Position numbers and translations under genes: made by a program. A stretch of DNA of 64,000 nt from Eubacteriales bacterium (GTDB lineage Bacteria; Bacillota; Clostridia; Lachnospirales; Lachnospiraceae), in contig JAUNJF010000001.1 in the NCBI GenBank assembly GCA_030533405.1, forward strand, positions 124,001-188,000. The letters are read 5' to 3'. Below the pieces are notes generated by a model. The model searched no databases. It saw only the letters and a program-made list of their open reading frames with translations, and was not told where the DNA came from. Below, piece by piece: positions 1 through 64,000 of this stretch; the first letter of the stretch is position 1, and each line of letters opens with the position of its first letter.

Positions 1-690
1 TTAATGCAGTCTTTTATGTTATTGGATTATATGAAAGACAAAAAAATTGTGCTATTTAATGTGGATATCTTAAGTAAAAAGGTTTCAAAGCACGATCGGA
101 ATGATTTTCCTTTGGTTGGTGATGCTGCAAGTATTACAATAGTTGAGAATGATGTAGCGGAAAAAGACATTGATTTTCGTATTTTCACAAATGGGAAAGA
201 CAGAGATGCATTGATTATTCCGGCCGGTGGGTTTGCAATGCCATCAAATTTAGAAACCTCTGTTATGAAAAAGACAGATGATGGTAATGAAAGATGTTTA
301 GATAATTTACATATGGATGGTGCAGAGGTGTTTAGCTTTGTTCAGACGAAGGTGCCACCAATGATTGATGAGACGTTTAAAGAACTTAATATACAGAAAG
401 ATGATATAGATTATTATTTGTTTCATCAACCGAATAAGTTTATGTTAAAAAAGCTCGCGGATAAAATTGGGGTTCCACACGAAAAACTATTTATGAATGT
501 AGTAGAAAACTATGGAAATCCAAGCGGGGTATCAATACCAATTAATATTATTCACAATTTAGGAAAAGAAATGACAGAGAAAAAAAGCAAGTGTTGTTTG
601 TCTGCATTTGGATCTGGTTTGACTTGGGGAATGATGCTTTTGGAATTAGGTCATTTGGACTTTTGTGAAATGATAGAATCCGATTTGTAG
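1..690 (+). CDS. Ketoacyl-ACP synthase III-like protein, 3' part (5' end outside window)
   Basis: The reading frame is open to the left edge, so about the C-terminal 229 residues of a thiolase-fold condensing enzyme are present. The late part carries the catalytic His region FHQPNKFMLKKLA and the Asn region NYGNPSGVSIPIN, which are the His and Asn landmarks of FabH/KAS III proteins; the active-site Cys would lie upstream of the window. Such enzymes join an acyl thioester to an acyl group on an acyl carrier protein, or transfer an acyl group to another acceptor. It is followed after 15 bp by an adenylating enzyme and two carrier proteins, so a dedicated non-housekeeping pathway is likely rather than bulk fatty acid synthesis. 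Substrate cannot be read from the sequence. Confidence 0.8.
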   Translation, partial: LMQSFMLLDYMKDKKIVLFNVDILSKKVSKHDRNDFPLVGDAASITIVENDVAEKDIDFRIFTNGKDRDALIIPAGGFAMPSNLETSVMKKTDDGNERCLDNLHMDGAEVFSFVQTKVPPMIDETFKELNIQKDDIDYYLFHQPNKFMLKKLADKIGVPHEKLFMNVVENYGNPSGVSIPINIIHNLGKEMTEKKSKCCLSAFGSGLTWGMMLLELGHLDFCEMIESDL

Positions 691-705
691 GAGGAGGAAT
701 GGAGA

Positions 706-2238
706 TTGCGTAATAATTTGGCAAAATTGTTTGAAAATACGGTTAATAAATATGCTGATAAAATTTGTGTAGTTGATAAGGATGAACAATTGACGTTTTC
801 TGTATTGAGAGAAAGAGGACGTAGAATTGCAACATATATTTTACAAACAAAATATGGAGAAAAAAACAAACCTATTGCGGTTTTTTTGCCAAAATGCAAA
901 GAAGTATATGAAATTAATATCGCATGTATATATAGTGGTAATATTTTCATGAATTTAGATGTAAAAACCCCAATGGCAAGAATTCATAACATTATTGATT
1001 TAATTCAGCCAGGATTAATTGTTACCAATCATCAGTATATAGATATAATTCAAAATGAGAACGTTGGAGTAGATGTTGTTTGTATCGAGGAACTTTTGAA
1101 CACAGAGTTGTATCCAGATGATACATTACTAATGAAACGTCAAAAAGAAATGATTGATACGGATCCGTTATGTATAATTAATACATCTGGTTCTACGGGA
1201 ACACCAAAAGGTGTTGTGTTAAATCATAGAAGTTTTTTTGATTTTTTGGATTGGTCAGTTGAAACATTTGGATTTGATGGAAGCGAAAAAATTGGTGCGC
1301 TATCTCCAGTCGTGTTCGATATATATGACTATGAATTCTGTTTAATGATTGCAAAGGGATCTACGATTGTTTTATTAGATAATGGATTGGCAATGTTTCC
1401 AGCTAAATTATTGACTTATATGCAGGAACAAGAGATTAATTTTATTTTTTGGGTTCCGTCAATTATGGTAAATATTGCAAATATGGACTTATTGTCAAAA
1501 ATATCGTTAAATAGTTTAAGAACTGTTTGGTTTGCAGGAGAAGTATTTCCAACTAAACAATTTAATTATTGGAAGAAACAACTTCCTCAAACAGTGTTTG
1601 CAAATTTGTATGGACCAATAGAAATCACACTAGATTGTACATATTATATTGTGGATCGAGAATTTGATGACAGTGAACCGCTTCCAATTGGATATGCCTG
1701 TGAAAATACAGATGTTTTACTACTAAATGAGGATGATGAATTATGTAAGGATGGAGAGATTGGTGAGATATGTGTCAGAGGAACATCTCTTGCGATGGGA
1801 TATTATAACAATCCCCAAAAAACAGATCAAGCTTTTGTTCAAAATCCACTTAATAAATCGTATCCAGAGTTGATTTATCGAACGGGAGATCTAGCATTTG
1901 TTAATGGGCGAAAAGAAATTGTTTTCAAAGGAAGAAAAGATAGTTTAATAAAACACATGGGATATAGAATAGAATTAGGAGAAATAGAACACGTTTTGAT
2001 TGATTCTTTGGGCATTGTAAAATATGCATGTGTAGTTTATCAATATGAAAAGAAAGCAATAACACTCTTTTATGAGAAAGAGAATAGTGTTACAGAAGTA
2101 GAGATTCGAAAAGCGTTAGCTAAAGTATTTCCAAAGTATATGATTCCAACAGTTTATTATTGTATGGAAGAATTGCCTAGAAATACAAATGGAAAAATAG
2201 ACAGACTTATGTTATCAAAAAAAGTAAATGAGGGGTAA
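706..2238 (+). CDS. AMP-forming adenylating enzyme (amino acid/acyl adenylation domain, DltA-like)
   Basis: This 510-residue ANL-superfamily enzyme activates a carboxylate with ATP, probably loading it onto the carrier protein encoded next. Visible motifs are the P-loop-like NTSGSTGTPKGVVLNHR near residue 155, the YRTGDL motif near residue 389, the hinge/core GYRIELGEIE near residue 420, and the C-terminal LPRNTNGKIDR with the catalytic Lys. The layout resembles stand-alone amino acid adenylation domains such as DltA more than acyl-CoA synthetases. The start is TTG at 706: an ATG at 699 is out of frame and stops after four codons, while GAGGAGG at 690-696 is well spaced for the TTG. Only 6 bp separate it from the acyl carrier protein gene. 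The substrate is unknown. Confidence 0.85.
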   Translation: MRNNLAKLFENTVNKYADKICVVDKDEQLTFSVLRERGRRIATYILQTKYGEKNKPIAVFLPKCKEVYEINIACIYSGNIFMNLDVKTPMARIHNIIDLIQPGLIVTNHQYIDIIQNENVGVDVVCIEELLNTELYPDDTLLMKRQKEMIDTDPLCIINTSGSTGTPKGVVLNHRSFFDFLDWSVETFGFDGSEKIGALSPVVFDIYDYEFCLMIAKGSTIVLLDNGLAMFPAKLLTYMQEQEINFIFWVPSIMVNIANMDLLSKISLNSLRTVWFAGEVFPTKQFNYWKKQLPQTVFANLYGPIEITLDCTYYIVDREFDDSEPLPIGYACENTDVLLLNEDDELCKDGEIGEICVRGTSLAMGYYNNPQKTDQAFVQNPLNKSYPELIYRTGDLAFVNGRKEIVFKGRKDSLIKHMGYRIELGEIEHVLIDSLGIVKYACVVYQYEKKAITLFYEKENSVTEVEIRKALAKVFPKYMIPTVYYCMEELPRNTNGKIDRLMLSKKVNEG

Positions 2239-2244
2239 ATAATT

Positions 2245-2466
2245 ATGGAGAAAATACTTGAAATATTACATGAAATAAGACCAGAGTTTGATTTTGGTGA
2301 AAGCGATAATTATATTGAGGATGGGTTGTTGGATTCGTTTGATATTGTTTCGCTTATTTCTATTATTGAGGAAACATACAATATTAACATTGACGGATTA
2401 GATGTTATTCCAGAAAATTTTGCTACTTGTTCGGCTATAGCTTCATTAGTGGAAAAATATAAATAA
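2245..2466 (+). CDS. Acyl carrier protein (first of two)
   Basis: A 73-residue acidic carrier protein. The LLDSFD motif near residue 31 gives the Ser that would receive 4'-phosphopantetheine; the four-helix pattern and hydrophobic VSLISIIEE helix II fit the PP-binding family. It lies directly after the adenylating enzyme, as DltC follows DltA, so that enzyme is its probable loader. The family call is firm; the cargo is an inference from context only. Confidence 0.85.
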   Translation: MEKILEILHEIRPEFDFGESDNYIEDGLLDSFDIVSLISIIEETYNINIDGLDVIPENFATCSAIASLVEKYK

Positions 2467-2470
2467 GAAT

Positions 2471-3277
2471 ATGGAAAAAAGAAGAAAAGTTATAAATAAT
2501 TCACTTGGAAATATAAAAAAAACAAACTGTTTTATTTCATTAGACGATATAGAAAAACAGATTAAAAATAAAAGAATGGATGTCGTATATGATGATAGCA
2601 TTGTTGTGATTGTTGATAAGAGAAAGTCCTTTTTGCAAATCTATTATTTTTTGGATGAATACGATATTGATTTTATTAATTGGGAAGAAATAAAAAATCG
2701 ATTAACAACATATAAAGACATCGTGATTAATGTAGTAGGAAAAAATATTAGTGAAAAAAATATTGTGGCAGAAAAATTAGGATTTTCATTTTATAAAAAG
2801 TATGTCAGAAAGCAATTTATTAACAAAGAAAAGAAAAAGTATAGAGAGCTTATGGATGTATTAATTGCCAATCAAAAAGATTGCGAAAAAATATATGACA
2901 TGTTGTATTCTTCCTTTGACGTATTATCAGATGATTTAGTTAATAAAGAAGAATTGAAAGATATGATTAATCAAAACCATGTTTTGAAAATTGAAATTCA
3001 AAACGAAATACAGGGCGTTTTCTTATATGAAGATACAGGGGTAAGGTCTTATGCTAGAGCAATTTGTATTGCTGAAAAATACAGAAACAATGTATTAGGA
3101 TACTCACTGTTTGCAAAGTATAATAACCTTCATGTAGATTCAACCAAAATATTTAGTTTGTGGGTGGATCAAGCCAATGATGATGTGTTAAAGCTTCATA
3201 ATACTTTTGGATATGTTGAGGATGGATTAGAAAATTATATTTATGTAAGAGAGAAGGATGATTGTTGTGAAAAATAA
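2471..3277 (+). CDS. GNAT-like acyltransferase, probable carrier-linked
   Basis: A 268-residue protein. The C-terminal half (about residues 120-260) looks like a GNAT fold: a central segment with ARAICIAEKYRNNVLGYSLF corresponds to the acyl-CoA/ACP binding loop and following helix, and HNTFGYVEDG matches the common late motif of an aromatic residue after Gly. The N-terminal 110 residues are Lys-rich and unrecognised; they may be a second, degenerate GNAT half. It sits between two carrier protein genes, which suggests that it uses acyl-ACP as donor and might N-acylate a sugar precursor, a role comparable to PseH. It overlaps the next gene by 11 bp. I did not recognise a specific family and the function is inferred. 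Confidence 0.55.
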   Translation: MEKRRKVINNSLGNIKKTNCFISLDDIEKQIKNKRMDVVYDDSIVVIVDKRKSFLQIYYFLDEYDIDFINWEEIKNRLTTYKDIVINVVGKNISEKNIVAEKLGFSFYKKYVRKQFINKEKKKYRELMDVLIANQKDCEKIYDMLYSSFDVLSDDLVNKEELKDMINQNHVLKIEIQNEIQGVFLYEDTGVRSYARAICIAEKYRNNVLGYSLFAKYNNLHVDSTKIFSLWVDQANDDVLKLHNTFGYVEDGLENYIYVREKDDCCEK

Positions 3278-3563
3278 AATTGAGAAAATTATGCAGGAAG
3301 CAATTTTAGAACTTAATGAACAAATGGATGAGGAGAAAAAATTGTCTTATGACAAAGAATTGCGATTAATAGGAAAAAGTGCAGCAGTAGATTCAATGGA
3401 ATTTGTTACGTTGATTAGTATTATCGAGGAATGTATTGCAGATGAACTAGACATTGATATTCGTATTGTTTCAGATCGCGCTTTTTCAAAAGAAAGAAGT
3501 CCATTTTATTCAGTTAGTACATTAGAAGATTTTATTATTGAGTTAATTGAAGAGGAAGAATAA
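3267..3563 (+). CDS. Acyl carrier protein-like (second of two)
   Basis: About 98 residues, somewhat longer than a classical ACP. The motif VDSMEFVTLISIIEE near residue 43 supplies the candidate phosphopantetheine Ser. GTG at 3267 is preferred over ATG at 3258 because GAGAAGG at 3251-3257 is nine bases upstream of the GTG but abuts the ATG. Its stop overlaps the start of the SDR gene by one base, so the two are probably translationally coupled. A second carrier next to a reductase suggests that it carries a keto intermediate. It is diverged from the first carrier protein rather than a recent duplicate. Confidence 0.7.
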   Translation: MKNKIEKIMQEAILELNEQMDEEKKLSYDKELRLIGKSAAVDSMEFVTLISIIEECIADELDIDIRIVSDRAFSKERSPFYSVSTLEDFIIELIEEEE

Positions 3564-4258
3564 TGATAATTGTAATAACAGGAACGCATAAAGGAATAGG
3601 AAAGCGTATGGCAGAGTATTATTTGAAAAATGGTCATACGGTGATTGGATGTAGTAGGCATGAAAGCACAATCGAATTAGAGGGCTATACTCATTTTGTT
3701 GTAGATATTTGTGAGGATGAACAGGTTGTTAAATTTGCGAGTGCGGTGCGCAAACAATTTGGAAAGATAGATGCATTGATTAATAACGCAGGTATTGCAT
3801 CTATGAACCATTTCTTGATGACGCCTATTGAGACTTCAATGAAGTTGATGGATGTAAATTATTTTGGTGGTTTGCGTTGTATTCGTGCGTTTATTAATTT
3901 GTTGAAAAAATCTGAACATCCAAGAATTATTAATTTTTCCACAGTTGCTGTGCCATTTAATCTAGATGGAGAAATGTCATATGCTTCTTCTAAGTCGGCA
4001 GTAGAAAGCATGACAAAAATATTAGCAAAAGAGTTAGCTACTTTTAGTGTTACAGTAAATGCGGTTGGTCCGACACCTATTCAAACTGATTTGATTGCAA
4101 AAGTTCCTCAGGAAAAATTACAAAGGTTATTAGATAATCAAGCGATACATAGATTTGGTCAATTTGAGGATGTTATCAATGTTATTGATTTTTATTTAAA
4201 TGAGAGAAGTGATTTTATTACAGGACAGATTGTTTATTTGGGAGGTGTAAATCATTGA
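3563..4258 (+). CDS. Short-chain dehydrogenase/reductase (FabG-like)
   Basis: This 231-residue Rossmann-fold oxidoreductase has the N-terminal cofactor loop TGTHKGIG (family TGxxxGxG), the NNAG motif near residue 73, a catalytic Ser in NFSTVA, and the YASSK motif (Tyr and Lys of the active site) near residue 139. FabG-type enzymes reduce 3-oxoacyl-ACP with NADPH, which fits the KAS III-like and carrier proteins upstream. The upstream carrier gene's TAA shares a base with this ATG, and the downstream ligase begins 4 bp before its stop, so translational coupling is likely. A sugar or alcohol substrate cannot be excluded. Confidence 0.8.
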   Translation: MIIVITGTHKGIGKRMAEYYLKNGHTVIGCSRHESTIELEGYTHFVVDICEDEQVVKFASAVRKQFGKIDALINNAGIASMNHFLMTPIETSMKLMDVNYFGGLRCIRAFINLLKKSEHPRIINFSTVAVPFNLDGEMSYASSKSAVESMTKILAKELATFSVTVNAVGPTPIQTDLIAKVPQEKLQRLLDNQAIHRFGQFEDVINVIDFYLNERSDFITGQIVYLGGVNH

Positions 4259-5583
4259 AAATTGATCATATATTAGAAAATATTAGCAATAACAAAGATA
4301 AACTTGCCATTGCGTCAGCAGGCGTTGAATATACATTTGGCGATATATTTATTGAATATGGTAATGTTAAAAAATTGTTAGATGAATATGGGATTGATGA
4401 TGGAAGAGTGGTTTCTTTAATTGCAGAGTTTTCTCCGAAATCAATTGCATTTTTTTTGGCGTTGATTGAAAGAAATACTATTATTGTGCCAATATCAAGA
4501 ACGATTAAAAATATCGAAGGTTATATCAGAATATCAGAAAGTGAATTCGTTATAGATCTAAGGGAAGAAGTAAAAATTGAAGCAACAAAGCAAACGGTTA
4601 CTCATTCTATGTTAAAAGAGTTAATTGATGCCAAAACTGCGGGATTGATTCTTTTTTCGTCTGGGACAACGGGTGAGCCTAAAGCTGCACTACATGATTT
4701 AAGTCATTTGATGAAAAAATTTGAAAAACCAGGAAAAGTGCTAAGTACTGTTACGTTTTTACTTTTTGATCATATTGGAGGCTTTAATACAATGATGCAT
4801 TCTTTGGCTAGCGGAAGTATGATTGCAACATTAAAGGAAAGAAGTCCAGAAGAGGTATGTAGAGTGATTGAGAAATACGATATTGAACTGTTACCAACTT
4901 CTCCGACTTTTTTGAACATGATTATATTAAGTCGTGTATATGAAAGATTTGATTTGTCTAGTTTGAAAATTGTTTCTTATGGGACAGAGCCGATGCCAGA
5001 ATCTACGCTAAAAAAGATGCATGAAATATTACCTAATGTAAAAATGAAACAGACATATGGCCTTTCTGAAGTAGGAATTATGGCTACAAAATCGGAAAAT
5101 TCAGAATCTTTATGGATGAAGTTGGGTGGCGAAGGTTTTGAAACAAAAATTGAAGATGACATTTTGTATATTCGAGCAGAATCCGCAATGAAAGGTTACT
5201 TGAATGCGCCATCTCCGTTTGATGATCAGGGCTGGTTCAATACAAAAGACAAAGTTGAAATTAAGGGCGAATATATTCGAATTCTTGGTAGAACAACAGA
5301 TTTAATAAATGTTGGTGGGGAGAAAGTGTATCCGAATGAAGTTGAAAGTGCATTGTTGTGTGTAGATGGTGTAAAGGATGTATTTGTTTATGGAGAAGAT
5401 AATCCTATAACAGGTAAAAGTGTGATTGCACAAGTATGTGTTGATGAAAGTAATAATAATCGAGATTTCATAAAGAAATTAAGACGATATTGTGGACAGG
5501 AATTAGAAGCATATAAGAGACCAGTGAAATATATACTGAAAGAACAGGCATTTTCGGGTGAGAGATTTAAGAAGAAAAGATAG
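4255..5583 (+). CDS. AMP-forming acyl-ACP/acyl-CoA synthetase-like enzyme
   Basis: A second ANL-superfamily enzyme, 442 residues, shorter than the first. Motifs: LILFSSGTTGEPKAALHD near residue 137, QTYGLSE near residue 265 and GRTTDLINVGGEKVYPNEVE near residue 344, followed by a short C-terminal domain ending in FSGERFKKKR where the catalytic Lys normally stands after a G(K/R) pattern. The start is TTG at 4255, inside the end of the SDR gene, with GGAGG at 4241-4245. Two different adenylating enzymes and two carriers imply two loaded substrates or a load-and-transfer step. The substrate is unknown. Confidence 0.8.
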   Translation: MKIDHILENISNNKDKLAIASAGVEYTFGDIFIEYGNVKKLLDEYGIDDGRVVSLIAEFSPKSIAFFLALIERNTIIVPISRTIKNIEGYIRISESEFVIDLREEVKIEATKQTVTHSMLKELIDAKTAGLILFSSGTTGEPKAALHDLSHLMKKFEKPGKVLSTVTFLLFDHIGGFNTMMHSLASGSMIATLKERSPEEVCRVIEKYDIELLPTSPTFLNMIILSRVYERFDLSSLKIVSYGTEPMPESTLKKMHEILPNVKMKQTYGLSEVGIMATKSENSESLWMKLGGEGFETKIEDDILYIRAESAMKGYLNAPSPFDDQGWFNTKDKVEIKGEYIRILGRTTDLINVGGEKVYPNEVESALLCVDGVKDVFVYGEDNPITGKSVIAQVCVDESNNNRDFIKKLRRYCGQELEAYKRPVKYILKEQAFSGERFKKKR

Positions 5584-5600
5584 TGTATGAGGTTTGCTGC

Positions 5601-6275
5601 ATGTGTGATTTAAAAACAGAAGAAAAATGTGTGAATATTTATTCTTTTGATCCGATAGATTCAAGATTATATTATATTGTAATGAATGATATGGCAATAA
5701 TTGTTGATCCTTGTGTTTCTTGGAAAATGTTTAATGAACTAACAAGTAAAGGTGTGAAATGTGCTACAATTATTTTAACACACGAACATTACGATCATAT
5801 TTCGGGTGTAAATTGGTTTCGTGAAAACTTTGAAAATGTTTCTGTTTTATGTTCAAAAAAATGCTCTCAAATGATAATGAATGCTCATAAAAATTTATCA
5901 GCATTTTCAAATGTATTATATATGGATAAAGAGATGGATAAATCGCTTGAAGAGTATGGGTGGGATTTGAATTATACTTGTTATGCAGACGAAACCTTTG
6001 AAGATGAAATGGAATTTGATTGGGAAGGACATCATTTTTTCTTAAAGGAAACACCAGGCCATTCTCCAGGAAGTATTTGCATTATAATGGATAACAAATA
6101 TTTATTTTCGGGAGATACGTTGGTGACTGGACATCCGACGATTACAAGACTTCCAGGAGGAAGTAAAAAAGAGTTTAAGGAAATTACGATTCCGTATCTG
6201 AAGACATTAAACCCAGAATTGATGGTTTATCCAGGTCATGGAGAACCACAGAAGTTAAAAGAATTTAATTTGTAG
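5601..6275 (+). CDS. Metallo-beta-lactamase-fold hydrolase (glyoxalase II-like)
   Basis: About 224 residues with the full metal-binding set: THEHYDH near residue 56, GHSPGS near residue 154, SGDTL near residue 173 and PGHGEP near the C-terminus. This is the hydroxyacylglutathione hydrolase-like branch, which often cleaves thioesters. In an operon of carrier-bound acyl groups it may release or edit an acyl thioester. ATG at 5601 is preferred because GAGG at 5589-5592 is correctly spaced; an in-frame GTG at 5583 overlaps the preceding stop but has no clear ribosome site. It ends the operon; no terminator is visible before the following remnant. Confidence 0.75.
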   Translation: MCDLKTEEKCVNIYSFDPIDSRLYYIVMNDMAIIVDPCVSWKMFNELTSKGVKCATIILTHEHYDHISGVNWFRENFENVSVLCSKKCSQMIMNAHKNLSAFSNVLYMDKEMDKSLEEYGWDLNYTCYADETFEDEMEFDWEGHHFFLKETPGHSPGSICIIMDNKYLFSGDTLVTGHPTITRLPGGSKKEFKEITIPYLKTLNPELMVYPGHGEPQKLKEFNL

Positions 6276-6300
6276 ACATCATGAAAAGGAAGTACAGTAT

Positions 6301-6783
6301 TTGTCGGATTCCTTTACGAAGAAAACCGAGGAACCTGAGTTAGAAGTGAAGGTTACGGTATACAATATCAATGTTGGAAATAACAAGTCGTTTATAGAGA
6401 AATGTTCGGTGCTTCGAGAATATATGATTTTTGTGGATAAGGTGCGAGAATGTGTAGCAAGCGGGGTAAATTTGGAAGAAGCTATTGACCTATCGATAGA
6501 CGAGTGTATTCGTGAAAACGTATTAAAAGAGTTTCTGTCACAGCGCGGAAATGAGGTGAGGAAAGTGATGACTTTAGATTATACATGGGAAAAAAGAGAA
6601 GAGTTAATTCGTGAGGAAGAACGTGAAGAAGGTCGAAAAGAAGGTCGTGAAGAAGGAGAAATCAATAAACTCATTAACTTGATTCAGAAAAAACTAGAAA
6701 AAGGAAAAAGTTTTGCGCAGATTGCCGATGAGATAGAGGAAGAGGAAGCTGTTGTAAAGGATTTGATTACGAAATATTTATAA
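6301..6783 (+). pseudogene. Rpn-type PD-(D/E)XK nuclease/transposase, C-terminal remnant
   Basis: The 160-residue frame matches, from memory, the C-terminal half of Rpn family recombination-promoting nucleases common in Lachnospiraceae: a segment like NLEEAIDLSIDECIRENVL followed by a low-complexity Glu/Arg/Gly stretch (REEEREEGRKEGREEGE) and a terminal helical region. The N-terminal nuclease domain with its PD-(D/E)XK residues is absent, and the frame starts with a TTG lacking the expected upstream domain. The simplest reading is a truncated gene without nuclease activity. It could still be translated as a small coiled-coil protein. A second, shorter remnant lies just after pseC (13334-13443). 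Confidence 0.65.
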
Positions 6784-6820
6784 TTTCCAGTTGAGTTAGA
6801 CAGGATATTAATTTTTGAAG

Positions 6821-6858
6821 GGTATATAATCAAATGTTTTTGATTATATACCTTTTTT
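6821..6858 (+). terminator. Rho-independent terminator
   Basis: A 14-bp perfect stem (GGTATATAATCAAA pairing with its complement) closes a 4-base loop and is followed by six T. It separates the acyl operon and Rpn remnant from the pse block. Confidence 0.85.
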
Positions 6859-6888
6859 GGGACAAGTAGTCCAATATGAAATTTTTCG

Positions 6889-6916
6889 TTGCGAAATGAT
6901 GGAGAAAGAGTATAAA
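6889..6916 (+). promoter_or_regulatory. Probable sigma-A promoter for pseG
   Basis: TTGCGA at 6889-6894 and TATAAA at 6911-6916 with a 16-bp spacer lie 34 bp upstream of the pseG start and downstream of a terminator. A flagellar sigma-D alternative was considered and not supported. Confidence 0.5.
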
Positions 6917-6949
6917 TTTGTCGATATGTAAGTTAGGGAGAAGATAGCT

Positions 6950-7993
6950 ATGCAAAAACACATTTACATCCGAGCAGATGGCAACGAGATGATTGCAACT
7001 GGCCATATTATGCGTTGTTTATCTGTGGCGAATCAATTGAAAAAATGGAATATTGAGGTCACATTTTTGGTAGCCGATGATCGTCCGAGAGCGTTGATTG
7101 AGAGTCGAGGATTTTCTATTGATGTGTTGAATACGGTGTGGAATGACTTGGATACAGAGACGGAAATCATATGCGATTATGTGAAAGAAAATCAGGTGGA
7201 AATTCTTTTGTTAGATTCTTATTTTGTGACAAAAGATTATTTGCAAAAGCTCTCACAATGTACTAAAATAGTATATATTGATGATTTATGCGCATTTGCA
7301 TATTCCGTGCATACTTTGGTGAATTATTATGTTTTTGGCGACATAGAGAATTATCACAAAAAGTATGCTGAAGAGGCGGTCGATATGCCTCACATTTTAA
7401 TCGGTGGAAGCTATATTCCACTAAGAGAAGAATTTGCTTATCAACCGTTTGAAGTGCGGGAAGAGGCAAGCAAGGTTTTGATTACAACGGGAGGTACCGA
7501 CCAGTTAAATGTGGCAGGTAATATTTTAGAGCGTGTGATCCATGACGATTCCTGTATGGAACTGGATTATCATGTAATTGTGGGATGCTTTAATCAGAAT
7601 AAGGAGCATTTATATGCTTTATCTGAGAGACACTCTAATATATATCTACATGAGAATGTGACCAATATGTCAGAGTGGATGCGATTATGTGATATCGCAA
7701 TCTCTGCAGGTGGAACAACATTGTATGAGCTTGGTGCCTGTGGAATTCCAACCATATGCCTTGAAATTGCCTCCAATCAGGAGGGAGCAGTAGCGTGGGA
7801 ACAGCGAGATTATATGACGTATGCGGGGAATGCCTGCAAGAATATGGAAGTGTGCATGAAGAATTGTTTGGAAGGGCTTCGACAGTATGTGAGCGATTAT
7901 GAGCTTCGATTGAGAAGGTCAAACAGAATACAGGAATTAATTGATGGAAATGGAGCAAGAAGAATTGCTAAATATATAGAGACAATGTTTTGA
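6950..7993 (+). CDS. pseG: UDP-2,4-diacetamido-2,4,6-trideoxy-beta-L-altropyranose hydrolase
   Basis: This 347-residue GT-B-fold hydrolase removes UDP from the altropyranose intermediate, the fourth step of pseudaminic acid synthesis. The N-terminus has RADGNEMIATGHIMRCLSVA, whose GH pair contains the family's catalytic His, and the C-terminal half has the nucleotide-binding region ISAGGTTLYELGACGIPTICLE. It has the usual PseG length without the acetyltransferase domain fused in some species. A ribosome site (GGGAGAA) lies just upstream. It is 27 bp from pseB, in the same direction. Confidence is high because pseB and pseC are adjacent. Confidence 0.88.
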   Translation: MQKHIYIRADGNEMIATGHIMRCLSVANQLKKWNIEVTFLVADDRPRALIESRGFSIDVLNTVWNDLDTETEIICDYVKENQVEILLLDSYFVTKDYLQKLSQCTKIVYIDDLCAFAYSVHTLVNYYVFGDIENYHKKYAEEAVDMPHILIGGSYIPLREEFAYQPFEVREEASKVLITTGGTDQLNVAGNILERVIHDDSCMELDYHVIVGCFNQNKEHLYALSERHSNIYLHENVTNMSEWMRLCDIAISAGGTTLYELGACGIPTICLEIASNQEGAVAWEQRDYMTYAGNACKNMEVCMKNCLEGLRQYVSDYELRLRRSNRIQELIDGNGARRIAKYIETMF

Positions 7994-8020
7994 TTTTAGT
8001 GGTATACATGGAGGGTAAAA

Positions 8021-9010
8021 ATGCTAAACGATAAAACGATTTTAATTACAGGTGGAACAGGATCATTCGGTAAGAAATTTTTAGAGATGATATTTGCAAA
8101 GTATAACCCGAAGAAGGTTATCATTTATTCTCGTGATGAGTTTAAGCAAAGTGTGATGCAAACAGAATATAAAGATAAGATTGATATGAGCAAAGTGCGT
8201 TTCTTTATCGGTGATGTAAGAGATAAGGATCGTTTGTATCGTGCGTTTGATGGTGTGGATTACGTGATTCATGCAGCTGCAATGAAACAGGTGCCAACCT
8301 GTGAATACAATCCAATGGAGGCAATTAAGACGAATATTCATGGTGCGCAGAATGTGATTGATGCAGCGCTTGACCGCGGTGTGAAAAAGGTCGTTGCACT
8401 TTCAACAGATAAGGCAGTAAATCCGATTAATTTGTACGGTGGAACAAAATTAGTTTCTGACAAATTATTTATTGCAGCAAATGCATATAGTGGAGATCAC
8501 GGCACGGTATTTTCTGTTGTTCGTTATGGAAATGTGGCAGGTAGCCGTGGTTCTGTTATTCCGATTTGGCAAAAGATTATCGAAGATGGTGGTACAACGC
8601 TTGGCGTAACCGATATGCGTATGACAAGATTTTGGATTACATTAGAGCAGGGGGTTGAGCTTGTATTTAAAGCATTAGAGGAATCACGAGGTGGTGAGAC
8701 CTACATTTCTAAGATTCCTTCTTTCCATATTGGAGATTTGGCAAAGGCAATGTTGCCAGATTGTGAGATTGATGAGTTTGGTATCCGTGAGGGTGAGAAA
8801 CTTCATGAGGTTATGGTTACCAAGGACGACTCGCGTTCAACTTATGAGTATGACAAGCATTATATTATTTATCCAAACTATACATGGTCGAAAGATAGCG
8901 ATATCTTACCAGGTGGTAAGCCAGTGGAGGATGGATTTGAATATAATTCCGGTAACAATACAGAGTGGTTAGACGTTGAAGGTTTGAAGGAAGCATTAAA
9001 ACATATGTAA
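8021..9010 (+). CDS. pseB: UDP-GlcNAc 4,6-dehydratase (inverting)
   Basis: A 329-residue extended SDR that converts UDP-GlcNAc to the 4-keto-6-deoxy-L-arabino sugar, the first step towards pseudaminic acid. The NAD-binding loop TGGTGSFGKKF is at residue 10; the active region STDKAVNPINLYGGTK holds the Lys that replaces the usual Tyr in this family, and the length is typical. The C-terminal part, with the terminal EGLKEAL helix, also fits PseB/FlaA1. It is preceded by GGAGG at 8011-8015 and followed by a terminator at 9018-9051. Confidence 0.92.
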   Translation: MLNDKTILITGGTGSFGKKFLEMIFAKYNPKKVIIYSRDEFKQSVMQTEYKDKIDMSKVRFFIGDVRDKDRLYRAFDGVDYVIHAAAMKQVPTCEYNPMEAIKTNIHGAQNVIDAALDRGVKKVVALSTDKAVNPINLYGGTKLVSDKLFIAANAYSGDHGTVFSVVRYGNVAGSRGSVIPIWQKIIEDGGTTLGVTDMRMTRFWITLEQGVELVFKALEESRGGETYISKIPSFHIGDLAKAMLPDCEIDEFGIREGEKLHEVMVTKDDSRSTYEYDKHYIIYPNYTWSKDSDILPGGKPVEDGFEYNSGNNTEWLDVEGLKEALKHM

Positions 9011-9017
9011 GGATAAT

Positions 9018-9051
9018 AGCCAGTTTTGTGCGAGCAAAATTGGCTGTTTTT
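9018..9051 (+). terminator. Rho-independent terminator after pseB
   Basis: A 10-bp perfect stem (AGCCAGTTTT with AAAATTGGCT, one G-T) around an 8-base loop is followed by GTTTTT. It would separate pseG-pseB from the glycosyltransferase genes. Confidence 0.8.
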
Positions 9052-9058
9052 ACATAAT

Positions 9059-9165
9059 AGGAAATAGTCCCATGAATTTCCTATAGGTCTCGTCCGCAAG
9101 GCACGAGATAATATCCGAACATACATCGTTTTGCGGCTAGCTCGCATGGTACGATATGTTCTATA
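9059..9165 (+). repeat. Dispersed structured intergenic repeat, copy A
   Basis: One of four related ~100-bp noncoding elements in the window. Three stems can be drawn: AGGAA/TTCCT at the 5' end (9059-9083), GTCTCGT/ACGAGAT around the loop CCGCAAGGC (9087-9109), and GAACAT/ATGTTC closing the 3' part, inside which lies GCGGCTAGC. It starts 8 bp after a terminator T-run and ends just before the ribosome site of the Maf-like gene. Copies B, C and D are at 14581, 16019 and 25971. Confidence 0.7.
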
Positions 9166-9179
9166 ATAAGGAGTAAGGT

Positions 9180-10895
9180 GTGCAGAGATTAATTAAGGAA
9201 ATAGCCAATTGTATAACAAATTGTAATCGAACAACGCAGTATTTGCGTCAACAAAATTATCATGCAGGACTTGGATCTCTAAATGATTCGGTGAGTCAGT
9301 TTATGAATGTAATGAAGCTTGTTGGAGAAGAGACGGATGTGTTAGCGGAGCTAGGTTTTCAATTAATGGAAGACGAGGTTGTGGGAATGCTGCAGGGACT
9401 GATGCAGGCACAGGAGCAGGAAGATTATGTGCTGGTTTCAGATTTGTTAGAGCTTCAGATAAAGCCATTTTTGTTGCAGCTTCAGGAAATTCTGTTATCG
9501 GGAACGGATGCATTTATGTTAGAAGATGAGGAATGTTATGCAAGGAATATAGCAGGGATTCGTGCTAGAAATGATAAACTTGCAGAAAGAATAGAAGGAT
9601 ATTTGCAAAATACGAATCGAGTGGATGGGAATGAGTTTTGTAGTGATAATTATGTGATAGAGCCGACCTCTTCTGGTCATCATACATTGCTAGTGCAGGA
9701 TGAGAGAGGACAGCGCTATTTTCACTCCAATGTGAATCCGATTACAGAGGCAGAGATTTTTGCAAGACAGTATTATAGTCAGGAGTTTAGTCATTACGTG
9801 GTATATGGTTTCGGTCTGGGATATCATATTCAGGCAATGCTGGAGATTGATGATGGATTGTATATTGATATTGTGGAGTCGGATATACAGGTAATAGGGA
9901 TTGCATGCAAGATTATGGATTTGGAATGGTTCTATAGCAATCCTAGAATTAAGCTTTTCTATGATCCCGAACACAAACAACTTGGCAATCTGTTAGGGGA
10001 GGATAAAAGTCTGGTAATTCATTATCCAAGTATGAAGCATATTGAAAATGAAAAACTTCGCATGCAGTTGGAGAAGTATTTTATCAGCGATAGTGGAAAG
10101 CGTAATTTTGCGATTCAGTTTGACAATAACTTCCGTGATAACTTGCAAAATTGTGATGGATATGTGGATGAATTAGAGGAAGCCTTCCGTGGAAAGAATG
10201 CAGTGATTGTTGCAGCAGGACCATCATTGGATAAGAATGTGGAAATGCTGAGAAAACGACCAGATAACACGGTGGTTGTTGCAGTGGGAACAGTATTTCG
10301 CAAGTTAATAGAAATGGGGATTCGACCAGACTGTGTAGTAGTGTTGGATGCACAGCCTCATTTATATAAGCAGGTGGAAGGCCTTGAAAAGCAGGAGATT
10401 CCACTTTTGTGTGGAGCAACAGCTTGTAAGAAGATTGCAGAGCGCTATGAGGGTAAGAAATATCTGGTGTGTCAAAAGGGATATCCCAAAGCAGAGGAAT
10501 ATGCGAATGCACGTGGATATAAAACCTATGAGACAGGTGGTTCCGTTAGTACCATTGCAATGGATATTTGTATTCAAATGGGATGCAAGAGCATTGCATT
10601 TATCGGCTTGGATTTGGCATTTACAGGTGGTGTGTCTCACGCTTCATCAACAGCAGATCAACATGTTGCTTCAAAGGAAGAGAGTAATGTCATAATCCAA
10701 TCAGTGGATGGTGGAAAAGTCGCTGCGAGTCGATTATTTGTGATGTATCGGGAATGGATTGAGCGACGAGTTGCACGTTTGGAAAAAACGATTCCAGTGT
10801 ATGATGCGACCGAAGGTGGTGCTGCGAAAAAAGGATTCATTGTGATGTCCCTAAAAGAATTATTTGTGGAGTGGAAAAAGGAACAGAATGAATAA
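9180..10895 (+). CDS. Maf-like motility accessory factor (DUF115) flagellin glycosyltransferase
   Basis: This 571-residue protein contains the DUF115/MptE-like domain in its second half: NAVIVAAGPSLDKNVEML near residue 340, then AVGTVFRKL, VVVLDAQP and IAFIGLDLAF. Proteins of this kind transfer nonulosonic acids such as pseudaminic acid to flagellin Ser/Thr residues in the cytoplasm, as known for Campylobacter, Clostridium and Geobacillus Maf proteins. The N-terminal 170 residues are helical and diverged. The GTG start at 9180 follows AGGAG at 9171-9175 with a short spacer. Its 3' end overlaps the following gene by 8 bp. The presence of Pse genes on both sides supports the role. Confidence 0.82.
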   Translation: MQRLIKEIANCITNCNRTTQYLRQQNYHAGLGSLNDSVSQFMNVMKLVGEETDVLAELGFQLMEDEVVGMLQGLMQAQEQEDYVLVSDLLELQIKPFLLQLQEILLSGTDAFMLEDEECYARNIAGIRARNDKLAERIEGYLQNTNRVDGNEFCSDNYVIEPTSSGHHTLLVQDERGQRYFHSNVNPITEAEIFARQYYSQEFSHYVVYGFGLGYHIQAMLEIDDGLYIDIVESDIQVIGIACKIMDLEWFYSNPRIKLFYDPEHKQLGNLLGEDKSLVIHYPSMKHIENEKLRMQLEKYFISDSGKRNFAIQFDNNFRDNLQNCDGYVDELEEAFRGKNAVIVAAGPSLDKNVEMLRKRPDNTVVVAVGTVFRKLIEMGIRPDCVVVLDAQPHLYKQVEGLEKQEIPLLCGATACKKIAERYEGKKYLVCQKGYPKAEEYANARGYKTYETGGSVSTIAMDICIQMGCKSIAFIGLDLAFTGGVSHASSTADQHVASKEESNVIIQSVDGGKVAASRLFVMYREWIERRVARLEKTIPVYDATEGGAAKKGFIVMSLKELFVEWKKEQNE

Positions 10896-12060
10896 AACAA
10901 TACTAGTCATATATGGAGAATCTCAATATAGTGTACTGTGCAAAGCGACAGATTTGGTGATTTTAGGATTCCAAAGAAAAGGGTATCAGGTTGAGATTTT
11001 GCGAATGGATGATGCAGATAAAATGCAGCATCTAGATGAAATATTATCTAAAGAATATGCATTTATTTTTTCTATACAAGCATTGTTATTTGAACTAAAT
11101 AATGCAAACGCAATTCCCATTGTTTCGTTGATGGAAACACCATGGTTTGGTTGGATTGTGGATGATATTCTTTATCACTTACACAAGGTCATGAATAATC
11201 AGTATGAGAATACGTATATTCTAGGTGTAGATAATCGAATGAAGGAATATGCGCAGTTGATGTTTCCTGGTATGGATCATGTAGTTACAGTTTATCATGG
11301 CGGATTTGAATGTAAGCATCATGATGGTCAAAAAGACATGGATATACTGTTTTCTGGAACCGATACGGAACTCAAAAGTTTTGAAGAGTCGGTAGAGAAT
11401 CCGATGCCTGTGGAATTATTTTTGGTGCAAGAGAGTGAGAAAATATTAAGCGAAAATCCCCAAATTGGTGTGCGTACTGCATTAAAACAGGTTTTAATGC
11501 AAATGGGAGAAGAACTGAATACAGATTTGATACTGGAATTATCAAGAGTCATTTTTTATTTAGATGGTTATGTTCGTTATCAATGCAGAACGAAAATTCT
11601 TTATACATTGTTAGAAGCAGGTTTTCACATCCACATACTTGGAAATGGATACGATGAGATTAAGAAGCAATATCCAAATCAGATTACACATTATGGAGCT
11701 GTGGAGATTGATGAGGTTACGGAAATGATGTCTCGTTCGAAAATAGTAATGAATCCATTTCCGCCTATTTTTGAACAAGGATTTCATGAACGCATTTTTT
11801 CAGCGATGCTATGCAAATCGATTTGTTTTACACCAGAGTCTGATTTCTTAAGGCAGCAATTGGGAGAACGAGTGGAATATATTGACTTAAACAATATGGA
11901 ACAGATGGTGTTAGATATTCAGAGTGTTTTGGACAATTATGATAAGCAGCAGGAACGCTTGGAGGACAATTATCAGTATGCATTTGTGAATCATACATGG
12001 GAAAAACGTGGTGAGGAAATAATAGATTTTTATGAGTCGGGATGTGGATTACAACCATAA
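10888..12060 (+). CDS. CgeB-like glycosyltransferase
   Basis: About 390 residues. The C-terminal third looks like a GT-B nucleotide-sugar-binding half: LGNGYDEIKKQYPNQ, then MMSRSKIVMNPFPP, FHERIFSAMLCKS and a terminal WEKRGEEIIDFY helix, as in CgeB/DUF3880-type glycosyltransferases that accompany flagellar glycosylation genes. The ATG at 10888 is preferred to the earlier in-frame 10864 because AAGGA precedes it closely and it overlaps the end of the maf-like gene, a coupling pattern. It probably extends or modifies the flagellin glycan. Donor and acceptor are unknown. Confidence 0.65.
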   Translation: MNKTILVIYGESQYSVLCKATDLVILGFQRKGYQVEILRMDDADKMQHLDEILSKEYAFIFSIQALLFELNNANAIPIVSLMETPWFGWIVDDILYHLHKVMNNQYENTYILGVDNRMKEYAQLMFPGMDHVVTVYHGGFECKHHDGQKDMDILFSGTDTELKSFEESVENPMPVELFLVQESEKILSENPQIGVRTALKQVLMQMGEELNTDLILELSRVIFYLDGYVRYQCRTKILYTLLEAGFHIHILGNGYDEIKKQYPNQITHYGAVEIDEVTEMMSRSKIVMNPFPPIFEQGFHERIFSAMLCKSICFTPESDFLRQQLGERVEYIDLNNMEQMVLDIQSVLDNYDKQQERLEDNYQYAFVNHTWEKRGEEIIDFYESGCGLQP

Positions 12061-12151
12061 GAATTTGAGTGTTTCGGAACAGGGAGCGAAATGGAATATA
12101 CAGGATTTGTTTGAAATTTAATAAGATATATATATTGAGGGAGATGATACG

Positions 12152-13333
12152 ATGTTTATACCATACGGAAGACAATCAATTGATGAAGAAGATATACAAG
12201 CAGTTGTGGAGGTGCTTCGTTCAGATTACTTGACAACAGGTCCGAAGGTAACAGAGTTTGAACAGGTGCTTGCGGATTATGTAGGTGCAAAATATGCGGT
12301 AGCAGTATCGAATGGAACGGCAGCATTACATATTGCATGTCTGGCAGCAGGAGTGGGACCAGGGGACGAGGTGATTACAACACCAATAACCTTTGCTGCT
12401 TCGGCAAATTGCGCCCTTTATTGTGGGGCTACGCCTGTGTTTGCGGATATTAAACCAGATACCTACAATATTGACCCGGCAGAGATTGAAAAGAAGATTA
12501 CAGACAAGACCAAGGCGATTGTGGCGGTACACTATACAGGACAGCCTTGTGAAATGGACGCGATACATGCTATTGCGAAGGAACATAATCTAATTGTAAT
12601 CGAAGACGGTGCGCAAGTGATTTCTGGTAAATATAAGGGGCAGATGGTTGGTGGATTGTCTGACATGACAACATTTAGTTTTCATCCGGTAAAGCCAGTG
12701 ACAACGGGTGAGGGCGGTGCAGTTACCACCAATGATCCAGAGTTATATAAAAAGCTAAAGTTGTTTCAAACACATGGAATTACAAGAGATGCCAATCAGA
12801 TGACGAAAAATGAAGGCGGTTGGTATTACGAGCAGTTGGAACTTGGATTTAACTATCGTATTACAGATATTCAGTGTGCGCTTGGCATTTCGCAGATGAA
12901 GAAGTTAGATGGCTTTGCAGAGCACAGACGTGACCTTGCGGCAAGATACGATGCATTGTTTGCAGACAAGATTGCAGACATGAAGCTGGTAGATGAGAAT
13001 CAGAGATCACTTATTGTAACGCCATATCAGCATCCGGATTGTTTATCGAGTTATCATTTATACATGATTCAGGTACCAGCTGATATTCGGAAGCAAGTGT
13101 TTGATTATTTGCGTGAGAATCAGATTGGCGTAAATGTGCATTACATTCCAGTGTACAAGCATCCATATTATCAGGCAAATGGATATCAGGATGTTTGCTG
13201 TCCAAATGCAGAGGCGTTTTATGCAGGTGCTATCACATTACCTTTGTTTGCGGACATGACCTTTGAACAGGTGGATTATGTGGTTGAGAAGGTATGTGAG
13301 GGTGTGAAGAAATTTCTGTTGCAGAAGATGTAG
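12152..13333 (+). CDS. pseC: UDP-4-amino-4,6-dideoxy-N-acetyl-beta-L-altrosamine transaminase
   Basis: This 393-residue PLP enzyme of the DegT/DnrJ/EryC1 family carries out the second Pse step. The phosphate-binding SNGTAALHIAC region is at residue 53, the EDGAQV Asp near residue 152, and the PLP Lys is in FSFHPVKPVTTGEGG near residue 183. The second half, with NYRITDIQCALG, is typical. GAGGGAGATG precedes the ATG. It directly follows the glycosyltransferase by 91 bp. The remaining Pse enzymes (PseH, PseI, PseF) are not in the window. Confidence 0.9.
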   Translation: MFIPYGRQSIDEEDIQAVVEVLRSDYLTTGPKVTEFEQVLADYVGAKYAVAVSNGTAALHIACLAAGVGPGDEVITTPITFAASANCALYCGATPVFADIKPDTYNIDPAEIEKKITDKTKAIVAVHYTGQPCEMDAIHAIAKEHNLIVIEDGAQVISGKYKGQMVGGLSDMTTFSFHPVKPVTTGEGGAVTTNDPELYKKLKLFQTHGITRDANQMTKNEGGWYYEQLELGFNYRITDIQCALGISQMKKLDGFAEHRRDLAARYDALFADKIADMKLVDENQRSLIVTPYQHPDCLSSYHLYMIQVPADIRKQVFDYLRENQIGVNVHYIPVYKHPYYQANGYQDVCCPNAEAFYAGAITLPLFADMTFEQVDYVVEKVCEGVKKFLLQKM

Positions 13334-13443
13334 AACTCGAACAAGCAATTCAACAAGCAATAGAAGAATGTATACAGAAGCATTGACGAGAAAATCGATA
13401 AACAGAATTCAGGAAATGAATATGTTATTAAAAGAACAATTGG
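13334..13443 (+). pseudogene. Short Rpn-type remnant after pseC
   Basis: Starting in the frame that overlaps the pseC stop codon, the sequence encodes VELEQAIQQAIEECIQKH before a stop, very like the NLEEAIDLSIDECI segment of the remnant at 6301-6783. A shift of frame then gives a helical segment comparable with the next part of that protein. Only about 40 residues remain. This is a weak but directly readable similarity. Confidence 0.4.
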
Positions 13444-13458
13444 GAGTTCCCGCAGAGC

Positions 13459-14526
13459 TTACAGCTCTACAGGTAACTCCCAGTTTTTATATGCATCTTC
13501 ATACTGCTCAAGAAGCATTTTATAATTGTTATACGCTTCCGAAGAATAATTCTTACATCGTTCTGGCTCCAATAAGCCCTGATAGCTTTTTACCAAACCT
13601 TCTAACGCCAAATCTCCACTTGTGCGAATATCAATGATGCTTGCTGTTTCATAAGCTGCATTGTAAAACCATACAATCGCTTCCTCGTAATCCTTGAGGT
13701 CCAGATAATAACAGCCCAGCTCATAGCATATTTCTGCGCATGGATTTTCTAACATGTCACGCAGTGCATATTTCATCAATGTGTTGCCGTCCTGTTCCAG
13801 ACGTGCAATTCTGGCTAAGATGCAAGCAGCCTCTTTGCCAGCATCAGTAGTAGCGTTTTCTTGCCAAATGGATTCGAAAATTGGTTTAGCCGCCATCAAA
13901 TCTTCTAATGTTCCAACCTTGTAAAGTTCTTTTTCGTACATCATGCGAAGCTTTTCCGATAAATGTTGATTCTTTTCAAAGGTTTCAAGAAAGATTCCAA
14001 AATCACGTTTTCCGTGTGATGCAGTTGGCATATGTAAAATATCTATATCACTATCATATACAACTGGTTCTAGACGAACAGTCTCGTGAATTGGGTCTAC
14101 CCAGGTAAATGGACGAAGTCGTTTAAATAATTTTGGACGATATTCTTTTTGCGCATTTAACACGGTATTGAAATCGGTAATGGTAACATATTTCATTTGT
14201 ACAATGTCAATTTCTGGAAGCAGGCATTTCTTCATGTTCAAAAAACGTTCTCGATTTTCCTCGTCCAAAACCTCATCTGCATCTGGTGCATAAATGTAGT
14301 CCATTGTCGCTTTGGAAAATGAAAAATTACGTGCGTCAGAGAAATCATTGATCCATTGATAATCATATATGTTAGAAGTGTAGCGCGCTGCAATCTCCTT
14401 GGTTGCATCCGTGGAGCCTGTGTCAATGATGATGATTTCATCCATAAGATCGGCAACCGAGTCTAAGCATCTTGCAAGCGTTGCTTCTTCATTTTTTACA
14501 ATCATGCATAAGCTGATGGTAATCAT
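13459..14526 (-). CDS. Family 2 glycosyltransferase with TPR-like C-terminal part
   Basis: A 355-residue protein whose N-terminal 230 residues form a GT-A domain: LCMIVKNEEATLARCLDSV, IIIDTGSTDATKEIA, and the DXD-type metal site in YAPDADEV near residue 82. The C-terminal 130 residues are rich in paired helices (YELGCYYLDLKDYEEAIVWFYNAA), a TPR pattern also seen in SunS-type glycosyltransferases. It is transcribed toward pseC and probably adds a further sugar to the flagellar glycan or another glycoprotein. Its start is followed upstream by an AAGGAGGGG ribosome site and, 55 bp away, repeat copy B. The substrate is inferred from context only. Confidence 0.75.
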   Translation of the reverse strand: MITISLCMIVKNEEATLARCLDSVADLMDEIIIIDTGSTDATKEIAARYTSNIYDYQWINDFSDARNFSFSKATMDYIYAPDADEVLDEENRERFLNMKKCLLPEIDIVQMKYVTITDFNTVLNAQKEYRPKLFKRLRPFTWVDPIHETVRLEPVVYDSDIDILHMPTASHGKRDFGIFLETFEKNQHLSEKLRMMYEKELYKVGTLEDLMAAKPIFESIWQENATTDAGKEAACILARIARLEQDGNTLMKYALRDMLENPCAEICYELGCYYLDLKDYEEAIVWFYNAAYETASIIDIRTSGDLALEGLVKSYQGLLEPERCKNYSSEAYNNYKMLLEQYEDAYKNWELPVEL

Positions 14527-14580
14527 GGTACCCCTCCTTGTTTCTTTTATTTACTAGGCAAATGTCTATCTTTGATTTAC

Positions 14581-14670
14581 AGGAAAGTACTTCGAACTTC
14601 CCTATAAGTCTCGTCCACAAGGCACAAGACAATGACAGAACAACCGTCACAATGCGACTAGCGTGTTCTA
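14581..14670 (+). repeat. Dispersed structured intergenic repeat, copy B
   Basis: Collinear with copy A: AGGAA...TTCC stem, GTCTCGT...ACAAGAC stem around CCACAAGGC, and GAACA...TGTTC closing a segment with GCGACTAGC. It lacks an 11-bp stretch present in copy A just before TGTTCTA. It lies between the divergent glycosyltransferase and LuxR-type genes. Confidence 0.7.
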
Positions 14671-14843
14671 TTAATGGGTTTCAAAATAATGCCTGTATGG
14701 TAAGGCAGATCGTACAAAACATCTATATAAATGATAGCTTAAAAAGAAGGTTCGTGCAATAAAAATAGAGTAGAAAATACTTGGTAAGTATGATGCATGG
14801 AGAATTAATAAATTGTGCAATGTATGGAATCTTTTTCTATTTG

Positions 14844-14873
14844 TTGACTTTTGGAACATAAGTCATGTATAAT
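14844..14873 (+). promoter_or_regulatory. Sigma-A promoter for the LuxR-type gene
   Basis: TTGACT at 14844-14849 and TATAAT at 14868-14873 with an 18-bp spacer. Transcription would begin near 14880, giving a leader of about 205 nt before the start codon. Confidence 0.75.
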
Positions 14874-14917
14874 GACATCAATTATATAGAGATATTTTGA
14901 CAAAGGTGTTAGGTTAT

Positions 14918-15078
14918 TCTGCGGAATGATTTGGCATTTTTTTTATCTCAATTTCCAATTGAGATAAAAAAGCCTTCGGCGGAGTGCAGAAATGTGCAAG
15001 TGAAGGCGTCAGCAGAGATGATGCGCATTTCGAAGCAAGAACGCTGGGTGCGTTCTTGAATTCTTGTCACAAGAAAGG
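14918..15078 (+). promoter_or_regulatory. Heavily structured 5' leader of the LuxR-type gene
   Basis: Successive stems are visible: TTTTTATCTCAAT/AATTGAGATAAAAA (about 14939-14970) nested inside TTCTGC/GCAGAA, then GCCTTC/GAAGGC, then CAAGAACGC/GCGTTCTTG (about 15037-15059), then TTCTTGT/ACAAGAA overlapping the ribosome site AAAGGAAG. The last stem could block translation. I recognise no known riboswitch class. Confidence 0.5.
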
Positions 15079-15087
15079 AAGATGACC

Positions 15088-15870
15088 ATGAAGAATTTCG
15101 GTAACAATATTTGGATGGGAATATTAAATATAATCTATCGAATTCATAGCAGCGAATCGATTGGTGCTATGGGAGATACCATATTGAAACAGATTCAGTG
15201 GCTAGTACCATTTGATCACGCGTTGTTTTTCATTCCAAGGGAAAATGGAGAAATTCATGTCGTTGCATCAGAAGGAATTGAAGATTGTTACATTGATTTG
15301 TATGAAAATAATTTTAAAAGATATGATTATGCTTCGGGGATTAAAATTGCAGGAAACAGCATTGTGTATAAAGATTCTGATATTATAGAAGAAAAAGTAT
15401 TTTTGAGTTCTTCATTCTATAATCAGTTTTGCAGACCCAATCATATAGCATATGGTATTCATATAGTAATATCCTTTGAAGGGAACTACTGTGGAGAGGT
15501 TGTTTTGTTTCGAGATGATAATACAATAAATGCTATTGATTTTGGTGAAAATGCAGAGTTTATTTTGAATTTGCTAAAGGAACATTTATCCATTGCTAGT
15601 AGTCGCTTTTTACAAGATAAATCTTCTAGGATTGAAATGGTAGATGGCAATGAATTCTTTGCTAGTCCGGTGGAAAAATATAGAGTTATGTATAATCTAA
15701 CAAAACGTGAGAGTGAGGTTTTAATGTTATTGTTAGAGGATGTTTCAACCACACAAATGTGTGATGAGTTGATAATTTCATTAAACACCTTAAAAAAACA
15801 CATTGCGAACCTATATAAAAAGATGGATGTCGGTTCCAGAGTGCAATTACTCCAAAAAATCAAAATATAA
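15088..15870 (+). CDS. LuxR-family transcriptional regulator with GAF-like sensor half
   Basis: About 260 residues. The N-terminal 190 residues resemble a GAF-type sensor (LVPFDHALFFIPREN, then a beta-rich region with GIHIVISFEGNYCGEVVLF). The C-terminus is a LuxR-type helix-turn-helix: LTKRESEVLMLLLEDVSTTQ, then SLNTLKKHIANLYKKMDV, which are the usual recognition elements. It has no phospho-acceptor domain, so it is not a classical response regulator. ATG 15088 is favoured over 15082 because AAAGGAAG is nine bases upstream. It lies alone between structured flanks; the target genes are unknown. Confidence 0.75.
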   Translation: MKNFGNNIWMGILNIIYRIHSSESIGAMGDTILKQIQWLVPFDHALFFIPRENGEIHVVASEGIEDCYIDLYENNFKRYDYASGIKIAGNSIVYKDSDIIEEKVFLSSSFYNQFCRPNHIAYGIHIVISFEGNYCGEVVLFRDDNTINAIDFGENAEFILNLLKEHLSIASSRFLQDKSSRIEMVDGNEFFASPVEKYRVMYNLTKRESEVLMLLLEDVSTTQMCDELIISLNTLKKHIANLYKKMDVGSRVQLLQKIKI

Positions 15871-15888
15871 CATATAAGAGGAAGAGGA

Positions 15889-15941
15889 TGCGCAGTGATT
15901 CTGCGAGGAATGTGTCAGCAAGCTGACCAGAATCACGCGCA
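15889..15941 (+). other. Nested hairpins downstream of the LuxR-type gene
   Basis: TGCGCAGTGATTCTG pairs with CAGAATCACGCGCA, and inside it GTCAGC pairs with GCTGAC around two A. It lies 18 bp after the stop codon and before the terminator. Whether it acts in RNA or DNA is unknown. Confidence 0.5.
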
Positions 15942-15975
15942 AAGTCTCCACGAGCGTCGACTTGAAATTGTTGAG

Positions 15976-16010
15976 AGAGACTGTCACATTAAGTGATCAG
16001 TCTCTTTTTT
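15976..16010 (+). terminator. Rho-independent terminator after the LuxR-type gene
   Basis: AGAGACTG-TCAC pairs with GTGA-CAGTCTCT around a short loop, followed by TTTTTT. Confidence 0.85.
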
Positions 16011-16018
16011 GACTTTAG

Positions 16019-16125
16019 AGGAAATTCATTGTATTTTCTACAGGTCTTGCTTACAAGGATCAAGACAATGACCGAGCAACCGCTGCTTTCCGATTAGTAA
16101 GCTTTACGAGTAAGCTTTGTGAGTA
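16019..16125 (+). repeat. Dispersed structured intergenic repeat, copy C
   Basis: A more diverged copy: AGGAAA/TTTTCT stem, GTCTTG/CAAGAC around CTTACAAGGAT, then GACCGAGCAACCGC and CGATTAGTAAGC. The second stem keeps pairing although a C-G pair of copy A is T-A here. A 14-bp near-tandem duplication (GTAAGCTTTACGA, GTAAGCTTTGTGA) fills the 3' end. It begins 8 bp after a terminator T-run. Confidence 0.6.
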
Positions 16126-16221
16126 GAAAAGTATTAGTGATGATAAAAGGATTAGAAAAACTACTTCTTTTTTGGTAAAAGGAGTAGTTAGAAGTGTAAA
16201 AAAAATCATTCGTTAGTGCGA

Positions 16222-16249
16222 TTGCGTATGAAAAAAAAGAAAGTATAAT
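16222..16249 (+). promoter_or_regulatory. Promoter of the pxp/biotin operon
   Basis: TTGCGT at 16222-16227 and TATAAT at 16244-16249 with a 16-bp spacer. The start of transcription would be near 16256, less than 20 bases before a strong terminator hairpin. The preceding 100 bp also hold an imperfect AACTACT hairpin near 16158-16190 of unknown role. Confidence 0.6.
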
Positions 16250-16271
16250 AAGAAACATCTTAGGAAATGGC

Positions 16272-16321
16272 AAACAAAGAGGTTTGACACATAGTTGTGT
16301 TAAATCTCTTTGTTTTTTTTT
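16272..16321 (+). terminator. Terminator/attenuator upstream of pxpA
   Basis: Twenty bases on each side (AAACAAAGAG...ACACA with TGTGT...CTCTTTGTTT, mismatches at two bulges) form a long stem with loop TAGT, followed by nine T. It lies between the promoter and the AGGAGG ribosome site at 16334, so it should attenuate the whole operon. Confidence 0.85.
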
Positions 16322-16348
16322 AAATAGAGCAGTTAGGAGGTAATAAAT

Positions 16349-17110
16349 ATGAAAATAGATTTGAACTGTGATTTAGGTGAGAGCTTTGGTAATTTTAAAA
16401 TGGGAAACGATGTAGAAATGATGAAGTATATCACTTCTGCAAATATAGCATGCGGGTTTCATGCAGGGGATGCGAATGTGATGAGTGAAACAGTGAATAT
16501 GGCAAAGAATGCAGGCGTTGCATTAGGAGCACATCCAGGATTTCCAGATTTGGAAGGATTTGGTCGTAGAAATATGACATGTACCAGTAATGAGATTAAA
16601 AATTATATAAGATATCAGGTTGGTGCACTTAGAGAATTTTGTTCCTTTGCTGGAGTAGAACTGCAGCACGTAAAACCACACGGAAATTTATATGTGATGG
16701 CAATGGAAGACGATGAAATGGCAAAAGCAATTCTGGAAGTTATTTCTTCTCTTGGAAAAAATGTCATTACATTCGCATTAAATGATTCTGCAATATCCAA
16801 TATGGCGAAATCCATGGGAGTTCCAGTTGCAATTGAGGGATATGGAGATCGAGAACATACTTACAATGGACACATTGTTCAGATTCGAAAAGGTCCTGAT
16901 GAGGATCGAACTGCTAGATTAACAGATAGAGCAATTCGATTGGTAAAGGAAGGAAAAGTGATTACGAACGAGGGAAAGGATATTGATTTAAAGGTTCAAA
17001 CATTATGCGTACATGGTGATACATTTGGAGCCGCAGACTTAATGAAGAATATAAGAGAAGGCCTGGAAAGAGAAGGCGTCGAGATTACAGCAATCAGCAA
17101 CTTCTTATAA
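16349..17110 (+). CDS. pxpA: 5-oxoprolinase subunit A (LamB/YcsF family)
   Basis: A 253-residue member of the LamB/YcsF family, the A subunit of ATP-dependent bacterial 5-oxoprolinase. The N-terminal DLNCDLGESFGNFKMGND, ITSANIACGFHAGDANVM and GAHPGFPDLEGFGRR motifs and the C-terminal LCVHGD motif are all intact, with the metal/catalytic Asp, His and Glu positions expected of the family. AGGAGG precedes the ATG. As first gene of the operon it is separated from pxpB and pxpC by a transporter set. In standard PxpABC, the enzyme opens 5-oxoproline to glutamate. Confidence 0.92.
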   Translation: MKIDLNCDLGESFGNFKMGNDVEMMKYITSANIACGFHAGDANVMSETVNMAKNAGVALGAHPGFPDLEGFGRRNMTCTSNEIKNYIRYQVGALREFCSFAGVELQHVKPHGNLYVMAMEDDEMAKAILEVISSLGKNVITFALNDSAISNMAKSMGVPVAIEGYGDREHTYNGHIVQIRKGPDEDRTARLTDRAIRLVKEGKVITNEGKDIDLKVQTLCVHGDTFGAADLMKNIREGLEREGVEITAISNFL

Positions 17111-17128
17111 AAAAGGAAGGTGAACATT

Positions 17129-17887
17129 ATGTTAGAGGTAAAGAATATAAGAAAAAGTTTTGCTAGCTCTGAAGTTCAGGTGCTAAAAGATATTAGTTTC
17201 ACAATCGAAACAGGCGAATTTGTTTGTCTTTTGGGAAAGAGTGGATGTGGAAAGAGTACATTGTTAGATCTTTTAGCAGGATATACAAAACCGGATGGTG
17301 GCGAACTGATTCTAGATGGAAAAAAGATTAAGGGACCAGGAATTGATAGAGGATTGGTATTTCAGGAACACGCGTTATATCCTTGGTATACCGTTTATCA
17401 AAATATATGCTTTGGACCAAAGATTCAAAAGAAAAAAAATTATATAGAACTGGCAGATGAATACCTAGAGATGATTGGTATGAAGAAATATAAGAATTAT
17501 TATCCAGACAGTCTTTCGGGAGGAATGAAGCAGAGAGTTGGAATTGCGAGAGCACTTGCAGCAGAACCTGATGTTTTATTGATGGATGAACCATTTAGTG
17601 CATTGGATCCTTCTACAAGAGTGAAGCTTAGAGATGATTTGATTGAAATATGGAAGAAGACAAATAAAACCATTATTTTTGTAACGCATAGTGTTCCAGA
17701 GGCTGTATATCTGGCAGACCGAGTTATTGCGATGAAGGATGGAACCATTCAGTTTAATGAAAAAATAGATATCGAAAGAAAACGAGATATGAATGATCCA
17801 AAATTCATTGAATATGTAAACAAGATTGAAAGTTTCATCTCTAATAAAAAGGGAAAAAAGGAAAAACTGGTTGTCACAAATGATTAA
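17129..17887 (+). CDS. ABC transporter ATP-binding protein (NitT/TauT/SsuB type)
   Basis: A 252-residue ATPase with Walker A GKSGCGKST near residue 37, the Q-loop VFQEHALYPW, signature LSGGMKQRVGIARAL, Walker B DVLLMDEPFSALD and the switch His in IIFVTHSVPEAVYLADR. These features fit the SsuB/TauB/ThiZ group of importers for small anionic or heterocyclic compounds. ATG 17129 is preferred over GTG 17120 because AAGGAAGG is correctly spaced for it. Together with the permease and lipoprotein that follow it makes one importer, presumably supplying the substrate of the oxoprolinase-like enzymes. Confidence 0.9.
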   Translation: MLEVKNIRKSFASSEVQVLKDISFTIETGEFVCLLGKSGCGKSTLLDLLAGYTKPDGGELILDGKKIKGPGIDRGLVFQEHALYPWYTVYQNICFGPKIQKKKNYIELADEYLEMIGMKKYKNYYPDSLSGGMKQRVGIARALAAEPDVLLMDEPFSALDPSTRVKLRDDLIEIWKKTNKTIIFVTHSVPEAVYLADRVIAMKDGTIQFNEKIDIERKRDMNDPKFIEYVNKIESFISNKKGKKEKLVVTND

Positions 17888-17930
17888 GTGCTTCCAGATG
17901 CTCAATCATATTATGTAAGGAGGATGCGCT

Positions 17931-18728
17931 ATGAAAAATCATAGAAAGAAAAGATATAAAGTCATAAGTGGTGTGTCATTAATAATGTTTTTTGTGATAT
18001 GGCAGGTATATGCAATGCTCAATGCAAAAATGGGTTGGATGAATAAAGCGTTCTTGCCCGCTCCAACAGAGGTTCTTGTAACCTTTAAGAAGTTTTTTGA
18101 TGAGGGAACCTTGTTTGTTCATATAGGAGTCAGTATGTTGAGAATTTTCAAGGGATTCTTTATAGGAACAGTAGTAGGTGTAATTGTTGGATATATAATG
18201 GCAAAGCTTCAGATCTTTGAGAGTATTTTACAGCCGATTATTAATATCTTAGGTGCAATTCCACCGTATGCATTTATGCCACTGTTAATTATCTGGTTTG
18301 GTGTTGGAGAATTTGCAAAGATTGTAATGATTGTGTTGGCAACATTTATTCCTGTTTTAGCTTCTACTATTCAGGGTGTAAAAAGTATTAATCCGTTGCA
18401 TATACGATCTGCAAAGACATTGGGATGTAATGAACTTCAGTTGTTTTATCATGTGGTTGTAAAGACTGCACTTCCGTTCATTATTGCTGGTATGAAGACA
18501 AGCATTTCGCTTTGTTTTTCAGCTTTGGTAGTAGCAGAGATGATTGGATCCGATACAGGACTTGGTTTCATTATTGTAGATGGTCGTAACTGGTTTAAGG
18601 TGGCTAATATGTTTATGGCTATGACATCGATTGCATTATTGCAAACTATTTTCCAGGGTATTTTGACCATGGTAGAACGTAAGCTGTTTAAGTGGAAGAA
18701 GGAAGGTCTTTCATCAGCTATTGAATAA
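17931..18728 (+). CDS. ABC transporter permease (NitT/TauT/SsuC type)
   Basis: A 265-residue membrane protein with about six transmembrane helices, beginning with a first helix at residues 12-30. The EAA-type cytoplasmic loop is in IRSAKTLGCNELQLFYHVVV-like sequence near residue 155, followed by ALPFIIAGMKTSI. A ribosome site GGAGG lies just upstream. It pairs with the ATPase 43 bp before it. Family assignment is firm; the transported compound is not readable. Confidence 0.88.
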   Translation: MKNHRKKRYKVISGVSLIMFFVIWQVYAMLNAKMGWMNKAFLPAPTEVLVTFKKFFDEGTLFVHIGVSMLRIFKGFFIGTVVGVIVGYIMAKLQIFESILQPIINILGAIPPYAFMPLLIIWFGVGEFAKIVMIVLATFIPVLASTIQGVKSINPLHIRSAKTLGCNELQLFYHVVVKTALPFIIAGMKTSISLCFSALVVAEMIGSDTGLGFIIVDGRNWFKVANMFMAMTSIALLQTIFQGILTMVERKLFKWKKEGLSSAIE

Positions 18729-18823
18729 GGCAATACATATTTGTGAAAGGTAGTTTGCAATAACAGGTAACTACTTTTCAAAAGCAAATATATATTACAT
18801 AGAGATTTAAGGAGGAAAAAATT

Positions 18824-19888
18824 ATGAGAAAGAGAATTAGTACAATTATTATGACAACGTTAATGGCACTTTCATTAACTGCATGTGGTGGAGCAGCACA
18901 GAGCACAAGTGCATCAAAAGGAGCTGAGGAGTCAGCAGAAGCAACAGATTCAACAGATTCAAATATGAAATTAAAGGTTATTGCAACACCAGCACCAGCA
19001 TCTTGTTCGCAGGTGGCAGTAGCGGAGGAGCTTGGTTATTTCAAAGAAGAGGGCGTTGATGTTGAGATTCAGTATGTAACAAATTTATCAGATATGGCAT
19101 CTATTATCGCAGGTGGTGGATGTGATGCAGCATTTAACAGCTACTATACTGTAATGACATGGGTTGACTCAGGTCTTGATGTAAAGGTTATTGCTGCAAA
19201 CAATGATATGGGTGGTACACAGGCAGCTGCAATTCGTACAGATATTGATATTAAAAGTCCAAAGGATTTGGAAAACTGTAAGTTGGGACTTGTTCCTGGT
19301 GCAGAGGTTAATGTGGCAATTATGAGAATGTGTGATGAGTATGATGTAGATTTTGATGCCATCAATAAGGTTGAGGTCCAGCCAGCAGATCAGCTTTCTG
19401 CATTTGAATCTGGTGACATTGATATTATTGCTTGTTGGGAGCCATGGTTAACAAAGGCTGAGTCAATGGGAGGACGTTTCCTTCTTTCTGGTAACAAGGC
19501 AGATATCGAAGGAGTTCCATCCGATGTTGATTGGTTAACTTTGTATGAGACAACGGTATGTCCTACATCCGCTGTTACAGAAAAGGCAGACGCTCTTGCT
19601 GCAATGCTTAGAGCTGTTAAGAAGGCTGAGGATTACATTAATTCAAATCGTGATGAGGCAGTTAAGATTGTAGCTAAGGTTTGTGAAAGCGAAGAGTCAG
19701 AAATTGCAGGTATTATGGAGAAAAATGATTATCGCTGGGGAGTAGATTCTCAGTATAAGGAAACAATGTCATCTCTTGAAGACTTTATGTTCGAGCACAA
19801 GATTATTCAAAATGATATTGAATTTGATTCGATTCACGACTTCTCAATTTTGAAGAAGGCAGTTCCAGAGGCTTATACATTAGATTGA
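18824..19888 (+). CDS. ABC transporter substrate-binding lipoprotein (NMT1/SsuA-like)
   Basis: 354 residues with a lipoprotein signal: hydrophobic stretch and lipobox LTAC at residues 18-21, then a low-complexity Ser/Ala/Glu linker. The mature part begins like NMT1/ThiY/SsuA proteins (VAVAEELGYFKEEGVDVEIQ) and continues with DLENCKLGLVPGAEVN and DIIACWEPWLTKA, the aromatic/acid ligand region of the family. It is preceded by AGGAGG. It belongs with the ATPase and permease upstream; the operon suggests pyroglutamate or another lactam or amide as ligand, but this is inference. Confidence 0.88.
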   Translation: MRKRISTIIMTTLMALSLTACGGAAQSTSASKGAEESAEATDSTDSNMKLKVIATPAPASCSQVAVAEELGYFKEEGVDVEIQYVTNLSDMASIIAGGGCDAAFNSYYTVMTWVDSGLDVKVIAANNDMGGTQAAAIRTDIDIKSPKDLENCKLGLVPGAEVNVAIMRMCDEYDVDFDAINKVEVQPADQLSAFESGDIDIIACWEPWLTKAESMGGRFLLSGNKADIEGVPSDVDWLTLYETTVCPTSAVTEKADALAAMLRAVKKAEDYINSNRDEAVKIVAKVCESEESEIAGIMEKNDYRWGVDSQYKETMSSLEDFMFEHKIIQNDIEFDSIHDFSILKKAVPEAYTLD

Positions 19889-19910
19889 GAATGGTGCAAG
19901 GAGGAATAAC

Positions 19911-20510
19911 ATGACAGATAATTATGTGATCACCTTTACCAGACAATTTGGTAGTTTAGGTAGACAGGTTGCTCAAAAGGTTTCGGAGATTTTGGACATT
20001 GAATATTATGATAGAGATATTGTAGAGCATGCAGCGAAAAAGATGAAGCTTCCTTCTTCGGCTGTAACAGAAGCAGAGGAGTCAGTAAGAACGGCATTAT
20101 TCAATATGCAATATCCATTAGGACTTGGAACAAGCAAAATTCAGGATAAAGTATTTGAGACACAGAAGGAATTAATCAACGAGTATGTGGAAAATGAAAA
20201 CTGCATTGTAGTTGGACGATGTGCTGATTACATATTGAGGGATCATCCAAGAAGCTTGCATATATTTCTCTATGCTTCCTATGAAGAAAGAGTGGTTAAT
20301 TGTGTAAATGCTCTTTATATGACTGCTTCAGAGGCAAAGAAAATGATTAAAAGCGTAGATACTGCAAGAGCATCTTATCATAAGCATTATGCTGGATATT
20401 TGCCAGGAGATAAGGAGCATTACGATATTCAGATTAACACCGCATTGTTAGGTGTGGATGGAACTGCTGAATTGATTGCAGAATTAGCAAAGAAAAAATT
20501 TGGATTATAA
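19911..20510 (+). CDS. Cytidylate kinase-like protein
   Basis: A 199-residue P-loop-like protein of the cytidylate kinase-like family found in Firmicutes: ITFTRQFGSLGRQVAQKVSE at the N-terminus, YYDRDIVEHAA near residue 40, and CIVVGRCADYILRDHP near residue 100. The classical Walker A GxxGxGK(S/T) is not intact (GSLGRQ instead), so kinase activity on CMP is uncertain. It sits between the transporter lipoprotein and pxpB on the same strand, 22 and 36 bp away. Its role in the operon is unknown. Confidence 0.75.
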   Translation: MTDNYVITFTRQFGSLGRQVAQKVSEILDIEYYDRDIVEHAAKKMKLPSSAVTEAEESVRTALFNMQYPLGLGTSKIQDKVFETQKELINEYVENENCIVVGRCADYILRDHPRSLHIFLYASYEERVVNCVNALYMTASEAKKMIKSVDTARASYHKHYAGYLPGDKEHYDIQINTALLGVDGTAELIAELAKKKFGL

Positions 20511-20546
20511 ATATACTTCTGATTACAGAAAAGGAGGTAACGGAAA

Positions 20547-21530
20547 ATGAGCAAATATGACGTTATTATTTCTTCATTACCTGCTACAGATAGTAGAAAA
20601 GAGATATTCTTCCGACAGGCGGGAGATGGATTTTTACAGGTTGAGTACGGAGCAATTCCAACCGTGGAATTGATGGATTCTTTTCGAATGTTAGCAGTAG
20701 ATGCAGAGATTCGAAAGATGAATATTCCTGGATTGATTGAAACATTGCCAGGCGTTCGAACAAACTTAATGCATTTTGATCCTTTGGTATTGGATTACGA
20801 ATCTTTGATTTGTTATTTAACGGAGGCAGAGAACAGGATTAAGAGTGTGGATGACATGGTAATTGATTCCAGAATCATCACGTTACCAATGACATTTGAA
20901 GATAGCAAAACAAAAAGTGCAGTTGAATTATATGAGAAATCAGTTCGTAAGGACGCACCAAATGATATGGGTGGATACAACTTGGAATATACAGCACTTT
21001 GTAATGGTTGTACAGTTCAGGATATTAAAGACATGGTAATGGGAACATATTGGTATAACAGTGGTTGTGGCTTTTATCCTGGTAATGCTTTCTGGTGGCC
21101 AATGGATCCAAGATGTAAGATTTGTGTGCCTAAGGCAAATCCACCAAGAACATGGACTCCAGAAGGATCTGTAGGAATCGGTGGTGTATCACTTTGTACC
21201 TATCCTAGTGATTCTGGTGGAGGTAATCAGTTGTTTGGAAGAACCATTCCAGTTATTCAGATGAAGATGTTACATCCTCAGTTTAAGGAGTCCCCATTCC
21301 TTTATAAGAGATATGGCGATCGTATCAAATTCCGTGAAGTAGAGGAAAAGGAATTAAATGAAATATGCGATATGGTAAACAATGGAACTGGCTACGAATA
21401 CGAAATCGAGGAAGGTCAGATCATTGTGAAAGATTATCTTGAGTTTATCAATAGAGAAGATGTGAAGGCTGGTGCTGCAGATTTGGTAAGACGTCAGCAG
21501 GAAGCTTCAAAGATTATTCCTAGAGTGTAG
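20547..21530 (+). CDS. pxpB: 5-oxoprolinase subunit B (KipI/AHS1 domain)
   Basis: A 327-residue protein with the allophanate hydrolase subunit 1/KipI domain: a positive N-terminal domain with FRQAGDGFLQVEYG and the later GYNLEYTALCNG, then GCGFYPGNAFWWPMDPR, and SVGIGGVSLCTYPSDSGGG, which is the substrate/ATP-site region of the family. It is somewhat longer than Bacillus KipI, resembling the CT-domain half of urea carboxylases. GGAGG is present upstream. It is paired with pxpC 13 bp downstream. Confidence 0.85.
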   Translation: MSKYDVIISSLPATDSRKEIFFRQAGDGFLQVEYGAIPTVELMDSFRMLAVDAEIRKMNIPGLIETLPGVRTNLMHFDPLVLDYESLICYLTEAENRIKSVDDMVIDSRIITLPMTFEDSKTKSAVELYEKSVRKDAPNDMGGYNLEYTALCNGCTVQDIKDMVMGTYWYNSGCGFYPGNAFWWPMDPRCKICVPKANPPRTWTPEGSVGIGGVSLCTYPSDSGGGNQLFGRTIPVIQMKMLHPQFKESPFLYKRYGDRIKFREVEEKELNEICDMVNNGTGYEYEIEEGQIIVKDYLEFINREDVKAGAADLVRRQQEASKIIPRV

Positions 21531-21543
21531 AGAGGGTGAGAGT

Positions 21544-22530
21544 ATGATAAAAGTTCTAAATGGTGGAATCGAAATAGTTGTGGAAGATTGGCCAGGAAGA
21601 GTTGGATATATGGGACTTGGAATGTCACCTTCTGGCGCATTGGACAATCTTGCACTTCAGATTGGTAATATTATTGTTGGAAATGATCCAGGTGAGGCGG
21701 GTATTGAAATAACTGCTGGATATTGTTCCTTTGAATTTACAGAAGATAAAGTAATCTGTCTGACAGGAACAGATATGTCTGCAACAGTGAATGGTGAGAG
21801 CGTTCCTACCTGGGAAGCATTTAAGGTATGTGCAGGTGACCAGATTAAATTTGATCATTTTGGTGAAGTGGGATTCCGTGCTTATATCTTAATAGCTGGT
21901 GGTATTGATGTTCCATTATATTTGGATAGCAAATCAACATGTTTGTTTGGTTCATATGGTGGTTTTGAAGGAAGAAAATTAAAACCTGGTGATGAATTAA
22001 GGGGAATTGCTGTACCAAATCAGGATGAATTAATTGGAAGAAAGGTGAATCCAAAATACAAGCCAGAATACAAAAATGTGTGGGATGTAAGATTGATTGT
22101 AGGACCTGCATCAGTACCAGATTATGTAACAGAGGAAGGTATGGATTATTTGTTCTCTCATGAGCATAAGGTGAGACATGATTCAAACCGTTCTGGATAT
22201 CGTTTGGAGGAATTGCCATCCTTCTTCTTTGCAAGAGAAAATGGTGGTGAAGGTGGAGATCATCCATCCAACTGGATCGAGTCCGGATATAACATGTTAG
22301 GAGCTGTAAATATCAATGGTAATTTTCCAACCTTGTTAATTGGTGATGGACCTACCTTTGGAGGACTAATGTGTTCAGCAAATATTATTTATGCAGATCT
22401 TTGGATTATCGGTCAAACGATTCCAGGAAGAGACAAAATTAAGTTTGTTCAGACAACACAGGAAGAAGCAAAGCAGGCTAGAATCGAGCAGCTTCAAATG
22501 TTAAAAAAAGAAGATTTGGTAATTAGATAA
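21544..22530 (+). CDS. pxpC: 5-oxoprolinase subunit C (KipA/AHS2 domain)
   Basis: 328 residues of the allophanate hydrolase subunit 2/KipA family: DWPGRVGYMGLGMSPSGALD near residue 15, GDQIKFD, AYILIAGGIDVP, and DSNRSGYRLEE-like sequence near residue 217, with the C-terminal GDGPTFGGL. AHS1 and AHS2 domains form the carboxyltransferase half of urea carboxylase and the catalytic half of 5-oxoprolinase. Translation is probably coupled to pxpB. Immediately after it comes a biotin carboxyl carrier gene, which is not needed by the standard PxpABC reaction. Confidence 0.88.
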   Translation: MIKVLNGGIEIVVEDWPGRVGYMGLGMSPSGALDNLALQIGNIIVGNDPGEAGIEITAGYCSFEFTEDKVICLTGTDMSATVNGESVPTWEAFKVCAGDQIKFDHFGEVGFRAYILIAGGIDVPLYLDSKSTCLFGSYGGFEGRKLKPGDELRGIAVPNQDELIGRKVNPKYKPEYKNVWDVRLIVGPASVPDYVTEEGMDYLFSHEHKVRHDSNRSGYRLEELPSFFFARENGGEGGDHPSNWIESGYNMLGAVNINGNFPTLLIGDGPTFGGLMCSANIIYADLWIIGQTIPGRDKIKFVQTTQEEAKQARIEQLQMLKKEDLVIR

Positions 22531-22551
22531 TACGAAATGGAGGATTGAATT

Positions 22552-22773
22552 ATGGATTTCACATTGAATGCACATATGCCAGGACTTGTGGCGCGAGTAA
22601 CTTGTGAGGTTGGTCAGGAAGTAGAGGAAAATCAGGAATTAGTTGTTTTAAATTGTATGAAAACAGAGATTAGTTGTTTGAGCCCAAAGGCGGGTAAGGT
22701 TAAAGAAATTTTGGTTGCTGAATGGGATGAGATGGATGTAGATGTTCCAATGATCGTTTTGGAGGAAGTATAA
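22552..22773 (+). CDS. Biotin carboxyl carrier protein (biotinyl domain)
   Basis: A 73-residue stand-alone biotinyl domain. The biotin-acceptor Lys is in LNCMKTEI near residue 36 (family motif xMKx), and the flanking beta strands, with PGLVARVTCEVGQEVEENQ, are complete. It lacks the long N-terminal region of acetyl-CoA carboxylase AccB. It lies 21 bp after pxpC and 663 bp before biotin carboxylase, implying that these three work together. Confidence 0.9.
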   Translation: MDFTLNAHMPGLVARVTCEVGQEVEENQELVVLNCMKTEISCLSPKAGKVKEILVAEWDEMDVDVPMIVLEEV

Positions 22774-22793
22774 AAAAGAAAGAGGCAATCGGA

Positions 22794-23417
22794 ATGAAGG
22801 TGTTACTGATTAACGGAAGTCCTCGCGCAAAGGGCTGTACTTACACAGCCCTTTCTATTGTTGAAGAAAGTCTGAAGCAGGCGGGGATTGAAACAGAGAT
22901 TTTTCAAATTGGTGTCAAACCTGTTCGTGGATGTATTGAGTGCAAGGTCTGTTGGGAAACAGGCAGATGCGTGTTTCAGGATGACGTATTGGCACAGTTG
23001 TATCCTAAGCTTGAAGAGGCGGATGGATTTGTATTTGGCTCTCCAACATACTTTGCGTCAGCGAACGGAAGTATGGTATCGCTGATGGATCGTTTATTTT
23101 ATACAGCAAAGGAATTATGGTTAAAACCAGCAGCCTGTGTTGTATCGGCGAGACGGGGAGGAACCACAGCAGCCCTGGATGTTTTATTAAAATATCCAGC
23201 CAATCGAAATATGCCAATTGTATCATCTCAGTATTGGAATATGGTACATGGAAATGAACCAGAAGAAGTATTAGAGGATTTGGAAGGGATTCAAACCATG
23301 CGCACATTAGGAAAGAATATGGCATGGATGTTGAAATGTATAGAAGCAGGAAAAAATGCGGGAATTGAAAAACCAGAGATTGAGGAAAAAATAAAGACGA
23401 ATTATATTCGATCATAG
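22794..23417 (+). CDS. NADPH-dependent FMN reductase/flavodoxin-like protein
   Basis: 207 residues of the flavodoxin-like FMN reductase family. N-terminal LLINGSPRAKGCTYTAL binds the FMN phosphate; GSPTYFASANGSM near residue 82 is the second FMN loop; VRGCIECKVCWETGRC carries a cluster of Cys residues typical of iron-sulfur flavoproteins and related reductases. It stands between the carrier and biotin carboxylase, so it may be a redox partner of the pathway or simply co-regulated. The reaction is unknown. Confidence 0.8.
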   Translation: MKVLLINGSPRAKGCTYTALSIVEESLKQAGIETEIFQIGVKPVRGCIECKVCWETGRCVFQDDVLAQLYPKLEEADGFVFGSPTYFASANGSMVSLMDRLFYTAKELWLKPAACVVSARRGGTTAALDVLLKYPANRNMPIVSSQYWNMVHGNEPEEVLEDLEGIQTMRTLGKNMAWMLKCIEAGKNAGIEKPEIEEKIKTNYIRS

Positions 23418-23436
23418 ACAGAAAAGAGGCGATATT

Positions 23437-24792
23437 ATGATTAAAAAAGTATTGATTGCAAACAGAGGCGAAATTGTAAATCGCGTAATTCGAACATGTA
23501 AGAAAATGAATATTCAGACGGTTGTAGTGTACTCTGATGCAGATAAGGATGCTACATATATTGCAGATGCAGATGAGGCGTATTATATTGGTCCTTCTGC
23601 TCCTGTAAAAAGTTATTTAAATAAAGAATGTATTATTGATGTGATTAAGAAGTCTGGTGCAGATGCAGTACATCCAGGTTACGGCTTTCTTTCAGAGTCA
23701 GCGGGCTTTGCAAAAGATGTGGCAGATGCAGGTGCTATTTGGATTGGACCAAAACCGGAATTCTTGGAGGATATTGAATCAAAATGTTTTTGTAGACAGA
23801 TTGCGGAAAAAGCAGGTGTTCCGATTACACCGGGAACAACAAAGCCTGTCGGTAGTGTGAAAGAGATTTATGAGATTGCATCGGATGTAGGATTACCAGT
23901 GTTACTGAAGCTTGATAAGGGTGGCGGTGGAAAAGGAATTGAAAAAATTAATTCCTTTGAGTCGGAGGAACAGACAGAATCAATCTTTTTGAACATGAAA
24001 AAGATTGGTGAGATGGCATTTGCATCTGGTGACGTGTATGTAGAAAAAGCAGTCCTTAATCCTAGACATATCGAGATACAGTTTATATCCGATCATACAG
24101 GAAATGTTGTATGTCTTGGTGAGCGTGAGTGTTCTATTCAGCGAAGATACCAGAAAATGCTTGAGGAATCACCATCGCCTGTAGTAACAGAGCAGGATCG
24201 CGAGAAGTTATATGACTACACAAGAAAGCTTGTGAAGGCAATGAATTATACAGGTGCTGGTACTATTGAGATGCTTCGTGCTGGTAACGGGGAATATTAC
24301 TTTATGGAAATCAATGCAAGACTTCAGGTAGAGCATCCAGTATCGGAATTTGTAACTGGTGTGGATATTGTAGAGCAGCAGATTAAAATTGCAGCGGGAG
24401 AGCCAATTGATTTCAAACAGGAGGACATTTGCATTAAAGGTCATGCCATTGAGTGTAGAGTCAATGCAGAGGATCCAGTAACATTTACACCAATGCCAGG
24501 TACGATTTCGAAAGTGACATTTCCAGATACGACTAGTGGAAAGGTTCGAATTGAGCATGCAATATGTGATGGTTACAAAATAACGCCATACTATGATTCT
24601 ATGATCTTTAAATTGATTACCTGGGGTGAAGATAGAAATGCCTGTGTAGATAATATGAAGACTGCGTTAAATCAGTTTGAGATTGAGGGTGTTAATACAA
24701 CCATTGCCACTGATTTAAAAATTCTTGAGAATCAAAGCTTCTTGTCCGGAAAGTTTTCGACTTCATTTTTAAAGGATGAGAAATTTATCTAA
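23437..24792 (+). CDS. accC: Biotin carboxylase
   Basis: A 451-residue ATP-grasp enzyme that carboxylates biotin on the carrier protein using bicarbonate and ATP. The N-terminal LIANRGEIVNRVIRTCKKM, HPGYGFLSE, the glycine-rich ATP loop DKGGGGKGIE near residue 163, IQRRYQKMLEESPSP, and EINARLQVEHPVSE with the catalytic Arg/Glu residues are all intact. It equals acetyl-CoA carboxylase AccC in length. Its place with pxpB/pxpC rather than accB/accD suggests a dedicated role, although service to the carboxyltransferase at 31889 is possible. The symbol accC denotes the family only. Confidence 0.9.
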   Translation: MIKKVLIANRGEIVNRVIRTCKKMNIQTVVVYSDADKDATYIADADEAYYIGPSAPVKSYLNKECIIDVIKKSGADAVHPGYGFLSESAGFAKDVADAGAIWIGPKPEFLEDIESKCFCRQIAEKAGVPITPGTTKPVGSVKEIYEIASDVGLPVLLKLDKGGGGKGIEKINSFESEEQTESIFLNMKKIGEMAFASGDVYVEKAVLNPRHIEIQFISDHTGNVVCLGERECSIQRRYQKMLEESPSPVVTEQDREKLYDYTRKLVKAMNYTGAGTIEMLRAGNGEYYFMEINARLQVEHPVSEFVTGVDIVEQQIKIAAGEPIDFKQEDICIKGHAIECRVNAEDPVTFTPMPGTISKVTFPDTTSGKVRIEHAICDGYKITPYYDSMIFKLITWGEDRNACVDNMKTALNQFEIEGVNTTIATDLKILENQSFLSGKFSTSFLKDEKFI

Positions 24793-24797
24793 TTGTA

Positions 24798-24831
24798 ATT
24801 GCGAAGCTGAAATTATCATCAGTTTCGCAAT
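24798..24831 (+). other. Intercistronic hairpin
   Basis: ATTGCGAAGCTGA pairs with TCAGTTTCGCAAT (one G-T) around an 8-base loop. No T-run follows, so it may protect RNA ends or modulate expression rather than terminate. Confidence 0.6.
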
Positions 24832-24854
24832 TGCTGTAAAAGGATGGTGTTTGA

Positions 24855-25964
24855 ATGAATAGGTTTGGGATTGTTCCAACTGTGGAAGAATATAGTGATT
24901 TTATGAGCTTTGCAAAACAACATGAAATCGATTGTGATGACTTGATTATCACGAATAAATATATACTAGATGTGGAGAAAATGGGATTAACATGTTCCGT
25001 TATCTATCAGGAAGAATATGGAAGTGGTGAACCCACAGATGTGATGGTGAATCTTTTGCTTAAGGATTTGGAACATGTTTCATATAAAAGATTAATTGCA
25101 ATTGGTGGTGGAACGGTTATTGATATCGCAAAGATTATTGCGGTGGCACCAAAGGGAACAAAAGATATCAATGTGCTATATGAAAATATGAGTGATTTGA
25201 AGAAACAATGTGAATTCTTTATTATTCCTACAACCTGTGGGACTGGGTCGGAGATGACAAACATTTCGATTGTAAACAGAACTACAATCGGAACGAAACA
25301 GGGGTTGGTGTCGCAGGAAATGTATTGTGACCATGCAGTATTGATTGCACAGTTTATAGAAAGTCTTCCTTATGGTGTGTTTGCAACCAGCTCACTTGAT
25401 GCGTTGGTTCATGGTGTGGAGAGCTTTTTGAGTCCAAATGCAACTGCTCTTTCAGAGTTGTTTTCAAAGGAAGCGATTCGTTTAATTTTAGAGGGATATC
25501 AAAAGCTTGTGACAAAAAAGTGTGAATTGTCAGAGCTTGCAGTTACCTTTTTACGTGCTTCTAATTATGCAGGTATTGCATTTGGAAATGCAGGATGTGG
25601 AACGGTACACGCTATGAGTTATGCTTTTGGCGGGAAATATCATGTTGCACATGGAGAATCAAATTATGAGTTGTTCACAGCGGTATTGAAGTATTATCAA
25701 GCACAGAATCCTGGTGGGAAAATAAGAGACTTAATTAATCTGTTTCAGCAGGTTCTGAAGTCAGAAAAAGGTCTTAAGGCACTAGAAGATCTGTTGAATC
25801 AAATATTACCATGGAAACCAATGGCAGATTATGGAATGACAAAAGAGGATGTTTTGGATTTTGCCAATAGCACAATTCAGAATCAGACCAGATTGTTAAA
25901 TAACAGTTATGTACCAATGACGGAGGAAGCAATTGGACATATATATTTGAATTGTTTGATCTAA
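24855..25964 (+). CDS. Iron-containing alcohol dehydrogenase, 4-hydroxybutyrate dehydrogenase-like
   Basis: A 369-residue group III alcohol dehydrogenase. The cofactor loop RLIAIGGGTVIDIAKI is near residue 78, and IPTTCGTGSEMTN near residue 123. The metal ligands are Asp in TSSLDALVHGVES, His in the same segment, and later His residues in GTVHAMSYAFGGKYHVAHG. The overall pattern, including the N-terminal EEYGSGEPTDVM and the KPMADYGM tail, reminds me of 4-hydroxybutyrate dehydrogenase of Clostridium kluyveri, which interconverts succinate semialdehyde and 4-hydroxybutyrate. It fits a C4 product from a lactam or glutamate-type precursor, but no transaminase or CoA-transferase for such a route is in the window. 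Confidence 0.75.
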   Translation: MNRFGIVPTVEEYSDFMSFAKQHEIDCDDLIITNKYILDVEKMGLTCSVIYQEEYGSGEPTDVMVNLLLKDLEHVSYKRLIAIGGGTVIDIAKIIAVAPKGTKDINVLYENMSDLKKQCEFFIIPTTCGTGSEMTNISIVNRTTIGTKQGLVSQEMYCDHAVLIAQFIESLPYGVFATSSLDALVHGVESFLSPNATALSELFSKEAIRLILEGYQKLVTKKCELSELAVTFLRASNYAGIAFGNAGCGTVHAMSYAFGGKYHVAHGESNYELFTAVLKYYQAQNPGGKIRDLINLFQQVLKSEKGLKALEDLLNQILPWKPMADYGMTKEDVLDFANSTIQNQTRLLNNSYVPMTEEAIGHIYLNCLI

Positions 25965-25970
25965 AAAGTA

Positions 25971-26083
25971 GAGCGGATAATACTTGTCCGCTTGCTTTTT
26001 CTATAGATCTCGCCCACAAGGGCCAGGACAATGTCCGAACAATTGCCGCAAAATGGCTAGTGTGCTGTGCACACTTTGTTCTA
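25971..26083 (+). repeat. Dispersed structured intergenic repeat, copy D
   Basis: It matches copies A-C over ATCTCGCCCACAAGGGCCAG, CAATGTCCGAACAA and GGCTAGTGTG, and is closed by GAACAA/TTTGTTC. Its first stem is replaced by GCGGA/TCCGC. It starts directly after the dehydrogenase stop codon and ends 15 bp before birA. Confidence 0.7.
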
Positions 26084-26098
26084 GAAAGAAGTGGTTAT

Positions 26099-26869
26099 AT
26101 GTTGGAGAAAATAGAATATGAATACTATGAATCTGTAGATTCCACAAATGAACGAATTAAGGAACGAGCAAGGCAAGGCGCAAAAGAGGGATTGACTATT
26201 AGTGCAATGCAACAAACGGCTGGCAGAGGAAGAATCGGTCGCAAATGGGAAAGTCCTCCAAATGAATGTGTAGCAACTTCTATGCTCCTTTATCAAGGGG
26301 ATATTCCCAGAGCAGCAATCCCATCTATCACAATATTATGTGGTCTCGCTGTTCGAAGTGCATTGCACAAACTGTACGGGTTGGAATGTCAGATTAAATG
26401 GCCAAATGATATTGTTGTTCACGGAAAAAAGATATGTGGCATTTTGGTGGAATATGAGACTTTAAGTAATGGAGAGTCGTATCTAATATTGGGAATTGGT
26501 GTAAATGTTCATCAACATAAGTTTGTAAAGGAAATAGCAGATAAGGCAACTTCTATAGAATTGGAGATTGATAAAAAGTATGAAAAGCGAATTCATAGGA
26601 AAGAAATTGTAGAAGAAATTTGGAAGAGTTTTCTTGAATATTTTAATCAATTTGTTGTGTACAACAACCTTTGCTGTTTTAAGAAAGAATATGAGAAATA
26701 TTTAGTCAACAGGGGTGAGCGAGTGCGAATTGAGAATCCACACAATACCTATGAAGCGGTTGCTTTAGGGATTTCGAAAAGTGGTGGCTTGTTGGTAGAA
26801 GTAAATGGAGAACATAGAGAAATAAAGAATTTTGAAGTATCTGTACGTGGACTGTATGGATATGTATAA
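26099..26869 (+). CDS. birA: Biotin-protein ligase (without DNA-binding domain)
   Basis: About 256 residues. The biotin-binding STNERIKERARQGAKEG and AMQQTAGRGRIGRKWESP motifs (the GRGRxGR loop binds biotinyl-AMP), IKWPNDIVVHGKKICGILVE, and the C-terminal SH3-like domain (RGERVRIENPHNTYEAVALG) are intact. It lacks the N-terminal winged helix of E. coli BirA, so it is a class I ligase without repressor function. The ATG at 26099 matches the family N-terminus; the ribosome site is weak. It probably biotinylates the carrier protein of the same operon as well as others. A terminator follows. Confidence 0.9.
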   Translation: MLEKIEYEYYESVDSTNERIKERARQGAKEGLTISAMQQTAGRGRIGRKWESPPNECVATSMLLYQGDIPRAAIPSITILCGLAVRSALHKLYGLECQIKWPNDIVVHGKKICGILVEYETLSNGESYLILGIGVNVHQHKFVKEIADKATSIELEIDKKYEKRIHRKEIVEEIWKSFLEYFNQFVVYNNLCCFKKEYEKYLVNRGERVRIENPHNTYEAVALGISKSGGLLVEVNGEHREIKNFEVSVRGLYGYV

Positions 26870-26870
26870 C

Positions 26871-26916
26871 AAATGGGACTGCAATCGTATTTTTAATGCG
26901 AGACAGTCCCATTTTT
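26871..26916 (+). terminator. Rho-independent terminator of the pxp/biotin operon
   Basis: AAATGGGACTG pairs perfectly with CAGTCCCATTT around a 22-base loop, and five T follow. Confidence 0.85.
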
Positions 26917-26939
26917 CCATAGGAAATAACTAGAATTTG

Positions 26940-28632
26940 TTACATATACTCTTTCTCAAATTGCTCCACAGAAATTGGTTTTGCAAAATAATATCCCTGG
27001 AACATATCACAACCAACGGAGGTTAGATAATCTACCTGTTCCTTTGTTTCTACACCTTCCGTAATAACGGTCATTTCAAGTTGTTTTGCCAAATCTACAA
27101 TCATGCCAAGAATAACCTTGGTTCTTTCGCGGGTTTTGATTTCTCGCAGGAAGCCCATGTCAATCTTTAAGACATCAGCGGTCCAATCCTTTAGCATATT
27201 CAAAGAAGAATAACCGCTTCCGAAATCATCGATTTCCAGATCAAAGCCAAATGCTTGTAGTTTACCAATGAGTTCTAGCTGTTTTTCAATATCCTGCATA
27301 AATGCAGTTTCGGTAATCTCCAGTTTCAATTGCTTTGGAGAAATGTCGTATCGGGTTATCAGCTCGGTGAAGGTTTTGTATAGATCAATGTAATAAAAAT
27401 CCTTTGTGGAAATATTGACAGAAATGTAGGTATATTACAAACTGTTGGTTTTCAATAGCGGCTTCCAACTCATTAATCATTTGTTTGTTTTTCAACAGCT
27501 TCTCCATCAATATATCATTGTGATAAGCATATAGCTTGTTGTAATCATTTTTAACGGTTTGCATTGCCATTTTGGCAAAATCACACATGACAGAAACATC
27601 TTCATCCTGTGGTTGAATCTCATAAATTCCTGCGTGGATATGGAGCTGGAATTCGCTGGTGCTTTGAAGCTTCTGGGCGTCAATTAAGCATTGGATTAAT
27701 TGGTCCTCTGCGAAGCTTTCTTTTGGAATACAAATGGAAAAATGATCAGAAACCAATCGTGCTACAATGGCTTCTTCTGGCAGAGATGTTTTCATTAGTG
27801 TGGAAAAACGACGTAAAATGTCATTACCAGTTTCATAACCAAATAAGCTGTTAACCAGCTTGAAGTCCTTGATGTCTGTATACACCAGATAGTAGATGGT
27901 ATCTGGATGGGACTTCTTAAGCTCTAAGACGGCTTCCGTAAAGTATGCTTCATTGTGCAGGTCAGTCAATGCATCATGCGTAGCACGATACTGTTGTTCC
28001 TTTAATTTGTTAATATCATCTGTTTTGTCGTAGCCGGATATATAAGCTCCCATATAGAGACCGCGATTATCATAAAGTTTGGAGAAGGATAGCTCAATAT
28101 ATCGAGTTGAGTCTAAGGTATGCATTTCTCTTACAAAGGTCTGTTCTTCTGCATCTTGAAAATGTTCAACACCCAAGAGCTTTTTGTAGCGATCCTCGAA
28201 ATCTTCAAGTGTAACATTTTTATCGTTAAAGGAATAAACAACATCATTTACATAGATACATGTGTCGTTGGCATCAAAACAGAGGGCACCATTTTGAGAA
28301 TTACCAACCATATAGACCAGCATTTTGTTCATAACATCCTTTGGGAAATAATGGAAGGTGAAATAGCATAAATAATATTCGAGAAAGACGAGCAAGTAGA
28401 TTAAGACCCATTCCGTGGACATAAAGTGAATGGATTCAAGGAGTAGAGCAATCTCTTTGAATAGCATAACCATCGCAAATGTACTTAAAAAAACTGCAAT
28501 AGAAAGTACTATGATAAGCTTACGGAATAATCGACTGATTTTCTGGTGATGTTGCTTTTTCTTCAGTGCAAAGCATAGCATCACTGCATAATCAGCTATG
28601 ATACATAATATATAGATAAGTTCTAATGCCAT
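26940..28632 (-). pseudogene. GGDEF/EAL protein gene with internal deletion and frameshift
   Basis: Read from 28632 downward: two to four N-terminal membrane segments, a PAS-like region, a GGDEF domain (RATHDALTDLHNEAYF; active-site loop degraded to RLVSDHFSI), then the start of an EAL domain (AIENQQFVIYL). After about 27430 the frame is lost and the other frame continues directly with VNISTKDFYYIDLYKTF and the last half of EAL (LKLEITETAF, IDDFGSGYSSLNML, TEGVETKEQ). About 90-100 residues, including the EAL/ExLxR motif itself, are missing. Both cyclic-di-GMP activities should therefore be lost. A terminator-like hairpin is shared with the birA side. Confidence 0.8.
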
Positions 28633-28989
28633 ACTTCACTACCTCCCCCTTGTTAGTAAAGTGTTTCATCGGACTTGTTAAGATATATCGTAAATGAGTT
28701 CTTCACATTTCGTGCCCCCATTGTGAAGAAACTGATAAATCATATTAATTTATGACGAATAGATATTAATATTTTACTATTTTTTACGCTAAAAACAAGA
28801 AAAATGCATAGAAAATAGAAAGAGCGAAGTCTATAATAGATTAAGGTAAATAAAGGATAGATAAAAGATAGATAACGAGTTTATCATAAGCACAGTAGAA
28901 CCGATATAAGCAATCCCTTGCCTCTAAGTCGTGGAGACATAAGCGTGGATGCGGGGAATGCATCAATCTACATCATGTTAGGAGGAGAA
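28633..28989. other. Intergenic region between divergent genes
   Basis: Contains TTCTTCACA (28699-28707) and TGTGAAGAA (28732-28740), a 9-bp inverted repeat that could be a hairpin in the leader of the minus gene or an operator; a lone TATAAT at 28832 without a good -35; short GATAGATAA-type repeats near 28855-28875; and a 5-bp hairpin GATGC/GCATC at 28948-28964. No recognised riboswitch was found. Confidence 0.5.
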
Positions 28990-29664
28990 ATGTACCAGAT
29001 TTTATTAGTGGAGGATGACAAAAGAATAAGAGAAGTCATTTCGGATTATTTTGCAAATCAGTCGGAACTGCAAATCGAATTACAGATGGTGGACAACGGA
29101 GCGGCGGCAATGGATTTGCTATATGAAAATACATATGACTTGGTTTTGTTAGACGTGATGTTGCCAGGCATAAGCGGATTTGATATTTGTAGAGAGATTC
29201 GAAGAGATGATGATGTACCGATCATATTTTTAACTGCAAGAGGTCGTGAGGAGGACATCTTATATGGATATGATTTGGGATGTGATGACTATATTGTCAA
29301 ACCGTTTTCGCTTGCAACTTTACAGGCAAAGGTTAAGGCTTTACTGAATCGTGCGAAGGGAACCGTTTTGTGCGAGGAGCTTACAGTTGGAAACATTTCA
29401 CTCAATCCGAGAAAAATGGAGGTAAAGGTCGGCACACAGATCATCGAATTGGCGTCAAAGCAGTATCTGATTTTGAAATTGTTGATGGAAAACAAGGGTG
29501 TGGTTGTAAGTCGAGATACCTTGATTGTTCGCATTTGGGGATATGATTATGATGGCGAGGAACGCATTTTGGATAATCATATCAAAAAATTGAGACAGGC
29601 GTTAGGTGAGGAAGGAAAGTGTGTTAAGACGGTAATTCGTAAGGGTTACAAAATTGTTGACTAA
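28990..29664 (+). CDS. OmpR/PhoB-family response regulator
   Basis: About 224 residues. The receiver domain has acidic pocket EDD at residues 8-10, phospho-Asp in LVLLDVMLPGISG near residue 55, Thr in IIFLTARG, and the Lys in IVKPFS. The C-terminal half is a winged helix ending in VIRKGYKIVD. The ATG at 28990 is preceded by GGAGGAG at 28981-28987, whereas upstream in-frame codons have no ribosome site and would add an unrelated extension. The sensor kinase gene follows after 69 bp, making a classic pair. Targets are not apparent nearby. Confidence 0.88.
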   Translation: MYQILLVEDDKRIREVISDYFANQSELQIELQMVDNGAAAMDLLYENTYDLVLLDVMLPGISGFDICREIRRDDDVPIIFLTARGREEDILYGYDLGCDDYIVKPFSLATLQAKVKALLNRAKGTVLCEELTVGNISLNPRKMEVKVGTQIIELASKQYLILKLLMENKGVVVSRDTLIVRIWGYDYDGEERILDNHIKKLRQALGEEGKCVKTVIRKGYKIVD

Positions 29665-29733
29665 AATGAAAACAGGATGTGAAGGATCCGTTTTACATGA
29701 TGTTAGGAAGAATAAATGTAGGAGAGTGTGCTT

Positions 29734-31602
29734 ATGAAACTGTTTAAGAGAACAAAGACAAAGATGCTAAAAACCAAAGTGTTTCGTAAACCGAAGTATA
29801 AGAATGAATTTTATAAAATACTTACGATATTAATGGTGGTTATTATTCCACTTGAGATGATAGTAACCTGTTTAGCGGCAGATAGCTATAAAAATCGAGC
29901 ATATAAACAGCTTGACATTCGAACAGAACGAGTTACGGATGATATTTTGAAAGCAGAAGAGAATTATGGGGATATCGATTTTACGAAGGTTGAGGAGAAG
30001 GATGGTAAGGTAACCTCGAATGCAGACACCCCTGAGGAAAGAGACATCATGAATCAGGAAATGGCAAGACTTCAGTACCGCCTGGAGACATGTTTTGATT
30101 GGCAATACGATACGTTTAACAATATTTTGGATGGGTATAACGGCATCAAATACTATGGTGAAGCAGGTTATCGTGATTTGTCATCTTATTGTGAGTTATA
30201 TAATACGGATGGTGTAAAGATAGCTTGTGATGATAATGCATGTACGTGGATCGTAAGCTTTCGTGAAAAGGAAAACGAAGAGAGAAAACCGACGCGCTTT
30301 TATTGGCTGGATACCAATCAGGTCGAGAAGATATATCCAGATTTTTGGAATATTGTTAACGAGAGAACCAATTATAAAAAGAACAATCACCATGATGTGA
30401 GAATCGTGTTTGATGAAGTATATGTGAAGGATGGTTATGTTCTTCCTAAGTACATTTACTTAAAAGATACGCGCGATTATGATACAGGTGAATATATAGA
30501 GGAAAACGAACAAGAAATTTTGGAAACCTTTGATTTGTCTGCATGTGACTTTTCAGGATATGCGTTGTATGAGGTCGATGAGGAAATCATGCATGCATTT
30601 TATCCAATTTGGTTTTTATCAAGGCAAATGGATGTTAGGGATCGGCATTATCAGTACAGTCAAAATGTAAGCGAGGACGAGCTGATTAAGGAAATAAAGT
30701 CATTGAAGGACAGGACGGACACCACATATTATTGTTTTGAGGAAAGTAATATCGACAATGAGTTCAAGACAAAAATAGTGGAAATGAAAAAAATCATTAA
30801 CTCTGATTTGGTATGTGTCGTTTCTTATGATTACGATTTCTTCCGTGATTGGAAAGGGGTTTTGGCAATCTTTTATGGGGGTTCATTTGTTCTTGCTGTT
30901 TTGGTTTCCCTGATAATATCAGCTATCCTTTATATAAGAAAAAAACATGTCTATGGAAAATATGTATATCGACGTGACATGACAAATGCAATGGCACATG
31001 ATTTAAAGAGTCCATTGATGGCAATCTCTGGATATGCAGAGAATTTAAACATGTTTTTAAAGGAAGACAAGGATAAATATTATGTGGAGCGAATTTTGGA
31101 AACGGTAGGAGACATGAACCAAATGATTGCAAACATATTAGATTTGTCAAAGCTTGAGGAAGCCGAGAGAGGAATGAAGCGGGAAAATGTTGCATTAGAA
31201 CAGATTGTACAGGAGCAGCTTGCAAAGTATAAGGAACGCATGAAAGAACGAGAGCTTACGGTAGCCGTCATGGGGGAGGCGCAGATTAAAGCCGATGTCG
31301 AGTGGATGGGACATTTAGTGGATAATCTGTTATCCAATGCCGCCAAATATGCAAAGCCAAATAGTGAAATTCAAATCCAGATTTCGGAGAAAGAATTTGT
31401 TATAACAAATGCCTACGAAGGTGAGATGGATTTGGCACCAGAGCAGCTGTTAGAACCATTTAGCAAAGGAGATAACGCAAGAAACAACACCGAGGGAAAT
31501 GGTGTCGGACTAAGTATTGTGAACCGTGTGGCGCAAACGCATGGCTATAAAGTTAAGATTACAATCGACAATAATCAGTTTGTGGTAATCATTTCTATGT
31601 AA
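29734..31602 (+). CDS. Membrane sensor histidine kinase
   Basis: About 622 residues. A short N-terminal cytoplasmic basic segment precedes the first membrane helix (ILTILMVVIIPLEMIVTCLAA). A long extracytoplasmic region of about 330 residues, rich in Tyr and charged residues, follows to a second helix (LAVLVSLIISAILYI). The kinase core has H-box AMAHDLKSPLMAISGYAENL, N-box region with LVDNLLSNAAKYA, and G-box NGVGLSIVNRVA. The sensor domain is not a family I recognise. ATG 29734 fits AGGAGAG at 29720 better than GTG 29728. Confidence 0.85.
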   Translation: MKLFKRTKTKMLKTKVFRKPKYKNEFYKILTILMVVIIPLEMIVTCLAADSYKNRAYKQLDIRTERVTDDILKAEENYGDIDFTKVEEKDGKVTSNADTPEERDIMNQEMARLQYRLETCFDWQYDTFNNILDGYNGIKYYGEAGYRDLSSYCELYNTDGVKIACDDNACTWIVSFREKENEERKPTRFYWLDTNQVEKIYPDFWNIVNERTNYKKNNHHDVRIVFDEVYVKDGYVLPKYIYLKDTRDYDTGEYIEENEQEILETFDLSACDFSGYALYEVDEEIMHAFYPIWFLSRQMDVRDRHYQYSQNVSEDELIKEIKSLKDRTDTTYYCFEESNIDNEFKTKIVEMKKIINSDLVCVVSYDYDFFRDWKGVLAIFYGGSFVLAVLVSLIISAILYIRKKHVYGKYVYRRDMTNAMAHDLKSPLMAISGYAENLNMFLKEDKDKYYVERILETVGDMNQMIANILDLSKLEEAERGMKRENVALEQIVQEQLAKYKERMKERELTVAVMGEAQIKADVEWMGHLVDNLLSNAAKYAKPNSEIQIQISEKEFVITNAYEGEMDLAPEQLLEPFSKGDNARNNTEGNGVGLSIVNRVAQTHGYKVKITIDNNQFVVIISM

Positions 31603-31609
31603 AGACGAT

Positions 31610-31640
31610 GAGAGCTGCTTTTACAGGCGGCTCTCTTTTT
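31610..31640 (+). terminator. Rho-independent terminator after the sensor kinase
   Basis: GAGAGCTGC pairs with GCGGCTCTC around an 8-base loop and is followed by TTTTT. Confidence 0.8.
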
Positions 31641-31651
31641 AATTGCTTTAT

Positions 31652-31674
31652 AGGAAAGTTCTTCGAAATTCCTA
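31652..31674 (+). repeat. Possible fragment of the dispersed repeat (5' hairpin only)
   Basis: AGGAAAGTTCTTCGAAATTCCT is nearly identical to the first stem of copy B and stands in the same position, 11 bp after a terminator T-run. The following 80 bp do not align on this strand. I treat it as a partial or degenerate copy. Confidence 0.35.
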
Positions 31675-31790
31675 ACGAGCCGCTAACATAATTCTAGCCC
31701 GTCCTGCCATATCCAATACACGGCGTTCGGTCATGTAAGATTGTTATTGCACATGTAAGAAAGCGTCTCATCAGGAAGTGCAAAAGCGTC

Positions 31791-31851
31791 TTGCAACAAA
31801 GGGGTAAATGGTGTATAGTTGATTTGTCAACATCTCGGGAAGAAATGTTGA
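31791..31851 (+). promoter_or_regulatory. Promoter and hyphenated palindrome for the carboxyltransferase gene
   Basis: TTGCAA at 31791-31796 and TATAGT at 31814-31819 have a 17-bp spacer. Just downstream TCAACAT (31827-31833) and ATGTTGA (31845-31851) form an inverted repeat with an 11-base centre, at the expected start of transcription, suitable for a repressor or as a leader hairpin. Confidence 0.6.
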
Positions 31852-31888
31852 TATACTTAATCGTTGCGTGAATTCAGGAGGGAATATC

Positions 31889-33436
31889 ATGGATTGGAAA
31901 GAAGCAATTGAAGATTTAGAAAGTCGTCGTAATCAGGCTAAGCTTGGTGGCGGTGAAGTTGCGATTGAAAAACAGCATGAAAAAGGCAAATTAACAGCGC
32001 GTGAGCGTTTGAATTTATTATTTGATGAGGGAACATTTGTTGAGATTAATGACTTGGCAGAATCCCGAATCGATGATTTTGGATTAGATAAGAAGAGAGT
32101 GCCTGGCGATGGTGTTGTAACAGGTTACGGTAAGATTAATGGTCGTACAGTATTTGCATCATCAGAGGATTTTACTGTTATTGGTGGAAGTCTTGGTGAA
32201 TATCACTCTCGTAAGATTGTACATTTGCAGGATATGGCAATTCGTATGAAATGCCCAATTGTTACAATCAATGATAGTGGCGGAGCAAGAATTGAAGAAG
32301 GTATCGATTCTCTTAGTGGATATTCTGGTATCTTTGAACGTAACACGATTGCATCTGGTGTAATTCCACAGATTGCGGTTATTTTAGGACCTTGTTCTGG
32401 TGGTGCATGTTATTCACCAGCTATTTGTGATTTTATTTTTGTGGTTGAGGAAGTAAGCAAGATGTTTATCACAGGACCTCAGGTTGTAAAGACAGTAATT
32501 GGTGAGGAATTGAGTCCAGAGGAGCTTGGTGGTGCGGTAGCACATGCAACCAAATCTGGTGTGGCACATTTCTTATATAAGAGCGAGGTAAATTGTCTTG
32601 GTGGTGTAAGAGAATTACTTTCATATTTGCCAGATAACAATATGGAAAAGCTTCCAGTTAAGAGTAATTTTAAGAGTGTAGACCGTTCTAAGGATATCGT
32701 AGATATCGTGCCAGATAACAAGAAAAAAGGCTACGATGTACATGATGTCATCAATACAATGATTGATAAGGACAGCTTCTTTGAGGTACAGAAGAACTGG
32801 GCAAAAAATGCTGTCGTTGGATTTGGTAGAATGGATGGAAACACTGTAGGATTTGTTTGTAATCAGGCAAATTTCAAGGGTGGTTCCTTAGATATTGATG
32901 CATCCGATAAGATGGCAAGATTTATTCGATTCTGTGACTGTTTCAATATTCCAATTGTTTCTTTGATTGATGTACCTGCATTTTTACCAGGTTCTGAGCA
33001 GGAGCATAATGGAATTATTCGTCACGGTGCTAAGATTTTATATGCTTATTCAGAGGCAACTGTGCCTAAGATTTCATTGATTATGAGAAAAGCATATGGT
33101 GGTGCTTACATTGCTATGAATTCAAAGCATATGGGTGCTGATATTGTATATGCATGGCCAATCGCGGAAATCGCGGTTATGGGTGCAGAGGGCGCTGTAA
33201 ATATCATTGGTAGAAAACAGATTAGCGCTGCGGAGGATCCAGAGGCAAAACGTGCAGAGTTGATTAATGAGTATGAGGATAAATTCCTGAATCCTTATAT
33301 TGCTGCAAAACGCGGGTTTGTGGATGAGGTTATTCGTCCAGATGAAACAAGACAAAAGATTGCAGCAGCGTTAGATGTGTTGAAAACAAAACAGGTGTCA
33401 AGACCGTTTAAAAAACATGGAAATTGTCCATTATAG
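31889..33436 (+). CDS. Biotin-dependent carboxyltransferase (propionyl/methylmalonyl-CoA type)
   Basis: About 515 residues of the carboxyltransferase superfamily in which alpha and beta halves are fused (PccB/MmdA/AccD-like). Features: N-terminal KLTARERLNLLFDEGTFVEI, SSEDFTVIGGSLGE, the oxyanion loops NDSGGARIEEG and GPCSGGACYSP, and in the second half VPAFLPGSEQEHNGIIRHGAK and RKAYGGAYIAM with the GG and AY pattern. ATG 31889 follows AGGAGGG and is preferred over GTG 31868. No beta/gamma decarboxylase subunits lie nearby, so it is not obviously a sodium-pump decarboxylase. Its biotin carboxylase and carrier might be those of the upstream operon. Confidence 0.88.
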   Translation: MDWKEAIEDLESRRNQAKLGGGEVAIEKQHEKGKLTARERLNLLFDEGTFVEINDLAESRIDDFGLDKKRVPGDGVVTGYGKINGRTVFASSEDFTVIGGSLGEYHSRKIVHLQDMAIRMKCPIVTINDSGGARIEEGIDSLSGYSGIFERNTIASGVIPQIAVILGPCSGGACYSPAICDFIFVVEEVSKMFITGPQVVKTVIGEELSPEELGGAVAHATKSGVAHFLYKSEVNCLGGVRELLSYLPDNNMEKLPVKSNFKSVDRSKDIVDIVPDNKKKGYDVHDVINTMIDKDSFFEVQKNWAKNAVVGFGRMDGNTVGFVCNQANFKGGSLDIDASDKMARFIRFCDCFNIPIVSLIDVPAFLPGSEQEHNGIIRHGAKILYAYSEATVPKISLIMRKAYGGAYIAMNSKHMGADIVYAWPIAEIAVMGAEGAVNIIGRKQISAAEDPEAKRAELINEYEDKFLNPYIAAKRGFVDEVIRPDETRQKIAAALDVLKTKQVSRPFKKHGNCPL

Positions 33437-33439
33437 TGA

Positions 33440-33583
33440 GGAGCCGTTATGAACGAAGTTCATAACATAGGAATGCTCCGAACGATATGTGGTAAGGAGG
33501 GGCGCAAGATGTCCAGTGGACATCTGTTATGCGCGGACCGAAGTGGAACGAAGAACCCACGAAGTGGGAGGATGCCTTATCAC
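33440..33583 (+). ncRNA. Multi-branched structured intergenic region, candidate RNA
   Basis: Two modules can be drawn. First, GGAGC/GCTCC (33440-33479) encloses GTTATGAAC-GAA-GTTCATAAC. Second, GTGGTAAGG (33489) pairs with CCTTATCAC (33575), enclosing GCGC/GCGC around AGATGTCC-AGT-GGACATCT, and CCCAC-GAA-GTGGG. Three loops are GAA or AGT triloops. No T-run follows. I know no named family with this layout. Confidence 0.45.
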
Positions 33584-33626
33584 TTACATTTATAGAATTA
33601 TAAATTAGACATTGCAGGAGAAAAAA

Positions 33627-34670
33627 ATGAACAATAAACAGAAAAAAGGTTTTGTGCTTGCCGCAGTTATTTTTGTGTTGGTTGGTGTGATTAGTGTATT
33701 AACCAACAGCTTGGCGGGCAAATTGAATAAGACAGATGAAAATGAAACATCAGGTAGTTTTAGCAGTATGATGGAAGAGTTGTATGGAATGAGTACAGCA
33801 GATGGAATGCTTGCAGATATGCCTCAGAATGAGGATTTCATTGCGGTATTGAATATTAGAGGTACTATTCAGGAAAATACAACAAGTAATAGCTTGTATG
33901 CAGCTCCAGTTGGCTATGATCATAATTTATTGATGAAGTATGTGGATAAATTAATCAATAATAGCTCTAACAAGGGTATGATCCTTCGTATGGATACACC
34001 AGGTGGTGCAGTATATCAGGCAGATGAGCTTTATTTAAAGTTAAAGGAATATAAAGAAAAGACAAAACGTCCAATTTGGGTATACATGGAAAGCACATGT
34101 TGTTCTGGTGGTGTGTATTTGGCAGCAGCTGCAGATGAGCAGTATGCAAATCGAATCACAACAACGGGATCGATTGGTGTAATCATGTCGACTTATGATT
34201 TAAGTGGTCTTTATAAGAAGCTTGGAATTAAGGAAGTGAATATCGTTTCTGCGAAAAACAAGGATATGGGATCTGCAGGAAAAACTATGAGTGACGAGCA
34301 GTTGGCTATTTATCAGTCGTTTGTAGACGAGTATTATGAGAGATTTGTTGAAATTGTAGCAGAGGGAAGAAATATGTCAGTAGAGGATGTCAAGAAATTG
34401 GCAGATGGACGTATTTATACAGCAACACAGGCAGTAGAAAATGGTTTGATTGATGGTATTAAGGGTTCTGAAGAATTTGATCAATATGTCAGAGAAAAGA
34501 GCGGTGTTTCTAAATTCTATGCACCATCATCAGAGACAAATTATTTTTCTATGCTCTTTGGTTCTATTGCATCCGTGAAGGAAAAATCAGAGTCAGAAGT
34601 ATTAGTTGATGTTATGAATAACTTGGGAAGCGGGGTGCCAATGTATTATGCAGAACCAATCGGAAAGTAA
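33627..34670 (+). CDS. sppA: Signal peptide peptidase SppA
   Basis: About 347 residues, the short SppA of Gram-positives. An N-terminal membrane anchor (FVLAAVIFVLVGVISVLTNSL) precedes the protease domain. LRMDTPGGAVYQADEL marks the substrate groove, the nucleophile Ser is in STCCSGGVYLAAAADE near residue 155, and the general-base Lys is in VSAKNKDMGSAGK near residue 207. It degrades released signal peptides at the membrane. The start at 33627 follows AGGAG. It overlaps the RDD gene by 23 bp. Confidence 0.9.
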   Translation: MNNKQKKGFVLAAVIFVLVGVISVLTNSLAGKLNKTDENETSGSFSSMMEELYGMSTADGMLADMPQNEDFIAVLNIRGTIQENTTSNSLYAAPVGYDHNLLMKYVDKLINNSSNKGMILRMDTPGGAVYQADELYLKLKEYKEKTKRPIWVYMESTCCSGGVYLAAAADEQYANRITTTGSIGVIMSTYDLSGLYKKLGIKEVNIVSAKNKDMGSAGKTMSDEQLAIYQSFVDEYYERFVEIVAEGRNMSVEDVKKLADGRIYTATQAVENGLIDGIKGSEEFDQYVREKSGVSKFYAPSSETNYFSMLFGSIASVKEKSESEVLVDVMNNLGSGVPMYYAEPIGK

Positions 34671-35415
34671 AGCTTGCGCTGGCTTTTTTGTAAGATTATT
34701 GGCATATGGAATTGATATGATGATTGCATCACTTGCAGCAGCAGTTGTAAAAATTCCATTTTCCGTTGCTGCTTCTAGTGGAGTATCCTTTATGAAGCAG
34801 AATATTTTGTTCGATTACACATTGCTTGATATTATCGGATATTTGGGCGTGGCAGCTTATTTTGTGTTGCTTACCTATTTTTCAGGTTCAACATTGGGCA
34901 AGATGTTATTCCGTCTAGAGGTTGTGTCGGACAAAGAGTGGACATTTGTAAATATTTTATACCGTGAAACAGTAGGAAGATTTTTATCATCTTTATTGTG
35001 CATTGGTTATTTTGCAATTATTGTGACCGCGAAAAAACAGGGATTTCATGATATGTTATGTGATACATATGTTGTGTATAAAAACATGTATGTAAAACCT
35101 AGAAGACCTGTAAATATGGCGACGGGACAGACTACAGTAGCAGCACCTGTTGCACCAAAGCCAGTGGAACCTGTCGCAATGCAGTCAGAGATAGATGTAG
35201 TGATGCCTCAGCAAAATGAAGATGGGTTGGCACAGCAAGCTGATGTAGAATCAGAACCTGTACAAGAGCAACAGGAGACGATGACATTAGAATCAGAAGT
35301 TGTTGTGACAGAAAATGAAGCGGTGTCACAAGAAACGGGAGTACCAGAATCAGAGCAGGTTGCACCAGTGCAGCAGACGACAGAACAGACAGGATATCAT
35401 TATTATGACGTTTAG
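34648..35415 (+). CDS. RDD-family membrane protein with Gln/Glu/Val-rich tail
   Basis: 255 residues. The first 150 hold an RDD domain: the Arg-Asp signature appears as RLLAYGIDMMIAS, followed by about three membrane helices and FSGSTLGKMLFRLEVVSD, typical of the family. The remaining 100 residues are a low-complexity cytoplasmic tail of Val/Pro/Gln/Glu (for example VAAPVAPKPVEPVAMQ) of unknown use. It lies inside the end of sppA, an arrangement suggesting coupled expression. RDD proteins are thought to be transport-related, but no function is established here. Confidence 0.75.
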   Translation: MQNQSESKACAGFFVRLLAYGIDMMIASLAAAVVKIPFSVAASSGVSFMKQNILFDYTLLDIIGYLGVAAYFVLLTYFSGSTLGKMLFRLEVVSDKEWTFVNILYRETVGRFLSSLLCIGYFAIIVTAKKQGFHDMLCDTYVVYKNMYVKPRRPVNMATGQTTVAAPVAPKPVEPVAMQSEIDVVMPQQNEDGLAQQADVESEPVQEQQETMTLESEVVVTENEAVSQETGVPESEQVAPVQQTTEQTGYHYYDV

Positions 35416-36220
35416 TGATTATATAAAGCATTATTTTTCGTTTCCAGGAATTTTGATTTTTGCAGCGATTTCATTTGCTATCGTGTGTTTGATTCATGGA
35501 ATATTGATGGGTGTTGCCAAATACAGAATCGATGGAAAGACGGCTGAAGATTATAATAATCATTTTGTAGATTATTTTGATCGTTTGATTGAAGAGTATT
35601 ATGAAGCGATGTTTTCTTCTAGTCTTATTTTGTTTTTTATCGGAATTTATTTTTTGATTTCATACCAGTATTTTTCGATTTCGGAAGGGTATTATCAGTT
35701 TTGGCAAAAATACGAGGATTATATTTTACTGGCATTTATTTTATTAAGTATTTTATCAAATAATTTGATGGATCATTTTGTTGTTCCGCTGACAAAGCTA
35801 AATCGTGAGACAAAGGGAATTCTTAGAATGGCCAGTATGTTATATATGCTTGTGATTTTCCTCTTTATCAAATTCATTTATCAGGATAATAATTATGATA
35901 CGATTATCGGATATTTTTTGACTCTGGTGATTGGACGATTTGTGTATTTTGATGCGTCGATTCATGAATTTGTCAATTCTGTAAAGAAAATAAAGGAGAT
36001 TTTACCATCTGTTTTATTAGTGTTAATGTCGAGTGCATTGCTTGCATTATTCGGATTTGCGACAGGCTATTTATTGAAATCAAATGGTGTTGTATTGAGT
36101 CTTTTTATTGCTCATTTTTTCTGTATTTTGGAAATAATTGTTGTAGCAAAGCTGCAGATTTTTGAAAAGATTGCAATGAAAATGATACCTGAAAAAAAGA
36201 CAGAAAATATAATGGAATGA
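35405..36220 (+). CDS. Polytopic membrane protein of unknown function
   Basis: About 271 residues with roughly six or seven hydrophobic helices (for example ILIFAAISFAIVCLIHGILM and LILFFIGIYFLISYQYF). Charged segments between helices include YRIDGKTAEDYNNHF. No catalytic motif is seen. ATG 35405 overlaps the RDD stop by 11 bp; an upstream in-frame start at 35315 would encode a basic extension inside the RDD gene and is unlikely. Its place after sppA and the RDD gene makes a three-gene envelope operon. Confidence 0.6.
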   Translation: MTFSDYIKHYFSFPGILIFAAISFAIVCLIHGILMGVAKYRIDGKTAEDYNNHFVDYFDRLIEEYYEAMFSSSLILFFIGIYFLISYQYFSISEGYYQFWQKYEDYILLAFILLSILSNNLMDHFVVPLTKLNRETKGILRMASMLYMLVIFLFIKFIYQDNNYDTIIGYFLTLVIGRFVYFDASIHEFVNSVKKIKEILPSVLLVLMSSALLALFGFATGYLLKSNGVVLSLFIAHFFCILEIIVVAKLQIFEKIAMKMIPEKKTENIME

Positions 36221-36230
36221 TAGAATAATG

Positions 36231-36270
36231 AACAAAACCTTGCGTTCTATTTGAATCGCAAGGTTTTGTT
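36231..36270. terminator. Bidirectional terminator hairpin
   Basis: AACAAAACCTTGCG and CGCAAGGTTTTGTT are 14-bp perfect complements around a 12-base loop between converging genes. Confidence 0.75.
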
Positions 36271-36304
36271 CGTTTATAGTAAATATATAAAAGGTAGGTA
36301 GCAA

Positions 36305-37057
36305 TTAAATATAGATAATTTGAATCTCTCCAAAGTTAACATTTCCACTGATGTTTACAACAGGTGTTGTAGATGCGTTGTTATGATTTTGCTCGCGTGC
36401 ATCACCTGCAAAAACGTGAATATCATGCACAACATTCCAATCCTTTGGAACAAAAAGCTGCATGCTGCCAAATGAGTTGCTAACCTGAATCTCGATTGGT
36501 GAGTCAACGATAAGAGCATTGTCAAAATAGACCTTTAGTTCGCCAAATGTATTGGACAAGTTTGCGCCTTTAAAGTTATTTGTGTTGATATATTTTGCAA
36601 TCTGTCCAAATGTGTTCGTGCAAAATACAAAGCCATCCTCTTCTGATTCTGATACCTTCTGATGTTCGCCAATTTTGTGCTCATCTGCATAGTCATCCCA
36701 TTTTTCATGATTGTGATGTTTGTTATGATTGTGAGTTTTTTTATTCACTTTTGCGTTTGGAAACAAAAGATGAAAACCAGCTGTCAAAATAACGACAATC
36801 AAAAGTGCTAACCATGGTGAAATGGTAGGGAGTCCAAACAATTTTCCAAGACTAACCCAGGCAAGTCCTAAGGAGAAGAAGACACCACCAAAGCTTCTGT
36901 CACATAAACTACCAACGAAAATTGCAAGACATAAGATTGCCATAATGATGGTGCCAACGTTTAATTCAATACTAATTAATCCTAGTTGAAATACGATTAA
37001 ATATGCTGCGACTGCAATTAAAATCAGTCCCCAAAAAATTCTAGACGATGTTTTCAT
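36305..37057 (-). CDS. LiaF-like membrane protein
   Basis: 250 residues. The N-terminal 90 residues have four membrane helices, with a paired-helix layout like LiaF/DUF5668 proteins. A His-rich linker (KKTHNHNKHHNHEKWDD) follows, and the C-terminal 100 residues form the beta-rich LiaF-type domain with GELKVYFDNALIVDSPIEI and SFGSMQLFVPKDW. LiaF proteins sense envelope stress with LiaRS. Here it overlaps the LytTR gene by 4 bp and is co-transcribed, so that LytTR protein is its likely regulator. The His-rich linker could bind metal. Confidence 0.7.
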   Translation of the reverse strand: MKTSSRIFWGLILIAVAAYLIVFQLGLISIELNVGTIIMAILCLAIFVGSLCDRSFGGVFFSLGLAWVSLGKLFGLPTISPWLALLIVVILTAGFHLLFPNAKVNKKTHNHNKHHNHEKWDDYADEHKIGEHQKVSESEEDGFVFCTNTFGQIAKYINTNNFKGANLSNTFGELKVYFDNALIVDSPIEIQVSNSFGSMQLFVPKDWNVVHDIHVFAGDAREQNHNNASTTPVVNISGNVNFGEIQIIYI

Positions 37058-37521
37058 TGTTCATACCTCTTTTCTTCTAATTTTGATTTTAATACCTTGT
37101 AATAAGCGCGGGATACATAAATTTGTTTATGCGTTCCCTGAAATTCTATAGCGCTCGATGCGGTTAAATTTCTGCTAATGGAATAGATTTTACTAGTGTT
37201 TACGATGGAGGATTTGGAAATCCGAAGGAAGGCTGCTGGTAACATTTCTTCCAGCTCGTAAAGCTTCTTTCTTGTTTCGTAAACGTTGTCTACTGTGTGG
37301 GCAAGTACCATAGAGTTTTCTGTTTCAAAAAATAAAATTTTGTCCAGTTCTATGTAATACTCGGTGTCGCCTTTGTATAACACAAATTGACTGGTGCGGC
37401 TGGTGGTCTCTGATATGAGTTGCTGCAGTCTCATAATCTCTGGTGTCAACTCCTTGCAACGAATGGTGATTTCATCTTCGTCGACGCTATCCAGTTCGAT
37501 TCGTATTTTCAAACTCTTCAC
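37054..37521 (-). CDS. LytTR-domain transcriptional regulator
   Basis: 155 residues. The C-terminal 100 residues are a LytTR DNA-binding domain: YYIELDKILFFETENSMV, VYETRKKLYELEEMLP, FLRISKSSIVNTSKI. The N-terminal 50 residues contain an acidic helical segment but no phospho-acceptor Asp, so it acts without a standard receiver. Start and stop codons overlap with the LiaF-like gene (ATGA). This LytTR/membrane protein pair is common in Firmicutes and often controls envelope stress or competence-type functions. Confidence 0.82.
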   Translation of the reverse strand: MKSLKIRIELDSVDEDEITIRCKELTPEIMRLQQLISETTSRTSQFVLYKGDTEYYIELDKILFFETENSMVLAHTVDNVYETRKKLYELEEMLPAAFLRISKSSIVNTSKIYSISRNLTASSAIEFQGTHKQIYVSRAYYKVLKSKLEEKRYEQ

Positions 37522-37840
37522 CTCCCCTGATTTTTTTCAATGACTGCAAAATGTAAAATTTGTTTTTTCATTTTGTAATCAGTTGTTATGATGTCATTAT
37601 ATCGAGAGAAGAAAAAAAGTAAATAGGTTTTTGGTAAGTGGTAAGAAATGAACCCTAACAGGTAAGAAAAGGGTGGTGTGCTGCAACAAGAATGCAATCA
37701 AGTTGAGAATTCTAAAGAGATTATGAAATTCGCGTGAAGTTGGTAGGCAAATGGTCAAAAAAAACGTATAATAAAATTCCATGGTGAATGAATTGCTGAT
37801 GTAGTTTACGATAGATATTTGGAAAGAGAGATGAGTAGAT
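37522..37840. other. AT-rich divergent intergenic region
   Basis: It must hold promoters for the LytTR operon (minus) and the next gene (plus). A TATAAT-like -10 on the plus strand at 37767-37772 has no good -35 at the right distance; a TATAAT on the minus strand at 37596-37601 likewise. No repeats or RNA motifs were seen. Confidence 0.4.
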
Positions 37841-38677
37841 ATGAGAATGACAGAAGAAAATTACGATAGAGAACATGACCAGGTGAAGGAAGTTACGTCC
37901 AAAGAGAGCAAAAATGCAAATGCAGAAGAGGATTTATTTAATGATGATCTGATTGCTTTGTCTGAGATGAGTACCAAGGAGCGCATGTCTTATAAATGGG
38001 AACGTTTACAAAAAAGATTAGCTACCATGGAACCAAATGAGAAACGCAAATATATTATTCATTATTATAAATATCATTTTATAGTTGCGCTTTTGGCTTT
38101 AGCATTATTGATTGGTGCAGGTGCAAAGGTATATGACAATTGTCGTCCGGTGGATTTGTTTGTGATGATTGCGAATGATTTTAATATGGAGCATGAGGAA
38201 CAGGTGCCAGATATTGTTGAGAATGCATATCGAGCACGTTACGAATCTCCAAAGAGTCACAAAATTGAAGTTGTTGAATCGATGGAATTAAATGGTAATG
38301 TTTATGAGGAGCAAAGTTACATTTCCAGTGTGCAGTATTGGGCTTTTATCAAGGATGATGATTTGGATATTGTGGTTGGTGATCCAGGCGCGATGAATTA
38401 TATGACATATGATGAGTCCATTTTGCCATTAGATGAGTACCTTCCAGAGGATATTTACAAGCAGGTGGAAGATCGCATTGTAATGTGTAAGGATAATGCG
38501 GACAAAACAGTTCGCGATGGACAGGATTTTCCGGGTGCGATAGATATCAGTGATACGGAATTTGCGAAACGTATGGCGCTTTCATACAAAAAGGTATATA
38601 TCATTTTACCTTGCAATCGTAAGGAAAATGTTGAACGTTCTGTTAAGTTTATTCAGCTTGTGTTGGACGATAAATAA
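37841..38677 (+). CDS. Membrane-anchored protein of unknown function
   Basis: 278 residues. The acidic N-terminal 75 residues should be cytoplasmic; a single membrane helix follows at about residues 78-98 (YHFIVALLALALLIGAG). The rest, about 170 residues, should be outside the cell and is acidic with no motif known to me (VVGDPGAMNYMTYDESILPLDEYL is a notable segment, resembling solute-binding protein text). It precedes a two-component system by 67 bp on the same strand, so it might be its input or accessory protein. The function is unknown. Confidence 0.55.
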   Translation: MRMTEENYDREHDQVKEVTSKESKNANAEEDLFNDDLIALSEMSTKERMSYKWERLQKRLATMEPNEKRKYIIHYYKYHFIVALLALALLIGAGAKVYDNCRPVDLFVMIANDFNMEHEEQVPDIVENAYRARYESPKSHKIEVVESMELNGNVYEEQSYISSVQYWAFIKDDDLDIVVGDPGAMNYMTYDESILPLDEYLPEDIYKQVEDRIVMCKDNADKTVRDGQDFPGAIDISDTEFAKRMALSYKKVYIILPCNRKENVERSVKFIQLVLDDK

Positions 38678-38744
38678 TAAGATAAATGTTAAGGGGCAAA
38701 AATGGTCCAATATCAAATCAGTAAGAAATGCTAGGAGAACAGAA

Positions 38745-39422
38745 ATGAAAAAACAGATTGCTATAATTGAGGATGATATATCCATTAATCAGGGTATTGC
38801 GTTGACACTTGGGACAGAAGAATATGATTTTCATCCGTTTTACAGCTTAGGAGAGATTAAGGATATTCAGAGAATGGACTTGGTGATTCTGGATGTGAAT
38901 CTGCCAGATGGAAATGGGTTAGAGTATTTGAGAACATTTCGAATGAGTCACCAGACACCAGTTTTGATGCTCACTGCAAATGATACTGAAATGGATGAGG
39001 TGATGGGCTTGCAGCTAGGCGCAGATGATTATGTGACGAAACCATTTTCACTTATGGTATTGCGTCTTCGGGTGCAAAAGCTATTGGAGCGTAAGAGTGA
39101 GCCTGTGACGGCGTCTGTTTATGAGAGAGATTGCCTTTACTTGGATTTTGAGCAGATGATTATTAAGAAGAATAATGCTGAGGTAGAACTTAGTAAGACA
39201 GAGCTACGTTTGCTTCGTTGCTTTGTAGAGAATGAGGGAATTACGCTTTCAAGAGATCGCTTGATTGACTATGTTTGGCAGAATCAGGAATTCGTGGAAG
39301 AGAATGCATTGTCTGTAACCATCAAGCGTTTACGAGATAAGATAGAGGATGATCAGCACCGATTTATTCAGACAGTGTATGGAATCGGTTATGTTTGGAA
39401 GTGGGGCGAGCAAAATGTTTAA
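38745..39422 (+). CDS. OmpR-family response regulator (BceR-like)
   Basis: About 225 residues. Receiver: EDD at residues 8-10, phospho-Asp in LVILDVNLPDGNGLEYL, Lys in DYVTKPFS. Winged helix: LSKTELRLLRCFVENEG, then LSVTIKRLRDKIED and TVYGIGYVWKWG. ATG 38745 follows AGGAG; the earlier in-frame start at 38550 lies inside the previous gene and has no ribosome site. It overlaps the kinase gene by 8 bp. Regulators of this type often control ABC exporters for peptide antibiotics; the FtsX-type gene 4.8 kb downstream is a possible target. Confidence 0.82.
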   Translation: MKKQIAIIEDDISINQGIALTLGTEEYDFHPFYSLGEIKDIQRMDLVILDVNLPDGNGLEYLRTFRMSHQTPVLMLTANDTEMDEVMGLQLGADDYVTKPFSLMVLRLRVQKLLERKSEPVTASVYERDCLYLDFEQMIIKKNNAEVELSKTELRLLRCFVENEGITLSRDRLIDYVWQNQEFVEENALSVTIKRLRDKIEDDQHRFIQTVYGIGYVWKWGEQNV

Positions 39423-40254
39423 TCGCAAAAAAGAATATGAAATGCTTAATCAAATGTTGGATGATGCTATTGCAGGTGAGTTTACGGAGAAGTATTTTGA
39501 TGAAACGGAGTATTCAAAACTGCAGACAAAGCTTTATCGTTTTTTGACGGATTCGTCTATGTCGGAGAAGCAGTTGAATGCGGAAAAGGACAACTTGAAG
39601 GAATTGATTACCAACATTTCTCATCAGACAAGAACGCCTCTTACGAACATTTCCTTATATGCGCAGCTACTGCAGGAAAAACTGACGGAACCAGCAACGA
39701 GAGAGTACGTGGATGAGATTATAATTCATTCGAAGAAGCTTGAAGTGTTGATTGAATCACTGGTGAAAATGTCCCGATTAGAAACGGGCATTTTTCAGTT
39801 TGAGAAAAAGGAAGAATCTCTTGCTGGACTTGCTGAATCGGTTTGTAATATGGGTAAGGCCAAGGCGAAGGATAAGGAGATTACTATAGAACTTGATACG
39901 GAAGAGGACGGAAAGGTATTCGTTGATCGCAAGTGGGTGCTTGAAGCCATCTATAACATTTTAGATAATGCCATCAAGTATTCGGAGAGTGGAAAGAAGA
40001 TTTGTGTCAGCACCTTTCAGTATGAAATGTTTTCTGGTATCCGAATTCAGGATGAGGCTAGCGGAATGACAGAGGATGAAATTCCACAGATTTTTGGACG
40101 TTTTTATAGAGGACCAAGAGTTCATGACAAAGAGGGAATCGGTGTTGGATTGTATCTGTCTCGTGAGATTATTGAGGGACAGGGTGGATACATTAAGGTG
40201 AGTTCTGAGTTAGGGAAGGGAAGTACATTCGAAATTTGTTTAACGAAGTGCTAG
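39415..40254 (+). CDS. Histidine kinase without membrane segments
   Basis: About 279 residues. The phospho-acceptor region is LITNISHQTRTPLTNISLY with His near residue 70, followed by LEAIYNILDNAIKYSES (N box), DEASGMTEDEIPQIFGRF (G1/F box) and GIGVGLYLSREI (G2). No transmembrane helix is present, and the N-terminal 60 residues are helical, so sensing must be internal or via a partner protein such as the anchored protein upstream. The start at 39415 overlaps the regulator's stop. It lacks the PAS or HAMP modules usual in larger kinases. Confidence 0.82.
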   Translation: MFNRKKEYEMLNQMLDDAIAGEFTEKYFDETEYSKLQTKLYRFLTDSSMSEKQLNAEKDNLKELITNISHQTRTPLTNISLYAQLLQEKLTEPATREYVDEIIIHSKKLEVLIESLVKMSRLETGIFQFEKKEESLAGLAESVCNMGKAKAKDKEITIELDTEEDGKVFVDRKWVLEAIYNILDNAIKYSESGKKICVSTFQYEMFSGIRIQDEASGMTEDEIPQIFGRFYRGPRVHDKEGIGVGLYLSREIIEGQGGYIKVSSELGKGSTFEICLTKC

Positions 40255-40276
40255 TAAGATGCGATGAAAATATTTC

Positions 40277-40305
40277 TTGACTTTGTTTTCATTATAGAGT
40301 ATTGT
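40277..40305 (+). promoter_or_regulatory. Sigma-A-like promoter for a small gene
   Basis: TTGACT at 40277-40282 and TATTGT at 40300-40305 with a 17-bp spacer, 30 bp upstream of the small ORF at 40336. Confidence 0.55.
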
Positions 40306-40335
40306 TTACACAATATTTTGAAGGGAGATTATCTT

Positions 40336-40437
40336 ATGAATAGACTTGTAATCACTATTACATACATTATTACTGGGATTATGCATATTATTGGGATACA
40401 TGGTTTTAAAGTTGTATGTAAAAATATTGATTACTAG
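40336..40437 (+). CDS. Small hydrophobic protein, 33 residues (unrecognised)
   Basis: ATG at 40336 follows AAGGGAG at 40321-40327 at good distance, and the frame ends with TAG. The product is MNRLVITITYIITGIMHIIG followed by a 13-residue tail containing one Cys and two Lys, i.e. one probable membrane helix with a basic end. A promoter at 40277 and a terminator at 40478 frame it, so it looks like an independent transcription unit. It could be a small membrane regulator, a type I toxin-like peptide or a peptide linked to the upstream two-component system. No homologue is known to me. Confidence 0.5.
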   Translation: MNRLVITITYIITGIMHIIGIHGFKVVCKNIDY

Positions 40438-40477
40438 TAAAGATAATATTTCAGAATATAGAGTACATGTATATACT

Positions 40478-40514
40478 GACCACTTATCTTTTAAGGTAAG
40501 TGGTCTTTCTTTTT
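40478..40514 (+). terminator. Rho-independent terminator after the small gene
   Basis: GACCACTTA pairs with TAAGTGGTC (inner CTT/AAG pairs also possible), followed by TTTCTTTTT. It ends directly before the next gene's ribosome site AAGGAGG. Confidence 0.75.
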
Positions 40515-40527
40515 AAGGAGGTACCGT

Positions 40528-41076
40528 ATGAAATTTGAAAACAGAACCATAACTTTGAAGGATGGTCGTGAATGTGTATTAAGACCAACGACTGCGGAGT
40601 ACGCACAGGATATGATAGACTATTTGAAATTGACAGCAACCGAGTCACCATTTTTACTGAGAGAGCCAGAAGAGGTGACCTATACGCTTGAGCAAGAGAA
40701 AGAGATTCTTACCAATCTATATGAAAATAAGAAATCTGTGATGATGCTTGCGGTTGTAGAAGGCAAGGTGGCTGGCAACTGTAGTATAAATGGTCTTGGA
40801 GATAAGCAAAGAATTCGTCACAGATGTGGTTTGGCAATCGCCTTAAAGAAGGAATTCTGGGGGCTTGGAATCGGAAATGCTTTACTCAATTATTTGTCAG
40901 AACTGGCAGAGCGAATCGGCTATGAACAGATCGAACTTGAGGTGGTTGATGGAAATGATACCGCAAAGAGACTATATGAGAAATGTGGCTTTGTGGAGAC
41001 AGGAAGAAGAGTTCGTGCGATGAAGTATAAGGATGGCAGCTACCGAGATGAATTCATAATGACTAAGGTTTTATAG
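40528..41076 (+). CDS. GNAT-family acetyltransferase
   Basis: 182 residues. The N-terminal half has the ribosomal-protein-alanine-type layout (VLRPTTAEYAQDMIDYLK). The coenzyme A loop is in RCGLAIALKKEFWGLGIGNALL (read across residues 93-113), with LGIGNA as the Q/RxxGxG/A-type element. ANTLYE-like sequence appears as GNDTAKRLYEKCGFVETG, and the end reads YRDEFIMTKVL. It probably acetylates a small molecule or protein amino group; the substrate is unknown. Confidence 0.82.
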   Translation: MKFENRTITLKDGRECVLRPTTAEYAQDMIDYLKLTATESPFLLREPEEVTYTLEQEKEILTNLYENKKSVMMLAVVEGKVAGNCSINGLGDKQRIRHRCGLAIALKKEFWGLGIGNALLNYLSELAERIGYEQIELEVVDGNDTAKRLYEKCGFVETGRRVRAMKYKDGSYRDEFIMTKVL

Positions 41077-41089
41077 AGGAGGTAATAAG

Positions 41090-41443
41090 ATGTTTTATTC
41101 ATACGTAATGGGAATTGATAAAAGTATTTTTGAGTTAGAAAAACAGGGATTTGTGATTGAAAAGGATGGAGAAAATTATCAGATTTCTTTCCCAAAGGAC
41201 AAGGCTCAGGTTTGGGAAGATTTCATCAAACAGCATTTGGAGGTTGAATATTGGAATGAGTATTTGACGGATGATAAGGTGATTTTTATCTTTCATCTTG
41301 AAGATGGATTCAAGCGATATGAGGTTGAGAATTTCGTAGATAATGAAGTGTTAGCACTATGTGAGAAGCTTTGTGAGTGTAAGTTTGAGTCAATCAAAAA
41401 AATGTTGTCGGATAATTCATTTTACGGAAAGATACTTAAGTGA
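41090..41443 (+). CDS. Protein of unknown function
   Basis: 117 residues, soluble, mixed alpha/beta, with FYSYVMGIDKSIFELEKQGF at the start, an acidic middle (DKVIFIFHLEDGFKRYE) and a Cys-containing helix (LCEKLCECKF). A good AGGAGG ribosome site precedes it, 13 bp after the GNAT gene, so it is probably a real, co-transcribed gene. No known family is apparent to me. Confidence 0.55.
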   Translation: MFYSYVMGIDKSIFELEKQGFVIEKDGENYQISFPKDKAQVWEDFIKQHLEVEYWNEYLTDDKVIFIFHLEDGFKRYEVENFVDNEVLALCEKLCECKFESIKKMLSDNSFYGKILK

Positions 41444-41521
41444 AAATAGCAATTTGGGAACAGCACCTATATAGATGGTGAATTAATATATAACTACCAC
41501 GTGGAAAGAAAGGTGATGGTT

Positions 41522-41794
41522 ATGGTTGATGTTTTACAATACCTGGAAGATCATTTAGAAGAGTCGTTGAATATAAAACTATTAGCTGATATGGCTGGTT
41601 ACTCTGAATATCATTTTATTCGAAAGTTTAAGTCATATACAAATGAGACAGTAATGGAATATAAGCGAACAGATTATGTAGAACCAGACCAATTAATAAC
41701 TCAAAGTGCAGGTAAAACGGTGGAAGAAATGTTGCTTGGAAAAGAATCTGCTAGAGAAGTACATATAATTTTGCATGAACTAAAGGAACCTTAA
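41522..41794 (+). pseudogene. AraC-family regulator fragment
   Basis: The first 45 residues match the first helix-turn-helix of AraC proteins (LEDHLEESLNIKLLADMAGY, then HFIRKFKSYTNETVMEY). The second helix-turn-helix and the effector domain of a full protein are missing, and the rest (VEPDQLITQSAGKTVEEM) is unrelated. It is either a truncated remnant or a tiny regulator built on one helix-turn-helix; the former is likelier beside other decayed genes. AAAGG lies 8 bp before ATG 41522. Confidence 0.55.
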
Positions 41795-41910
41795 ATAGAA
41801 TTTTGACTGAACTAAGCGGTAATACGAAATGGCTAAGAGAAATAAATGGATGAAGTATGCTATAATAAAACCTGATGATGAAAAACTCAGCGGTTTTTAG
41901 GGATAAATAC

Positions 41911-41932
41911 AGGTAGACAGGGCTGTCTACCT
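41911..41932. promoter_or_regulatory. 22-bp palindrome upstream of the XRE gene
   Basis: AGGTAGACAG-GG-CTGTCTACCT is a perfect 10-bp inverted repeat with a 2-bp centre. The loop would be too short for a relaxed RNA hairpin, so a dimeric regulator site is plausible, perhaps for the XRE protein itself. A TATAAT-like -10 stands at 41861. Confidence 0.45.
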
Positions 41933-42016
41933 TGAAAATAGGGCGTTTACCCAGTTGGTGACGTGTTGTATGTTAAGACAAAATGATAGGATTGCCATTG
42001 TAAGGAGGTACAAAAA

Positions 42017-42586
42017 ATGAATCAGATTAAAATAGGAGCATTTCTAAAAGAATTGAGAAATGGCAATAATTTGACTCAAGAACAACTTGCCGAGAAATTC
42101 GGTGTATCACAAAGATCGGTATCTCGTTGGGAAAATGGTAATACTATGCCAGACATTAGTATATTAATTGAACTGGCTGATTATTATGAAGTTGACCTTC
42201 GCGAGATACTTAATGGCGAAAGGAAGATGGATGTTATGAAAGAAGACCTAAAAGAAACATTAGAAATGGTAGCAGATTACACAGCGGTAGAAAAAGAAAC
42301 AATCTTGAAAAAAACATATAATTATAGTGTTGTCTTGTGCGTGATTATTTTATTTGAGTTTGTTGCATACATTTTCAATATACCAGCAAAAAATCATATG
42401 ATAGATAGTTTAATGGTATATTCTTTTGTTGTTGGTTTAGTTTTCACATTTGGTATCGTGATAAATAGCTTACAACTTAAAGGGAAAATGAATAAAGAAA
42501 GTGTTAAAAAACTAGGAAAAGGTTTGATTCCTTTTGTGGTTGCAGTGATCTTAATTTTAGTAATTTTGATTTTAGCTGTATTATAA
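42017..42586 (+). CDS. XRE-family regulator with membrane C-terminus
   Basis: 189 residues. The N-terminal 60 residues form a Cro/C1-type helix-turn-helix: LKELRNGNNLTQEQLAEKFG, VSQRSVSRWENG, MPDISILIELADYYEVDL. After a charged linker, three hydrophobic helices follow (VVLCVIILFEFVAYIF, LMVYSFVVGLVFTFGIV, LIPFVVAVILILVILIL). This membrane-tethered regulator form is common in Firmicutes. GGAGG precedes the ATG at good distance. Its targets are unknown. Confidence 0.8.
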   Translation: MNQIKIGAFLKELRNGNNLTQEQLAEKFGVSQRSVSRWENGNTMPDISILIELADYYEVDLREILNGERKMDVMKEDLKETLEMVADYTAVEKETILKKTYNYSVVLCVIILFEFVAYIFNIPAKNHMIDSLMVYSFVVGLVFTFGIVINSLQLKGKMNKESVKKLGKGLIPFVVAVILILVILILAVL

Positions 42587-42608
42587 TCAGTTTGCGGATA
42601 ACTTGGAA

Positions 42609-42640
42609 AGAAGTAACTTTATACAGTTACTTCTTTTTTT
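42609..42640 (+). terminator. Rho-independent terminator after the XRE gene
   Basis: AAGAAGTAACT pairs with AGTTACTTCTT around a short loop, followed by seven T. Confidence 0.85.
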
Positions 42641-42644
42641 GTTC

Positions 42645-42693
42645 TTGACAAATATATCGTACTGCGATACTATGATGCTATCGAAGTGCGATA
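42645..42693 (+). promoter_or_regulatory. PadR promoter with two operator boxes
   Basis: TTGACA (42645-42650) and TACTAT (42668-42673) have a 17-bp spacer. TATCG-TACTG-CGATA (42655-42669) lies in the spacer and TATCG-AAGTG-CGATA (42679-42693) just downstream; the centres are 24 bp apart. Binding at both would block the polymerase, a typical PadR autoregulation layout. Confidence 0.7.
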
Positions 42694-42779
42694 TATCGAG
42701 GTGTTATATGGTGATGGATGCAGTTCTTATGAAACTGAGTAACAATCTAGCGCCTACATTTATATAAGGAGATGATGAA

Positions 42780-43094
42780 ATGGATGCACATATTAAGAAA
42801 GTCTATGTTCCAATGACGGAAACTGGTTTTTATATATTGTTATGTCTGCAGGAACCAAACCATGGATATGGAATTGTTCAGAGGGTTAAAGAGCTTACCA
42901 ATGGAGATATTATTTTAGCTCCAGGAACTATGTATGGAAGCTTATCTAAGATGGAGAAGGATGGATTGATTTGTTTTCACAGAGAAGAAGATAAGAGAAA
43001 GATTTATCTGATTACAGACTTGGGTAAAGAAGTTCTTGAGATTGAAATGAAGCGTATCGATCGTTTGTATCGGAATATGAAGGAGATGAGATAA
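42780..43094 (+). CDS. PadR-family transcriptional repressor
   Basis: 104 residues: a winged-helix PadR protein with ETGFYILLCLQEPNHGYGIV, APGTMYGSLSKMEKDGLI and DKRKIYLITDLGKEVLEIE. AAGGAGATG precedes the start. Two matching operator boxes lie in its promoter, implying autorepression. A DUF2812-type gene overlapping its stop, now broken, is the usual partner. The ABC exporter remnant and FtsX-type permease downstream are probable further targets. Confidence 0.88.
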   Translation: MDAHIKKVYVPMTETGFYILLCLQEPNHGYGIVQRVKELTNGDIILAPGTMYGSLSKMEKDGLICFHREEDKRKIYLITDLGKEVLEIEMKRIDRLYRNMKEMR

Positions 43095-43328
43095 TGGGTA
43101 AAACAAAGAAGACCGTGTTCAAGTGGTTTAACATTCCACAGTATACAAAGGAAGAAGAATATCTAAGTGATATGCACAAGAAGGGTTGGCGCATCGTTAA
43201 TTCTATATTTAATTATGTTTGCATCCTTTACGGTTCAGTTTTACCAATATGAAAGAGCTATAAGGGGAGAAAAGCAGCGTAAGGGAAAAAATGCAAAAGG
43301 AAATGTTCAGTTTGAAATCCAATCGTGA
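43094..43328 (+). pseudogene. DUF2812 protein gene, internally deleted
   Basis: The ATG overlaps the padR stop by one base. The first 36 residues (VFKWFNIPQYTKEEEYLSDM, HKKGWRI) match the N-terminus of DUF2812 proteins, which accompany PadR regulators in Firmicutes. After about 43203 the frame runs to a stop at 43252, but the neighbouring frame continues with a hydrophobic segment (LIMFASFTVQFYQYERA) and a basic tail to 43328, which looks like the family's C-terminus. Most of the middle is missing, so the gene is inactive. Confidence 0.65.
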
Positions 43329-43524
43329 GAGAATGAAGAATATGAAGACAAAAATTAAAATCTTTCAAATCTGAAAGAATTGAGAAAGAATCTAGAAAGA
43401 GTTCTATATTATTCTGTACTCAGTAAAGCAGAACAGAGACTGCAATACAACATACATGTACTGCTTATATAACAAAGTAGATGTATTGCAGTTTGTAAGG
43501 CTGAGAAAGAAAAAGGAGAACAAA

Positions 43525-44194
43525 ATGAAAGTATTAAGAACAGAAGAATTGAAAAAATATTATGAGCAAAGTAGTGTGCCAGTTAAGGCACTTGATGGTG
43601 TCAACATTTCGGTTGAAGAAGGAACATTCGTAGCCATCGTAGGAACCAGTGGTAGTGGTAAGTCATATGCTTGGTGGTTTGGACCGACCAACTAGTGGTA
43701 AAGTGTATGTGGGAGACAACGACATTTTCGCATTGAAGGATGAGGAGCTTACCATTTTCCGTAGAAGAAAGATTGGTTTCATTTTTCAGGCATTTAACCT
43801 CGTGCCAGTATTAAATGTGTACGAGAATATTGTGTTACCTATTCAGTTAGATGGCAATGATGTTGATGAAGATTACGTAATGGAGATTGTTAAAACCCTT
43901 GGTTTAGAGGAAATGATTGATCGTATGCCAAATCAGTTATCAGGTGGACAGCAGCAGCGTGTGGCAATTGCAAGAGCGCTTGCAACAAAGCCTTCTATCG
44001 TACTTGCCGATGAGCCAACTGGTAATTTGGACAGCAAGACAAGTCAGGATGTACTTGGTTTGTTAAAGGTAACAGGTCAGCGTTTTCATCAGACTATAGT
44101 GATGATTACTCATGATGAGGAGATCGCGCAGATGGCGGATCGTATCATTCGAATTGAGGATGGTCATGTAAAGGGTGGTGAGGAAAATGCGTAA
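43525..44194 (+). pseudogene. ABC exporter ATPase gene (MacB/LolD type) with a frameshift after Walker A
   Basis: The gene starts at 43525 with AAGGAG upstream. The Walker A motif reads GTSGSGKS and then falls out of frame (AYAWW...), while the next frame resumes at once with HMLGGLDRPTSGKVYVG. The normal sequence would be GSGKSTLLHMLGGLDRP, so about 10 bp are missing at 43664. The rest is intact: Q-loop FQAFNLVP, signature LSGGQQQRVAIARAL, Walker B VLADEPTGNLD and switch His. Unless it is a sequence error, no full ATPase is made. It is followed by the FtsX-like permease, overlapping by 8 bp. Confidence 0.8.
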
Positions 44195-46706
44195 GGTATC
44201 AAACAAAAAGGTAATTCGTAACACGGCAATGAAAATGATCGTTGCCAACAAAAAGAAGAATCTTGCAGTTATTATTGCAGTTATTTTAACCACTATTTTA
44301 TTTACCATTGTATTTTCAGTGGCAATGAGCTTGAACACTACATTTCAGAATGAGACTATGCATCAGGTTGGCGGACAGTCCATGGCTGGACTTAAGTATG
44401 CATCCTATGAAGATTATGAAATGGCAGTGAATGATCCCAAAACCAAGGATGTTTCTTACCGTGTTTTGGTAGGTATGTTAAAGGATGCATCAAGAAAAGC
44501 AAACACTGAGGTTTATTATGCACAGGATGAAAATGCAGTTAGCAGTTTTTCTTATCCTACTGTTGGTCGCATGCCAGAAGAGGAGAAGGATGTTGTTCTT
44601 AGTGACATTGTTTTGAAGGCTCTTGATGTGGAACCAGAACTTGGCAAGACCTTACATTTAACCATAGAAATCGGCGAGAAAGAAATAGAAGATGATTTCC
44701 AGTTGTGTGGCTGGTATGAGAGTAATAAGCTTGCACCAGCACAGCTTATGTATGTATCAAAGCAATATCAGGAGAAGGTTGCTCCAACCCCAGAGGTTTC
44801 CTATAAGGAGCAGAATCCTGAAAATGTATATGGTTATCTATCCGTTGATTTTAATTTTGAAAGTGCAGTTCAGATTGAGAACCAGATGATTGCATTTTTG
44901 GAGCGAAATGGAAAGGATATCAAGGACGAGGACGTATATGGCATTAACTGGGCATATACAACAGCGAATCTTGGTCTTGAAGACATGGTAATGGTGATTC
45001 CAATCTTGTTGTTGATTATGCTTGCAGGATACTTAATTATTTACAACATTTATTACATTCGTGTAAATGCAGATATTCATCAGTATGGTTTGTTAAAGAC
45101 CATTGGAACAACCGGAAAGCAGTTAAAGAAAATTGTGTGGATGCAGGCAAGCATTTTGTCCACCATTGGAATCGCTTTTGGATTGATTATCGGAACTGTT
45201 TTGGCATCCATTGTATTACCAATGATTATTGGAATGACTAGTGTGGATACATCTTTTGCAAAGATTTCTATTCATCCAGCGATTTATGTTTTTGCTACTT
45301 TTTTTTCATTGGTTACTGTATGGATTGGATGTCGCAAGCCAGGCAAAATTGTGGCAAGCATTTCTCCAGTGGAGGCTGTTTCTTACATGCCAGTTGACCA
45401 TGTGAAGAGAAAGAAAAAGAAGACAAAGAAGGTATCGGTATTCGGTCTTGCCCGTGCCAACATGGGACGTGAAAGACGCAAGTATGTTTTAGTTGTTGTT
45501 TCGTTGTCATTATCCCTTGTTTTGGTAAATGCTACATTTTGCATTGGCAAAAGTGTGTGTGCAGATCGTTATGTTAGTGCAAATGTTATCGGCGACTTTA
45601 TTATAGCAGATTATGCAACGATGACGCATCGTGGTGATGAAGAGAGCGCTTTTGTTTCAAAGCAGGAAATGGAGGAGCTTCAGGGAATACCAGGAGTGGA
45701 GCATGTTTCAGGAATCTATTGTAATGAACACGCTGCTATTAATTTAGATGGAGATGCAGAGGATTATTTCAAGCGAATTATCAGGGAATCAGGAGAAGAT
45801 GAGTACGATTATAATTGTGAGAATGTAATCAACAATAGTCGGATACCTTGTGATTACTTTGGAATTGATGAACAGGCTGCAGAATATGTAGAATATTATG
45901 AGGGAGAGTGGAACTCCGAGTTATGGGAAACCGGTGAGTATGCTATTGTAAGTACCAATCAAATGATTTCAGATGAGTCGGCAGATTGTTATCATGTTGG
46001 TGATGAGGTTACGGTTTTGGTTGGACCAGAGCAGACAAGAACCTACAAAGTCATGGCAGTAGGTGCTATGCCATATGCCCTTAGCACACAGGCCTATAGC
46101 ATGGTTGGTAGTGAAGTAATTGTTCCACAAAAAGAATATGTGAAGGATTGTGGTGATGAAGGTGCGTTGAAATGTGTCATGCTGTGTGATCAGGACAAGC
46201 TTTTACAGCTTGAAGAACAGGTAAAGGAATTTGTGGAAGAATCATCACATTTATCCTATAGCTCTAAAGGTGTATATCTAGAAGATGTAAAGGAAACAAT
46301 TCGTAGTATGCAACTGATTAGTGGCGGTTTAGCATTGATTCTTGCATTGATTGGATTTATGAATTTTGCCAATAGTACCATTACTGGAATTTGGAAACGT
46401 GCCAGAGAACTTGCTATGATGCAGGCAGTTGGTCTCACGAAAAAGCAGATGCTTGGCATGCTGATTTGTGAAGGTGTATTGCAGGGCATTGCCACATTTA
46501 TTGTTTCAATGTTGTTTTATGTGATTTGTGTAGGCCCAGTAATAAGTGTCATTATGGCAGAGACTATGATTTTCCAATATCAGTTTGTTATTGCTCCACT
46601 TATTGTGATGCTTCCAGTTGTATTGTTGATTGCAGCAGTCATTCCATATGCTAGCTATCAGAAAATGCAGCAGCAAAGCGTAGTAGAGCGTATGCGTGTG
46701 GAATAA
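44187..46706 (+). CDS. FtsX-like ABC exporter permease
   Basis: About 839 residues with two FtsX-type halves: a first helix at residues 25-47 (NLAVIIAVILTTILFTIVF), a large external domain, three helices around 275-370 (PILLLIMLAGYLIIYNIYY), a second membrane entry (VLVVVSLSLSLVLVNATF), another external domain and three C-terminal helices (GLALILALIGFMNFANS). This matches permeases of BceAB/MacB-like exporters that act on peptide antibiotics or signals. The start is ATG 44187. Its ATPase partner just upstream carries a frameshift, so it may be orphaned unless another ATPase serves it. Confidence 0.85.
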   Translation: MRKVSNKKVIRNTAMKMIVANKKKNLAVIIAVILTTILFTIVFSVAMSLNTTFQNETMHQVGGQSMAGLKYASYEDYEMAVNDPKTKDVSYRVLVGMLKDASRKANTEVYYAQDENAVSSFSYPTVGRMPEEEKDVVLSDIVLKALDVEPELGKTLHLTIEIGEKEIEDDFQLCGWYESNKLAPAQLMYVSKQYQEKVAPTPEVSYKEQNPENVYGYLSVDFNFESAVQIENQMIAFLERNGKDIKDEDVYGINWAYTTANLGLEDMVMVIPILLLIMLAGYLIIYNIYYIRVNADIHQYGLLKTIGTTGKQLKKIVWMQASILSTIGIAFGLIIGTVLASIVLPMIIGMTSVDTSFAKISIHPAIYVFATFFSLVTVWIGCRKPGKIVASISPVEAVSYMPVDHVKRKKKKTKKVSVFGLARANMGRERRKYVLVVVSLSLSLVLVNATFCIGKSVCADRYVSANVIGDFIIADYATMTHRGDEESAFVSKQEMEELQGIPGVEHVSGIYCNEHAAINLDGDAEDYFKRIIRESGEDEYDYNCENVINNSRIPCDYFGIDEQAAEYVEYYEGEWNSELWETGEYAIVSTNQMISDESADCYHVGDEVTVLVGPEQTRTYKVMAVGAMPYALSTQAYSMVGSEVIVPQKEYVKDCGDEGALKCVMLCDQDKLLQLEEQVKEFVEESSHLSYSSKGVYLEDVKETIRSMQLISGGLALILALIGFMNFANSTITGIWKRARELAMMQAVGLTKKQMLGMLICEGVLQGIATFIVSMLFYVICVGPVISVIMAETMIFQYQFVIAPLIVMLPVVLLIAAVIPYASYQKMQQQSVVERMRVE

Positions 46707-46711
46707 ACGAT

Positions 46712-46758
46712 AATAATAAGAGAAGCCCTGACTCGAAAGCAGAGCTTCTCTTATTATT
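46712..46758. terminator. Bidirectional terminator hairpin
   Basis: AATAATAAGAGAAGC and GCTTCTCTTATTATT are 15-bp perfect complements between converging genes. The right arm overlaps the last codon region of the minus-strand regulator. Confidence 0.75.
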
Positions 46759-47374
46759 TATGCTGATAATAGAATACAGCTAACTGTGTACGATCACGTA
46801 GCTCTAATTTTTCCAGAATGTTACTTAGATAGTTGCGAACAGTTCCTTCACTGAGGAAGAGCTTGTCTGCAATTTCTTTGTTACTAAGTCCATCTGCAAT
46901 CAGAGTAATAATCTCATATTCCTTTTCTGTAATGCCATAGGAAGAATAATCAAAGCTGTCTGCGGACTTCATCAGGTTTGGAATCTTTTGAATGATTTCA
47001 TCACCGTAAACATTTTGTCCAGAATATACCGCTTCTAACGCAGGAATAATGTGTTCAAAATTCTGCTTGATAATGTATCCCTTTGCACCTAATTCCAACG
47101 CTTTCACGATGTATTCATCATCTAAAAATGTAGTTAAGAATAACACCTTTGCGTCTGGAAATTCTGCAAGTACCTGAGAAAGCGCCTCAGTTCCGTTCAT
47201 ATTCTGCATACGAATATCCATCAGCAGTACGTCAGGTTTATGGGTGCGATATAAGTTCAATGCCTCTGAACCATCATTTCCAACTGCAGCCACCTCAATG
47301 GATGGGTCAGCTTCTAATATTATCTTTAATGACATACATACCAACTGGTCATCGTCAATCAATACAATTTTCAT
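46754..47374 (-). CDS. NarL/LuxR-family response regulator
   Basis: About 206 residues. Receiver: DDD at residues 7-9, phospho-Asp in DVLLMDIRMQNMNGTEAL, LFLTTF and the Lys in GYIIKQN. C-terminal LuxR-type helix-turn-helix: ITEKEYEIITLIADGLSNKE, LFLSEGTVRNYLSNILEKL. The start is placed at 47374 (MKIVLIDDD) with GGGAGA upstream; an upstream in-frame start at 47407 gives an unrelated 11-residue extension. It belongs with the adjacent kinase and probably controls the divergent ABC exporter genes. Confidence 0.88.
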   Translation of the reverse strand: MKIVLIDDDQLVCMSLKIILEADPSIEVAAVGNDGSEALNLYRTHKPDVLLMDIRMQNMNGTEALSQVLAEFPDAKVLFLTTFLDDEYIVKALELGAKGYIIKQNFEHIIPALEAVYSGQNVYGDEIIQKIPNLMKSADSFDYSSYGITEKEYEIITLIADGLSNKEIADKLFLSEGTVRNYLSNILEKLELRDRTQLAVFYYQHK

Positions 47375-47457
47375 ATGAATCTCCCATTTGTTAATTATCT
47401 GTTTCACGTGTTATTATGATAGCTGATCAGCAAAAATGCAAGAGGAAGAAAGGAATC

Positions 47458-48522
47458 CTATTGTTGTTTTGGGATAGAAAGGAAAATTCGAAATCCATGA
47501 TCTGTTGTAATATGCAAATTGCCGTGCAATGCACTGGCACGTTCTTTCATGTTTGTAAGTCCAATTCCGTCTGAATCATTTTTATGAAGACCGTTCGTTC
47601 CGTTATCCTCCACTAACAACTGATAAAAACCAGGGTGTTCTCGCATGGTAACTGTAACCTCGGTGGCATTACTGTGTTTGATAATGTTATTCAATGCTTC
47701 CTTCACAATAGCAATGATGCAATATTTTACGTCTTTTGGAACATGTCTTGAAGTATCACATTCAAAGGAAATGGAACAGAATGTGAAGTTGTCTATCAAG
47801 TTCTGAAGAGCGCTTTTCAAATCCACCGATTCATCGTGTAGGTCATGTACACTGTTACGAATGTTGTTCATGGCCTCATTTAAGGTATCCTTCAAACTTT
47901 CTAAATGTGGTTTTAGTGCTGCATCCTTGCAAATTGCGAGCAACGCACCAACTTGTAAAATGGAGCGGGAAAGCATGTGTCCCACATTGTCGTGAATTTC
48001 GCGGGCAATTCTATTTCGCTCTGATAAAGTAGCGACGTAAATGTTCTCATTTTGACTAATAATCAATTGCTCGTTTTTGTGTCGAAGCTGCATTTCCTGT
48101 TCTACACTATTGTCACGAAGTGCCTTGATGGTTGTCTCTAAATGTTTCTGTATCTGATTGCGATAAGCCAGATAAAAACTAATGCCGTAAGTAAGATAAA
48201 TCATCGCATTATGCGTAGAAATTGTATGATGATAAATCAGGGCAGGTATCATTCCGATGCCACAGATTACATAGTGTTTTCGAAAGAAAACAGCATATAA
48301 AATGGCAGGGAGAAACACTACGAATAAAGGATTGAAAAAGGCGATTCCAATAGCAAAGCTGCCAATTATAATCTGTGGTATTTTCTTTTGAAAAGAAATG
48401 CTAAAACAGGACAAAGAAATGGCAAGCATCAAAAAAACCAAAGTGGAAGCCTTAAGATCCTGAAACGGAAACAGGCAAAAACACAATATGAAAATGACCA
48501 AAGTTTCTATATAAGTTCGCAT
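47458..48522 (-). CDS. Sensor histidine kinase, HisKA_3 type (LiaS/DesK-like)
   Basis: 354 residues. The N-terminal 130 residues hold five or six hydrophobic helices (VIFILCFCLFPFQ, LVFLMLAISLSCFSI and others) with short loops, a DesK-like intramembrane sensor layout. A coiled region follows, then the phospho-acceptor motif RNRIAREIHDNVGHMLSRSI and the ATPase domain with VKEALNNIIKHSNAT and DNGTNGLHKNDSDGIGLTNM. It would phosphorylate the NarL-type regulator encoded 84 bp downstream. It is divergent from the ABC-2 exporter operon. Confidence 0.87.
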   Translation of the reverse strand: MRTYIETLVIFILCFCLFPFQDLKASTLVFLMLAISLSCFSISFQKKIPQIIIGSFAIGIAFFNPLFVVFLPAILYAVFFRKHYVICGIGMIPALIYHHTISTHNAMIYLTYGISFYLAYRNQIQKHLETTIKALRDNSVEQEMQLRHKNEQLIISQNENIYVATLSERNRIAREIHDNVGHMLSRSILQVGALLAICKDAALKPHLESLKDTLNEAMNNIRNSVHDLHDESVDLKSALQNLIDNFTFCSISFECDTSRHVPKDVKYCIIAIVKEALNNIIKHSNATEVTVTMREHPGFYQLLVEDNGTNGLHKNDSDGIGLTNMKERASALHGNLHITTDHGFRIFLSIPKQQ

Positions 48523-48598
48523 GATAATTCCTCTTTTTTGTAATATAACTACATTTTATCAGAAAAAAAAGATATCGTCTTGTCATTTTTTTGAGATG

Positions 48599-48610
48599 TG
48601 ACAAATGTCA
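48599..48610. promoter_or_regulatory. Candidate operator in the divergent region
   Basis: TGACA-AA-TGTCA is a 12-bp palindrome, with another TGTCA half 18 bp upstream (48581-48585). It lies between the kinase and the ABC exporter genes and might bind the NarL-type regulator. Confidence 0.35.
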
Positions 48611-48762
48611 TATTCATTTCTTACATTTCACACTACAAATCATTTTCACGATTTTATATGATATGTACAACAGAAATACAAAGTATCATCGGTTTCTTCA
48701 CCAAGGCGAAGCGGAATGTGAAGAATCGTTTTAAGAAGACGAGAAAATAAAGGAGAATGAAT

Positions 48763-49695
48763 ATGGTAGTAGAGATTGAGAATTTAGTTAAGAGATATGG
48801 AAATCTGGTTGCATTAGATCATTTTAATTTGCAGATTAAGGAGGGTGAGGTGTTTGGATTGCTTGGTCCAAACGGAAGTGGTAAATCCACAACCATTCAT
48901 TGTTTGTTGTCTCTCCTAGAGTATGATAAAGGAACCATCAAGGTGTTTGGTCAGGAAATGAAACCAACCAGTTATGATTTGAAAAAAGATATTGGTGTAA
49001 TCATGCAAAATGTAGCTGTGTTTGAAGAACTTACTGTATATGAAAACATTGATTACTTTTGCGGATTATATATAAAAGATAAGGCAAAGAGAAAGCAGTA
49101 TGTGGAAGAAGCAATTGCATTTGTGGAGCTTCAGGATTATAAAAAGTTTTACCCAAAGAAGCTTTCAGGTGGTTTGCTTCGAAGATTAAATATCGCTTGT
49201 GGAATTGCTCATAAGCCAAAGCTAATCATTTTAGACGAGCCAACGGTAGCTGTTGATCCACAGAGTCGTAACAAGATTCTAGAGGGTATCATGGAGTTGA
49301 ATCGTCAGGGCGCTACCATCATTTATACTTCGCATTATATGGAAGAGGTAGAGCAGATTTGTACGAAGATTGCCATTATGGATAAGGGTAAAAATATTGC
49401 ACTTGGAACCAAGGATGAACTTAAGAATATGATTGATTTGGGCGAGACGATTTCTGTTGAAATTTTAGAATTGCCAGATAGCACACAGGCAGCGATTAAA
49501 GCATTGCCACATGTTATGAAGGTGGAATATGAAAATTATGTATTGAAGGTTCGTTTCTCAAAAGGAAAACACAATCTGATTCGTTTGCTTGATTTACTGA
49601 AGGAAGAGGAGATTGGGTTCGGTGGTGTTCATTCTGAACTGCCAACTCTAAATGACGTTTTCCTCGAGATTACTGGTAAGGAACTTAGAGATTGA
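48763..49695 (+). CDS. ABC-2 exporter ATP-binding protein
   Basis: About 310 residues. Walker A LLGPNGSGKSTTIHCL near residue 35, Q-loop GVIMQNVAVFEELTVYEN, signature LSGGLLRRLNIACGIAHKP (canonical LSGGQ is LSGGL here), Walker B LIILDEPTVAVDPQ, and the switch His in YTSHYMEEV. A C-terminal 90-residue extension is typical of DrrA/CcmA-type exporters. ATG 48763 follows AAGGAG at the right distance; 48757 is too close to it. It starts the operon with two permease genes. Confidence 0.88.
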   Translation: MVVEIENLVKRYGNLVALDHFNLQIKEGEVFGLLGPNGSGKSTTIHCLLSLLEYDKGTIKVFGQEMKPTSYDLKKDIGVIMQNVAVFEELTVYENIDYFCGLYIKDKAKRKQYVEEAIAFVELQDYKKFYPKKLSGGLLRRLNIACGIAHKPKLIILDEPTVAVDPQSRNKILEGIMELNRQGATIIYTSHYMEEVEQICTKIAIMDKGKNIALGTKDELKNMIDLGETISVEILELPDSTQAAIKALPHVMKVEYENYVLKVRFSKGKHNLIRLLDLLKEEEIGFGGVHSELPTLNDVFLEITGKELRD

Positions 49696-49709
49696 GGAGG
49701 GAACAGGCA

Positions 49710-50843
49710 ATGATACATTTTTGGTATAGAATTAAGGTAATGCTGAGGGAGCGCAGCTCCATTTTCTGGAATTTAATTTTTCCTATCTTTTTGGGATTTT
49801 TATTCTATGTAATGTTTAACAATATCATCAACAATGTGGAGAAGTTTAGCGAGATTTCAGTTGGTCTGGTGTTGGAACAGGAGCAGGCAGATTTTTCAAA
49901 ACTGATCAAGGAAGTAGAAGTTGAGGGTGGCAAAAAGATGTTTGCTGTAACCGAATACAAGGATGCGGATGCAGCGAAGAAAGCGCTTGATGAGGATGAG
50001 ATATATGGTTACATTACAGTAGCAGATGATTTTCATTTGGTTGTCAAAGCATCTAATATTCAGACCACTGTGATTAAGGTATTTTTAGATCAGTATATTC
50101 AAAACAGCAAACTGATTGAAAATGTGGCAAAGGAAAATCCGCAACAGGTAAATGCGGTGGTACAGGGATTGATGAATGCAGGTGAAATTGAGATTAAAAA
50201 CATTCCGTTGCCAGGACAGGATAAATCACCATACACACAGTATTTTTACGCATTGATTGCTATGACATGTTTGATTGCATCTACAATTGGTCTTCAAAAT
50301 GGTAATAATATTCAGGCAGATTTATCGGCTTTGGCAGCAAGAAGAAATGTGGCACCAACCAAGAAAATGAAGCAGGTGTTAATTGATTTCCTGGCAAGCT
50401 ACCTTGTAGTTGGAATTATGGCAACGATAATTTTAGCTATGGTGGTATATGGATTTAAGCAGGACTTTGGTGGCAATATTGCACCGATTTTGTTGGTTAC
50501 CTGGGTAGGAAGCTTTACTGGACTTGCGGGGGGAATGATGATTGGTGTTTGCTTAAAGGGAAGCAAACGTATGAAGGAAGGATTTAGTACTGCATTTTTT
50601 ATGGGAAGTTCATTTCTCGGCGGTTTGCAGATCGTAACGATTACTTACGTAATAGAGAAGCACTGTCCAATCATTAATCGCATCAATCCTGCAACCTTGA
50701 TTGTAAATGCATGTAAGAGTTTGGCTGTATTTGGAGATACGAGACAGTATGTGATTAATTTGGTTACTTTGACTGCAATAGGAATCGCATTTTTGATTAT
50801 TAGTATTTTGAAGTTAAGGAGGACAAAATATGCTAGTATTTAA
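49710..50843 (+). CDS. ABC-2 type permease (first of two)
   Basis: About 377 residues in the ABC-2 membrane family: one N-terminal helix (FWNLIFPIFLGFLFYVMF), a 150-residue external domain, then five C-terminal helices including FYALIAMTCLIASTIGLQ and LIDFLASYLVVGIMATIILAMV. The ATG at 49710 follows AGGAGG, whereas the upstream in-frame TTG is weak. It overlaps the second permease by 14 bp. Together with the ATPase these form an exporter probably controlled by the divergent kinase/regulator pair. The substrate is unknown. Confidence 0.85.
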   Translation: MIHFWYRIKVMLRERSSIFWNLIFPIFLGFLFYVMFNNIINNVEKFSEISVGLVLEQEQADFSKLIKEVEVEGGKKMFAVTEYKDADAAKKALDEDEIYGYITVADDFHLVVKASNIQTTVIKVFLDQYIQNSKLIENVAKENPQQVNAVVQGLMNAGEIEIKNIPLPGQDKSPYTQYFYALIAMTCLIASTIGLQNGNNIQADLSALAARRNVAPTKKMKQVLIDFLASYLVVGIMATIILAMVVYGFKQDFGGNIAPILLVTWVGSFTGLAGGMMIGVCLKGSKRMKEGFSTAFFMGSSFLGGLQIVTITYVIEKHCPIINRINPATLIVNACKSLAVFGDTRQYVINLVTLTAIGIAFLIISILKLRRTKYASI

Positions 50844-51999
50844 TACATTTTTTCGTTTGTTAAAAAGATTAAAGGGACAAATCATAGTATATGGTGTTGT
50901 TTTCCTATCTTTAGCACTTGCTATGACAAAGGTTTTGACAACTGACAACAGTACAAAGGATTTCCAGGAAAATAGTATGGAACTTGCTGTAATCAATCGT
51001 AGTCAGGGTGTATTTGGAGAGGCAGTAAAAGAATATTTTGGAACCACCAATGAAATCATAGACGTAGTAGATGATGAAAGTGCTATTGAGGATATGCTTT
51101 ATTGGAGAGAGTTAGATTATGCGTTGATTATTCCAGAGGACTTTGAGGATAGCATAAAAGATGGAAAGATTACAAAGGATTTGCAGTGCTTAGAGGTGCC
51201 TGGTAATTTTGAAAGCAGCGTCTTCAAGGCAGAGCTTGAAATGTATATTAGTAAGATGTCTGGTCTTATGGCAGGTGGTATGAGTATAGAGGATGCAACC
51301 AAGGAATTAGAGAAGTTAAAATCAGAGCAGGTAACTGTAGAGGTGGCAAGCTTTGTAAATGAACAGCAGGGAGATGTGATTTCGAACTTCTTCTCTTATG
51401 CACCGTATTTATTTCTTTCGTTGGGAATTGTTGTCATCAGTTCGGTACTCATTTTCTTCAATGAAATAGAAGTGAAAAAGCGTATGGAATGCAGCTCTAT
51501 GCCATTGTTCAAAAGACAGGTAAGTCTCTTTGGTGCCATTGTAGCATTTGGAATGTTATTACTTGCAGTTGTACTCGTACTTGCAGCTGTTATGTCAAAG
51601 GGCTCTATGTTCACGGATGTTAGAATGCCATACTTTTTATTGAATCTTACCACCATGTTACTCTTTTCTGTGAGTCTCGCCTTTTTGGCAGGAACATTAT
51701 TTGATAAGACAGAGTCGGTAAATGGATTTGTAAATATCGTTAGTTTGGCACTTTGTTTTCTAGGTGGTATCTTTGTGCCACAGGAATTCTTTTCGGAGGG
51801 TGTACAGAGTGCAGCAAGATTTATGCCAACCTACTGGTACACAAAATCTAATGTAAGCATCAGTGCAATGGCTACTGTAACAGATGCGTTCCGCAAAGAA
51901 ATTTTTATGCAGAATTTATTCGTATTTAGTTCGGCGATAGCAGTGTTTGCGATTTCCATCGTAATCGTTAATCTTAAAAGACGTAGAATCGCTGCCTAG
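50830..51999 (+). CDS. ABC-2 type permease (second of two)
   Basis: 389 residues, same architecture as the preceding permease: N-terminal helix (GQIIVYGVVFLSLALAM), external domain of about 170 residues, and five helices from residue 190 (FFSYAPYLFLSLGIVVISSV to FVFSSAIAVFAISIVIV). AAGGAGG lies upstream of the ATG inside the previous gene. It is the last gene of the operon; the giant palindrome begins 46 bp after its stop. Confidence 0.85.
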   Translation: MLVFNTFFRLLKRLKGQIIVYGVVFLSLALAMTKVLTTDNSTKDFQENSMELAVINRSQGVFGEAVKEYFGTTNEIIDVVDDESAIEDMLYWRELDYALIIPEDFEDSIKDGKITKDLQCLEVPGNFESSVFKAELEMYISKMSGLMAGGMSIEDATKELEKLKSEQVTVEVASFVNEQQGDVISNFFSYAPYLFLSLGIVVISSVLIFFNEIEVKKRMECSSMPLFKRQVSLFGAIVAFGMLLLAVVLVLAAVMSKGSMFTDVRMPYFLLNLTTMLLFSVSLAFLAGTLFDKTESVNGFVNIVSLALCFLGGIFVPQEFFSEGVQSAARFMPTYWYTKSNVSISAMATVTDAFRKEIFMQNLFVFSSAIAVFAISIVIVNLKRRRIAA

Positions 52000-52044
52000 C
52001 AGACTATGTTATCACTTTGTATGACATATTTTGGACGATATATA

Positions 52045-52502
52045 TTTACGACACAACGAAATCTCCCATCATATAGTTTATAGAATCATCTTAGGGAACT
52101 GCTAGCTTTTTTTCACGGTTATCCGATTCATGAAACGCTAAATGATTTGTATTTTAGAATAACCAGCAAACTGCTTTCCAAAAACTCGCATAATTTGGTG
52201 AGTTGTGTTCTTGCAAAAGAGGGTATTTCAAGCCGTCGGTACTTAGGTCCAAGCAATTAGATTTATTTACTTGTTTCAATTTTTTGCTTGGACCTTACGT
52301 ACCGCTACGCCTTGGATTAAACGCAAGTGTCCCCGTTGCAAGACACAACCTCCCAAATCATGCTCAAACATTTGTCCGCAGTTTGCTATTCTAAAATACA
52401 AATCATAACCGTTTCTATGAATCCTCAAAATGCGAAAAAAACCTAGCAGTTCTCCAAGATGATTTTTATAAGTTTTTTGAGGAGATTTCGTTGTGTCGTA
52501 AA
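52045..52502. repeat. 458-bp imperfect palindrome (giant hairpin element)
   Basis: The outermost 22 bp at 52045-52066 and 52481-52502 are perfect inverted copies. Further in, the arms keep matching: AATCATCTT and AACTGCTAG near 52083-52105 against 52441-52470, ATGATTTGTATTTTAGAATA near 52141 against 52386-52409, GCAAACTGC, GTTGTGTTCTTGCAA near 52203, and GGTCCAAGCAA (52246) against TTGCTTGGACC (52284). The arms are about 210 nt and the apex loop 27 nt. There is no convincing gene, and no clear target duplication flanks it. Confidence 0.9.
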
Positions 52503-52599
52503 CATTTATGTGGAAAGTTTGTCATACAAGGTGATAAAAATGAATAAAGTTGGAAATGCCGTCTATCCTATTAGGAAAAAGGATAGGGGGCATTTTTTC

Positions 52600-53376
52600 A
52601 TGACCAAAAAAGTAAAATGGAGTTTTTTGATTTTGGTGTGGGGGATTGTTGGGATACAGCTTTTTGTCAATCATCAGCAAAAAATAAATCATGAACAAGT
52701 TGTTACTGCATTTACGGCAATGGATAGTAGTGTGGTGGAAATGGTTTCGGGATATGGGTATTTCGGAAGCATGGAGCTTAATGAGTCTGTCAAAAAGAAG
52801 ATGCTTCATAATTTGGCGAATCAGTTAGGACTTTTGGAACTGGGGCCGTATGAAAAGGAGCATCAGGTATTTTCAAATGATAAGGTGCAGGATAAAAAGG
52901 AACAGCATATTGAAAAAATCGGTGTTTCGGGTATTTATGGGAGTGGTATAGTTTCTCTTCAGTTGATAACGATTTCAGAAAAAAATCAGGAAAATCAGCA
53001 GTATATTCTGATGAAAAATGTGGAAGGGTTGACAGGCGAAGAGGGAAAGGCGCTTTATCATAAGATGAAACAGGTATACCAGGAGATTGGTGTGGAAGGA
53101 AATGTGACAATGGAACAGCTTGTAAAAAAAGAGGGCAATTTGATGGACAACCATGAGCAGATGGCAGATGCATTTTTGAAAGCATACGATGCGACGATGG
53201 TGGATTTTATAAATGAAAATGGAATTTGCACGGTATATGGATATATGGCAGATGAAAAAAATCATTTTTTGCAAAATGGGAAAAAGGTGAATATGCAGAT
53301 TGTTTTTTGTTATGACGAGGCAGAGGATCAAACGGAAATTAAGCTTGGAATTCCAATGGTGAATTCACCTTATTAA
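52600..53376 (+). CDS. YwmB-like protein (TATA-box-binding-like, DUF1779)
   Basis: About 258 residues. A membrane anchor (FLILVWGIVGIQLFVNH) begins near residue 8, and the mature part starts AFTAMDSSVVEMVSGYGYFG, which recalls YwmB of Bacillus and its relatives, exported proteins of unclear role. ATG 52600 is chosen because GGGGG at 52586-52590 stands at a good distance and yields a normal short signal anchor; ATG 52540 with AAGGTGAT is an alternative and would add 20 residues. An earlier start at 52459 lies within the palindrome and is improbable. The confidence reflects recall of a weakly conserved family. Confidence 0.65.
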   Translation: MTKKVKWSFLILVWGIVGIQLFVNHQQKINHEQVVTAFTAMDSSVVEMVSGYGYFGSMELNESVKKKMLHNLANQLGLLELGPYEKEHQVFSNDKVQDKKEQHIEKIGVSGIYGSGIVSLQLITISEKNQENQQYILMKNVEGLTGEEGKALYHKMKQVYQEIGVEGNVTMEQLVKKEGNLMDNHEQMADAFLKAYDATMVDFINENGICTVYGYMADEKNHFLQNGKKVNMQIVFCYDEAEDQTEIKLGIPMVNSPY

Positions 53377-53484
53377 AAAAATAAAATTATTTTTTCCGTT
53401 TGCCATGTTTTGTCCAAGGGGGATGTTATCCTTTCTATAGACATTTACCTATACATTTATCTAACATAGGAAGAAAGGATAAGA

Positions 53485-53619
53485 GTGAATAAGATGATAA
53501 AATTAATGAAAAAAGGAAAAGTAAAAGAGGTAGTCAGTGAAATGTGCATTTATACAGTAAGTTTTATGTCTGTTGCGGTATTTTTTGCACAGGTATTTAA
53601 CTGGATGACAACCATGTAA
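53485..53619 (+). CDS. Small single-helix membrane protein, 44 residues (unrecognised)
   Basis: GTG at 53485 follows AAAGGA at 53475-53480. The product has a basic N-terminus (MIKLMKKGKVKEVVSEM) and one hydrophobic helix (SFMSVAVFFAQVF), ending in WMTTM. The frame is uninterrupted from start to TAA and the position between two genes with its own ribosome site supports a real gene. No promoter is certain. The function is unknown. Confidence 0.5.
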   Translation: MNKMIKLMKKGKVKEVVSEMCIYTVSFMSVAVFFAQVFNWMTTM

Positions 53620-53643
53620 AAAGGCGTCCCAAGATGGGACGCC
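53619..53643 (-). terminator. Rho-independent terminator (minus strand) for the PRTase gene
   Basis: GGCGTCCC and GGGACGCC pair perfectly around a 5-base loop; read on the minus strand it is followed by five T. Confidence 0.75.
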
Positions 53644-53672
53644 CGATATCATACATAACTGAGCAATATAAT

Positions 53673-54320
53673 TTATAGTTTAGAATAACCGTAACTGTTA
53701 ACCATGGCTTCGATTCGCTTACCTGCGATACATTGTGGACATACAACGTGAGCATAAGTGTGATACTCAGGAATGTCCTCCAAACGGAATAATGTATGAA
53801 TAGTATGATCTCCAATGGTCTCGTTTGCAGAGAAGATTGCAGAGATACCAGAAGTGATACCACCATAATATTGAATACATTCAAGTGCTCGTTCAATGGT
53901 ACGTCCTGTTGTAGCAGAAGCCAATAACAATAATACATGTTTTCCACGAATCATTGGCTGAAGATTGTCACGGAACATCATCTGTCCAATAGAGTTAAAC
54001 TCTGGTGTGACAATGTACATAGCCTTGTGCGCATTCAGAGACATGATACCTGAGTTGGTTAATTCTTCTGCAAGATAAGAACCGATTACTTCTGTTCCAT
54101 CTAAGCAGACAATGGTATCAACTACTGTAGATGCTACATATTCGCTAGCTAAGAATTTTGCAGCAGATCTTGCCATGCTGTGACGTGTCTTTAATACTGT
54201 CATATCAATGTAATGTGTGATATGAGAGTGGTTTGTAGTAAAGTGTCCAGGTATTACATCAATCGATACCTGGTTACTATATTTCGAATAAATTTTCATT
54301 GCCTGATTTTCAAATGTCAT
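53673..54320 (-). CDS. Phosphoribosyltransferase-family protein (orotate PRTase-like)
   Basis: 215 residues of the type I PRTase fold. The PRPP loop is seen as KHVLLLLASATTGRTIERAL, with the acidic pair replaced by LASATTGRT rather than the classical DDxxTTGxT; VCLDGTEVIGSYLAEEL supplies the flexible hood. Four Cys/His positions near the C-terminus (HVVCPQCIAGKRIEA) could bind a metal. The lost acidic residues suggest a non-orotate, perhaps regulatory, function. It stands alone with its own terminator. Confidence 0.7.
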   Translation of the reverse strand: MTFENQAMKIYSKYSNQVSIDVIPGHFTTNHSHITHYIDMTVLKTRHSMARSAAKFLASEYVASTVVDTIVCLDGTEVIGSYLAEELTNSGIMSLNAHKAMYIVTPEFNSIGQMMFRDNLQPMIRGKHVLLLLASATTGRTIERALECIQYYGGITSGISAIFSANETIGDHTIHTLFRLEDIPEYHTYAHVVCPQCIAGKRIEAMVNSYGYSKL

Positions 54321-54476
54321 GCTGTAAACCCCCTTGAGTAATTGTTACTTCTATTGTATCTTTTTTTGCTGTGTATTGCAAGGTACGTTTCTGTCGAAAC
54401 GAAGAAAATGTACTTGTTTTAGTGGGGGGGATAGGGGTGTTTCCATGATATGGTTAACATAATTTTATAAAAGGGG

Positions 54477-54504
54477 TTGACATAATAGAAATGTATGTTA
54501 TAAT
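54477..54504 (+). promoter_or_regulatory. Strong sigma-A promoter for the SleB-like gene
   Basis: TTGACA at 54477-54482 and TATAAT at 54499-54504 with a 16-bp spacer. A hairpin GACTTCT/AGAAGTC at about 54587-54603 lies between a ribosome-site-like AAAGGA and the ATG. Confidence 0.75.
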
Positions 54505-54612
54505 TGTTACAAAATTGTTACAAAGCTATTGCAAAATGATTGCGAATTTGATATAGTTTTGTCACAAGAAAAGAAAGGATGTGTAAGACTTCTAAGAGAA
54601 GTCAAAAGTATT

Positions 54613-55140
54613 ATGAAGTTTAAAAAATTAGTAACCGTAATTGTAGCCGCATTTGCTATTTGCGTGATGTTTGGTTTGCCTTGTGAGGCATCTGCTACAA
54701 CCAAAGCTACTACCAAAGAAGATAAAGCAGAGAAGAGAGAATATACTGCGAGTGAGCTTCGCTACATGACAAGTATTATTTATTGTGAGGCACGAGGAGA
54801 AAGTTTTGCCGGTCAGAAGGCAGTGGGTATCGTTGTAATGAACCGAATGAGAAGTGACTTGTTCCCAAACACTGTGAAGGAAGTGATTTACCAAAGGGGA
54901 CAGTTCTCTCCGGTTCGTAACGGGTATATGCGTAATGCGCTTAAAATATACGATAAACAGAAGAAAAACAAAAAGTGGAGCAGTGATATGAAGTCTTGTA
55001 GAAAGGCTGCAATTCAAGCATTAGAGGGTTCCACCGTCATTAAGGTAGACGGAAAGAAGAAACAGATGGAACAGTATTTGTTTTTCTCAAGATATGTCAG
55101 AGGCGCGAAGTACAAGCTTGGCGGACATCAGTTTAAGTAA
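54613..55140 (+). CDS. SleB-family cell wall hydrolase
   Basis: About 175 residues. A signal peptide (FKKLVTVIVAAFAICVMFG, cleavage near CEASA) precedes a linker and the Hydrolase_2 domain: LRYMTSIIYCEARGESFAGQ with the catalytic Glu, AVGIVVMNRMRS, VIYQRGQFSPVRNG and the C-terminal helical part. SleB-type enzymes are lytic transglycosylases acting on spore cortex or cell wall. The promoter is of vegetative type and no sporulation sigma site is seen, so a cell wall role in growing cells is possible. It has no N-terminal peptidoglycan-binding domain as in Bacillus SleB. Confidence 0.8.
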   Translation: MKFKKLVTVIVAAFAICVMFGLPCEASATTKATTKEDKAEKREYTASELRYMTSIIYCEARGESFAGQKAVGIVVMNRMRSDLFPNTVKEVIYQRGQFSPVRNGYMRNALKIYDKQKKNKKWSSDMKSCRKAAIQALEGSTVIKVDGKKKQMEQYLFFSRYVRGAKYKLGGHQFK

Positions 55141-55172
55141 TGAATTAGTTTCTCATGCTAAATCCTATATAG

Positions 55173-55217
55173 CACCGCGAATGATTACAGATGTAATGAT
55201 TCGCGGTGTATTTTTTT
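55173..55217 (+). terminator. Rho-independent terminator after the SleB-like gene
   Basis: CACCGCGAAT pairs with ATTCGCGGTG, with a second inner ATTACA/TGTAAT pairing, followed by seven T. Confidence 0.85.
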
Positions 55218-55269
55218 ACGTAATTTTACATATATTGGAATAAGAATGTGTGGTATGGGGAGTCCATAC

Positions 55270-55683
55270 GTGAAAAAAAGGATTTTCATCGTGGTTATGT
55301 TTTGTGTCTTTTTCTTATCTGCGTTGGTGGGATGTCGGTTCCAGGAAACGGAGGAGGAAAAAATAAAAGATTTGGATTATACAATTTGCGATGATGGAAA
55401 GCTTCCACAGGAGCTTGTAAAGATTATTGAAAAAAAGAAAACAGAACCATTTAAACTGACGTATCGAACCAAAGAGTATTTATATATTGTTGTGGGATAT
55501 GGAGCGCAGGATCGAACGGATTTAGATGTGTTGTTAACGGAACTATATCTTACGAAAAATGCTATTTTCGTCGATACGGATTTGGTTTCAAAAGAGGATG
55601 AAAAATTAAAAAATGATTTGATGTCATATCCATATATTGCAGTAAAGTGTGAGCTGTATGACCAGGAGGTAACATTTAAGTAA
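55270..55683 (+). CDS. Small lipoprotein of unknown function
   Basis: About 137 residues. A signal sequence (FIVVMFCVFFLSALVGC) ends in a lipobox with Cys near residue 21. The mature part is short and charged (TEEEKIKDLDYTICDDGKLP, VLLTELYLTKNAIFVDT); no known domain is apparent. GTG 55270 is preferred because GGGGAG lies seven bases upstream, compared with ATG 55246, whose upstream sequence lacks a ribosome site. It lies 74 bp before the SPOCS gene, which has its own sporulation-type promoter. Confidence 0.6.
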   Translation: MKKRIFIVVMFCVFFLSALVGCRFQETEEEKIKDLDYTICDDGKLPQELVKIIEKKKTEPFKLTYRTKEYLYIVVGYGAQDRTDLDVLLTELYLTKNAIFVDTDLVSKEDEKLKNDLMSYPYIAVKCELYDQEVTFK

Positions 55684-55707
55684 AGTGACATATTTGGGTT
55701 GGCACGT

Positions 55708-55738
55708 GCATATACTGATTAGCAGAAGTCATATAGAT
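55708..55738 (+). promoter_or_regulatory. Candidate mother-cell (sigma-E type) promoter
   Basis: GCATATA (55708-55714) and CATATAGAT (55730-55738) with a 15-bp gap fit the sigma-E pattern of ATATT/ATATA-like -35 and CATA-rich -10 elements, 20 bp upstream of the SPOCS-LysM start. Confidence 0.5.
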
Positions 55739-55757
55739 TTTATGAAATGGAGGAAGT

Positions 55758-57308
55758 ATGGAACTAGTAAAGAAAGAGATTCACAATGCGATTTGGAAAG
55801 TAAAAAATACAATGCAATTTACGATAGATGATACGATTAACGTGTTGGACAGTCATTTGGACATGGAACGATTGGTTCTGGTAAAAGGAAATGTTGTTGT
55901 AGATGAAGTGCAGGCGATGGTGGATCGCTTTCAAATCAAAGGAACACTGAATTACCAAATTCTATATTGTGCGGACAAGGAAAATACTGCATTTGATAGC
56001 ATAGAGGGAAGGGTTCCATTTGTGGAGTACATCAATGCAGATGGAACCTTGCCAGAGGATTATGTGGAAGTACATATGAGTTTAAATGATTTAACAGTTA
56101 CCATGTTGCACTCACGAAAAATTAGTTTGAAGGCTTTGGTGGGCATGGATTATCAGGTGAAATTCAATGAGGATGTTTCGATATTGACCGGAATAGAGGA
56201 CTGTGAAACCGCGGAGATTTTGAAGGAGCAATTGTCCATGGTATCGTTAAGGCTTCAGCGAAAGGATATTGTGTCGTTAGAGCAGACAGTAGAGATTCCT
56301 GCGAATAAGCCGAATATTTACCAGGTGATTTGGAAGAGCTTGTCGGTTACGGGTGTTTCCATGAAGCCTGCGGATGGTTATTTGACAGTTACTGGTAACA
56401 TTTGTGTCTTTTTGGTATATACCGCTGAGGAGGAGGGAATGCCAATTCAGTATTTTACAATGGAGATTCCATTTGAAAAGCAGATTGATGAGAGAGAGGC
56501 AAACGAGGATATGATTTCTGGAAGTGTGCTTGCACTCAACCAGTATCAGATTCATGTTGTGCCAGATGATAGTGGGGAAGATCGTTTACTGGAGTTGCGA
56601 TTGGATTTCTCGGTAGAAATGAAGTTGTATGGGCGAGAAGATTTGCAGATGGTTCGGGATGCATACGCTTCAGAATTAGAATTAGAGGCAAAATACAAAA
56701 ACCTTTCGGTGTGGCATTTGTTGCTTCGTAATTGTGCAAAAACCAAGGTGACCGATGTGGTTACGATGCCAAAACAGCATAGTGTTTTGCAAATTTGTCA
56801 TGTGGAAGGATCGGTGTCTGTGGATGAAACCATTCGTTCTGCAAAAGGAATTATTGTAGAGGGTGTGGTTGGAACACAGATTACTTATTTAGATAAAGAG
56901 GAATCAGGAGCTATTGCATCTACTACATTTGATATCCCATTTACATATGAAATCGAAGTGCCAGGTATGCAGGAACAGGTGTCATATTCTATTGTTCCAT
57001 ATATTGATCGCATTTCAGCACTTCAAAATGGGGAAACTCAAATTGAAATCAAGTCGGAAGTGTCTCTGGATGTTTTGGCATTTAATCATGAGCAGACAAA
57101 GGTGATTTTGGGTATGGAGACAAAACCATTAGATATGGAGCGAAAGAAGGCGCTCCCAAGCGTTGTGGGATATATTGTTAAAAAGGGTGATACGTTGTGG
57201 AGTATTGCAAAGCAGTATTATACAACGGTAGCACAATTAAAAGAAACAAATGCGTTAGAGCAGGATGAAATAGAAGAGGGCGCTCGGTTGGTCATTTTAA
57301 AAGAATAA
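55758..57308 (+). CDS. SPOCS (DUF3794) and LysM protein, spore coat-type
   Basis: 516 residues. Three related DUF3794/SPOCS repeats fill roughly residues 1-440 (each with a VKGNVVVDEVQAMVDRF-like and a DYQV-like strand pattern), and the last 50 residues are one LysM domain (YIVKKGDTLWSIAKQYYTT, VAQLKETNALEQDEIEEG). Such proteins are found in clostridial spore coats; SPOCS-domain proteins assemble on the outer surface and LysM anchors to peptidoglycan. Promoter elements upstream look like sigma-E. It is preceded by a good GGAGG ribosome site. Confidence 0.8.
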   Translation: MELVKKEIHNAIWKVKNTMQFTIDDTINVLDSHLDMERLVLVKGNVVVDEVQAMVDRFQIKGTLNYQILYCADKENTAFDSIEGRVPFVEYINADGTLPEDYVEVHMSLNDLTVTMLHSRKISLKALVGMDYQVKFNEDVSILTGIEDCETAEILKEQLSMVSLRLQRKDIVSLEQTVEIPANKPNIYQVIWKSLSVTGVSMKPADGYLTVTGNICVFLVYTAEEEGMPIQYFTMEIPFEKQIDEREANEDMISGSVLALNQYQIHVVPDDSGEDRLLELRLDFSVEMKLYGREDLQMVRDAYASELELEAKYKNLSVWHLLLRNCAKTKVTDVVTMPKQHSVLQICHVEGSVSVDETIRSAKGIIVEGVVGTQITYLDKEESGAIASTTFDIPFTYEIEVPGMQEQVSYSIVPYIDRISALQNGETQIEIKSEVSLDVLAFNHEQTKVILGMETKPLDMERKKALPSVVGYIVKKGDTLWSIAKQYYTTVAQLKETNALEQDEIEEGARLVILKE

Positions 57309-57322
57309 AGGCGTAAAAAAAG

Positions 57323-57368
57323 AGGGATATGATGTAAAGCATACTATGTGCTATGCATCCATATCCCT
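57323..57368. terminator. Hairpin terminator between converging genes
   Basis: AGGGATATG pairs with CATATCCCT. T-rich sequence follows on both sides, strongest on the minus strand (run of seven T), so it chiefly ends the HD-GYP gene. Confidence 0.65.
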
Positions 57369-57412
57369 TATATTTTAGTGACAAAAAGGATTCTCGCAAT
57401 ATAGAAAATCCA

Positions 57413-58498
57413 TTATACTATTGCCTGAATCGTTAGCTCTGGTGCTTTGGTAAGGTCCACATATTGTCCATCTACTAAAACGCCTGGCCTTGATGGATTC
57501 ATTTGATTGGTCATAATAATCTCACCTTTGCGACCGTCGCTTAGCAGGACGGTGTTGTGCAAATAGGTATCAGAAATACCACGTAAAAATGGAACGAGGA
57601 ACTTGGATTCGTATTTTTGGTATCCTTCATCTTCGTACATTTTAATTACTTCAAAAGGACAAATGCCTTCGCGATAACAACGATTGGCGGTAAGAGCCTC
57701 GTAAATGTCTACAATGGTAATAATCTTTCCAATCTCAGGAATCTTATCCCCTTTCACACCCAATGGATATCCAGAACCATCGCATTTTTCATGGTGCATC
57801 AATGCAGCCTGGCAAACACGAATGTCTACTTTTCGTTCATTTAATAATTGATAACCTTTCATTGGATGTTGCTTGATAATATCAAATTCTTCTTTGGTAA
57901 GTCTTCCAGGTTTTTTGATAATTTCTGGTGGAATCAAAATTTTACCAATATCATGTAGCATGCCTGCGACAGTAAGTAATTTGATATCGTCATCGTTATA
58001 ATTTAGCCAGCGTCCAAAAATGTTGACCAGCATGGCAACATTTAAAGAATGTGCATAGGTGGAATCATCAAAATAACGGATGTTACTCAAAATCTCCATA
58101 AGCTGATAGGTGTTGGTTGTCTGAGACATCAATTCATTGGCACTATCAAACAAGCTGTCTAAATCAATTGACCCAGTGTGACTGGCAATATCATTTAATT
58201 TAAAAGAAAATTCCTGTGTTGTTTCTTGGAAGGAACTTTCAAATTTTTGGAAGGTTTCACTACTCCGAAGCTTTTCTGTTCGGGAGAGCTGTACTGCTTT
58301 TGCATCTGTTGCAGGAGGCGTGTCTCCATCGTCTTCGTAAATAGAGATTACAATGACTGAGGAATTATTCAAAATGTCCATAACATCGGAATTGACGACT
58401 GTGTCTTTTTGTACGAGCAACTGTGAGTTATGATAGACATCTTCTGCGATAATCATGCCTTCTTGCAGTTTGTGAAGCATAATAGAAGTTGTTGCCAT
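57413..58498 (-). CDS. HD-GYP domain phosphodiesterase-like protein
   Basis: 361 residues. The C-terminal half is an HD-GYP domain: the metal pair HD in AGMLHDIGKILIPPEII, the GYP-like HHEKCDGSGYPLGVKG motif, and IITIVDIYEALTANRCYREG. The N-terminal 130 residues are a helical region starting LHKLQEGMIIAEDVYHNSQL, comparable to DUF3391-type leaders of HD-GYP proteins. Such enzymes hydrolyse cyclic di-GMP to GMP or act as its sensors. No REC domain is fused. It has its own start region with GGGGGG upstream. Confidence 0.85.
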   Translation of the reverse strand: MATTSIMLHKLQEGMIIAEDVYHNSQLLVQKDTVVNSDVMDILNNSSVIVISIYEDDGDTPPATDAKAVQLSRTEKLRSSETFQKFESSFQETTQEFSFKLNDIASHTGSIDLDSLFDSANELMSQTTNTYQLMEILSNIRYFDDSTYAHSLNVAMLVNIFGRWLNYNDDDIKLLTVAGMLHDIGKILIPPEIIKKPGRLTKEEFDIIKQHPMKGYQLLNERKVDIRVCQAALMHHEKCDGSGYPLGVKGDKIPEIGKIITIVDIYEALTANRCYREGICPFEVIKMYEDEGYQKYESKFLVPFLRGISDTYLHNTVLLSDGRKGEIIMTNQMNPSRPGVLVDGQYVDLTKAPELTIQAIV

Positions 58499-58591
58499 AT
58501 TCGTAATCCCCCCCTCAGTAATATCTTTTGCCTGTCATTATATTATAAAAAAATAAGGGTCGAAAGTCAATAAAACGCACAGAAAAGAACA

Positions 58592-58621
58592 GGAATATTT
58601 TTGGTATTTTTACACATAATA
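58592..58621 (+). promoter_or_regulatory. Forespore (sigma-G type) promoter for the gerA operon
   Basis: GGAATA (58592-58597) and CATAATA (58615-58621) with a 17-bp spacer match the sigma-G pattern GNATA-N17/18-CATNNTA. It lies 34 bp upstream of gerAA, as expected for germinant receptor genes. Confidence 0.65.
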
Positions 58622-58654
58622 GGGATGAAAAATGCATAGGAATGCGAGGAAGCT

Positions 58655-60208
58655 ATGGACGTTCAATATAATAAAAAAAATGAAGTAGAAATGCCAGTTT
58701 TTTCAAATTTAAATGAAAATATAGAGGTATTAAAAACCATGTTTCAGGATTGTGATGACATGGTTTGGAAAGAGTTTGTATTAGAGCGAAAAACGGGGAC
58801 ATTGCCGTTTTTTATTTTGTATATTGATGGGATGTCAGATGGGGAAATGGTGGAGCGAACCATCACAAAACCACTTTTATACGAGTGGAGAGATGCGCCA
58901 CTTACAATGGAAAAGTCATTGGGAGAAAGTGCGTTTGATTTTCTCTTTCATTATCAGGCGGAATCTGTGGACATGTCAAAGGCAGAGAGGTTACAGGATG
59001 TAATCACCGCAGTGCTCAATGGGGATGCAGCGGTATTTTTTCATGGTGAAAATCAGGCAGCAATTCTGTCGTCTAAAAAGCTACCAGGAAGATCTATTGA
59101 TGCACCACAAAAGGAAAATGGATTAAAGGGGCCAAGAGATAGCTTTATTGAAAATTTTCGAACGAATACGGCTTTGATTCGTAGAAAAATAAAAGATCCC
59201 AAAATGAAGGAACGACAAAGCTATATTGGGCAGCGTTCAAAAATTGTGTATGGACTGATGTATTTGGAGGATTTGGTGCAGCCAGGACTTTTAGAAGAGA
59301 TAGAGAACCGATTACAGTCATTTACCATTGATAGTATATTTGACAGTGGGATGCTGGTGCATTTGTTAGAGGAAAAATGGTATTCCCCATTTCCGCAGGT
59401 ACAGACGACAGAAAGGCCAGATAAAGCGGCTTCAGCAATATCGGAGGGGCGTGTTGTATTGGTGTTAGACAACTCGCCAGAGGTTATCATTTTACCCTGT
59501 ACCCTAAATTCTTTTTTTCAGGCGTCGGATGATTATTATAATCGATTTGGTGTTGCGACTTTTGCAAGATGTTTGCGGTATTTAGCTGCGCTTATTACAT
59601 TATTGTTGCCGGGATTATATGTTGCGATTACCTGTTATTACCCGCAAATATTGCCGACAGAGTTTTTACTTGCGATTGTGGGTGCCAGAACCAATGTGAC
59701 CTTCCCGATTGTGGTGGAGGTGTTGTTGATGGAATTATTGTTTGAGCTGCTAAGAGAGGCGGGACTGCGATTGCCAGGACAAATGGGAAATACCATCGGA
59801 GTGGTTGGTGGATTGATTGTTGGACAGGCAGCAGTGGATGCCGCACTGGTAAGTACGATTGTGGTGATTGTAGTAGCCTTGACGGCAATCGCTTCGTTTG
59901 CAATTCCCAACGAAGAGTTTTCGTCGACCTTTCGTCTGCTCAAATTTTTAATGATATTCTTAGGGGCTGTATGGGGGCTGTATGGGATTTGGATTGGCAT
60001 TTTGGGATTGCTCATCCATTTAGCATCGATGGAGAGTTTTGGAATTCCGTATCTGATGCCTGCAGTAGCGGGAAGTGTAGATGACGGTGTGGAATATCAG
60101 GATTTTGTGTTGCGGACGCCAATCTTTACAATGAAGGAAAGACCGATTTATACGCAAATGGGACAGCGACGTCGTTTTCGGCGAATAAACCACCCAAAAT
60201 CGAAATAA
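58655..60208 (+). CDS. gerAA: Spore germinant receptor subunit A (GerAA-like)
   Basis: 517 residues of the GerA/GerAA family. The N-terminal half is soluble (NLNENIEVLKTMFQDCDDMV and LMYLEDLVQPGLLEEIENRL), and the C-terminal half contains about six membrane helices starting FATARC...YLAALITLLLPGLYVAI. The family's conserved TEFLLAIVGARTNVTFPIVVE-like segment and ELLREAGLRLPGQMGNTIG are present. It senses germinants in the spore inner membrane with subunits B and C. A sigma-G-type promoter precedes it and gerAB follows after 15 bp. Confidence 0.9.
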   Translation: MDVQYNKKNEVEMPVFSNLNENIEVLKTMFQDCDDMVWKEFVLERKTGTLPFFILYIDGMSDGEMVERTITKPLLYEWRDAPLTMEKSLGESAFDFLFHYQAESVDMSKAERLQDVITAVLNGDAAVFFHGENQAAILSSKKLPGRSIDAPQKENGLKGPRDSFIENFRTNTALIRRKIKDPKMKERQSYIGQRSKIVYGLMYLEDLVQPGLLEEIENRLQSFTIDSIFDSGMLVHLLEEKWYSPFPQVQTTERPDKAASAISEGRVVLVLDNSPEVIILPCTLNSFFQASDDYYNRFGVATFARCLRYLAALITLLLPGLYVAITCYYPQILPTEFLLAIVGARTNVTFPIVVEVLLMELLFELLREAGLRLPGQMGNTIGVVGGLIVGQAAVDAALVSTIVVIVVALTAIASFAIPNEEFSSTFRLLKFLMIFLGAVWGLYGIWIGILGLLIHLASMESFGIPYLMPAVAGSVDDGVEYQDFVLRTPIFTMKERPIYTQMGQRRRFRRINHPKSK

Positions 60209-60223
60209 AGGAGGCAGAAATTT

Positions 60224-61309
60224 GTGTTTAGTCAAAATGGAAAATTGTCAGAAAAACAATTACGTCGTATGTTGATTTTGCCATTATATGCAAGTTTGAT
60301 TTTGGTGGTACCACATGTGTCGGCATGGTTGTTTGGCGCAAGCATTGTGCCAGGATTGCTTGCATTTTTTGTGATGTCGCTTTTGTATGTTGCCTTTATC
60401 TGGTGGGTTGCTCGCTGGTATCAAAATAATCGTCTTTGTGTCGTGCAAAATCGATTACTTTTGTTGATACAGATTGTGAGACTGATTGTAAGACTTGCGT
60501 TTTATATTGGGTTGACGATTGCCGTGTTGGGCGAGGGGGAAGTGCCATTTGCACCACAAAACACAAAGCAAAATGCTGGAGGGTTATTGGTTGCAGTCCC
60601 GTTGCTTGCAATCTGCGTTTATGCGGCATGGCAAAAACGGGAACAGCAGGGAAGAATTTATGAATTGATGTTCTGGCTGTTGTTTGTACCATTTATTTTT
60701 GTCGTTTTATTTGGGATAAGGCGAATGGATTTTTCCGTTTTTGTTCCGCATTGTGATGTGTCATTTGGCATTTTGTGTTATCGTGCGTATCTGTTGCTTC
60801 CGTTTTTGCTACCTGTCGAAAATTATTTATTGTTGCGTCCGTATTTGCAATCAGGAGAAAAATCACGGAAAACCTGTTATGCAATTATGGGAACAATTTT
60901 TCTTGCTGTGTTGTTAACACTTGGAATACTTGGAATTTATGGTGTGCAGGCGGGTGGTGCAGAAGAATTATTGACGGTTGCCATTATGAGGTGCATTCGT
61001 TTGCCATTTCAGTTGACAGAGCGAGTGGACGCATTTTTGATATGGTTTTTTCTGGTAGGGTGTTTTGTGTTGATTGCACAGACCTTGTTTTTTGCGGCTG
61101 AACTGGTTGCGGTATCGATTCGCGGTGCGAAACGAATCTGGTCGATTGTTGTCATTTTAGGGAGCGCAATTGTTGTTGTTATTTTTTTGCCAGATTATTC
61201 TTCGATGTTGTGGTCGTATCGCACATACGCTGCCATCATGGATGTGCCACTTTCCCTGATATTGCCAATGGTTGGAATGCTTGGAAAGGGGGAATCTGCA
61301 CATGCGTAG
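60224..61309 (+). CDS. gerAB: Spore germinant receptor subunit B (GerAB-like)
   Basis: 361 residues of the endospore germination permease family, related to amino acid permeases, with about ten membrane helices (for example PLYASLILVVPHVSAWLF and LLLIQIVRLIVRLAFYIGL). The start is GTG 60224 with AGGAGG 12 bases upstream. It overlaps the next gene by 8 bp. The usual receptor operon order A-B-C is kept. Conserved charged residues are few, as normal for the family. Confidence 0.88.
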   Translation: MFSQNGKLSEKQLRRMLILPLYASLILVVPHVSAWLFGASIVPGLLAFFVMSLLYVAFIWWVARWYQNNRLCVVQNRLLLLIQIVRLIVRLAFYIGLTIAVLGEGEVPFAPQNTKQNAGGLLVAVPLLAICVYAAWQKREQQGRIYELMFWLLFVPFIFVVLFGIRRMDFSVFVPHCDVSFGILCYRAYLLLPFLLPVENYLLLRPYLQSGEKSRKTCYAIMGTIFLAVLLTLGILGIYGVQAGGAEELLTVAIMRCIRLPFQLTERVDAFLIWFFLVGCFVLIAQTLFFAAELVAVSIRGAKRIWSIVVILGSAIVVVIFLPDYSSMLWSYRTYAAIMDVPLSLILPMVGMLGKGESAHA

Positions 61310-61913
61310 GATGCGAAAACAAACCGTGTGTCTCATTTTGTTTTTAGGAAGTGTGGTATCGCTTTGTGGATGCAAGAAAGTAGCGTTTCGCCATGATATG
61401 AGGAATGTGGAAGAACGAGATTACGCAACCGTTTTAATTTTGCATGAAAATGAAGAGGATGAGAATTATCAAATGGTGCTGGGAATTGCAAAAGAGAAAA
61501 TCGTAGGAGAAAAAAGTATGGTGGAGGATGTGAGTCGTTGGGAGGAAGCAGATCTTTTGGCATTGCAAAAGGATTATGAAAATGTGAAAGGAAAGAATTT
61601 GTCATTGGCGCATTTAAAGGTCATTTTGTGTAACTGCGTACCGAGTCATGCGACGATTGAAATGTTGGAGAAAGAAAATGATGTGGCAAAAACCTGTCCT
61701 GTTTTGATTGTGGAGCAGGAAGAGGAATTTCAGAACTATATGAAGGAATCCAAGGAGCCTGTTGGGAATTATCTGGAACGATTGATACGAATACAGGAGA
61801 AAAAGGGTAAAAAGCTGACATGGTTGTTGGATTACAGTAAACAAATGCATGAGGATGACGACTTGCAGATTATGGTACTGAAAAAGCGAAAAGAAGGTTA
61901 CGAAATTGAATAA
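61302..61913 (+). CDS. Shortened spore germinant receptor subunit C-like lipoprotein
   Basis: About 203 residues. The signal sequence ends in lipobox LCGC near residue 21. The mature protein resembles the first domain of GerAC: a start with acidic Asn-Val-Glu-Glu text and GKNLSLAHLKVILCNC, which recalls the GKNLSYGHLKVIIIG segment of the family. GerAC is normally 370-400 residues with three domains; only the first is present and the ORF ends with a clean stop. It overlaps gerAB, so it is translated with it. It may be a natural short form or a truncated gene. Confidence 0.65.
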   Translation: MRRMRKQTVCLILFLGSVVSLCGCKKVAFRHDMRNVEERDYATVLILHENEEDENYQMVLGIAKEKIVGEKSMVEDVSRWEEADLLALQKDYENVKGKNLSLAHLKVILCNCVPSHATIEMLEKENDVAKTCPVLIVEQEEEFQNYMKESKEPVGNYLERLIRIQEKKGKKLTWLLDYSKQMHEDDDLQIMVLKKRKEGYEIE

Positions 61914-61985
61914 TTTATAATATGTCGGAAATACTTCAAATACATGTAGTGATAAATGTTGATGAGATTGGAAGGAAGGGTGTAT

Positions 61986-62756
61986 ATGAAGTTATTTCGT
62001 GACATGTTTGCAGCGATATTAATAGGGGTTGTAGGCGGATTAGCGGTATCTGTATTTTCGTATTATCAAAATCATAAAGAGGGTGGATTGTTACAGACGG
62101 CATCAGCGGTGGTAAACAGTTTTAACACAGTAGCAACCGCGTATGCAGGAGAGGAGCAAAAAGCACTTGCGGTCAGTGCAATGATGCCGGAGGATGGGGA
62201 GGCGCTATCGTATGATGGGATTCTTCGTTTTCATGTACGTGCAAACAGTGACCAGAAGAAGGATCAGGAATTAAAGCTGGCAGTAAAGGATGATGTGTTG
62301 CAATTTTTAAAACCAAGACTGGAGGAGTGCGAAAATGTTACGGAAAGCCGAACGGTGCTTTTAGAAAATTTGCAAAACATTTATACAATTGCAAAAAAGA
62401 AAGTGGAAGAACAGGGATATGATTATCCAATAGCAGTATATATGACAAAGGAGGAATTTCCTGCAAAGGAATATGGAGATTTGACATTCCCGGCGGGGGA
62501 GTATCAGGCACTTCGAATTGATATCGGAGAGGCACAGGGGAAGAACTGGTGGTGTGTGATGTTTCCGCCGTTATGTTTTGTTGATTCGTCAACGGCAGTT
62601 GTAACACAGGAGGGAAAGGAAGCATTAAAGCATGCTTTGACGCAAGAGGAATTTCGGATGCTGTTCAAACAGGGAATTGAAAATGAGGATGATATTACCA
62701 TTCGGAGAGAATCGTATTTTTATAACTGGTGGAAAGAACATCAGAAAGAAAAATAA
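61986..62756 (+). CDS. spoIIR: Stage II sporulation protein R
   Basis: About 256 residues. SpoIIR is secreted from the forespore and triggers SpoIIGA processing of pro-sigma-E. A signal anchor (MFAAILIGVVGGLAVSVFSY) precedes the domain LRFHVRANSDQKKDQELKLA and VKDDVLQFLKPRL, then FPAGEYQALRIDIGEAQGKN and NWWCVMFPPLCFVD, the hallmark of SpoIIR. ATG 61986 follows AAGGAAGG and is preferred over 61956. This gene is a strong sign that the organism can form endospores. Confidence 0.92.
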   Translation: MKLFRDMFAAILIGVVGGLAVSVFSYYQNHKEGGLLQTASAVVNSFNTVATAYAGEEQKALAVSAMMPEDGEALSYDGILRFHVRANSDQKKDQELKLAVKDDVLQFLKPRLEECENVTESRTVLLENLQNIYTIAKKKVEEQGYDYPIAVYMTKEEFPAKEYGDLTFPAGEYQALRIDIGEAQGKNWWCVMFPPLCFVDSSTAVVTQEGKEALKHALTQEEFRMLFKQGIENEDDITIRRESYFYNWWKEHQKEK

Positions 62757-62801
62757 AAAATGGGGTCGTATTTTGTGAGTGAATATCACGAGGCGACCCC
62801 A
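62753..62801 (-). terminator. Rho-independent terminator (minus strand) for the GntR gene
   Basis: TGGGGTCG and CGACCCCA are perfect 8-bp arms. On the minus strand a run of six T follows, so it ends the GntR gene; on the plus strand it may also mark the end of spoIIR. Confidence 0.7.
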
Positions 62802-62837
62802 TTGGTATGTGCATATGCAAGAATTCGATTGCTTTGA

Positions 62838-63512
62838 TTAAGCGAGAGAATCCTTTAAATTTTTGATTACAATTAATTCCTGGTTATATAAATGTTTACG
62901 CATAATTTCGCGCGCTGTTTTAACATCATTTGTCAAAATGGCATTGGTAATCTCGTAGTGTTCCTCTACCAAAATATCGTGGTAAGAAAAGTCCTTTACA
63001 TATTCCACACGGTAACGATATACCTGCTCGCGCAAGTTGTGCGCCATATTGATTAATCGTTGATTTTTGGTGATTTCAAAGATTACATCATGGAACATCA
63101 CATCACCATCTACGATATTCTGAACATGCTTTGTAGCGATGGCTTCTTTGAATTGATTACATGCCTGTTTGAGCTTTTCTTTGCCTTCTTCGTCAATTCT
63201 CTCGCATGCCAATTCTACGGATAATTCTTCGATTGCGGTGCGAACTTCTAACGCGTCACGCAAATCCTTTTCTGTGATGCGGGCAACCTCTGCGCCCTTG
63301 CGAGGAATCATAACAACAAGTCCCTCTAATTCTAACATTCGAATCGCCTCTCTGACAGGTGTTCGGCTAACCCCTAACATTGTGGCTAATTTTATTTCCA
63401 TTAATCGTTCTCCTGGTGAAAATTCACCAGTTACAATTGCTTGTCTTAATGCCTGAAACACGACATCACGAAGTGGAAGATATTCATTTTTTCCGTCATA
63501 TTTTAATTCCAT
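62838..63512 (-). CDS. GntR-family (FadR-type) transcriptional regulator
   Basis: About 224 residues. The N-terminal winged helix has VFQALRQAIVTGEFSPGERL, ATMLGVSRTPVREAIRMLE and LVVMIPRKGAEVARI. The C-terminal FCD domain has an Asp/His metal set (DALEVRTAIEELSVELA, GDVMFHDVIFEI, EEHYEITNAI). The effector is a small carboxylate or metal-bound ligand, typically. The start at 63512 has AAGGTG at the correct distance, unlike 63518. It lies 37 bp from ispE, in the same direction, a known neighbour arrangement in Clostridia. Confidence 0.85.
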   Translation of the reverse strand: MELKYDGKNEYLPLRDVVFQALRQAIVTGEFSPGERLMEIKLATMLGVSRTPVREAIRMLELEGLVVMIPRKGAEVARITEKDLRDALEVRTAIEELSVELACERIDEEGKEKLKQACNQFKEAIATKHVQNIVDGDVMFHDVIFEITKNQRLINMAHNLREQVYRYRVEYVKDFSYHDILVEEHYEITNAILTNDVKTAREIMRKHLYNQELIVIKNLKDSLA

Positions 63513-63548
63513 ATTCATTCACCTTCTCTGTTATGTTATAAATGTTGT

Positions 63549-64000
63549 TTAATTGAATGGTTTTACGATATAGACCTGACCTGCTAACCCCTTATCTCGA
63601 ATGGCCGCTCTTGCTTTTTCTGCAGCGGCTTTCTGGTCGGGAGCGAACAATCCAAATACAGTTGGACCAGATCCGCTCATCAAGGCATTCATTGCACCAT
63701 GTTCCTTCATGCAGCTTTTTAATTCTGAAATGACAGGATGTTCTGGTATGGTAACCGTTTCCAATACATTTTCCAATCGGTCAGAAATTCCCTGTAAATT
63801 TCCCTGTGCAATGGCCTCTATCATGCCATCAATATCAGGGTGGTTTGTCAAACCATTAGCGTCTAAATGTTCATAAACAAACTTGGTTGAAACACTAATA
63901 GGTGGTTTGGCAATTAAAATGTGACAATTTGGCATAGAAGAAAGAGGTGTCAAAATCTCGCCGATTCCTTCGGAAAGCGCTGTTCCACGCAAAATGCAAT
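63549..64000 (-). CDS. ispE: 4-diphosphocytidyl-2-C-methyl-D-erythritol kinase, 3' part (5' end outside window)
   Basis: A GHMP kinase fragment of about 150 residues, cut by the right edge. The segment RGTALSEGIGEILTPL belongs to the end of the family's GGTA-type loop, ILIAKPPISVSTKFVYEHLD is the following strand and helix, and LMSGSGPTVFGLF is the third GHMP motif. IspE phosphorylates CDP-methylerythritol in the MEP isoprenoid pathway. The frame has no stop to the right edge. Confidence is high because of the PPISVST and SGSGPT elements. Confidence 0.88.
   Translation of the reverse strand, partial: CILRGTALSEGIGEILTPLSSMPNCHILIAKPPISVSTKFVYEHLDANGLTNHPDIDGMIEAIAQGNLQGISDRLENVLETVTIPEHPVISELKSCMKEHGAMNALMSGSGPTVFGLFAPDQKAAAEKARAAIRDKGLAGQVYIVKPFN

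Follow-up and report, generated by a model that had tools for sequence, protein, structure and literature searches.

A long palindrome between an exporter operon and a DUF1779 gene

The window, by which we mean the whole 64-kb stretch of DNA analyzed here, contains an ABC-2 exporter operon followed by a long palindrome, a hairpin resembling an intrinsic terminator and a gene of the DUF1779 family. The features of this region are listed below.

48757..51999, plus strand: exporter operon (ABC ATPase, 48757-49695; ABC-2 permeases, 49692-50843 and 50830-51999)
52009..52537, minus strand (the strand on which the core reads in its usual sense): whole imperfect palindrome of 529 bp, from the self-inverted blastn match and the arm alignment
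52045..52066, plus strand: left copy of a perfect 22-bp inner repeat, TTTACGACACAACGAAATCTCC, from sequence and arm alignment
52218..52335, minus strand: conserved folded core at the apex (match to covariance model R1 of 66.4 bits, E 7.2e-14; the window core is one of the six sequences used to build R1)
52257..52283, no strand: 27-nt AT-rich apex loop, flanked by 12-bp perfect arms (52245-52256 and 52284-52295)
52345..52380, minus strand: arm motif TGCGGA..AATGTTTGAGC, common to ~530-bp relatives (weak profile match, E 0.12)
52481..52502, minus strand: right-hand counterpart of that 22-bp perfect repeat, from sequence and arm alignment
52552..52597, plus strand: hairpin resembling an intrinsic terminator, past the right end of the palindrome (folding 52550-52602 gives -22.7 kcal/mol, z -6.1; omitted by a consensus terminator scan, which is limited to loops of 3-8)
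52600..53376, plus strand: downstream gene of the DUF1779 / 'TATA-box binding' family (PF08680, E 4.7e-16; start codon chosen by us)

The palindrome starts at the 10th base past the stop codon of the last permease gene, in agreement with the first-pass annotation, which had placed it right after the exporter operon, and the terminator-like hairpin begins 14 nt beyond its end. The core at its apex is antisense to both neighboring genes. Divergently from the operon, 46754-48522 encodes a response regulator of the LuxR type together with a histidine kinase, and the two may regulate the exporter.

Comparison of the window with itself by blastn recovers 52009-52537 as one self-inverted match of 529 bp, which scores 233 bits at 71.8% identity (554 columns). 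This is far above the chance ceiling of 45.5 bits, the highest score in 20 sequences generated from the 64-kb window by a first-order Markov model; the palindrome is genuine. It had been annotated as a 458-bp palindrome at 52045-52502 with perfect 22-bp ends, but it reaches 36 bp further left and 35 bp further right, which makes the 22-bp repeats internal, and its outer ends read TTATCAC(T/C)TTGTATGACA. The 27-nt AT-rich apex loop on a 12-bp stem is as the annotation described it. In a gapped alignment of the arms, 210 of 258 aligned positions are paired, with 34 gap columns, and the 48 unpaired positions comprise 9 G-T, 6 A-C and 33 other mismatches. When folded as RNA, the 458 nt of 52045-52502 reach -201.7 kcal/mol on the plus strand and -214.8 kcal/mol on the minus strand (z -20.5 and -23.1). 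The other palindromes of the window measure merely 30-48 bp, leaving 52009-52537 as the sole long one.

The description of the palindrome as gene-free stands with a qualification: the ORFs inside 52009-52537 overlap one another and are short (50-63 aa), and one more ORF, with a likely start outside the palindrome, has its early part there. Like a MITE, it is short and has no coding frame. Inspection of the sequence beside the window copy revealed no target duplication, as had been noted before. We excluded an intrinsic terminator as the identity of the palindrome, given its length of 529 bp and the separate terminator-like hairpin at 52552-52597. A protein-coding origin of the arms, considered by eye for a zinc-ribbon-like right arm, was likewise rejected; the frames are broken and the arm indels are not multiples of three.

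The position behind the operon raises a possibility entertained in the first-pass annotation, a large 3' hairpin that controls the exporter mRNA; the palindrome would then be a giant hairpin specific to this locus, protecting the transcript or terminating it. The start of the palindrome at the 10th base after the stop codon and its placement before a terminator-like hairpin are consistent with such a role, as is a different, 810-bp palindrome at the same offset in a relative (L039, 2686-3495, from G004), which also starts at the 10th base past the stop codon of an exporter orthologue. That palindrome contains nested inverted repeats, has no R1 match and shows no significant similarity to the one in the window (best E 0.06), and we accordingly rejected a conserved 3' element after these two orthologous exporters. 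It is also the only long palindrome following the gene among 14 other exporter orthologues (E < 1e-90), one of which (L037) is followed by only about 440 bp of sequence. Moreover, the core recurs at many unrelated loci and is antisense to the exporter here, which weakens a role specific to this locus and makes it improbable. One orthologue has a core match of 64.7 bits about 290 bp upstream of it, not after it (L035:1126-1210, from G022). None of the 14 other genomes that gave a strong exporter match has the exporter and a DUF1779 match together on one contig, which precludes a search for an empty site of the window copy.

The apex core and its distribution in Lachnospiraceae

By DNA similarity, the whole palindrome finds only itself in its own genome, nothing in phages and plasmids, and only short matches in 26 genomes of the genus (own included) and 397 of the family. 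One short match (L003, from G017) is a core copy; those in L004-L006, the best of 397 genomes and devoid of an R1 match, are taken as chance, probably without relationship to the element. The outer arms of the window copy have no match elsewhere in the 1.76 Mb compared. Several other long palindromes in loci of the genus carry a common core at their apices, with a consensus that runs, roughly, GGGCACGCTTGCG-(11 nt)-ACGYAACGGTACTAAA-(apex hairpin)-TTAAGTACCGACGT-...-GCCC. In the window this core occupies the minus strand at 52221-52334 and consists of an outer stem, a short hairpin at the CACTTGCG motif and a long stem with an AG bulge; this segment folds at -38.4 kcal/mol (z -5.2).

The core is folded and widely distributed. 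R1, a covariance model made from six palindrome cores including that of the window, has 34 matches in the own genome, so that the core, as in a MITE, is present in many copies, and the outer arms of the window copy have no second one. The DNA search for further copies proposed in the first-pass annotation returned just the palindrome itself and short matches, and the core model revealed a multicopy family. All 26 genomes of the genus (own included) have R1 matches, 1-111 each and 967 in total (E up to 0.01 per genome, summed), as do 154 of 397 genomes of the family (E up to 1e-4). Only 9 of 331 genomes of the class have them; all 9 come from the own family, three more genomes of that family have no match, and the remaining 319 belong to other families if the listing is ordered by kinship, as it seems to be. 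The E-values of R1 are rough, the larger searches scored just the best candidates per genome, and matches are not exactly copies, since one palindrome may be matched on both of its strands, as low-scoring cases show. When GTDB genomes were scanned with an exact pattern, at least 100 stretches with the core were found; among the 80 listed, most are from Lachnospiraceae or a genus placed there, the other titles being Clostridium sp., Clostridiaceae, Clostridiales, uncultured bacterium, Muribaculaceae (2) and Schwartzia (1). The bacterial family of these genomes is Lachnospiraceae. The membership of the window copy in the repeat family is firm by its core, with the caveat that this core helped build R1.

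Rfam 15 has no entry for the core and yields no gathering-score match over the elements: the best score at the window is 24.7 bits against a cutoff of 70, that at L226 is 25 bits against 100, and L071 gives none up to E 3. One Rfam scan produced five gathering matches, all of them located away from the elements. The exact core pattern has no match in the viral collection, and no description of the element was found in the searches made of open-licence PubMed Central literature, in line with the earlier statement that no described element has this sequence. The family is apparently unlabeled; about 4 in 10 of the sampled genomes of a large gut family carry core matches that apparently lack an Rfam label. 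Further palindrome families seem to exist in the genus: long palindromes at L018:3021-3179, L018:2270-2346 and L019:2545-2693 have no R1 match.

Size classes, ends and arrangement of the copies

The core-bearing palindromes of relatives range from under 100 to about 550 bp, and the copies of the own genome fall into size classes with shared ends. Pairs of TAGGTAATTGCGAAACTC-like ends lie 208-213 bp apart at 19 of 30 own-genome core loci and 285 bp apart at one. Among 20 further own-genome loci, chosen for holding an end, 13 are palindromes of 51-52 or 80-112 bp; those read by eye have no core and look like internal-deletion forms of the longer element. Taken together, shared ends of the kind expected of a MITE occur at 20 of 30 core loci and 13 of 20 end-chosen loci. 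The ends of the window copy differ, being unlike the TAGGTAATTGCGAAAC end, and those of copies in other genomes are mostly undefined.

The shared ends recur 524 bp apart in two relatives (L150 and L225). A long class of about 510-556 bp, with the core and arm motifs, is represented by nine GTDB loci from about four lineages, and the window copy resembles it in size. Of all positions in the 64-kb window, a left-arm profile of nine long relatives fits best at 52380-52345 of the minus strand, as expected, with a weak E of 0.12; the right-arm profile has its best place at 32535 (E 0.07), outside the palindrome. On the joint long-class alignment, the structure of which the window copy helped to make, the window has 83 of 105 positions paired, against 38-58 of about 102 when slid. 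The window copy is thus likely to belong to the long class, as judged by size, pairing and the left-arm motif.

Some cores occur as convergent pairs 86-962 bp apart (L188, L195, L187, L227, L232, L124, L181, L200, L252 and L112). Two of these ten pairs enclose ORFs of 122 and 131 aa, which are mutually unlike; in the other eight there is no listed ORF of at least 40 aa between the cores. One locus (L256) has a tandem run of four cores at 164-bp spacing, and a core copy on another contig of the own genome (L277, G000:C58) apparently has an extra hairpin-forming insertion on its left side.

Signs of mobility and the search for a mobilizing enzyme

Target duplications are present at some elements. 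The end pair is found at 33 of the 50 own-genome loci examined, and 4 of these 33 elements (L289, without the core, and L268, L269 and L271, with it) have perfect direct repeats of at least 8 bp (8-10 bp) beside the ends, a count that allowed 0-3 bases of slack; with shuffled flanks the count averaged 0.19 and never exceeded 3 in 2000 rounds. In another genus, 7 of 10 copies in G231 are matched by one of 10 copies from G597. At an unmatched G231 copy (L308), the flanks match G597 and G638, both of the same genus, up to position 1986 and again from 2275, and the intervening 288 bp are absent from both (6 bp are left in G597). Since a further stretch of about 95 bp next to the hairpin is missing as well and no duplication is clear, the L308 site records a gain or loss of the unit without fixing the mechanism. 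The first-pass suggestion of a fold-back mobile element is therefore supported for the family, by its copies in many genomes, the duplications at 4 of 33 elements and the absence at L308; the window copy itself, with unique outer arms and no duplication, gives it no direct support.

No autonomous partner came to light: among 83 end matches in the own genome (up to two mismatches, in an assembly of 94 contigs), no inverted pair lies 1-3 kb apart. Inverted end pairs 850 and 1158 bp apart occur in L061 and L273, and the end searches of the own genome and of relative loci revealed no transposase bearing TAGGYAATTGCGAAAC ends.

Y1 transposases of the RAYT/IS200 type, which would move a REPIN-like element as single-stranded DNA, deserve separate consideration. 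As portrayed in PMC3116915, REPINs and BIMEs with RAYT are dispersed extragenic folded hairpin repeats that form pairs and clusters, to which the convergent pairs and the one tandem array of the present family may be likened. Unlike them, our element is longer and has a junction core, and its own genome has no Y1_Tnp match. Across the 397 family genomes, carriers of the element show no enrichment of Y1 (78 of 154 genomes with the element and 140 of 243 without, p 0.18); weak-scoring matches behave similarly (34 of 154 and 45 of 243, p 0.44), and the strong-scoring ones differ in the negative direction (40 of 154 and 89 of 243, p 0.03). We rejected a RAYT/REPIN partner on these two grounds. Target duplications, moreover, are not known to accompany Y1 transposition, and we consider a REPIN-like origin very improbable.

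Coordinated change of the arms

The two arms of a copy change together. In the 21 full-length own copies (of the 34 matches), 94.5% of cells are paired, and two-sided change is seen at 49 of 74 pairs, against 25.5 in shuffles and 10-16 when slid (0 of 500 shuffles). The own partner arm fits better than the mean of the other copies' arms in 22 own copies, 7 from G111 and 7 from G354; in G111 the cores are 99.5% alike and the arms 58-64%. Of the changes between copies differing at fewer than 10 pairs, 57% are one-sided, falling to 29% at 30-40 changed pairs. The single-copy occurrence and uncompensated arms that the first-pass annotation had set against a functional or mobile element are not what we observe: the family is multicopy by its core, and compensation in the own-genome copies is strong. 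At one matching site in G231 and G597 (L313 and L318), the cores are 93% alike, and arm complementarity is 0.72 and 0.74 within each copy and 0.58 and 0.46 across the species. These two copies may instead be independent insertions at the same site, and the other six site pairs show little or mixed difference.

Coordinated change of this kind could reflect selection on an RNA stem or upkeep of the DNA itself. Selection on an RNA stem favors G-U over A-C on the transcribed strand, where G-U is tolerated far more. Strand-neutral self-alignments reveal no such excess, with 43 G-U and 54 A-C in 23 own elements (p 0.31) and 158 and 137 in 70 GTDB elements (p 0.24); 27 own and 91 GTDB elements were tried, the remainder having no palindrome or being duplicates. 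The window copy counts 6 and 9. Assigned by structure, own copies have 35 G-U and 29 A-C (31 and 21 in the arms, p 0.21). Two counts lean towards G-U: 85 against 58 (p 0.03) in A5, a core alignment of 126 sequences, with 39 of the 85 at one pair, and 81 against 24 in the long class folded by RNAalifold, where the energy used to pick the structure itself rewards G-U and the independent lineages number only about five. A tRNA control for these counts comprised three tRNAs, too few to serve. The best reading of these counts is that arm pairing is mostly maintained at the DNA level, with A5 and the RNAalifold count opposing.

The same data bear on whether the core is a functional structured RNA with a long stem, either cis-regulatory or small, with the copies serving as regulatory leaders or intercistronic elements. 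The core is conserved, asymmetric and covarying across genera, and the two G-U-leaning counts point the same way. The best evidence for an mRNA role is placement in the own genome: with a simple ORF caller, 18 of 28 copies lie between co-oriented genes with the core in sense and 4 are antisense, and of the 20 copies followed by a sense gene, 17 have its start codon 88-98 nt past the core. Against this, the 91 copies counted of 125 GTDB-scan matches show no orientation bias (32 sense-sense, 27 antisense-antisense), and the window copy is antisense to both neighbors. The load of 1-111 matches per genome, the absence of a strand-neutral G-U excess and the lack of an Rfam gathering-score match also argue against it, and we regard a structured RNA as doubtful.

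A folded single-stranded recombination or replication site, comparable to attC or a single-strand origin, is another candidate: the element is an imperfect palindrome with bulges conserved on one strand, and its pairing is kept without strand preference. The conserved part of the element is its apex, and attC conserves its ends; such a site is the least probable of the identities considered here.

Relationship to known repeats and a proposed history

Bacterial MITEs such as Correia/NEMIS, ERIC and RUP are short, noncoding and intergenic, with inverted ends and several size classes, and some have target duplications or potential mRNA hairpins; the element resembles them in these respects, with paired ends at 33 of the 50 own-genome loci examined and duplications at 4 of those 33. 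RU-1/2/3 (PMC2759123) are counted among the MITEs in this comparison. Unlike MITEs, the element is palindromic throughout, up to about 550 bp, and shares its apex core while its ends and arms vary between genomes; it also has no autonomous partner found and is spread over one bacterial family in the genomes searched. Quasipalindromes corrected by template switching (PMC8794818; see also PMC7202029) resemble it in that their inverted-repeat arms change together, but the element forms a family that is repeated and looks mobile, and its asymmetric core is spared from correction.

The PATEs of Haloquadratum are palindromic and nonautonomous, as is the element, and depend on IS200/IS605 enzymes; we compared the two by description.

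What emerges is a new family of a familiar type of DNA, miniature, palindromic and apparently mobile, with an unusual split between a well-kept folded core and arms that change fast but in coordination. The window palindrome is probably an old, diverged copy of this dispersed, noncoding, nonautonomous, MITE-like fold-back element of Lachnospiraceae, with pairing kept at the DNA level. Copies would be spread by a trans-acting transposase that uses the ends, and duplications of 8-10 bp would suit an element transposed as double-stranded DNA. Once a copy is inserted, its long inverted repeat may fold out when the DNA is replicated, and quasipalindrome correction, in which the template is switched from one arm to the other, could then mend one arm from its partner. 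Such switching is a route to multibase compensation, according to PMC8794818, and under it the arms would drift quickly yet jointly. Template switching would tend to erase asymmetric bulges, yet those of the core persist, so that selection probably acts on the core as a folded structure for recognition. The window copy would have settled between the exporter stop codon and the terminator-like hairpin, and any effect on the 3' end of the exporter mRNA is likely an incidental by-product. More speculatively, and in our estimate unlikely, the element would rewrite itself: the asymmetric folded core would be its heritable part and the arms would continually be copied from one another, leaving related species with different, internally complementary arms at one site, as in L313 and L318.

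These natural palindromes of varied age offer a test bed for the origin of compensatory change, in which RNA selection, DNA-hairpin selection and template switching can be compared. They also carry a warning, as DNA-level processes may produce the strong covariation that usually counts as proof that an RNA is functional. Genome assemblies are affected too: the contig that holds the window (G000 contig 74) starts and ends inside core copies, at 1-86 and 273956-274041, where the repeats probably broke the assembly.
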